Virus record (IMG/VR): IMGVR_UViG_3300025264_000107
Location: 1-24,768 of that record
Length of the DNA: 24,768 bases
Strand: one strand, 5' to 3'
Origin: a virus
Part shown: positions 1-24,768 of the stretch, one piece after another
Position numbering within the stretch: position 1 is the first letter of the stretch
Layout: each line of letters begins with the position of its first letter
Notes under the pieces: generated by a model
The model's database searches: none
What the model was told of the DNA's origin: nothing
What the model saw: the letters and a program-made list of their open reading frames with translations, nothing else
Program-made: the position numbers and the translations under genes

Positions 1-1280
1 ATATAATGCTCACATTGCTGGATCAGTTTATAAAACTCTGATGCCAGTGCCTGCGGTGCTGGATAATGGGGTTCGCCCTGAGAACTGTCAATCTCAATAA
101 CAGCATTAGGGTTGGCCCAGTCCTGTTCCAACTGTCCAATGTCTTCTACACTGCCTAAAGGTACTAATAGCTTTAAACCAGCTGATGCCTGCGCATGGGA
201 CAATGCTAACGACCATAGTTTGTTCAACAGTCTCTGCATTGGCCGCGCCCGCGAAACGTCTGATTTTGGATAGGGTGTTTCTGTCCATATGTTGGGCAAT
301 GGAATGATTGGATAAATATCAGTATGTAGTACCGCCTCATATAAAACAATTTGACCCATAGTAGCGCACACTTTAATTCTTGATTGCTGTACCGGTATTA
401 CTTCATACTGACTTGATTCTACGCGTTCTCGGTTATCTTCAACAAATTGTATGTATTCTTCCTCATCAAAAATAACCTCTTCACCGGACTGCATATCAAT
501 AACGCGGTAATAATCAACCTTAATCTTATAATATCTTTCCAGTACCTGAAACTTCTCACGATGATATAGGTCACTATCCTTTACTTCCGCCGGAGTGAAC
601 ACAGTAGATGAGTTCTTATTCTGGGCACTGGGATAATCTTCTTCATTGTAGGCATCAAGCTGTGAAATAATACCCGGAACCATTTCGCCGGACTCCTCAT
701 CAACTTGCGGGCCTAATTCAGGGTAGAGGTTAACGACTTGCTCACCAGTTAATATGGTAGAGAGAATGACGCCTTCAGCGTCGTCGTACCACCTGTTTCT
801 GGTGGATGGAGAGACATAGACCCGAAAAGGGTTAACATAAGTGAACTTGACGTCACCTCTACCGAAATCTGATTCTGGGTCAATATAGGCATACATATAG
901 CCCATGCCAGTGATAGCATAATCATGGATAGCTTCTTTTAATTGCCAATCACCTTCTGAGTTTTCCCAGATATAACTCATTATGGTACGCCATAGCGTAG
1001 CTAATTTCACATCAGAGTCCTCACGCGGGGTAACAGTAAACGCTGGAGGACGAGATGTTAATACTGCTTTAAATTTTTCTATTGCCGGCCCGATCCTGTC
1101 CATTGGAACGTCGGCCTGATTGCGGGCCTGTAACTCATCTGACTCATCACTGGTAAAATGGTTACCAAGAAAGAAGTCAATATCATAACGGGCTTCCGTG
1201 TCCCAGTCAGCCCTTGAGTCCCGCCACTGGCGGTACAATTCCTGATTATGTTCAGCTTTGCTGTCAGTCTCTAAGGGCAT
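1..1280 (-). CDS. P22-type portal protein (C-terminus cut by window edge)
   Basis: An uninterrupted reading frame of about 426 codons runs leftward off the window. It starts at an ATG that overlaps the stop of the upstream 499-aa gene (TAATG), so translation is probably coupled. The protein begins MPLETDSKAEHNQELYRQWR. Around residues 55-75 it has ADVPMDRIGPAIEKFKAVLT, then the ITGMGYMYAYIDPES segment and, near residue 320, IIPLPNIWTETPYP. These are typical of the P22-like portal family, the dodecameric ring at the head vertex that docks terminase and passes DNA. Family assignment is from recalled sequence character, not a search. Its position directly after terminase and one virion gene agrees. 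The C-terminal barrel is missing only because the window ends. Confidence 0.85.
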   Translation of the reverse strand, partial: MPLETDSKAEHNQELYRQWRDSRADWDTEARYDIDFFLGNHFTSDESDELQARNQADVPMDRIGPAIEKFKAVLTSRPPAFTVTPREDSDVKLATLWRTIMSYIWENSEGDWQLKEAIHDYAITGMGYMYAYIDPESDFGRGDVKFTYVNPFRVYVSPSTRNRWYDDAEGVILSTILTGEQVVNLYPELGPQVDEESGEMVPGIISQLDAYNEEDYPSAQNKNSSTVFTPAEVKDSDLYHREKFQVLERYYKIKVDYYRVIDMQSGEEVIFDEEEYIQFVEDNRERVESSQYEVIPVQQSRIKVCATMGQIVLYEAVLHTDIYPIIPLPNIWTETPYPKSDVSRARPMQRLLNKLWSLALSHAQASAGLKLLVPLGSVEDIGQLEQDWANPNAVIEIDSSQGEPHYPAPQALASEFYKLIQQCEHY

Positions 1281-2779
1281 TACTGCTGTTCGTTTCCATA
1301 ACGCTGTAATAAGGCTCTACCTTTTAAACCCTGTAATTGCATCGGAGGGTTTTCAGGATCAACGCCCAATCTATCATATAAAAATTCATCTCTTTCTTGC
1401 GCTGGTGTTTTCATCCGACCATAACTTTGAAGATAGGGGATTAAAATATTTAAATTCTTTTTAACGTCGCTTCCACTATAATTATCAGATGGCGCTCTCA
1501 TTATAGGAGTTCTAAAACCACTTGGGTCTATTTCTATTGTCGGCATATTATACTCAGAACTGTCAGGGCTCTCAAAAAGAGATTCTCTTCTTTTTATTGG
1601 TCTTTCTGGATTTAGCTGTTCTAACCTTTCTGGTTCTACTCCTGTCCCAGCATTCAACAAGCGTAACTGCTCTAAAAGACTTAATGCTTTTAGGTCATTA
1701 GAACCCATGTCTTCTTCTCTAGCTTTTCGTAGGGCTTCATTATAAGCACCTTTTGGCCCCCAATTACCAGAAGGGACATCTCTTACTTCTCCACCTTGTT
1801 GATAGCCACCACCAAGCCTACGTTTCATTTCTAAAAACTTATCATACTCTTCATCGCTTTTCATACCGAGACCCTCCATCATCATTTTTCTATACTCTGG
1901 AGACGCTTCTCGTTCTTTTTTCTTTTCTTCTTCTCTTTTCCGATGCGCTTCAATTACTTTCCTTGACTTGCCCATTGTATATTCATGTTGCTCATATGGG
2001 CCCATATCTAGATACCCAGCTTTTTCAGCTTCAATAGCTTCACCATAATCTCCCCCTAGCATATTGCCAAGATCAATAGATGCGCGTGAGTGTTCTTTCG
2101 TCATTTGATCTTTGATTTTTCTTTCGCTCTCTTCAAACTCTCCATACTTATCTGTGCTCATATGGGATGTGTGCTTTATTTTCCAATTAGGCAAATTAAT
2201 GTTTATCGCCGCATCTCTAGCTCCGGGTGTTCCATATCCATATAAAGTATCAAACTTAGCTTCTTCCAGTGGGAAATTATATTCTTCCGCTAAACCTTCT
2301 CTGGTGAACTGTCCTGACGGATTAAATCTTGAATCACCAGCTTCGGTCATTACATCACCTTGATATTTTTGATAGTTTTCCTGTAAAGACCCTAGATAGT
2401 CCCGAACACTGCGGCCTTCTTCAACTGGGCCACCATCCTGCATTTGGCGGGTAGCGTCTACTCTTTGCCGTACCGGGGAATCGGCAATGGGGAAACCGTT
2501 TGCTTCTGTTTTAACTGAAGTGTTATCCTGAGGCTGATGATTTACTAATGATGCTGAGACCATTAGCTTATTTAATGCACCATGTGCACCATCGGCATGA
2601 TTTAGGAGTTCCATATTGTCAACGCCAAGAGCGTTAACTGATTCACGCCTGACAATGTATTCTCCGGGTTCTACGGCTATTTCTCTTTGTACTTTTTGTT
2701 GGGGGTCGTCTTGGTCAATTATATAGCCGGGGACTGTGTCGCCCATCGGATACTGTCGGAAATGTGGCATGCCCTTCAT
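1280..2779 (-). CDS. 499-aa putative virion-associated protein between terminase and portal
   Basis: The frame lies between large terminase and portal and overlaps the portal start. It is hydrophilic and rich in Glu, Lys and Arg, with a charged helical stretch around residues 275-335 that looks like coiled coil. The early segment VEPGEYIVRRESVNALG (about residues 36-52) matches a short motif, usually GEYVVPxxVVxxLG, that recurs in phage structural and tail-associated proteins of varied architecture. No catalytic motif is visible. Function is unknown; scaffold-like, head-completion or internal virion roles are all possible. No clear Shine-Dalgarno sequence precedes the ATG, and a second ATG lies three codons in. 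I infer a virion or assembly role from position only. Confidence 0.7.
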   Translation of the reverse strand: MKGMPHFRQYPMGDTVPGYIIDQDDPQQKVQREIAVEPGEYIVRRESVNALGVDNMELLNHADGAHGALNKLMVSASLVNHQPQDNTSVKTEANGFPIADSPVRQRVDATRQMQDGGPVEEGRSVRDYLGSLQENYQKYQGDVMTEAGDSRFNPSGQFTREGLAEEYNFPLEEAKFDTLYGYGTPGARDAAININLPNWKIKHTSHMSTDKYGEFEESERKIKDQMTKEHSRASIDLGNMLGGDYGEAIEAEKAGYLDMGPYEQHEYTMGKSRKVIEAHRKREEEKKKEREASPEYRKMMMEGLGMKSDEEYDKFLEMKRRLGGGYQQGGEVRDVPSGNWGPKGAYNEALRKAREEDMGSNDLKALSLLEQLRLLNAGTGVEPERLEQLNPERPIKRRESLFESPDSSEYNMPTIEIDPSGFRTPIMRAPSDNYSGSDVKKNLNILIPYLQSYGRMKTPAQERDEFLYDRLGVDPENPPMQLQGLKGRALLQRYGNEQQ

Positions 2780-2829
2780 GTATTATGGCGTATTTTATAA
2801 AAAAATACTGAGGGTAAATTATAAAGAGG

Positions 2830-2852
2830 AAATTATATAAACAATATAATTT
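2830..2852. repeat. AT-rich 9-bp inverted repeat between terL and the 499-aa gene
   Basis: AAATTATAT and ATATAATTT form a perfect 9-bp stem around the 5-nt loop AAACA. The purine run AAGAGGA occurs on both sides (starting about 2824 and 2853), so each flank reads as a CU-rich tract in the minus-strand transcript. It lies in the 102-bp gap that the terminase message must cross to reach the 499-aa gene. Possible roles are an RNA processing site or a message stabiliser; it lacks a GC-rich stem, so a classical terminator is unlikely. Confidence 0.5.
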
Positions 2853-2881
2853 AAGAGGAGAAGCTAAAAAATCTTATATTA

Positions 2882-4489
2882 TTAGAAAGTACGTGATCCT
2901 GTTATCCAATTATAAGTTTTTTTGAATGTAAATTCTCTTTTATCGTCCTTTTCCGAATTTATCTCATCTTTCGGTATTTTCTGCGATTTCGGGGCTCTGG
3001 AAAAATAGTCAGCATAGTAGAGGGCGTCCATGATATCATCGTTACGGGGCTTGGGGTGTTCAAACAGTTCATCAACCAATTCGGTCATATGTCTTTGCAG
3101 GTACAGCTTCTTGGAATTAACAATGGGCCCAATGGTTGTTTCCAGCCGATCTTCCTTCTTTATACGTGCCGGCGGCTTCACTCCCTTAAATATCCCCGGC
3201 ATGAGTCTTTTCTCGTTGGCACTCATGCGGGTGACCATATCTCTTACCATTTCCTGAGCCGCTACTGTTTCAATAGTAACCCTTCGTACCGGTGAATACT
3301 TCTTCGCCAGCTCAATAATTTTCGGCGGTACATCAAATGTTGGTATCCTCTCGCGAAAGTATTCAAGAACGTAACGGTTATTGTGCGCATCTATACCCAT
3401 AACCAATATAACCTGAAAGTCTGAGGTATCTGATGCTGTGGCCGCCAGATCAACACCGAGGTATACATTTATAGGAATTGCGTCATCACCTTCAATAATA
3501 TAGTTAAAACCACTCTGATTGCTATAAACACCGTTATAATACTGGATTCTGTCTATCTTGAACGCGGCATTGGCAATATCGCGGGCATCGTTCATGTATT
3601 CCTGCGCAAACTTGTTTACCAGCCCCGCTTCGATGAACTCTCGCTTCTTGTGTTCCAGCTTCTCTACCGAGAACTGATCCGGCCAAATTGACTTACCATC
3701 TTCAATGGCCCTGTGGAAGACCACATCCCACGGATAAGTACGTCCATCCTTCATCGCTCGCTTGTAACCATCACATACCATTTGCAGGAAACTGTCATAA
3801 TGAACAATGGTACCGGCCAACCATATCCACCCTTCATTACCCGGAGTCTCCTCTAGCGCAGGATATACCGTAGATACTACCCATTTCTTGATCTCCGACC
3901 TTCTTTCCGGTGTTTTCGTGTTTAACTCGGATTCAAAGTCATCAAGAACAATACCAGTGTATCTTACGTCTACCTCTGCCCGCCCCCTTAATCTCTGGGA
4001 AGTACCCTTGGCAATAACTCGATCACCCTTGGGAGTGACAATATCTTTCTCTGTCCACCTCTTACCGGCTCTTCCGCCGTCCATATTGCCAAAGTAGTAC
4101 TTTATTTTTTTATTTACCTCGAAGTGACTTCTTAAATATTTTAAGTGATCAATGGATTGACTCTGCTCTTCTGAGACCCAAGCAACAAAATGTTGCTGAT
4201 CTTCGCCAGAGAAGCATAGTTTGTACATAATAGCGGCTTTAGATAGTATTGACTTGCCGAAACCACGCGGCATGACAATACAGGTTCTACCTCCGGGTTT
4301 GGTAGAAATAAGCTTTTTTGATACATCGAAGTGAAAATTAGGGGAAGCGGACTTATTTATGAAATCTCGCGGTAAAAAGGCACGGCCAAAAAATACGAGA
4401 TCATTATAAGCCTTAGAAAGTATCTCGTCCCGCTCGGCCATTACATTGGGCGGCGGTACTATATTAAAATTAGTTATATCCTCTTTCAA
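2882..4489 (-). CDS. terL: Terminase large subunit (packaging ATPase and nuclease)
   Basis: The 535-aa product is the packaging motor that pumps DNA into the prohead and cuts the concatemer. Walker A is MPRGFGKS (residues 73-80) and Walker B is VLDDFE (181-186), followed by the coupling-type segment LAGTIVHYDS (225-233). The RNase H-fold nuclease half shows GVDLAAT with D347, TIETVA with E407, and RNDDIMDAL with the last acidic cluster at 484-488. Length is normal for the family. The chosen start is a TTG at 4489 with only a weak upstream GAGAG; the ATG at residue 17 is an alternative. The gene is 82 bp downstream of the small-subunit gene, and portal follows one gene later, the usual packaging order. 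Confidence 0.95.
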   Translation of the reverse strand: MKEDITNFNIVPPPNVMAERDEILSKAYNDLVFFGRAFLPRDFINKSASPNFHFDVSKKLISTKPGGRTCIVMPRGFGKSILSKAAIMYKLCFSGEDQQHFVAWVSEEQSQSIDHLKYLRSHFEVNKKIKYYFGNMDGGRAGKRWTEKDIVTPKGDRVIAKGTSQRLRGRAEVDVRYTGIVLDDFESELNTKTPERRSEIKKWVVSTVYPALEETPGNEGWIWLAGTIVHYDSFLQMVCDGYKRAMKDGRTYPWDVVFHRAIEDGKSIWPDQFSVEKLEHKKREFIEAGLVNKFAQEYMNDARDIANAAFKIDRIQYYNGVYSNQSGFNYIIEGDDAIPINVYLGVDLAATASDTSDFQVILVMGIDAHNNRYVLEYFRERIPTFDVPPKIIELAKKYSPVRRVTIETVAAQEMVRDMVTRMSANEKRLMPGIFKGVKPPARIKKEDRLETTIGPIVNSKKLYLQRHMTELVDELFEHPKPRNDDIMDALYYADYFSRAPKSQKIPKDEINSEKDDKREFTFKKTYNWITGSRTF

Positions 4490-4571
4490 TATAACTTTAC
4501 TCTCAAAGACTTAGGATAGGAAATATAGTAAGGAAAAGCATAGTTAGTAGTATTATTATTATAGTATACAA

Positions 4572-5303
4572 TCATTCTGTTGTCTCCGGTAATAAGCCCT
4601 GTTCAAAGGCTTTTAGCTTCTCTTTTGAGAAACCAGTGAATTCCTGTATTAAAGCTATTGATTCTGATTTCTTGTCGGTATTCAATAACCCCGATATCTT
4701 CATTAATGTCTCTAATGCCCTGAGCTTATCACCATCTCTTGCATTCCTGTTGTCAACGACATTCTTCATCTCTTCCAGTAAATAAGTCTTACTAATACCT
4801 AGATCGCCTAATAATAGCTCAACCTCTTTTTCTACCATAGTTGTTACCCTTTTTTTTCTTAATAGCGCTAAAGAACTGCGGTGCGCATAATCATAGTTGT
4901 TTGTCTCATAACAATTTAAGTAAGCCTGAGTGGGGTCAGCACCCATTGCTACCATCTTTGCAAAATTCTTCTCTCTAAAAGTAGCATTACCACCCTGTTT
5001 GTAATTTATAAAGCAATGCACCTTCTTAGCGGGCTCACCAGCAAGCTTAGTGTACTTACCAGTTGAAGCAATTCCCATCAAAGTCTTAATAAAATCGTTC
5101 TTTTTTTTACTCGGGGTACTAGTATCCTTCATACTCCACCTTTCAATGATCTGCATTATCTTACCATCATCTGACTTTATCCACTGCCCAACGATAGCAC
5201 TGCGCCAATCTTCAATTACTTCCTCCTCAGGGTGCTTTTCGCGGAATTCAGCTTCATCACTGTATAAAGTGTACTCAACTCCCTTTACTACCTTTGAATG
5301 CAC
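4572..5303 (-). CDS. terS: Terminase small subunit
   Basis: 243 aa. The C-terminal two thirds read as the HTH-containing DNA-recognition subunit: a region at about residues 110-150 (FAKMVAMGADPTQAYLNCYE, then the AHRSSLALLRKKRV segment) resembles the small terminase pattern of an HTH followed by paired helices. After it comes an ISKTYLLEEMKNVVDN helix and a predicted helical oligomerisation segment. The first about 90 residues are an extra N-terminal domain that I do not recognise. Translation starts at a GTG that shares its G with the TAG stop of the upstream 60-aa gene, so coupling is likely. It would bind the pac/cos site and hand DNA to TerL. Position directly upstream of terL supports the call. 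Confidence 0.85.
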   Translation of the reverse strand: MHSKVVKGVEYTLYSDEAEFREKHPEEEVIEDWRSAIVGQWIKSDDGKIMQIIERWSMKDTSTPSKKKNDFIKTLMGIASTGKYTKLAGEPAKKVHCFINYKQGGNATFREKNFAKMVAMGADPTQAYLNCYETNNYDYAHRSSLALLRKKRVTTMVEKEVELLLGDLGISKTYLLEEMKNVVDNRNARDGDKLRALETLMKISGLLNTDKKSESIALIQEFTGFSKEKLKAFEQGLLPETTE

Positions 5304-5485
5304 TATGCCTCAGCCTCCACATCCGTAGCATACATCAGTATCGGAACATCCAAATCGTCAATTATAACCAGCATCTGCATAATATACTTGTAATCACCGG
5401 AAGACCTGAACTTATCCGATAAATCCTTTAATATCTCAATGGATGGGCCCAACTCTAAAGATCGTTCACAATCGTACAAATCCAT
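5303..5485 (-). CDS. 60-aa hypothetical protein, first gene of the packaging operon
   Basis: MDLYDCERSLELGPSIEILK begins a small acidic, probably helical protein with no recognised domain. It is the first gene of the leftward packaging cluster and ends in a TAG that shares a base with the terS GTG start, so a role in coupling or packaging is plausible but unproven. No strong Shine-Dalgarno sequence is visible. Upstream on the minus strand, TTGAAT and TATAAG separated by 16 bp (about 5540-5567) could form a promoter, although the region is so AT-rich that this is weak. Confidence 0.6.
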   Translation of the reverse strand: MDLYDCERSLELGPSIEILKDLSDKFRSSGDYKYIMQMLVIIDDLDVPILMYATDVEAEA

Positions 5486-5567
5486 CTTAGAATATAAATA
5501 GCTTTAAAAATCTTTTCAATATAATACTTTCTACTTGACTTATATCACTTTATATAATAAATTCAAT

Positions 5568-5582
5568 CGTCCGGTTCGGACG
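5568..5582. repeat. Perfect 6-bp GC-rich inverted repeat CGTCCG-GTT-CGGACG
   Basis: The only GC-rich element in a very AT-rich junction. The two 6-base arms are perfect and the loop is 3 nt. No T-run follows on either strand, so it is more likely a protein-binding or structural site than a terminator. It directly abuts the ATAGTA repeat cluster. Confidence 0.6.
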
Positions 5583-5722
5583 GTACTATAGTACTATATA
5601 GTACTAATAGTATTAGTAATAATAGTATTATTAATAATAGTACCCCCCCCTTTATACTATAGTAACTATAGTACCTATAGTAAGTTAATAGTACCATAGT
5701 AACTATAGTATCAATAGTACCG
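5583..5722. repeat. ATAGTA repeat cluster made of overlapping palindromes
   Basis: ATAGTA occurs 12 times on the plus strand in about 140 bp. Many copies sit in short palindromes that overlap one another: GTACTATAGTAC and GTACTATATAGTAC are perfect, ACTAATAGTATTAGT and TAATAATAGTATTATTA are odd-centred, and ACTATAGT recurs downstream. A run of eight C residues (5643-5650) splits the cluster into two halves. The cluster sits between the leftward packaging genes and the rightward early genes, so an operator array, origin or packaging recognition site are all possible. Confidence 0.75.
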
Positions 5723-6103
5723 CCAGAAAATCTGGTTACTAATCCAAACTGCTAAATCCTTAATTTTTAGCGCAAATGATCAAATAAGCACCTCAGGCCA
5801 TGTAAACGACATTAAAGACACGGCCTCTCTACTAATTCCAAAAATTTTAAAAAAATTATATGATTATGTCTGCCTCTCTTTTATAAAAGGGGGGCGCCGG
5901 TCTTTTCCAGATTCAGGTTGAGATTCCCAAGTTGAAAAAGTCATATCGAAAGTACATGAAAAACAGGTTAGAATATCCAAACCACAGCAATATTACCTGT
6001 TCTGGATTGTCGACAAGGAACTTATTTGAATCTCGAGCGTAGCATGAATTGCTTATTGACAATTCAATGCTTCGGCTTGCGCCCGTCCTCAGGGACAGCG
6101 GGC
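5723..6103. other. Non-coding region with a dense series of inverted repeats
   Basis: No convincing gene lies between 5486 and 6278. Instead I find, in order: CCAGA/TCTGG (5723-5735, 3-nt loop); AGGCC-A-TGT with ACA-C-GGCCT (5795-5826, one mismatch); GCCTCTCTTT with AAAGGGGGGC (5872-5895, TATA loop, two G-T pairs); AACAGGT-TAG-AATAT with ATATTACCTGTT (5962-6001, 3-nt bulge); palindrome TTGTCGACAA (6007-6016); AGCATGAATTG with CAATTCAATGCT (6041-6071, 8-nt loop); GCCC-GTCC with GGAC-AGC-GGGC (6081-6103, TCAG loop). Such a series could be a structured non-coding RNA, a replication origin or a packaging site. From 6104 to 6278 I see an AT-rich leader, a TTGACA without a good -10, and the ribosome site of the next gene. 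Confidence 0.6.
6017..6045 (+). promoter_or_regulatory. Possible degenerate copy of the phage promoter motif
   Basis: GGAACTTAT, 14 bp, then TAGCAT. The -35-like box and exact spacing match the three clear copies upstream of 7706, 8793 and 9332, but the leading G and the TATA box are changed. It overlaps the hairpin cluster and would point to the DUF932 gene. Weak. Confidence 0.25.
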
Positions 6104-6278
6104 AATAAACGGTCATTTATGAGGTGCCCTTGACATATTATAGGTCAGTTAATCCTGATGTTTAAAATCCAGTTAGCCATATAATAGAGTTGAGCGCCGA
6201 CCCAAATAGTAGCACCGTAATTATACAATAGGTACGGTATCTGTTGTATATTAAACAAATAAGGAAGGAAATAAAACA

Positions 6279-7301
6279 ATGAGTAGTAATGGAATGCGGC
6301 AATACCTAAAGGATAATCCTGACAAGAGCTTAGATTCATTAATTGTTGAGCTACAGGAATTATCAGACAGTGAACCTGATTACACACCAGAACCAGAACA
6401 GGAACCAGTACCAGTGTTTGAACACACTGTTGCCAGTGTACCTGTATTTATTGAGGTGAGTGGTGAATATCAGAAGGTTAGTGACTTTCACGCTGTAAAC
6501 CGGCAATTAAAGGATGGTACTAGTACAGTACCTGAAATATTGCACATTGCCAGAAATAGTACAGTTACTATTGGTATGGAACAGATTGAAGGCGTAGCGG
6601 ATCAATTAGTTGAGTTAGGCTATGTAATCACTGGTAATGGTGAAATGAGGGGCAACAGGTGGCTGTTTGTTGAGTTAGAACACAGTGATCTACCTAACTT
6701 CGAGATTTCAGGTACTATGTTAGTACCTAAGGTCTGGATCGGTTCTAGCCATGATGGTACACTAGCCATGAAAAGTACAGTAAAGGTAGTAGATACTGTT
6801 TGTCTAAATACTTTTATGATGAACGCTACCAGTGATTTGCTGTTTAAAACCAAACACACCAAGAACGCAGACGCGCGTATAAAGGATTATGAGCGCGGAT
6901 TACGTGAAACAGGTGAGTTACTACAGCAATATTATAAATCTGTTGTAGAAATGGCAAATACACCATTTAGCGGGCGAAATACTGAAAAGTACTTTGCGCA
7001 GGTGATAGGTGCTGAAAAGAAACCTAGAACTAAACGTACAAATGGTGAGAAATACCAGACATTACCGGAATACAGCGGTAAACATAAAAACCAGTTAATC
7101 CAATTGCAGGATTCTTGGATATCCGGTGAAGGTCAGGTTGATCGAGGTGAGAACGTCTGGAGGCTGTTTTCCTCAGTAACTGATTGGTGTGACCACCATG
7201 AGGCAAATGAGAAAAACAGGTTGCAAGGTAGTCACTTGCTTGGTAATAGGGCGCGACAAAAGCAAAAAGCTTTTGATCTTGCGCTTGGTTACACTAAATA
7301 A
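6279..7301 (+). CDS. DUF932-family phage/plasmid protein
   Basis: 340 aa, first gene of the rightward early region. The central part RGNRWLFVELE (about residues 123-133) followed by WIGSSHDGTLAMKSTVKVVD and CLNTF matches the DUF932 pattern in which a SHDG turn is followed by a strand ending in a conserved CxNT motif. The C-terminal VWRLFSSVTDWCDHH and a final SHLLGNRARQKQKAFDLAL segment are also typical. DUF932 proteins are common in phages and plasmids; their biochemical role is not settled. The N-terminal 70 residues are acidic and Pro-rich. The ribosome site AAGGAAGGAAA is strong and nearly identical to that of the 8793 gene. A terminator follows the stop closely, so this is probably a monocistronic, highly expressed early gene. 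Confidence 0.8.
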   Translation: MSSNGMRQYLKDNPDKSLDSLIVELQELSDSEPDYTPEPEQEPVPVFEHTVASVPVFIEVSGEYQKVSDFHAVNRQLKDGTSTVPEILHIARNSTVTIGMEQIEGVADQLVELGYVITGNGEMRGNRWLFVELEHSDLPNFEISGTMLVPKVWIGSSHDGTLAMKSTVKVVDTVCLNTFMMNATSDLLFKTKHTKNADARIKDYERGLRETGELLQQYYKSVVEMANTPFSGRNTEKYFAQVIGAEKKPRTKRTNGEKYQTLPEYSGKHKNQLIQLQDSWISGEGQVDRGENVWRLFSSVTDWCDHHEANEKNRLQGSHLLGNRARQKQKAFDLALGYTK

Positions 7302-7320
7302 CAGTAAAAACAACAGTGAA

Positions 7321-7355
7321 AAAAAGGGCCGGTCTTCGGATCGGTCTTTTTTTTT
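7321..7355 (+). terminator. Rho-independent terminator after the DUF932 gene
   Basis: GGGCCGGTC and GATCGGTCT form a 9-bp stem (three G-T pairs) closed by a TTCG tetraloop and followed by nine T residues (7347-7355). Seven A residues precede the stem, extending it and allowing weaker function in the opposite direction. It lies 20 bp after the DUF932 stop codon. Confidence 0.95.
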
Positions 7356-7380
7356 ATCCATTTTTTTATTTTATATGAAC

Positions 7381-7525
7381 AATTCACGTAAGTAGCGGAC
7401 TCAAAATATATATTACACCTATAATTCACGTAAGTATACCACATTACATATATTTTACCTGTAATTCACGTAATTAGATCAATTATTAGTGTATTTTATA
7501 GTAATAATTCACGTAACTAGACCGC
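7381..7525 (+). repeat. Four phased iterons, consensus AATTCACGTAAsTA
   Basis: Copies begin at 7381, 7423, 7463 and 7506, so the steps are 42, 40 and 43 bp, close to four DNA turns each. The 11-base core AATTCACGTAA is identical in all four. Similarity extends to about 20 bp: positions 12-14 read GTA, GTA, TTA, CTA and the next six bases are GCGGAC, TACCAC, GATCAA and GACCGC. Same-orientation, helically phased repeats beside an AT-rich tract are typical of initiator-binding iterons or of activator/repressor arrays. No second array is seen in the window. Confidence 0.85.
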
Positions 7526-7642
7526 TTGCGTGTATACATGTATAATAACTACAAATATAATCAATCGCTTTAATTTATATTATTCTATAATAAGCCCGTA
7601 CAATAGAACGCACAAGGCAAGGTAATTTTATTTTATTTTTAT
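7526..7642. other. AT-rich tract next to the iterons
   Basis: No gene is present here. The tract holds the 12-bp palindrome TATACATGTATA (7533-7544) and long A/T runs up to the promoter at 7643. With the iterons it has the general form of a phage or plasmid origin (repeats plus unwinding region). I do not see a classical DnaA box. Origin function is an inference. Confidence 0.4.
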
Positions 7643-7672
7643 GGGAACTTTTCACCATTTACCTAGTATACA
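7643..7672 (+). promoter_or_regulatory. Promoter copy 1: GGGAACTTTT-N14-TATACA
   Basis: GGGAACTTTT (7643-7652), 14 bp, TATACA (7667-7672), 33 bp before the GP88-like ATG. The same 10-mer at the same distance from a TATA box recurs at 8737 and 9268, each time in a gene-free gap just before a gene. GGAACTT resembles the -35 core of ECF/RpoE-type promoters, while the -10 resembles sigma-70. Confidence 0.7.
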
Positions 7673-7705
7673 TGACATAAACAAAAACCAAAAGAGAGAA
7701 ACCAA

Positions 7706-8296
7706 ATGTTAAAAATATCTAAAATGTCAGGCAAGCTGGAAGGAATACCAGCAATAAACACAGATACCACGACAAATGAATTCTGTAAGAAAATGTTTAA
7801 CTCTAAAAAAGAGGATTTAATTTGTCGCTCTTGTTATTCTTTTAAAATGTTGGAAACTTTCCGCAAAAACTGTGTTCCAGTATTTCAGGAAAACGGGCGC
7901 ATTTTGAGCGGTGCTGTAATTCCTGAGAATGAATTACCATTCATAAATTCCGCAGTTTTCAGGTTCTCCGCTCATGGTGAACTCATAAACGAAACACATT
8001 TGGTAAATTTAATGAATCTTGTAAAACGTAATAAACTCACAACTTTTACACTATGGACTAAGCGGAAAAACTTAGTGAATAATTACTGTAAAAAGTACGG
8101 TAAGCCCGAGAATGTGATCTTTATCTACTCTAATCCATATATAAATACTATAGCTAAACTACCTGAATATTTCGATAAAACTTTTAATAATGTTAGCGAA
8201 GATAAGCCAGAAATTAATTGCCATATGAAATGTAAAGATTGTCTGTTATGCTACACTAAGAACGACACGGAAACAATAATTGAAAAGGTAAAATAA
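7706..8296 (+). CDS. GP88-like cysteine-cluster phage protein
   Basis: 196 aa with nine cysteines, including C40-x2-C43 in ICRSCYS and a C-terminal cluster CHMKCKDCLLC (C172, C176, C179, C182). The middle segment FRFSAHGELINETHLVNLMN followed by a FTLWTKRK strand resembles the GP88 family of phage proteins (conserved arginine strand, GD/GE turn, then a YTR-type strand). That family is widespread in phages and has no established activity. The cysteine arrangement suggests a metal or iron-sulfur site; I infer this only from spacing. It lies under the first GGGAACTTTT promoter with ribosome site AGAGAG, and ends two bases before the deformylase ATG, so the pair is co-translated. Confidence 0.6.
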   Translation: MLKISKMSGKLEGIPAINTDTTTNEFCKKMFNSKKEDLICRSCYSFKMLETFRKNCVPVFQENGRILSGAVIPENELPFINSAVFRFSAHGELINETHLVNLMNLVKRNKLTTFTLWTKRKNLVNNYCKKYGKPENVIFIYSNPYINTIAKLPEYFDKTFNNVSEDKPEINCHMKCKDCLLCYTKNDTETIIEKVK

Positions 8297-8297
8297 T

Positions 8298-8729
8298 ATG
8301 TCTATAGTAAAAATTGGTAACTCGATCTTGACCACTCCGTGCAGTAAGGTAACCGAAGATAACTACACGAAATATTTGAGTAAGTTTTTGATACGTAGTA
8401 TTCCATACAGGAAGCACGGACAGGGCATAGCGTCTAATCAGGTTAATTTACCATACAGGATTTGTTCTGTAAAAATAGGTCAAGTTTGGAAAACATTCAT
8501 AAATCCTGAAATTATAAAATATTACGGTGAATCATTTATAAATAATGAGCGGTGTTTGTCAATACCAAAAAAGGATTTTAACGTCAATAGATTTAATAGT
8601 GTAGACATTGTATACCGTGACACTAATTTCATTGAGCATACGGCAAAATACAGCGCCCTGACGGCTATTGTACTTCAGCACGAACTGGATCATCTAGACG
8701 GTGTACTAATATCAATGAAAAATAATTAA
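8298..8729 (+). CDS. def: Peptide deformylase
   Basis: 143 aa. All three metalloprotease motifs are present: GQGIASNQ (41-48, canonical GxGxAxxQ), ERCLS (84-88, canonical EGCLS, with Gly changed to Arg; the metal-ligand Cys86 is kept), and QHELDH (127-132, the HExxH-type zinc/iron site with H128, E129 and H132). The enzyme removes the N-terminal formyl group from nascent proteins at the ribosome. The protein is shorter than bacterial homologues and ends soon after the metal helix, as known viral deformylases do. Phage-encoded deformylases are known from marine cyanophages and have been proposed to aid synthesis of host photosystem or viral proteins. Here it forms a pair with the GP88-like gene. 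Confidence 0.92.
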   Translation: MSIVKIGNSILTTPCSKVTEDNYTKYLSKFLIRSIPYRKHGQGIASNQVNLPYRICSVKIGQVWKTFINPEIIKYYGESFINNERCLSIPKKDFNVNRFNSVDIVYRDTNFIEHTAKYSALTAIVLQHELDHLDGVLISMKNN

Positions 8730-8736
8730 AATAATC

Positions 8737-8766
8737 GGGAACTTTTCAGAGATTGGAACATATAAA
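8737..8766 (+). promoter_or_regulatory. Promoter copy 2: GGGAACTTTT-N14-TATAAA
   Basis: Identical 10-mer and spacing to copy 1, with TATAAA at 8761-8766, 27 bp before the ATG at 8793. It occupies almost the entire 63-bp gap after the deformylase gene. Confidence 0.75.
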
Positions 8767-8792
8767 TAATATAATAAAGGAAGGAAAATAAA

Positions 8793-9077
8793 ATGAAAGT
8801 AAATAAAATAGATTACCACCGTAACGGTATTTGTGGCGCAGGCTTTTTCGTGGGCCTTATTGAGGACGAAGATAAGAGTACTAAGTTATTTGTACACTTT
8901 CCTGACCACGATAAGGATGGCTATGTGAAGAACGGTGACAGTGTGATGACGGCAATATTAGACGCTGACCTAGTAGGTGAGCATGTAACCGAATTCTTTG
9001 AGAATAGTTGGCGCGGAGATCACTATCATGATCTAGTAGTAGACAAGATCATGAAAGACCAAAAAGATGATGAATAA
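8793..9077 (+). CDS. 94-aa phage hypothetical protein (YHRNGxxG type)
   Basis: The N-terminus YHRNGICGAGFFVGLIED resembles a small, common phage and phage-host protein family that starts with an RNGVxGxPF strand-turn-strand pattern; its function is unknown. The rest is acidic with a DH-rich centre. The ribosome site AAGGAAGGAAAATAAA before the ATG is strong and nearly the same as that of the DUF932 gene. It is the first gene under promoter copy 2. Confidence 0.7.
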   Translation: MKVNKIDYHRNGICGAGFFVGLIEDEDKSTKLFVHFPDHDKDGYVKNGDSVMTAILDADLVGEHVTEFFENSWRGDHYHDLVVDKIMKDQKDDE

Positions 9078-9234
9078 AATGAAGAAGTACAGGATGCAAT
9101 TCTATTATGAAAGTGAGTGCGAAGCTGAAAGTTCTACTGATGCTACCTTTAAATTAGTACCGGAACTAGAGAACTGGTTAGGTGATAATAAAGTGGTATT
9201 TGAAATCAAAAAGTCAAATTTGGATAAATCGTGA
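9067..9234 (+). CDS. 55-aa small protein overlapping the preceding gene
   Basis: ATG at 9067 (or the tandem ATGs at 9070 and 9079) opens a 55-codon frame starting MMNKMKKYRMQFYYESECEA and ending in TGA at 9232-9234. It overlaps the end of the 94-aa gene by 11 bp. The basic start followed by an alternating strand-like segment looks like a small folded domain. No family recognised. The next gene is 97 bp away, after a new promoter. Confidence 0.5.
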   Translation: MMNKMKKYRMQFYYESECEAESSTDATFKLVPELENWLGDNKVVFEIKKSNLDKS

Positions 9235-9267
9235 AAAATAAATTTCTCGACGGTAATAAAAAAAGTT

Positions 9268-9297
9268 GGGAACTTTTTGAAACCTAGTGCGTATAAG
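9268..9297 (+). promoter_or_regulatory. Promoter copy 3: GGGAACTTTT-N14-TATAAG
   Basis: Identical 10-mer and 14-bp spacing, TATAAG at 9292-9297, 34 bp before the ATG at 9332. Copies 1 and 3 also share ACCTAGT within the spacer. It should drive the run of small genes beginning at 9332. Confidence 0.75.
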
Positions 9298-9331
9298 AAG
9301 CATGAAACGTAAACAAAAAAAGGAGAAAAAA

Positions 9332-9616
9332 ATGAAAAATAAATATCCATATGAAGTTTTACTACTAGGTAAGGGCGCACCTAGCTGTCATGACTTTTAT
9401 AGTGATCTTGAAAATTGTGAAACTGATGGTGAGATGAACTGGTGGGAGGAAAAAACACCACTTCAAGTTATTGATGCAATAAAAGAAATGCACAATAGAT
9501 ATAATGAAGGCTCAGGATGGACTTGGGCGGAAGATGAGAATGCTAAAGAACAACAGAAACCACTGAAGAGATTACTTGCACATGCCAACAGACAATATAA
9601 AAAACATTACAGGTAA
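9332..9616 (+). CDS. 94-aa hypothetical protein
   Basis: I place the start at 9332 because AAAAGGAG lies 6-7 bp upstream; an in-frame upstream start at 9287 would overlap the promoter. The product (MKNKYPYEVLLLGKGAPSCH...) is acidic with several Trp residues (NWWEE, GWTWAEDEN) and a basic C-terminal helix. No family recognised. Confidence 0.6.
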   Translation: MKNKYPYEVLLLGKGAPSCHDFYSDLENCETDGEMNWWEEKTPLQVIDAIKEMHNRYNEGSGWTWAEDENAKEQQKPLKRLLAHANRQYKKHYR

Positions 9617-9692
9617 TAAAAATAAAATGGAACCAACCGGATTTGAGATAGTACCATACTACATGGAAACAAATAATAGAAAGGAAAACCAA

Positions 9693-9884
9693 ATGAAGAA
9701 AGTTACAAAAGAAATGATTGTTCAATATCTTGATGTAGATGTTGGCGCGTGCCGTATGTCAAAGGAGGATTTTTGTGAACAGATAGCAACTATACTAAAC
9801 AATCCTACAAAAGAAAGAAAACACTGGCTTAAAGAAATATCAGAATATTATTCTGAGCGCAATATTAATATATGGCAACAATAA
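9693..9884 (+). CDS. 63-aa hypothetical protein
   Basis: Start chosen at 9693 because of the upstream AAAGGAAAACCAA ribosome site; an in-frame ATG at 9627 lacks one. The sequence (MKKVTKEMIVQYLDVDVGAC...) looks helical and ends in a Trp-Gln-Gln. Function unknown. It may be longer if the 9627 start is used. Confidence 0.5.
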   Translation: MKKVTKEMIVQYLDVDVGACRMSKEDFCEQIATILNNPTKERKHWLKEISEYYSERNINIWQQ

Positions 9885-9898
9885 AAGGAGAAAACCAA

Positions 9899-10060
9899 AT
9901 GAATAACGATAGACATACAGTATGCCCAAAGTGTGAATTCGAGTGGCAAGAGTTATTGGTTGATGATGGTGAAGAATATATACCAAACCATTACTGTTCA
10001 GCAAAAGCACCTCTTGATAATGGTGAGGACTCTTGGGTAGAGGATGGAGAAGTAAAATGA
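9899..10060 (+). CDS. 53-aa zinc-ribbon-like protein
   Basis: Start at 9899 behind AAAAGGAGAAAACCAA. CPKCEFEW (first Cys pair) is followed by an acidic segment and NHYCSAKAP, giving CxxC plus one later Cys, so a complete four-ligand site would need a His. The stop overlaps the next ATG (ATGA). One of several tiny CxxC proteins in this early region. Confidence 0.6.
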   Translation: MNNDRHTVCPKCEFEWQELLVDDGEEYIPNHYCSAKAPLDNGEDSWVEDGEVK

Positions 10061-10464
10061 AAACAAAATCACAGATAAGAGAAACAATAGATGACTGTAA
10101 AAAGTCTATTGAGGAAATGGAGAAAATTGACAATCATGAGGATTTTCTTGTATTTCAAGGTTGGGTAGAGGCACTTGAGTATGTACTCGGAGATGATTCT
10201 TACAACCTCACTGATAAGGAAAAGAAAGCACTGCGGGACTTTGAGTGTAATACTGAAAAAGAAACTGGTGTCAGTATGCTCAGTGGCGGTTTTGCAATAG
10301 CTAAGGTATATGATGAGGATGATTACTGGGATGAGAATAAGGATGAGGTTCATGAATTTTACAAAGTACAGTTAAAGTGGGGTGTGCAGAGTGATTGCAG
10401 TGATCGGGTTACTACAGAATATTACCGCCTGTACAAAAATACACTCAGGTTTGAAACATTATGA
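10057..10464 (+). CDS. 135-aa acidic hypothetical protein
   Basis: The ATGA overlap with the previous gene sets the start at 10057. The N-terminal 60 residues are helical (TKSQIRETIDDCKKSIEEME). A middle segment carries an ETGVSMLSGGFAIAKVYDED turn followed by strand-like, aromatic C-terminal sequence. No family recognised. It is chained by a second ATGA overlap to the 10461 gene. Confidence 0.65.
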   Translation: MKTKSQIRETIDDCKKSIEEMEKIDNHEDFLVFQGWVEALEYVLGDDSYNLTDKEKKALRDFECNTEKETGVSMLSGGFAIAKVYDEDDYWDENKDEVHEFYKVQLKWGVQSDCSDRVTTEYYRLYKNTLRFETL

Positions 10465-10622
10465 GTAAAGCAGTAGTTACTTGCAGTATCTGTACTGGCG
10501 ACTTCGATCTCGATAGTGAGGGCGGAATTACTGGTGACTTAGGTATACTTCCGGTTGCCTTCTGCCCCACGTGCCTAGCCGGTATAACTGATATGGTAAG
10601 CCAGTTAATGGGCGAAGAATGA
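10461..10622 (+). CDS. 53-aa two-CxxC zinc-ribbon protein
   Basis: ATG at 10461 overlaps the previous stop and the frame ends at TGA 10620-10622. CSIC near the start and CPTC near residue 36-39 (FCPTCLAG) make a complete four-cysteine zinc ribbon around an acidic Gly-rich loop. The ATGA overlaps on both sides strongly support translation despite the small size. Role unknown. Confidence 0.65.
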   Translation: MSKAVVTCSICTGDFDLDSEGGITGDLGILPVAFCPTCLAGITDMVSQLMGEE

Positions 10623-10804
10623 AAAAGATTACACTAAAGATTGATGATGATGTGCTAGGTAGACTAAGAAGTGATATCAGTATCAAGATGATGAGTGGTA
10701 ATTACGCAGGCACTGCAAACCTTTTCATAAAGAAATTAATTGATCACATAGATGGTGGGAACAAAGAGTGGCACTGTAAGTATAAGAATAAAAAGGAGAA
10801 ATAA
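10619..10804 (+). CDS. 61-aa possible ribbon-helix-helix protein
   Basis: MKKITLKIDDDVLGRLRSDI is a strand followed by an amphipathic helix, then a turn (SGNYAGT) and a second helix. This is the order expected of MetJ/Arc (RHH) DNA-binding proteins, and the length fits. The assignment is by pattern only. Start overlaps the previous stop (ATGA). If correct it could be an early-gene regulator. Confidence 0.5.
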   Translation: MKKITLKIDDDVLGRLRSDISIKMMSGNYAGTANLFIKKLIDHIDGGNKEWHCKYKNKKEK

Positions 10805-10805
10805 A

Positions 10806-10937
10806 ATGGAAATAGATAAGGAATTGGCACAATATATAGCTGATTATATAAATGAAGAGATGGATCGTTATAATAGTTGGATTGATAGCGATACTATTAT
10901 GAATGCGGTGGATGCTTTTGATGGGGGCGCTAGGTAA
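10806..10937 (+). CDS. 43-aa acidic small protein
   Basis: ATG at 10806 lies behind AAAAAGGAGAAATAAA, a very good ribosome site; the frame upstream of it runs through the previous gene out of register. Product MEIDKELAQYIADYINEEMD..., helical and acidic. The stop overlaps the next ATG (TAATG). Confidence 0.6.
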   Translation: MEIDKELAQYIADYINEEMDRYNSWIDSDTIMNAVDAFDGGAR

Positions 10938-11131
10938 TGGACTTAGAAACGGCTATAAGTATAACTAGAGAGGAGTACCGGATTTTGGAAATTGACGATC
11001 TGAAACTACGTGAGGATGAACGGCACAAGCTAATGATGCGAGTGGTAGATGTATGTGAGTACGGAAATTTAGACGATTTAAAAAGATTAAATAAATTACT
11101 GGAAGATAATAATTTTGCTAAAAAGAAATAA
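10937..11131 (+). CDS. 64-aa charged helical protein
   Basis: MDLETAISITREEYRILEID... is highly charged and helical with a basic Lys-rich tail. Coupled to the preceding gene by TAATG. No family recognised. It is the last gene before the stem-loop at 11135. Confidence 0.6.
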   Translation: MDLETAISITREEYRILEIDDLKLREDERHKLMMRVVDVCEYGNLDDLKRLNKLLEDNNFAKKK

Positions 11132-11134
11132 GAT

Positions 11135-11203
11135 GACAGGGACAATGCAACTGGAATTAAATAACGATATAGGGGTTGTTTAAAATGGTTGACTGTCCCT
11201 GTC
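11135..11203 (+). other. Junction stem-loop A before the ParB-like gene
   Basis: GACAGGGACA (11135-11144) pairs perfectly with TGTCCCTGTC (11194-11203). After a small internal loop CAAC (11148-11151) pairs with GTTG (11188-11191). A second GTTG at 11175-11178 gives an alternative inner pairing. The loop is about 36 nt and AT-rich. The stem ends one base before TAAGGAG, the ribosome site of the next gene. Confidence 0.65.
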
Positions 11204-11216
11204 TAAGGAGTGCTGA

Positions 11217-12110
11217 GTGATCGAAATAACCTGTATCGAATGTGGGCATAAATTTAGTAAATTCAGGGGAGACATGGATGAGCGCACCTGTAATATATGC
11301 TTCGAAAAACTTGACCGAGACATGCAACGCGAGGTCGTTGCTAATCTTAATTATAGAGACAATAATAACAAGAAAAGGAAAAATAAAATGGAAACAGTAA
11401 ATCGAGTAAGAAAAACCCATAACTATGGTATGTTTGGTGTAGTAGACGGCAATAGAACAATAAACCAAACGCACGTAAGAGCGTTGAAGCAATCTATTAG
11501 TAAAGAACATATTCCTACACCAATTATCGTTAATAGAAAGTACGAGATTATTGATGGGCAACACAGGGTAGAGGCTATCAAACAGTTAGGTAAGCCAGTT
11601 TACTTTGTGGTAATAGATGATCTTGCGGTAAATGATGTGAAACGCTTAAATACGATTGGGCGAAACTGGACAGTAAAGGATTTCATGAATCTTTACATTA
11701 AAGAAGGTAATCAAAATTATATAGTCTATCGGAATTTCTTAGACAAATATAAATTTAACCATAATGAAACCCTGACCTTACTGGGCAACATGAAAACCGC
11801 TGGCGGTACGCAGGGAAAGATTTTCCGCGATGGTGAGTTTGTGGTGCACGACTATAACCGCGCGGTACGAAATGCTGAGAAAATCCTGATGGTAAAGGAC
11901 TATTACGATGGCTACAAGAGAAGATCATTTATACATGCATTACTGAATTTATTTGATAATCCAAAATATGATCACGATAAATTCTTGAGAAAGCTAAAGT
12001 ACCAGTCGGTTAAGCTACAGGATCAAACCAACTTTAAACAGTACCTTCAGTTGATTGAAGAAATATACAATTACAAAACAGTAGAAAAAAACAGGGTAAG
12101 GTTTTACTAA
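11217..12110 (+). CDS. ParB-like nuclease-domain protein with N-terminal zinc ribbon; likely two starts
   Basis: 297 aa from a GTG at 11217 with AAGGAG six bases upstream. Residues 1-30 contain CIEC (C6, C9) and CNIC (C25, C28), a zinc ribbon. From residue 58 the ParB/Srx-like domain begins (METVNRVRKTHNYGMFGVVD), with IPTPIIVNRKYEIIDGQHR (GQHR 114-117) as the characteristic ParB box and an arginine-rich follow-up. An internal ATG at 11388 (Met58) has its own AAAAGGAAAAATAAA ribosome site of the same type as other genes here, so a shorter form without the zinc ribbon is likely. Phage ParB-domain proteins act as nucleases, CTP-dependent DNA binders or host modifiers; which one applies here is unknown. 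Confidence 0.75.
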   Translation: MIEITCIECGHKFSKFRGDMDERTCNICFEKLDRDMQREVVANLNYRDNNNKKRKNKMETVNRVRKTHNYGMFGVVDGNRTINQTHVRALKQSISKEHIPTPIIVNRKYEIIDGQHRVEAIKQLGKPVYFVVIDDLAVNDVKRLNTIGRNWTVKDFMNLYIKEGNQNYIVYRNFLDKYKFNHNETLTLLGNMKTAGGTQGKIFRDGEFVVHDYNRAVRNAEKILMVKDYYDGYKRRSFIHALLNLFDNPKYDHDKFLRKLKYQSVKLQDQTNFKQYLQLIEEIYNYKTVEKNRVRFY

Positions 12111-12139
12111 ACAACTGATGGAAGGGGGCAAACAGTCTC

Positions 12140-12256
12140 ATGATTACAATAGCTAACTGGATCAGTAACTTGATGATATTTTCCACTGCCATCTTTCTTT
12201 TGGCGGTGGGAATATTTATCTTGTACGTGATTATTAGTACATTATTCAATAGATAA
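12140..12256 (+). CDS. 38-aa single-span membrane protein
   Basis: MITIANWISNLMIFSTAIFL continues as LAVGIFILYVIISTLFNR, one hydrophobic span with a short basic end. GGAAGGGGG lies about 12 bp upstream, a long spacing, so expression is less certain. Inside the gene CCACTGCC and GGCGGTGG could pair around a 10-nt loop. Function unknown; an accessory lysis or envelope role cannot be excluded. Confidence 0.5.
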   Translation: MITIANWISNLMIFSTAIFLLAVGIFILYVIISTLFNR

Positions 12257-12266
12257 AGGAGAGATA

Positions 12267-12515
12267 ATGAATAAAATAAAGAATAGAATAGTACCGCCGG
12301 TTTCTAACGCTGAGTACGAAATAAAATTCGACAAAAGACCAACAGAGTTCAGCGCATTAACCATTTGGGCAATGCCGGATGAACTAAACTTCGCCGTCCA
12401 ACAGCTTGAGGATTCTAAAAGGGCTTACTGCATTGAACACCACTCACCTAATGATGGCAGGGTCAGGGTATGGTCAAAATCTTTCACTGGATTTAACTGG
12501 TATAATGGAAAGTAA
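12267..12515 (+). CDS. 82-aa hypothetical protein
   Basis: Good ribosome site (AAAGGAGAGATA) before the ATG at 12267. The product MNKIKNRIVPPVSNAEYEIK... has strand-like, aromatic sequence, ending WSKSFTGFNWYNGK. No family recognised. Its last 11 bp overlap the start of the replisome-organiser-like gene, so the two are probably coupled. Confidence 0.6.
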   Translation: MNKIKNRIVPPVSNAEYEIKFDKRPTEFSALTIWAMPDELNFAVQQLEDSKRAYCIEHHSPNDGRVRVWSKSFTGFNWYNGK

Positions 12516-13014
12516 AATACATAAGGCACTCAAGTTTCCGTACATGATTAGTGTACCTGATATAAATGAGTCACAGTGGACTACATGGCTGATAAAAACA
12601 CCTGAAGATGAGGCTGAGCTTGATAAATATTTCCCTGAGTTCTTTGAGGATAAGCCTAAGATTATAAGGAAATATAAGGATAAACCTAAAGATGTTAAGA
12701 TGGTGGCTGATTATTTTAAAGAAAAAGGAGTTGTAGACCCTGAGGGCAGTGCTGAGCTATTCTATGCTCACTACGAATCGGTAGGTTGGTTTAAGGGCAA
12801 GGCAAAGATTAAGAGTTGGAGAATGTGTCTAAATAGTTGGGATTTTAAGAAGAAGGGCGATGTACAGGCAGAACAGGTAAGCAGACTGCCAATGTATAAA
12901 CTGGAATGCTTAGAGTGTGGATATGCATCAGAGACAGACCGGAAGGATACACGCATGGTTTGTAGACGGTGTAAACATAGACCTCTAATGGTTGTAACAA
13001 ATTTAATAAAATAG
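12505..13014 (+). CDS. Replisome-organiser/DnaT-like protein with C-terminal zinc ribbon
   Basis: 169 aa. Residues 65-112 (VADYFKEKGVVD, then ELFYAHYESVGWFKGKAKIK and SWRMCLNSW) match the module found at the C-terminus of many phage replication initiators and DnaT/DnaD-type primosomal proteins, usually FYdYYxxxGWkxGKxxxkdWkaAvrxW. A zinc ribbon follows: CLEC (135-138) and CRRC (153-156). The usual N-terminal winged-helix domain is absent; the first 60 residues are an acidic, basic-tailed segment. I infer a role in bringing host helicase or primase to the phage origin. The ATG at 12505 is chosen because longer frames would cut through the previous gene. Confidence 0.55.
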   Translation: MESKIHKALKFPYMISVPDINESQWTTWLIKTPEDEAELDKYFPEFFEDKPKIIRKYKDKPKDVKMVADYFKEKGVVDPEGSAELFYAHYESVGWFKGKAKIKSWRMCLNSWDFKKKGDVQAEQVSRLPMYKLECLECGYASETDRKDTRMVCRRCKHRPLMVVTNLIK

Positions 13015-13015
13015 T

Positions 13016-13414
13016 GTGGAACGGTATAGTTATCCGGTTGATATGTTTATGAGATTACCTAGAACAGATAGACTTGATTACTGCTATGAATTGGATATGA
13101 ATCATCAATATTATGAAGAGGATGGAAATAACAGAGAATTGATAGATATAAATTACATACCAATTCGTTATTCTAGTGATATACCTAAATTATTAGAACG
13201 TAAGCCACCGGAGAAACCTGTAGTGGAAAAAACATATAAGCGCAGAAATCAACTATGTGTATTAGTAGTGAACGATAGGTGGTGTAGGAAGTGGGCGCGG
13301 GAGTGTACGTGTAGGGCATGTATAGATGATCTACTAAAAAAGCGTAAAGAAATGTATTATAAGGGTAAATTTTTTCATAAAAATAAACCTAAAAGTAAAA
13401 CGGAACTTTTTTAA
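13016..13414 (+). CDS. 132-aa basic hypothetical protein
   Basis: GTG start at 13016, two bases after the previous TAG; a GTG at 13014 in another frame stops quickly. The first half is aromatic and acidic (MERYSYPVDMFMRLPRTDRL), the second half basic with four clustered cysteines (CVLVVNDRWCRKWARECTCR, then CIDD). This could be a degenerate zinc site. No family recognised. Confidence 0.6.
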   Translation: MERYSYPVDMFMRLPRTDRLDYCYELDMNHQYYEEDGNNRELIDINYIPIRYSSDIPKLLERKPPEKPVVEKTYKRRNQLCVLVVNDRWCRKWARECTCRACIDDLLKKRKEMYYKGKFFHKNKPKSKTELF

Positions 13415-13431
13415 TGGAACGGCGTTGTAAT
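13402..13431 (+). promoter_or_regulatory. Possible degenerate GGAACTTTT promoter before the 13453 leader
   Basis: GGAACTTTT (13402-13410), 15 bp, then TGTAAT (13426-13431). The -35-like box matches 9 of 10 bases of the phage motif, but the spacing is one longer and it overlaps the last codons of the 132-aa gene. A start about 7 bp downstream would make an RNA whose 5' end is the structured leader at 13453. Confidence 0.3.
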
Positions 13432-13452
13432 AGTATGAAAAGAATTAATAAA

Positions 13453-13626
13453 GGGACTTGGTTGATCTGTAAACGTGGTATGTGGGCAGAGTCACCAGTC
13501 AGACTGCGGTGGAAGATCGCCCTGACTGTTCCGAGTCCCCGTTTATATGAGCCTCTCCTCGGAGAGAACCGAGAACTGGGCGAGATTCCGGACTCCACCT
13601 TAATAACAAACCCGAGGCTCATATGA
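13453..13626 (+). promoter_or_regulatory. Structured leader RNA with SD/ATG-sequestering helix
   Basis: Domain 1: GGGACTTGG (13453-13461) pairs with CCGAGTCCC (13531-13539), 9 bp with one G-T. Inside it GGGC (13484-13487) can pair with GCCC (13519-13522) and TCACCAGT with ACT-GC-GGTGG (13492-13512), or alternatively CAGTCAG (13496-13502) with CTGACTG (13522-13528); the two options exclude each other. Domain 2: TTATATGAGCCTC (13543-13555) pairs over 13 bp with GAGGCTCATATGA (13614-13626). This arm contains the GAGG ribosome site and the ATG (13623) of the next gene. Within domain 2 CTCGG/CCGAG (13558-13573) forms a smaller hairpin. The region is markedly GC-richer than its neighbours. Confidence 0.6.
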
Positions 13627-13763
13627 TTGTTTTTCTATTTATTTTGTTTGCCAGTTGTGTTGTCATTTACCCGCTTGGCTTTTACTTGTGTTATTACCAT
13701 GACGAGGTTTGGGTAACGATAGCTACGGTTGGCAAGAAATTTAGAATACAGGAGAAGAAATGA
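13623..13763 (+). CDS. 46-aa N-terminally anchored membrane protein
   Basis: MIVFLFILFASCVVIYPLGF is a single hydrophobic span, followed by a YHDEVWVT segment and a basic tail. The stop overlaps the ATG of the next gene (ATGA), which supports translation. The start codon and GAGG ribosome site are base-paired in the leader structure, so expression may be conditional. Function unknown; Cys12 could suggest a lipobox, but the context is not a good match. Confidence 0.55.
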   Translation: MIVFLFILFASCVVIYPLGFYLCYYHDEVWVTIATVGKKFRIQEKK

Positions 13764-13924
13764 ACTATATAATTGGCGGAGATATATCAGACAAAGATTG
13801 CCCTAAGTGCGGAGAGTCATTGTTATGGCAAGAGTATGGTAAGGGTGATGTTTCTGAATATGGATTACTTTGTGAAAATTATTATAATTGCGAGGGGTAT
13901 GAAATAGTACCCGAAGAGATATAA
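13760..13924 (+). CDS. 54-aa zinc-ribbon-like protein
   Basis: ATG at 13760 behind ACAGGAGAAGAA, coupled to the membrane-protein gene. MNYIIGGDISDKDCPKCGES has a CPKC knuckle, followed by LLCENYYNCEGY, giving four cysteines (CxxC and Cx5C). A small treble-clef or ribbon fold is likely; function unknown. The TAA immediately precedes stem-loop B. Confidence 0.6.
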   Translation: MNYIIGGDISDKDCPKCGESLLWQEYGKGDVSEYGLLCENYYNCEGYEIVPEEI

Positions 13925-13995
13925 ATGCAGGGGCACTCCCATCACTCACAACTAAAATGGGAACCTCCTTTCCTAGCTACCGGATGTCCCTGCAT
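13925..13995 (+). other. Junction stem-loop B
   Basis: ATGCAGGGGCA (13925-13935) pairs with TGTCCCTGCAT (13985-13995), 11 bp with one G-T. Inside, TCCCAT (13937-13942) pairs with ATGGGA (13957-13962) around a 14-nt loop. The unpaired stretch contains ACCTCCTTTCCTA (13963-13975), and its TTTCCT can pair with AGGAAA (14003-14008), the ribosome site of the next gene, as a pseudoknot-like contact. The outer stem shares TGTCCCTG with stem-loop A. Confidence 0.6.
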
Positions 13996-14013
13996 AAATT
14001 TGAGGAAACGAAT

Positions 14014-14211
14014 ATGACAACAGACGTATATTTAGACGATAAAACAGGAAGCATACCGGCAGTAGAAGTTGATATTATCTTAGTTCTTGCCGACTATGAG
14101 GGTGCTAATCTTGAAGCACCATCAGCGAGGAGAGAAATTGCACGTGCTGTGCATAGTATGCTCTTGGCGAAGAATTATGCTATACGGCAAAAACAAGGTA
14201 GTGGAACTTGA
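14014..14211 (+). CDS. 65-aa hypothetical protein
   Basis: Start at 14014 behind TGAGGAAACGAAT; an in-frame upstream ATG (13957) lies inside stem-loop B and lacks a ribosome site. MTTDVYLDDKTGSIPAVEVD... reads as strands followed by a helix (SARREIARAVHSMLLAKNYA). No family recognised. Confidence 0.55.
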   Translation: MTTDVYLDDKTGSIPAVEVDIILVLADYEGANLEAPSARREIARAVHSMLLAKNYAIRQKQGSGT

Positions 14212-14212
14212 T

Positions 14213-14428
14213 ATGTACATTGATTACTGCCCTACATGTACGACCGATAAAGATGACCCCATCCTACTAAAATCATATGGAGAAGCATATAAAGATATAA
14301 TGTCGTCCACCGTTAAAATGGAATGGTTCATGAAATGTCCGAGGTGTGAACAACTATTTGACGGTGGCGATCTATACATAGAGAGAGAACATGGACTTAA
14401 AAGCAGAAGTGGTATTAAAGAATCTTAG
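14213..14428 (+). CDS. 71-aa zinc-ribbon protein
   Basis: ATG at 14213, one base after the previous stop. CPTC (residues 6-9) and CPRC (about 43-46) frame a helical middle, a classic four-cysteine ribbon. The ribosome site is weak, which fits re-initiation from the gene before. The 3' end overlaps the following gene by 38 bp. Confidence 0.55.
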   Translation: MYIDYCPTCTTDKDDPILLKSYGEAYKDIMSSTVKMEWFMKCPRCEQLFDGGDLYIEREHGLKSRSGIKES

Positions 14429-14609
14429 AAAAGAGATTAAGAAGATACGTGACCGCAATAGGAAGATGAAAAACCATCCCTATGCAGAGAATACAATGGT
14501 CATGATCGGCTTAATGAGAGCAGTAGAGATAGTTGATGGACTGCGCAATGAAGAGATGGAGAAACTGATAGACTGGAGAGAGGAACAAAAGAGGATTGTT
14601 TCCAATTGA
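14391..14609 (+). CDS. 72-aa charged helical protein
   Basis: MDLKAEVVLKNLRKEIKKIR... is a basic, probably coiled-coil N-terminus followed by a shorter acidic helix. AGAGAGAG upstream serves as ribosome site. Its stop overlaps a TTG start (TTGA) of the short leader ORF at 14606. No family recognised. Confidence 0.55.
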   Translation: MDLKAEVVLKNLRKEIKKIRDRNRKMKNHPYAENTMVMIGLMRAVEIVDGLRNEEMEKLIDWREEQKRIVSN

Positions 14610-14731
14610 AAGTAAATCCAAATAATATTAAATTAATTGCTATGAATTGCATCCCAAATAGTACCTTCCTTTCTAATTGGGATCAAATGCGGGGTAGGTT
14701 TTTTGGTTTTCCAACCCCGCGCTTTTTTTAA
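14606..14731 (+). CDS. 41-codon leader-like ORF ending inside a terminator
   Basis: A TTG at 14606 overlaps the previous TGA. The frame stays open for 41 codons and stops at TAA 14729-14731, in the T-tract of the terminator. It starts MKVNPNNIK, the same opening as two later genes (MKKNPNNI at 18296, MRKNPKNI at 18027). The C-terminus RFFGFPTPRFF is encoded by the terminator stem, loop and T-run. It may be a leader peptide whose translation affects terminator formation, or the remnant of a longer gene. Translation is unproven. Confidence 0.35.
   Translation: MKVNPNNIKLIAMNCIPNSTFLSNWDQMRGRFFGFPTPRFF
14651..14683 (+). promoter_or_regulatory. Hairpin upstream of the intra-operon terminator (element C)
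   Basis: ATCCCAA (14651-14657) pairs with TTGGGAT (14677-14683). The 19-nt loop holds ACCTTCCTTTCTA, close to the ACCTCCTTTCCTA stretch of stem-loop B. An outer GCAT/ATGC pairing (14649-14652 with 14687-14690) would use two bases of the terminator stem, so the two structures partly compete. Confidence 0.45.
14689..14729 (+). terminator. Rho-independent terminator inside the early operon
   Basis: GCGGGGTAGG (14689-14698) pairs with CCAACCCCGC (14711-14720) with one A-A mismatch, 12-nt T-rich loop, then seven T residues (14723-14729). The exonuclease gene follows only 33 bp later with no room for a full promoter, so it probably depends on read-through. Confidence 0.85.
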
Positions 14732-14762
14732 TTGATAAGACGGAGAGACAATATAAAATAAA

Positions 14763-15506
14763 ATGATTGATGTAGTAGACCTATACGATAACTACATACT
14801 TGGTTTACGCGATAAACACTTCCATAAGCGTTACATGGGTAAGGAAGATTGGTACCATGCATCAGGTGCCGGAATGTGTATGCGTAAGCATTATTTTCAG
14901 AGTGTTGCTAAGGTTGAGGGCAGTGATAAAGACAGTAATACCATGCGCCTGTTCCGTCTTGGTGACCTTGTACATGAGGACATTCAATTCGCCTGTCAGG
15001 AATACGCTCGTAAGAATGGCAGTGCTATCTACGTAGAAAAAGAAATAGAAGTACCGCGCCTAAATGTACGCAGTTTCATTGACCTGATGATGATTGACGA
15101 CAACATTTTGTATGACATAAAGACATGTAATGACTGGTCATGGAAAAGTATGTTTGGTAAGTATGGTAGCGGCGGTAAGCCAAAAGATAATTACTGCTAT
15201 CAGTTAGGCACCTACGGACTATACTTTAGGGAACAGGGACAGGATGTTGATGGCCTCGCGTTACTATTTTATAATAAAAATAATTCTCGAATGAAAGAGG
15301 TGGAAGTGCCACTGGAATACATAGATCGCGCTGAGGACTATTGGAATATGCTCGCCGATTTTATTAATGATGGTATTCCACCTATTGATTTTGGAACATC
15401 ACCGGTTGAGGAGTGGGAATGTAATATAAAATACTGTTCCTATTTCACAGAATGCGGTGGTGGAATAAGTGGTAGAAAGAAAATAAAAAAGGAAACAGTG
15501 ATATGA
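14763..15506 (+). CDS. Cas4/RecB-like PD-(D/E)XK exonuclease with iron-sulfur cysteines
   Basis: 247 aa. Nuclease motifs: LGDLVHEDI (66-74, the conserved His/Glu helix), SFIDLMMIDD with D107, YDIKT with D118 and K120, and YQLGTYGLYF (Q147-Y151). One cysteine near the N-terminus (C39 in GMCMRKHY) and three at the C-terminus (C220, C225, C231) match the 4Fe-4S ligand pattern of Cas4 and AddB-type nucleases, which close the fold like a staple. Length is typical of stand-alone phage versions. Expected activity is single-strand exonuclease in recombination, replication or host DNA degradation. The gene overlaps the next (ATGA) and lies just after an internal terminator, so attenuation is likely. 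Confidence 0.85.
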   Translation: MIDVVDLYDNYILGLRDKHFHKRYMGKEDWYHASGAGMCMRKHYFQSVAKVEGSDKDSNTMRLFRLGDLVHEDIQFACQEYARKNGSAIYVEKEIEVPRLNVRSFIDLMMIDDNILYDIKTCNDWSWKSMFGKYGSGGKPKDNYCYQLGTYGLYFREQGQDVDGLALLFYNKNNSRMKEVEVPLEYIDRAEDYWNMLADFINDGIPPIDFGTSPVEEWECNIKYCSYFTECGGGISGRKKIKKETVI

Positions 15507-15946
15507 ACGAAGAACAACAGCCTGACTGGGATAATATAAATAGAGGAAAAGTCAGGCATTTCTTTGCGCTTGAACTATATAAGTACAAGCTAAGGAATGG
15601 CGACAAGGCTCATCTAAAGCCTACAGAAATAGGTACCATAGAAATGTACGTTGAGTATGTTATGCATGGTGCCGACTTTAAAGAGGCAGTAAAGGAAAAA
15701 TCAGCCCTAGCATTGATGAGCAGAAAAGAATGTGAAGATATTATCACAGCACGGCTACGTGATATTGACAGCATTACAGCTGAAGAACACACTAAGGCGA
15801 TCATACACCTTGAGGCCAATGGTCTGAAAGATAACGACCTAAAGCCAGTTCTTGAAGCGTTGGATGCCGGTAAGATACATCAGGGCAACCTGAAAGCCTC
15901 AATTGATAAGATTGATGACATAAAAAGTGAATACGATAAGGAGTAA
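15503..15946 (+). CDS. 147-aa hypothetical protein
   Basis: ATGA-coupled to the exonuclease gene, with AGGAAACAG upstream. MNEEQQPDWDNINRGKVRHF... is a helical, charged protein without cysteines or visible catalytic residues. The second half (DITARLRDID, then EEHTKAIIHLEANGLKDNDL) looks like helical repeats. A partner of the nuclease is possible from position alone. Confidence 0.6.
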   Translation: MNEEQQPDWDNINRGKVRHFFALELYKYKLRNGDKAHLKPTEIGTIEMYVEYVMHGADFKEAVKEKSALALMSRKECEDIITARLRDIDSITAEEHTKAIIHLEANGLKDNDLKPVLEALDAGKIHQGNLKASIDKIDDIKSEYDKE

Positions 15947-15948
15947 TA

Positions 15949-16455
15949 ATGGGAATAGCATTAGAACATGATAAAAAAATAGACGCGCTAACATGGCGAG
16001 TCAGTGAACTGGAAGAAAAGGTAAAGATATTGGCTATCGCCGTTATTACCAATGGTGGTATTGATATACCTGAACCCGAGCCGGTTGAAGAAGATGTAGA
16101 ATATGAGGATGAAGAGCTTGAGGAAGAAGTGGTGGAAGAAGAGGAAGAAGAGGAAGAAGAATGGAGAGAGCCTATTGAATTTGAAGAGGAAGACGAAGAA
16201 GAGGAAGAGGTGGTAGTTAAGAAGAAGCCTAAGAAAAAGGTAAAGAAGAAGCCAGCACCAAAAAAGAAGGTAAGAAAAAAGGTTGTTAAAAAACCTAAGG
16301 TTGTAGTACCGCGAGAAACAGAAGTTACTATACCTAAAGACCCAGCCAAACCAAAGCCGGTGAAAAAGCCTGAGGTAAAGCGGATAGAAAAAGAAGAGAA
16401 GAAAGATAAGGTTGATACACTACTGGACAGTTTCTTTAAAAGGGGACGTAAATAG
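15949..16455 (+). CDS. 168-aa diblock acidic/basic low-complexity protein
   Basis: AAGGAGTAATA precedes the ATG. Residues 1-35 form a helix or short coiled coil (DALTWRVSELEEKVKILAIA). Residues 41-87 are almost all Glu/Asp with a few Val and Tyr, then 91-146 are Lys-rich with Pro and Val (KKKPKKKVKKKPAPKKKVRK), like histone H1 tails. A conserved-looking C-terminal tip, DTLLDSFFKRGRK, follows. Such a polyampholyte could bind DNA through the basic block while the acidic block recruits proteins or mimics DNA. No enzyme domain is present. A TAGTG overlap couples it to the next gene. Confidence 0.7.
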   Translation: MGIALEHDKKIDALTWRVSELEEKVKILAIAVITNGGIDIPEPEPVEEDVEYEDEELEEEVVEEEEEEEEEWREPIEFEEEDEEEEEVVVKKKPKKKVKKKPAPKKKVRKKVVKKPKVVVPRETEVTIPKDPAKPKPVKKPEVKRIEKEEKKDKVDTLLDSFFKRGRK

Positions 16456-16709
16456 TGAACGATGAAATTATAAAACTGATTGCTGAGCGGATTGAAAAGG
16501 GTAAGGAAAAGTACCCTGACGAAATCCCTGAGTCTGACGATCGAAACTTCCTACAAGAAGGTGTTGAAGAAGCACTTGACATGAGTGTCTACTTGGCCGG
16601 TGAGCTACTGCGACTGAAGAAACTGAAGAAGAAATTACTATCCAAAGAGCATAAGAAAGATGATGATGGTAAAGATGTCTTTAAGAATCTATTCGGTAAG
16701 GATTATTGA
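16455..16709 (+). CDS. 84-aa MazG-like helical protein
   Basis: GTG start at 16455 shares a base with the previous TAG. IAERIEKGKEKYPDEIPESD followed by DRNFLQEGVEEALDMSVYLA has the acidic ExxEExxD arrangement of all-alpha NTP pyrophosphohydrolases and their phage relatives, though only one of the usual two acidic motifs is seen. The basic tail is unlike the family. It may be a truncated or accessory version, possibly in nucleotide metabolism. Confidence 0.45.
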   Translation: MNDEIIKLIAERIEKGKEKYPDEIPESDDRNFLQEGVEEALDMSVYLAGELLRLKKLKKKLLSKEHKKDDDGKDVFKNLFGKDY

Positions 16710-17168
16710 TTGACTGATTCACCAGCTTACTATGACCTCTCCGGCGATTCAGGTGGGGGCAAACTTCCAGCTGGTAACTATGAAGCGATTATTGTAGACA
16801 TGAGTATAGTTACCGATATTAAGTGTGGAGTATTTATAGCCGATGTATTTAAACCTGTTTATAGGGTCACTGCCGGAGACCATAAGCACATGGAAGTAAC
16901 AGATAATGGTATTTTCAGGTATAAACAGGTTGACGGTTATGAATATGAATCCAATAAGAACTGGGGCTTCGCTAAGTTTATGCAAATACTTGGTATGTAC
17001 AATAAAAAAGATGGTAGGGTAAACTTGCCCTACATTACAAAGAATGATGTTTCTCAGAAACTGGTACGCATAATGGTGTGGGATAAGTCATTCATAAATG
17101 AAATCAGTGATCGCATAAGTTATCCAGTTGCCCGGGCTATATCATTGATAAATGAGGTACCATTCTAA
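16710..17168 (+). CDS. Putative ssDNA-binding (DUF669-like) protein
   Basis: 152 aa from a TTG at 16710 that directly follows the previous TGA, with TAAGGA upstream. LPAGNYEAIIVDMS (about 19-32), VTDNGIFRYKQ, and NKNWGFAKFMQILGMYNKKD followed by VRIMVWD resemble phage proteins annotated as DUF669 or gp2.5-type single-strand binders: an OB-like barrel with conserved aromatic residues. A role covering single-stranded DNA during replication or recombination would fit its position after the exonuclease gene. The match is by eye, so confidence is moderate. The stop overlaps the next ATG (TAATG). Confidence 0.45.
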   Translation: MTDSPAYYDLSGDSGGGKLPAGNYEAIIVDMSIVTDIKCGVFIADVFKPVYRVTAGDHKHMEVTDNGIFRYKQVDGYEYESNKNWGFAKFMQILGMYNKKDGRVNLPYITKNDVSQKLVRIMVWDKSFINEISDRISYPVARAISLINEVPF

Positions 17169-17344
17169 TGACTAATAAAGAAATAGAAGAACGCTTAAAA
17201 ATATTAGAACAGCGGATTGTTAACCTTGATGCAAAGTTTATGGGTCAGATAGCAGTAACTAAAGATAGGAACATACTGACAAATGATAGAATAAATGAAT
17301 TGTTAGAAAGAATACAATACCTAGAAAAGGAAATAAGAGAATAA
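17168..17344 (+). CDS. 58-aa coiled-coil protein
   Basis: ATG at 17168 shares a base with the previous TAA; stop TAA at 17342-17344 in turn overlaps the next ATG. MTNKEIEERLKILEQRIVNL has heptad-like Leu/Ile spacing, and a second helix (INELLERIQYLEKEIRE) follows. Probably oligomeric; function unknown. Confidence 0.6.
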   Translation: MTNKEIEERLKILEQRIVNLDAKFMGQIAVTKDRNILTNDRINELLERIQYLEKEIRE

Positions 17345-17547
17345 TGGATAAACAGGATATTATAGGACATGCCCTGATCAAGTTTAGTGAAGCGGAAATA
17401 GATTTAATATTGACTGCACTATATAACACTGAGAAACTCAGTATACCAAGAGTAAAGTCAAAATGGAAACGACCCTATACGAACCTAATAAAAGAATTAC
17501 TGCATATAAAGGAAACGATTGAAAAAGAAAAAGAGAGACAGCAATGA
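17344..17547 (+). CDS. 67-aa hypothetical helical protein
   Basis: Coupled by TAATG to the previous gene and by ATGA to the next. MDKQDIIGHALIKFSEAEID... is helical with a basic C-terminal half (RVKSKWKRPYTNLIKELLHI). No family recognised. Confidence 0.6.
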   Translation: MDKQDIIGHALIKFSEAEIDLILTALYNTEKLSIPRVKSKWKRPYTNLIKELLHIKETIEKEKERQQ

Positions 17548-17783
17548 AAAATCCTACAGCTACAAAAAAGAAAAAAAGACCAACCGTAAAACAACTTGCC
17601 GGTGATGTCGAAAGCCTTTGGAGTGGTATGATGTACTTAGACAAAAACCTGACTGCGATACAGAGATACTTTGAAGAGTACCTAATCATGAAAGATGACG
17701 TTGAACCATTCATGGAACATTTTGAAGGTCGTATAGAAGATGCGAGAAATAAAAAAGAAAAAGGAGAAGACAATAATGAGTAA
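17544..17783 (+). CDS. 79-aa hypothetical protein
   Basis: Starts MKNPTATKKKKRPTVKQLAG, a basic tail followed by a helical core with a VESLWSGMMYLD segment and an acidic end. The ATGA overlap fixes the start. Its first codons share AAAAATCC with the 18027 and 18296 genes. Function unknown. Confidence 0.6.
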   Translation: MKNPTATKKKKRPTVKQLAGDVESLWSGMMYLDKNLTAIQRYFEEYLIMKDDVEPFMEHFEGRIEDARNKKEKGEDNNE

Positions 17784-18027
17784 AAATAAAAAAACAGATC
17801 AAGAGAATAAAATCCAAACTAGCATTCTAATTGATAAATCAATAGCTGATGGTCTAAGGACAATATCAGATACACTCCATCTGGGTTTTGTATCTAATAA
17901 CTTTCTAGACTATGAAAGAAACACAGTTGATGGTCTTTATGCTGTAGCGGGAGCAATAGGAGAAGTTGCGAAGGCTATTAATAAAATAGCTGAGTTGGAG
18001 GAATCTAAAGAAGATTTTTTTAAATAG
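17776..18027 (+). CDS. 83-aa hypothetical protein
   Basis: ATG at 17776 behind AAAAAGGAGAAGACAATA. MSKNKKTDQENKIQTSILID... has a disordered, basic start and then a helical part ending in KINKIAELEESKEDFFK. No family recognised. The TAG stop shares a base with the following GTG. Confidence 0.55.
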   Translation: MSKNKKTDQENKIQTSILIDKSIADGLRTISDTLHLGFVSNNFLDYERNTVDGLYAVAGAIGEVAKAINKIAELEESKEDFFK

Positions 18028-18299
18028 TGCGAAAAAATCCAAAGAACATACAGGAAGATACTGTATCCGCCAAAGACATATCTATATGTGTAGATGATAC
18101 ACATCCTGTTATAGGTTATGATGGCAAGGTGAATGAAATAGCAGAAATCAATTTTTGCTGGGTAAGCGGTGTAATGATGATAGTTACAAAAGATGGTAAT
18201 ATGGATAATATCCACTATATGGAAATTTCTCCGAAGAAACAGCACCTTACAGCTCTGCGTGACTATTTAAACTTTTGTTTATTAGATTTTAATAAATGA
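18027..18299 (+). CDS. 90-aa hypothetical protein
   Basis: GTG start within a TAGTG overlap. MRKNPKNIQEDTVSAKDISI is followed by strand-rich sequence (FCWVSGVMMIVTKDGNMDNI) and a C-terminal helix. Its opening MRKNPKNI resembles that of the next gene. ATGA overlap with 18296. Function unknown. Confidence 0.55.
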   Translation: MRKNPKNIQEDTVSAKDISICVDDTHPVIGYDGKVNEIAEINFCWVSGVMMIVTKDGNMDNIHYMEISPKKQHLTALRDYLNFCLLDFNK

Positions 18300-18622
18300 A
18301 AAAAAATCCAAATAATATAAGGAGGGGTAAGCGTAACCGTCAGCGCGGTGCTGAACTGCAACGGCAGGTGGTACGCATGGCTAAGGAATTTAAGCTAGAT
18401 GCTTATAACCGTGATCGCGGCGGAGCCCAGCATGAAAAGGGTGATGTTGAGATTGAAGGAAAATATTATGGGTGTAAGCGCCGCAAGAGTATCGCCAGAT
18501 GGGTGAAGCCAGAGAAGCAGGAAAGTGGTGTAGTGATACGAGGCGATAGGGAAGACCCCTTTATGGTAGTACCGCTGGAACAGTACATGATGTTACTATC
18601 ACTAATAAAAAAAGAATTATGA
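18296..18622 (+). CDS. Resolvase-like PD-(D/E)XK protein with a changed active-site residue
   Basis: 108 aa. RGKRNRQRGAELQRQVVRMA (E20), then RDRGGAQHEKGDVEIEG (D50) and YYGCKRRKS (K61), then GVVIRGDREDPFMVVPLEQY. This order is that of the small phage Holliday-junction-resolvase-like nucleases, which normally read YxECKRR at the second acidic position. Here residue 59 is Gly (codon GGG at 18470-18472), one transition from GAG, so catalysis may be lost or altered. The rest of the fold looks intact. It is the last gene before stem-loop D; its TGA is the first base pair region of that stem. Confidence 0.6.
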   Translation: MKKNPNNIRRGKRNRQRGAELQRQVVRMAKEFKLDAYNRDRGGAQHEKGDVEIEGKYYGCKRRKSIARWVKPEKQESGVVIRGDREDPFMVVPLEQYMMLLSLIKKEL

Positions 18623-18679
18623 TAACCTCTTTAAGCGATCGTTTGGTTGGTATTAGATGGTTGTGCTAGGGGGTTATCA
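18620..18679 (+). other. Junction stem-loop D
   Basis: TGATAACCTCTT (18620-18631) pairs with AGGGGGTTATCA (18668-18679), 12 bp with two G-T pairs. The stop codon of the resolvase gene is the 5' end of the stem. After a 2-nt bulge AGC pairs with GCT (18634-18636 and 18665-18667). The 28-nt loop is G/T-rich and includes the palindrome CGATCG. The next ribosome site (AAAAGGAG, 18702-18709) is free. Confidence 0.6.
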
Positions 18680-18717
18680 AAACTTGAATCATAAACAAAG
18701 TGAAAAGGAGTAAGTAA

Positions 18718-18945
18718 ATGGCTTACGAACATGAAGATGGAACAGCAAGCCTGTTTCAAAATGACTATAAAGAAAATGGCGACAAACGTCCTGACTATAC
18801 TGGTAAAGGTAAAGTTGATGGCGCAATGAAAGAGTTCGCATTGTGGAAACGTGAGACAAAAGCTGGAAAGACTATGCTTTTTGTCAAATGGAGCGAGCCG
18901 CAAGAGAAATTTCAGTCAAAAAAAGGCGAACAAGCCGGTTTCTAA
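18718..18945 (+). CDS. DUF736-like small protein
   Basis: 75 aa, ATG behind AAAAGGAGTAAGTAA. MAYEHEDGTASLFQNDYKEN, then DKRPDYTGKGKVDG and FALWKRETKAGKTMLFVKW, matches a common phage protein with the order GTxSLFkN, PDYxGxxxxxG, W...GK.ff, related to DUF736. The fold is thought to be a small beta barrel; biochemical function is not established, though single-strand DNA or RNA binding has been considered. It ends 12 bp before the structured leader at 18958. Confidence 0.65.
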   Translation: MAYEHEDGTASLFQNDYKENGDKRPDYTGKGKVDGAMKEFALWKRETKAGKTMLFVKWSEPQEKFQSKKGEQAGF

Positions 18946-18957
18946 GGCCGACCTTTA

Positions 18958-19011
18958 ATAGGGTGTCTAATCGCCCCGATACGGAGCGATCACTGCACGG
19001 TGGACACCTAT
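18958..19011 (+). promoter_or_regulatory. Three-way-junction RNA domain
   Basis: P1: ATAG-G-GTGTC region (18958-18967, one bulged G) pairs with GACACCTAT (19003-19011). P2: ATCGC-C-CCG (18970-18978) pairs with CGG-A-GCGAT (18982-18990), ATA loop, one C-A mismatch. P3: CACT (18991-18994) pairs with GGTG (18999-19002), GCAC loop, with a T-G closing pair. P2, P3 and the 3' arm of P1 follow each other without a single unpaired base; only TA (18968-18969) separates P1 from P2. This compact fold precedes the start-sequestering hairpin. Confidence 0.65.
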
Positions 19012-19012
19012 A

Positions 19013-19064
19013 CCCAAAAACCCTTTTTAGAGCCGTATAGGGGATTCTAGGAGGGGTTTTTGGG
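19013..19064 (+). promoter_or_regulatory. 18-bp hairpin sequestering SD and TTG start of the 19060 gene
   Basis: CCCAAAAACCCTTTTTAG (19013-19030) pairs along its whole length with CTAGGAGGGGTTTTTGGG (19047-19064), with three G-T pairs, around a 16-nt loop. The 3' arm holds AGGAGG (SD) and TTG at 19060. In addition CCTATAC (19007-19013), which includes the 3' end of P1, can pair with GTATAGG (19035-19041) in this loop. The three-way junction and that contact exclude each other, so a two-state switch is possible. Confidence 0.7.
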
Positions 19065-19305
19065 GTCAGGCTGTACAAAAATTGGAAGGTACTGCTCTAT
19101 GTGTGGAATATCAGACTGGAACCCCAGATTGCAGGCAAAAGATGGTATTGAGCGCCAGTTTTGCGGTGCGGCTACCGGTTATGATACCAGAGTTGAAGCA
19201 TTGGATATATGCTGGCTGGAAATGACAAAGAGCGCCAAGACCAAATTTAGGAAAACAAAGAAAACAGAATATGAAACATTAGTATCGCATGAATTAAAAA
19301 AATGA
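19060..19305 (+). CDS. 81-aa cysteine-containing protein downstream of the RNA switch
   Basis: From TTG at 19060 the product is MGSGCTKIGRYCSMCGISDW..., with C5, C12-x2-C15 and a later FCGAATG, suggesting a zinc finger. AGGAGG sits about 5 bases upstream but is base-paired. An alternative ATG at 19099 (Met14) has GGAAGG at 9 bp; it would lose two cysteines. The Lys-rich C-terminus (KTKFRKTKKTEYETL) may bind nucleic acid. No family recognised with confidence. The stop overlaps the next ATG. Confidence 0.55.
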   Translation: MGSGCTKIGRYCSMCGISDWNPRLQAKDGIERQFCGAATGYDTRVEALDICWLEMTKSAKTKFRKTKKTEYETLVSHELKK

Positions 19306-19514
19306 TTGATTATATTCTAGATATAATAAATGCGGTATTATACTGGCTGGAAGGTTATCTGGCTCTGTTTACTATCGCAGTACCTAAAAATAAAAATCCA
19401 CTGTTTGCCGGTTCAAATAAACCAATTAAAAATATTGATAGTTTTCCTGACAATAATTTTTTTATAAGTTTAGCTATATTTTTTGTAATAGTTTTATTTA
19501 TTGTGAATGGTTGA
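19302..19514 (+). CDS. 70-aa two-span membrane protein
   Basis: ATGA-coupled to the gene before. An N-terminal hydrophobic segment (YILDIINAVLYWLEGYLALF) and a C-terminal span (FFISLAIFFVIVLFIVNG) flank a polar loop with several Lys, Asn and Pro. Size and topology would suit a holin or another inner-membrane protein, but no endolysin gene is adjacent, so lysis function is only a guess. Confidence 0.55.
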   Translation: MIDYILDIINAVLYWLEGYLALFTIAVPKNKNPLFAGSNKPIKNIDSFPDNNFFISLAIFFVIVLFIVNG

Positions 19515-19980
19515 GGTAAATATCAATGAAGACCAAATACATCAGGCGGAACAACGCGCCATAGAGATGGGTGCCATTAAACATAGCATAACAAAGGGCG
19601 CAGGGAACCTAGCCGGCTTTGTTGGTGAATTACTTGTACTTGATAATATAGGTGGCTTACTCTGCGACACCTATGATTATGACATTATATATAAAGAAGA
19701 TATAAGGGCAGACGTTAAGACTAAGCGGACAAGTGTAAAACCCCTTCCATACTATGAGTGCTCCATTGCTGAGTACAACACTCATCAGGATTGTGATGAG
19801 TATATATTTGTCCGCGTCTTAAATGATATGTCTAAAGGATGGCTACTCGGCTGGATTCCTAAAGATGAATACTTTGCCAAATGTTCTTTCAAAAAGAAGG
19901 GTGAAGTAGACCTGCGAAATAATTACACAGTTCGCGCCGATTGCTTTAATCTTCCGATTTCAGAACTCCGCAGTTTCTAA
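19507..19980 (+). CDS. Phage PD-(D/E)XK-like nuclease-fold protein
   Basis: 157 aa, ATG at 19507 overlapping the previous stop by 8 bp. GFVGELLVLD (E41), YDYDIIY (D59) and RADVKTKRTS (D69, K71) give the E, D and DxK arrangement of the PD-(D/E)XK fold. The later pattern PYYECSIAEYN, YIFVRVL and KGWLLGWIPKDEYF, then KKGEVD and VRADCFNLPI, is shared by a family of phage proteins of about this size. Probable DNA endonuclease or repair role; substrate unknown. Last gene of the early region, 3 bp from the convergent 1207-aa gene, with no strong terminator between them. Confidence 0.7.
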   Translation: MVEVNINEDQIHQAEQRAIEMGAIKHSITKGAGNLAGFVGELLVLDNIGGLLCDTYDYDIIYKEDIRADVKTKRTSVKPLPYYECSIAEYNTHQDCDEYIFVRVLNDMSKGWLLGWIPKDEYFAKCSFKKKGEVDLRNNYTVRADCFNLPISELRSF

Positions 19981-19983
19981 CCG

Positions 19984-22900
19984 CTAGGGGTTCATTCTTT
20001 TCTTATATTTATTCATCAGCCTGCGGTTGATCGCCTTCGGGCCAATATCATCATACATAATGGGACGCTCTGGAAACGACCTGTTCCACTCCCTGATTAG
20101 TCTTTGCGCCATCCTATTATTACCATCGCTCATATAATCAAGTATTCTGGGATGTATCTTACTGTATCTATATTTAACGTAGGCCGCTCGCTGTCCTTTT
20201 GTCTCTACTTGCCGAGCCAATCTTCTTGGTATAGTACCGCCGATTGGGGCTACGTTTTTTACAGCCCGTTGAGCCACGTGCCAGCCCAAACCAAACTCAT
20301 CCATATCTTTTAATAATTTTTGCAGGGCAACGTATGATTTCATGGCATCCTGAGCTATCGCAGGTTTAGCCGCGAACTCTAACGCCCGCCATTTACTTTC
20401 AGAAGCGATAATATCAGATACAATACCGAAAGCTCCGACAGCACCAAAATTATCCAGCACATCATTTAAACCAAACCCACCTTCACCTACCTTATACTGC
20501 TCATCATATATATCCGTACCAGCCAGTAGGTCAGCAAGCATTCTCTTGGCGGCGTTTACAAATAGTCCACCAGCCATTCCCCCAGCCGCAAGCCTTAAAG
20601 CAAACGCGGCGTTCTTGTTATCTATAACTTCTTTCTTAAACTCTGTTGCAATCCACTCAGCTTGTCTATAACCAAAGCGCTTGAACAAAAAGAATGGTCG
20701 CCACTTAGGATCGTTTGCAAAGTCTGGTTCCCGTAGAACATTTTTCTGAAGTTGTGTGTCTCTGGAGAACTCATACATTGCGCGGGCCATATTGCGGGGT
20801 GTTAATCTTTTATTTATATCTGTTACACCCATATCTTTTAGATTGCTCATGGCCCATTTTTTTCTGGCTGGAATATTGGTTTTCTTCGCTATTCTCTGCC
20901 ATTTTAATGCGGCCTCATATCCAGTATATGCTGACACTATTGCATTGACCCTGTTTATACCTTTAAAACCTAGCGCCGCCCTTGTGCCCGGTATAGGTAT
21001 ACCCGTTGTTGTAAAGTCAGCAAACCGTGACATCAGAGTGACGTCTTTAGGGCGGTAATCCATAAGAATTTGATGAAGCTCTAAAGAACCGGCACCTGTA
21101 TATTTTTTCATTTGATCTCTATATGTTTGATCAGATAAAAATTTATAAGTACCGCGAAAAAATGGGGCATACCCAGCTTTTAGAACGCTTGATATAAATA
21201 CTTGTGTAAAGTTTGGAATAGTAGCAAACCCCAATCCTATTTTAGTAGCTACCTGAAAGTTTACTAGATCATTTAAAACATTTTTTGCTTTTGGATTCCA
21301 ATTATGTTTTCTATCAATTTCAATTTTACCGGTATAAGAATCAAATGCTTTGCGTAATAAATTAGCCTCTTCGTGCAAGCCCTTATTGTGTAATGCGTTT
21401 ATTCTATTGTATACCTCTTCACCTTTCTTACCGGCATTCTTAACAAAACCAATTTTTTTAGCCAGATTACTGGAATAATCAGTTAGCACAACACCAGCAT
21501 CTCTTTCATAAAATTGCTCAGGTAATCTTTTTTTCTGTCTGGCAATCTCTAAATTCTTATTAACAACAATAAACTCACTAAATACTTCGTCACGCATAGA
21601 TTGAAAAGCCTCAGCATAGGTGGCTCTTTTATTCTCCTGCTTCTCTATTTTTTTTCTTATGTGCTTTAACGCGCTTATGGTATCAGGTGATAGTTCATTG
21701 GATTGCATTGCTAATATTATCCTGTCTTCTAGGCCTTTTTGATCTGATAATTTATCACCAAGCATACGCTCGTCTTTTGGTATTATTTTATATAAATCAT
21801 CCCTAAGGGTGCGGAATATTTTAGAACGAATAACCAATGGAAAATAATTCTCTTCAAATGGAGCTACATCAATACCTGACTTTTTTGCCATATTATAACC
21901 GGCAGTAAGTATTCTACGATAGTCTTTTACCCTGTTTATATCAGCTAGTTCAGAACTATCTAAATCTTTTCCTAATTCTTCTCTCTGTTTTTTACTTAAA
22001 TTGTGTAAGCCTTTTATTACTTCTCCATCTTTTGTTACATATTTAGCCCTGTCAAATAAATAAAATAATCTTTTATTCATAAGATTAGTACCGGCATCCA
22101 TATCATAAAAAACCTTAATCAATTCCTGCGCAATTGGGTCGTCACCAACTCTCGCCTTCTTTGGTTTGAGTGGATCAATAACCATTGTTTTAATAGGGTC
22201 AACTACTGCTGATTTTATACCTAATATTTTTTTGTATATTTCTGGTGGTAGTGCTTTTTGCATCAATGATTTCTCAGACGCTTCTTTTATAATAATACCC
22301 TTAGATTTCCAATCTTTAATTTTATCTTTAACGTATAATCGAGACTCTAAGTTTTCATTTAAAACTCTCCTTTGCTCATATCCTTTCTTACCTGAACCAT
22401 CTAACTTATTATATCCAGTATGATATTCTCTTCCTTTTGTTTTATGTTTTCTTAATTTTGTTTCCTTACCAAGAGCGCGATCAACTTCTATCTTTAATTC
22501 TATATCCGATAGCCCAAGCTCTTTTTTACCTAAGCCAAAGAATTGTTTTCTCATCTGCAACCCAACATTTTTCCCCGTACTGTCTGTCTTTCTAAACCAC
22601 TTCTCAGTTTGAAAAAATTCCTGCTTTGGCTTACTAAACTTTTCTTTTGTCTTTATATCCTGTAATTCTAAAACGGTATCATTACGCCGACTTGAAGTCC
22701 AGTCAGATAATATTTTAACTTCTCTACCCTTTTTATTAGTCCATACTTCCTCACCCCTAAGCATTCCTGCCCGCTCTCTCGATAAGGCTTCTGCACTTTC
22801 TGCTAGTTTATTTTCGTACTCAGCTCCTTTTAGTGCTTGTTTTGATGGTGTAATTACCTTCTTAGCAATAGCACGGCTTAACCCGAGACCGCCAATTACA

Positions 22901-23607
22901 CCGGCGGCATGTATATAAGAGTCTACCGATGGAAGCTCTCCCTCTAATACTGGGCCTGCCGTTCCAAATATTCCTACTTCAGCACCTTTTTCTACTGCTT
23001 TAGCCTGCCTCAAGCCCATGCCTCTGGCCCTCGCGAGTTGTCCGGCTTTCGTTCCTAATCCACCAGTAGCGGCGCCTAATGTCGCGCCAACCGTAGCATC
23101 TTTTAATGTAGATACAAGTTTAACATCATCATTGGTTACTTTTTGACCTAAGCTGGATTGAAGACCAGAATAAAACCCAAGACCGGTTGCCCCTGTAACT
23201 GCTTTTAGTTTTGCCTGCTCAGCTACTTTTGGAAAAGCATTTTTAACAGCTACCTGCGCTAATCCTCTTCTACCGCCAGCTTTAACAATCTTTTCTACAG
23301 CTATCTTCTTTATGGCGGCGGTACCAATCCCGCCACCTAAAAACATAGATGCTATATCGGTAGGGGTTAGGAAACTCAGAACAGTAGCACCAATATCCTC
23401 CATCATATTGGGATCGTATTCTTGATCAACATTAAACACAGGCTTACCACTCATAACCTGTTGAGCCATACCCTCTATGCTTTGATTATAACCCTGCTTT
23501 ACCCAGTCTGGTAACCAACCTCCGGGTATGAATCCATATAACTTTTCATTTCTGGGAGATTGCCCCCCAGACAGCATACCTAAATAATCTTTAGAAGTAA
23601 GGGGCAT
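19984..23607 (-). CDS. 1207-aa large virion/ejection-type protein
   Basis: Longest gene in the window. Residues 75-250 alternate Gly/Ala-rich hydrophobic stretches (ATVLSFLTPTDIASMFLGGG, ATVGATLGAATGGLG), typical of phage internal or ejection proteins that cross the host envelope. The middle (about 300-770) is charged, with an FEENYFPLVIRSK segment (584-596) like those in large polyvalent phage proteins. The C-terminal third has the recurring order KIGLGFATIPNFTQ (789-802), INRVNAIVSAYTGYEAA (884-900), FFLFKRFGYRQAEW (972-985) and another Gly-rich membrane-like region (1005-1065). I infer a role in DNA delivery, comparable in position to P22 gp16 or T7 internal proteins. No lysozyme motif is visible. 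Translation is coupled to the 375-aa gene. Confidence 0.65.
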   Translation of the reverse strand: MPLTSKDYLGMLSGGQSPRNEKLYGFIPGGWLPDWVKQGYNQSIEGMAQQVMSGKPVFNVDQEYDPNMMEDIGATVLSFLTPTDIASMFLGGGIGTAAIKKIAVEKIVKAGGRRGLAQVAVKNAFPKVAEQAKLKAVTGATGLGFYSGLQSSLGQKVTNDDVKLVSTLKDATVGATLGAATGGLGTKAGQLARARGMGLRQAKAVEKGAEVGIFGTAGPVLEGELPSVDSYIHAAGVIGGLGLSRAIAKKVITPSKQALKGAEYENKLAESAEALSRERAGMLRGEEVWTNKKGREVKILSDWTSSRRNDTVLELQDIKTKEKFSKPKQEFFQTEKWFRKTDSTGKNVGLQMRKQFFGLGKKELGLSDIELKIEVDRALGKETKLRKHKTKGREYHTGYNKLDGSGKKGYEQRRVLNENLESRLYVKDKIKDWKSKGIIIKEASEKSLMQKALPPEIYKKILGIKSAVVDPIKTMVIDPLKPKKARVGDDPIAQELIKVFYDMDAGTNLMNKRLFYLFDRAKYVTKDGEVIKGLHNLSKKQREELGKDLDSSELADINRVKDYRRILTAGYNMAKKSGIDVAPFEENYFPLVIRSKIFRTLRDDLYKIIPKDERMLGDKLSDQKGLEDRIILAMQSNELSPDTISALKHIRKKIEKQENKRATYAEAFQSMRDEVFSEFIVVNKNLEIARQKKRLPEQFYERDAGVVLTDYSSNLAKKIGFVKNAGKKGEEVYNRINALHNKGLHEEANLLRKAFDSYTGKIEIDRKHNWNPKAKNVLNDLVNFQVATKIGLGFATIPNFTQVFISSVLKAGYAPFFRGTYKFLSDQTYRDQMKKYTGAGSLELHQILMDYRPKDVTLMSRFADFTTTGIPIPGTRAALGFKGINRVNAIVSAYTGYEAALKWQRIAKKTNIPARKKWAMSNLKDMGVTDINKRLTPRNMARAMYEFSRDTQLQKNVLREPDFANDPKWRPFFLFKRFGYRQAEWIATEFKKEVIDNKNAAFALRLAAGGMAGGLFVNAAKRMLADLLAGTDIYDEQYKVGEGGFGLNDVLDNFGAVGAFGIVSDIIASESKWRALEFAAKPAIAQDAMKSYVALQKLLKDMDEFGLGWHVAQRAVKNVAPIGGTIPRRLARQVETKGQRAAYVKYRYSKIHPRILDYMSDGNNRMAQRLIREWNRSFPERPIMYDDIGPKAINRRLMNKYKKRMNP

Positions 23608-23610
23608 TCA

Positions 23611-24738
23611 TTAACCGGCCTGTCTTGCTGTCGCCGCCCTCACAGCTGGATATCTCTTTTTAGCAATACCAGTTCCCAAGCCCTGTAAAAATTCCTCTGC
23701 ACTCTCACCTATACCAGCCCTAATAGAAGCTCGTATTAGTTCTTCAGACTCTTCTTCAGAAACATCACGGCCTAATATTTTACCTATTATCTTAGCACGT
23801 TGCTGTGTTGTTTTACCACTTACTTTACCAGACAAATCGGACTGTCTAATTTTTTCAACATCTGGAGTAACCGCTACCTCTTGAGGTTCAACTCCACCTG
23901 CGGCAATAACCTTACCGCCAACTTCAGCAACAGCACCACCACCAGCAGGCTCTTCAATACCAGCAAAAATCTTGCCAGTTTCAGTACCCTCTAATAAGTA
24001 ATCAACGACCGGATCATGGTCTTCTACCTCAACAGCCCCTATAGGTGAGGTTCTCTTTGTTTTATCTTTAAAGAACCTTTGTTGCTTTGCCCGATATTCT
24101 TTTTCAATCTGTATCAAGCCTTTTCTGGCAATTTCTATGTTTTCTTCTGATTCTCCTTGTGTTTTTATAGTATTACTAAAGCGTTCATAGCTAGGCCCAA
24201 ATTCTGGATCGGCAAGTATTTCATCCGACGTATCAGCAATATCACCTAATAATTTATTTCTTCTTACAACAGCTTTATCATACAATGGGTTAGACGGATC
24301 AGCGGACTTTAAAAAATCAGCCAATTTCTGGGCCTGCTCTTCTTCAGTACCATAAAACGATTCCCTATAAATGCCTTTATTGCTTTCCTGCTTTTGCCAG
24401 TTCTGCTCTAGGTCTGCGGCTATATCATCATACTTTCCACCACCCATAGACCTGTATATCTGCGCCCTCTGATAATCTGTTCTCGCCGCACCAATCAAAT
24501 CATTTAACTCTTTATCTTTTCCCATTTTTTCCATGCGTTGATTATTTAAAGCACTCTGTTCCTTATTGATCCTAAGTGTTTCATCAGCCCTATCCTGCGA
24601 GCGTTCCTGTAACGCTAATCGTTTATCTTCCCTAGCGCCAGCCTGTATTTCTTTTAAACCTTCCATGAAATAATCAAACCCCGACTTAGGTTGATTCATT
24701 CCAGCATAAGCTCTATATATTTCATATTCACTTGGCAT
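23611..24738 (-). CDS. 375-aa coiled-coil virion-associated protein
   Basis: Strong ribosome site AAAGGAG before the ATG. Residues 30-90 are highly charged helix (GLKEIQAGAREDKRLALQER...), continuing as a probable coiled coil to about 220. An Ala/Gly/Glu-rich linker with repeated GG (265-285) and a helical C-terminus follow. No enzymatic motif is seen. It directly precedes the 1207-aa gene on the same strand, so it may be its partner in the internal virion or ejection apparatus. The 30 bases upstream hold only the leader. Confidence 0.6.
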   Translation of the reverse strand: MPSEYEIYRAYAGMNQPKSGFDYFMEGLKEIQAGAREDKRLALQERSQDRADETLRINKEQSALNNQRMEKMGKDKELNDLIGAARTDYQRAQIYRSMGGGKYDDIAADLEQNWQKQESNKGIYRESFYGTEEEQAQKLADFLKSADPSNPLYDKAVVRRNKLLGDIADTSDEILADPEFGPSYERFSNTIKTQGESEENIEIARKGLIQIEKEYRAKQQRFFKDKTKRTSPIGAVEVEDHDPVVDYLLEGTETGKIFAGIEEPAGGGAVAEVGGKVIAAGGVEPQEVAVTPDVEKIRQSDLSGKVSGKTTQQRAKIIGKILGRDVSEEESEELIRASIRAGIGESAEEFLQGLGTGIAKKRYPAVRAATARQAG

Positions 24739-24768
24739 TTTCTATACTCCTTTTACGGTTTATACCCC

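Follow-up and report, generated by a model that had tools for sequence, protein, structure and literature searches.

A long hairpin at the boundary between an ssb-like gene and a small Cys-rich gene of an uncultured virus: a candidate combined terminator and ribosome-binding-site mask

In phage T4, the leaders of genes e, soc, 49 and I-TevI form inhibitory structures that sequester the ribosome-binding site (RBS) (PMC3014915, PMC2988022). For e and I-TevI, late promoters located near the 5′ part of the hairpin yield transcripts without the inhibitory structure (PMC3014915, PMC2988022). T4 also offers a case of ssb autoregulation, as gene 32 is controlled through a structure in its own leader (PMC3014915). 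The hairpin analyzed here is similar to the leaders of T4 e, soc, 49 and I-TevI and of Aeh1 mobE in that a phage hairpin pairs both the Shine-Dalgarno (SD) sequence and the start codon of a downstream gene in a longer transcript (PMC3014915, PMC2988022). However, it differs from the e-type leaders in also resembling a terminator of the preceding gene. Its 5′ arm has no recognized promoter, and translational repression is what we infer for it.

The window, that is, the whole stretch of DNA that was analyzed, is a linear record of 24 768 bases from an uncultured virus (IMGVR_UViG_3300025264_000107). On its + strand an ssb-like gene of 75 amino acids (18718–18945; PHROG 18154, E = 2e-7), whose orthologs have SSB-like C-terminal tips (DPF or SPF), lies just upstream of the intergenic region in question. 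On the other side of this region, also on the + strand, is a small Cys-rich gene (19060–19305), which starts with TTG and codes for a putative zinc-binding protein with the motif M-x3-C-x6-C-x2-C. This gene matched no family in Pfam or PHROGs, and a search of bacterial genomes for its relatives, carried out in looking for the host, found none. The gene order (RusA-like resolvase, ssb, intergenic region, Cys-rich gene) is repeated in dozens of related viral contigs. Among named phages, the DNA search returned no matches and the protein search a few distant ones, while a DNA pattern scan for the locus revealed nothing beyond the relatives already known.

The boundary between the intergenic region and the Cys-rich gene is occupied by a long hairpin (19013–19064, + strand). 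Its arms (19013–19031 and 19046–19064) form 19 consecutive pairs, G-U included. The folding energy is −31.0 kcal/mol, compared with a mean of −13.9 for 200 dinucleotide shuffles, none of which was as good (z = −6.55). By a difference of 8 kcal/mol this is the best 52-nt fold in the window on either strand. The 3′ arm contains, on the + strand, the SD sequence AGGAGG (19049–19054), a U run (19057–19061) and, five bases after the SD sequence, the TTG start (19060–19062). SD sequence and start codon are thus paired in one stable stem, as in the T4 e-type hairpins, and on this point the original prediction holds.

The assignment of the start codon is based on homology. TTG 19060 (M-G-S-G-C) aligns exactly with the ATG starts of the same gene in distant phages (M-F-E-I-C and similar), and the first Cys of the protein is conserved in the alignment of relatives. 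Therefore, TTG is the correct start, and the stem encloses AGGAGG together with this likely start codon. A start at ATG 19099, outside the hairpin, had been named as an outcome that would speak against masking. It is ruled out by the M-x3-C homology; relatives do not share this ATG, which is located within the conserved Cys (CxxC) motif.

We compared the hairpin in six close relatives, the window itself and L001–L005. It is kept in all six, with 90% of cells paired and 12 of the 19 pairs invariant. Changes in the stem are one-sided only (C-G/U-G, U-G/U-A) and preserve pairing. Since no double-sided change, and hence no covariation, was observed among the six sequences, the evidence for the hairpin is its retention and not covariation. 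Additional C-G pairs extend the stem across the U run and TTG in two of the sequences, the window and L001.

The same hairpin has the properties of an intrinsic (rho-independent) terminator. As in such terminators, an A-tract, a GC-containing stem and a U-tract are arranged in this order at the 3′ end of ssb. In contrast to them, the stem includes the SD sequence and start of the next gene, and the window has a U run of five, which is paired and has GGGG behind it. In other relatives the ssb stop codon is closely followed by a GC-rich stem-loop and its T-rich tail (e.g. AATAAGGGGGCTACGGCCCCCTTATT). In the clade of the window, this classical terminator has decayed (it is absent from the window), and the hairpin is the only terminator-like structure there. 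To score terminators we used a d'Aubenton-Carafa-type formula, which was taken from general knowledge and coded for this analysis. In thirteen other phages, the terminators behind ssb scored from −11.6 to +24.4, 10 of the 13 being positive. For the hairpin the scores were +9.6 to +18.2 in L002–L005, where the tail is UUUUUAUUUU, with TTTTTATTTT at the position of the U run that is shortened in the window. The window and L001 (tail only UUUUUGGGG) scored −4.4 and −3.6, respectively. Because the scores are positive in L002–L005 and slightly negative in the other two, the hairpin is likely to serve as the ssb terminator in the clade, with a weaker case for the window itself.

Our preferred reading, to which we assign a probability of about 0.55, is that the hairpin combines the terminator of ssb with an RBS mask from which the next gene is released in a manner similar to T4 e and I-TevI. 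In RNA derived from ssb, the hairpin would act as, or descend from, the intrinsic terminator. In read-through RNA from ssb it would bury the SD sequence and TTG of the next gene. With the RBS closed in read-through RNA, this gene would depend on RNA missing the 5′ arm, and the Cys-rich protein would be made mainly from RNA that is either started inside the hairpin or cut there. A sigma-70 promoter was not recognized in or before the hairpin, where the best scores were around or below those of shuffles. This result counts against the combined reading, as do the negative terminator scores of the window and L001, the one-sidedness of the pair changes in the stem, the weak or absent hairpin in more distant phages, and the lack of ATG, GTG or TTG at the homologous start of the Cys-rich gene in L002–L005. 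In these four sequences, translation may begin at ATT downstream of the hairpin or at TTG in its loop. If the combined reading is correct, the locus suggests a way in which a phage could merge the termination signal of one gene with a structure that covers the start codon of the gene after it. Its relatives provide an evolutionary series, from a separate terminator in most of them to the fused hairpin in the clade of the window, in which the fusion can be tested.

Alternatively, the hairpin might do no more than terminate ssb as an ordinary intrinsic terminator, and the SD sequence and start might lie in it by accident, owing to a tight gene boundary and without any regulatory role. Its position and the A-tract/stem/U-tract layout, the positive scores in four relatives and the loss of the ancestral terminator in the clade would all be explained in this way. 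However, the extra C-G pairs that close the U run and the TTG of the window and L001 weaken the terminator and strengthen masking, and it is in these two sequences that the score is negative. We regard a plain terminator as rather unlikely. It is improbable, in our estimate, that the hairpin is a translational operator, whether by binding of SSB, the Cys-rich protein or a host factor to the hairpin or to a conserved 64-nt element that overlaps its 5′ arm, or through processing of the stem by RNase III. The long stem located at the RBS, the sequence-conserved element overlapping it and the precedent of T4 gene 32, with ssb autoregulation through a leader structure (PMC3014915), would be in line with an operator, but the hairpin is not conserved beyond the clade of the window, and the 64-nt element is found also away from the Cys-rich gene.

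The original prediction went further, proposing a sensor domain coupled to translation control, with a three-way junction and a loop contact that exclude each other. Read as a riboswitch or similar sensor, the junction would be the ligand-binding part, in competition with that contact and with the RBS hairpin. The junction (18958–19011, + strand) can indeed be drawn in the window sequence, with nine pairs and one bulged G in P1 (18958–18967/19003–19011), eight pairs and one mismatch in P2 (18970–18990) and four pairs in P3 (18991–19002). The 7-nt complementarity between CCTATAC and GTATAGG, on which the loop contact depends, is present in the window as well. Folded alone, region 18958–19012 has a minimum-energy structure (−21.3) that joins only P1 and P2 and omits P3, while the full three-way junction appears as the centroid structure (−20.1); the fold has a z of −2.8, a quality reached by 3 of 200 shuffles. 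In favor of a riboswitch one might also cite the good fold of this stretch in L001 (z = −3.4) and the individual pairs of P3 and of the loop contact that are changed on both sides. In L002–L005, however, four P1 pairs and the outer P3 pair are broken and most inner P2 pairs are lost, the outer five pairs of P2 being what is retained among relatives. Compared with its own shuffles, the stretch folds little better in L003 (z = −1.0), and L004 adopts a different fold (z = −2.7). Across the six relatives, 76% of junction cells are paired versus 75% in shuffles, and the covariation score of the junction was matched by 170 of 500 shuffles. The loop contact fares similarly: its covariation is indistinguishable from shuffles, and it pairs in 57% of cells, fewer than after a register shift of +2 (62%). 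Nor was the junction seen in more distant intergenic regions. Rfam gave no match above the gathering threshold in the window, and permissive searches returned weak, chance-level matches only. Since the junction is broken in L002–L005 and its covariation is at shuffle level, a conserved sensor is not supported, and the region does not classify as a riboswitch by a conserved aptamer. A ligand sensor is thus very improbable, and the junction and the contact stand as pairings available in the window but absent in four of the six close relatives.

Phages without the junction nevertheless keep, by sequence, the 64-nt element (18999–19062 in the window). It is non-coding and can be aligned without gaps across 31 distinct sequences, with invariant columns A21 A22, T27, A31, A46, T50 A51 and T59–T63. 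In most comparisons its identity exceeds that of third codon positions of the flanking genes (0.69 versus 0.41–0.50 between the window and L158). A weight matrix of about 60 bits found a single copy per record in all five records scanned, 45 to 99 bits above the next-best place. Pattern scanning detected the element in 39 contigs, in 38 of them directly before the Cys-rich gene and in 36 of these 38 with ssb just upstream. In L101, L112, L114 and L119 it follows ssb and precedes a different gene. As the element is also present without the Cys-rich gene, it is doubtful that it simply serves this one gene as promoter or RBS. We also considered several other roles. Protein coding was rejected, as no frame rose above column shuffles and stop codons occur in every frame. 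A general phage promoter was rejected because the element is single-copy, and a sigma-70 promoter was not recognized in it, the best scores being around or below those of shuffles. The search of ten records for an RNA polymerase (PF00940) gave no match, but its controls were likewise silent, so that this result is uninformative. RNAalifold found no consensus pair in the element across phages. With the sequences placed in the register of the hairpin, pairing is possible in 84% of cells, chiefly owing to invariant A/T columns, while the middle is weak.

We tentatively propose, while considering it somewhat less than an even chance, that the element represents an undescribed class of phage cis-element. 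It would be non-coding, of fixed length and present once per genome tested. Dozens of marine phages have it in the interval that separates ssb from the gene after it, another group has it ahead of an unrelated gene, and in a further group it occurs, in diverged form, at a convergent junction. Such an element could be a specialized regulatory, replication or recombination site, and in the clade of the window it would have turned into most of the hairpin. Most likely, the hairpin is a terminator and RBS mask of a known kind, built on this conserved element. The diverged copies (L109:5319–5382, L107:5426–5489, L104:5492–5555, L102:5423–5486 and L108:5078–5141) are found at a convergent junction of rightward and leftward operons, not beside the Cys-rich gene, and have a central CCCG-TAAA-CGGG-like hairpin. 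Away from ssb, in G003:C1:16569–16600, the front part of the element has two matches that overlap each other (CAATACTTATATCCGATACTTGTATCCCGTAA) and contain the inverted repeat GATACTTGTATC.

A better candidate for a structured RNA in this neighborhood than the reported junction is the ssb leader, which folds into a hairpin at 18620–18679 (z = −5.3). Between clades the outer helix shows covariation, with five pairs changed on both sides and pairing kept. The covariation score, 0.406 versus 0.244 in shuffles, was reached by none of 500 shuffles, which for six related sequences is good, though not final, evidence. Like the T4 gene 32 leader pseudoknot, it is a structured RNA tens of bases before a phage ssb start (PMC3014915). 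Unlike that leader, it is a long covarying hairpin in which TTTGGTTGG (18642–18650) is kept, not a pseudoknot, and that it might be an ssb autoregulatory element of the gene 32 type is our guess from this analogy. Together with the 64-nt element, this hairpin is a concrete target in these uncultured marine phages, which form a large group. Just before ssb in L144 and L128, short complementary arms (TTGCC...GGCAA and ATCTC...GAGAT) flank the SD sequence of ssb, which suggests that structured ssb leaders may exist in other groups as well.

Several other sites in the window were noted. Four direct repeats about 42 bp apart (7360–7520), which share AATTCACGTAA, lie in a 404-bp intergenic region directly after a strong terminator (about 7326–7354) and are candidate iterons or promoters. 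A 793-bp gap between divergent operons (5486–6278), with CTATAGTA-type repeats at 5599–5728, is near the minimum of cumulative GC skew and is a possible origin or control region. Finally, GGGAACTTTT occurs three times (7643, 8737 and 9268) before genes on the + strand, compared with 0.17 occurrences expected by chance, and is possibly a phage-specific signal.
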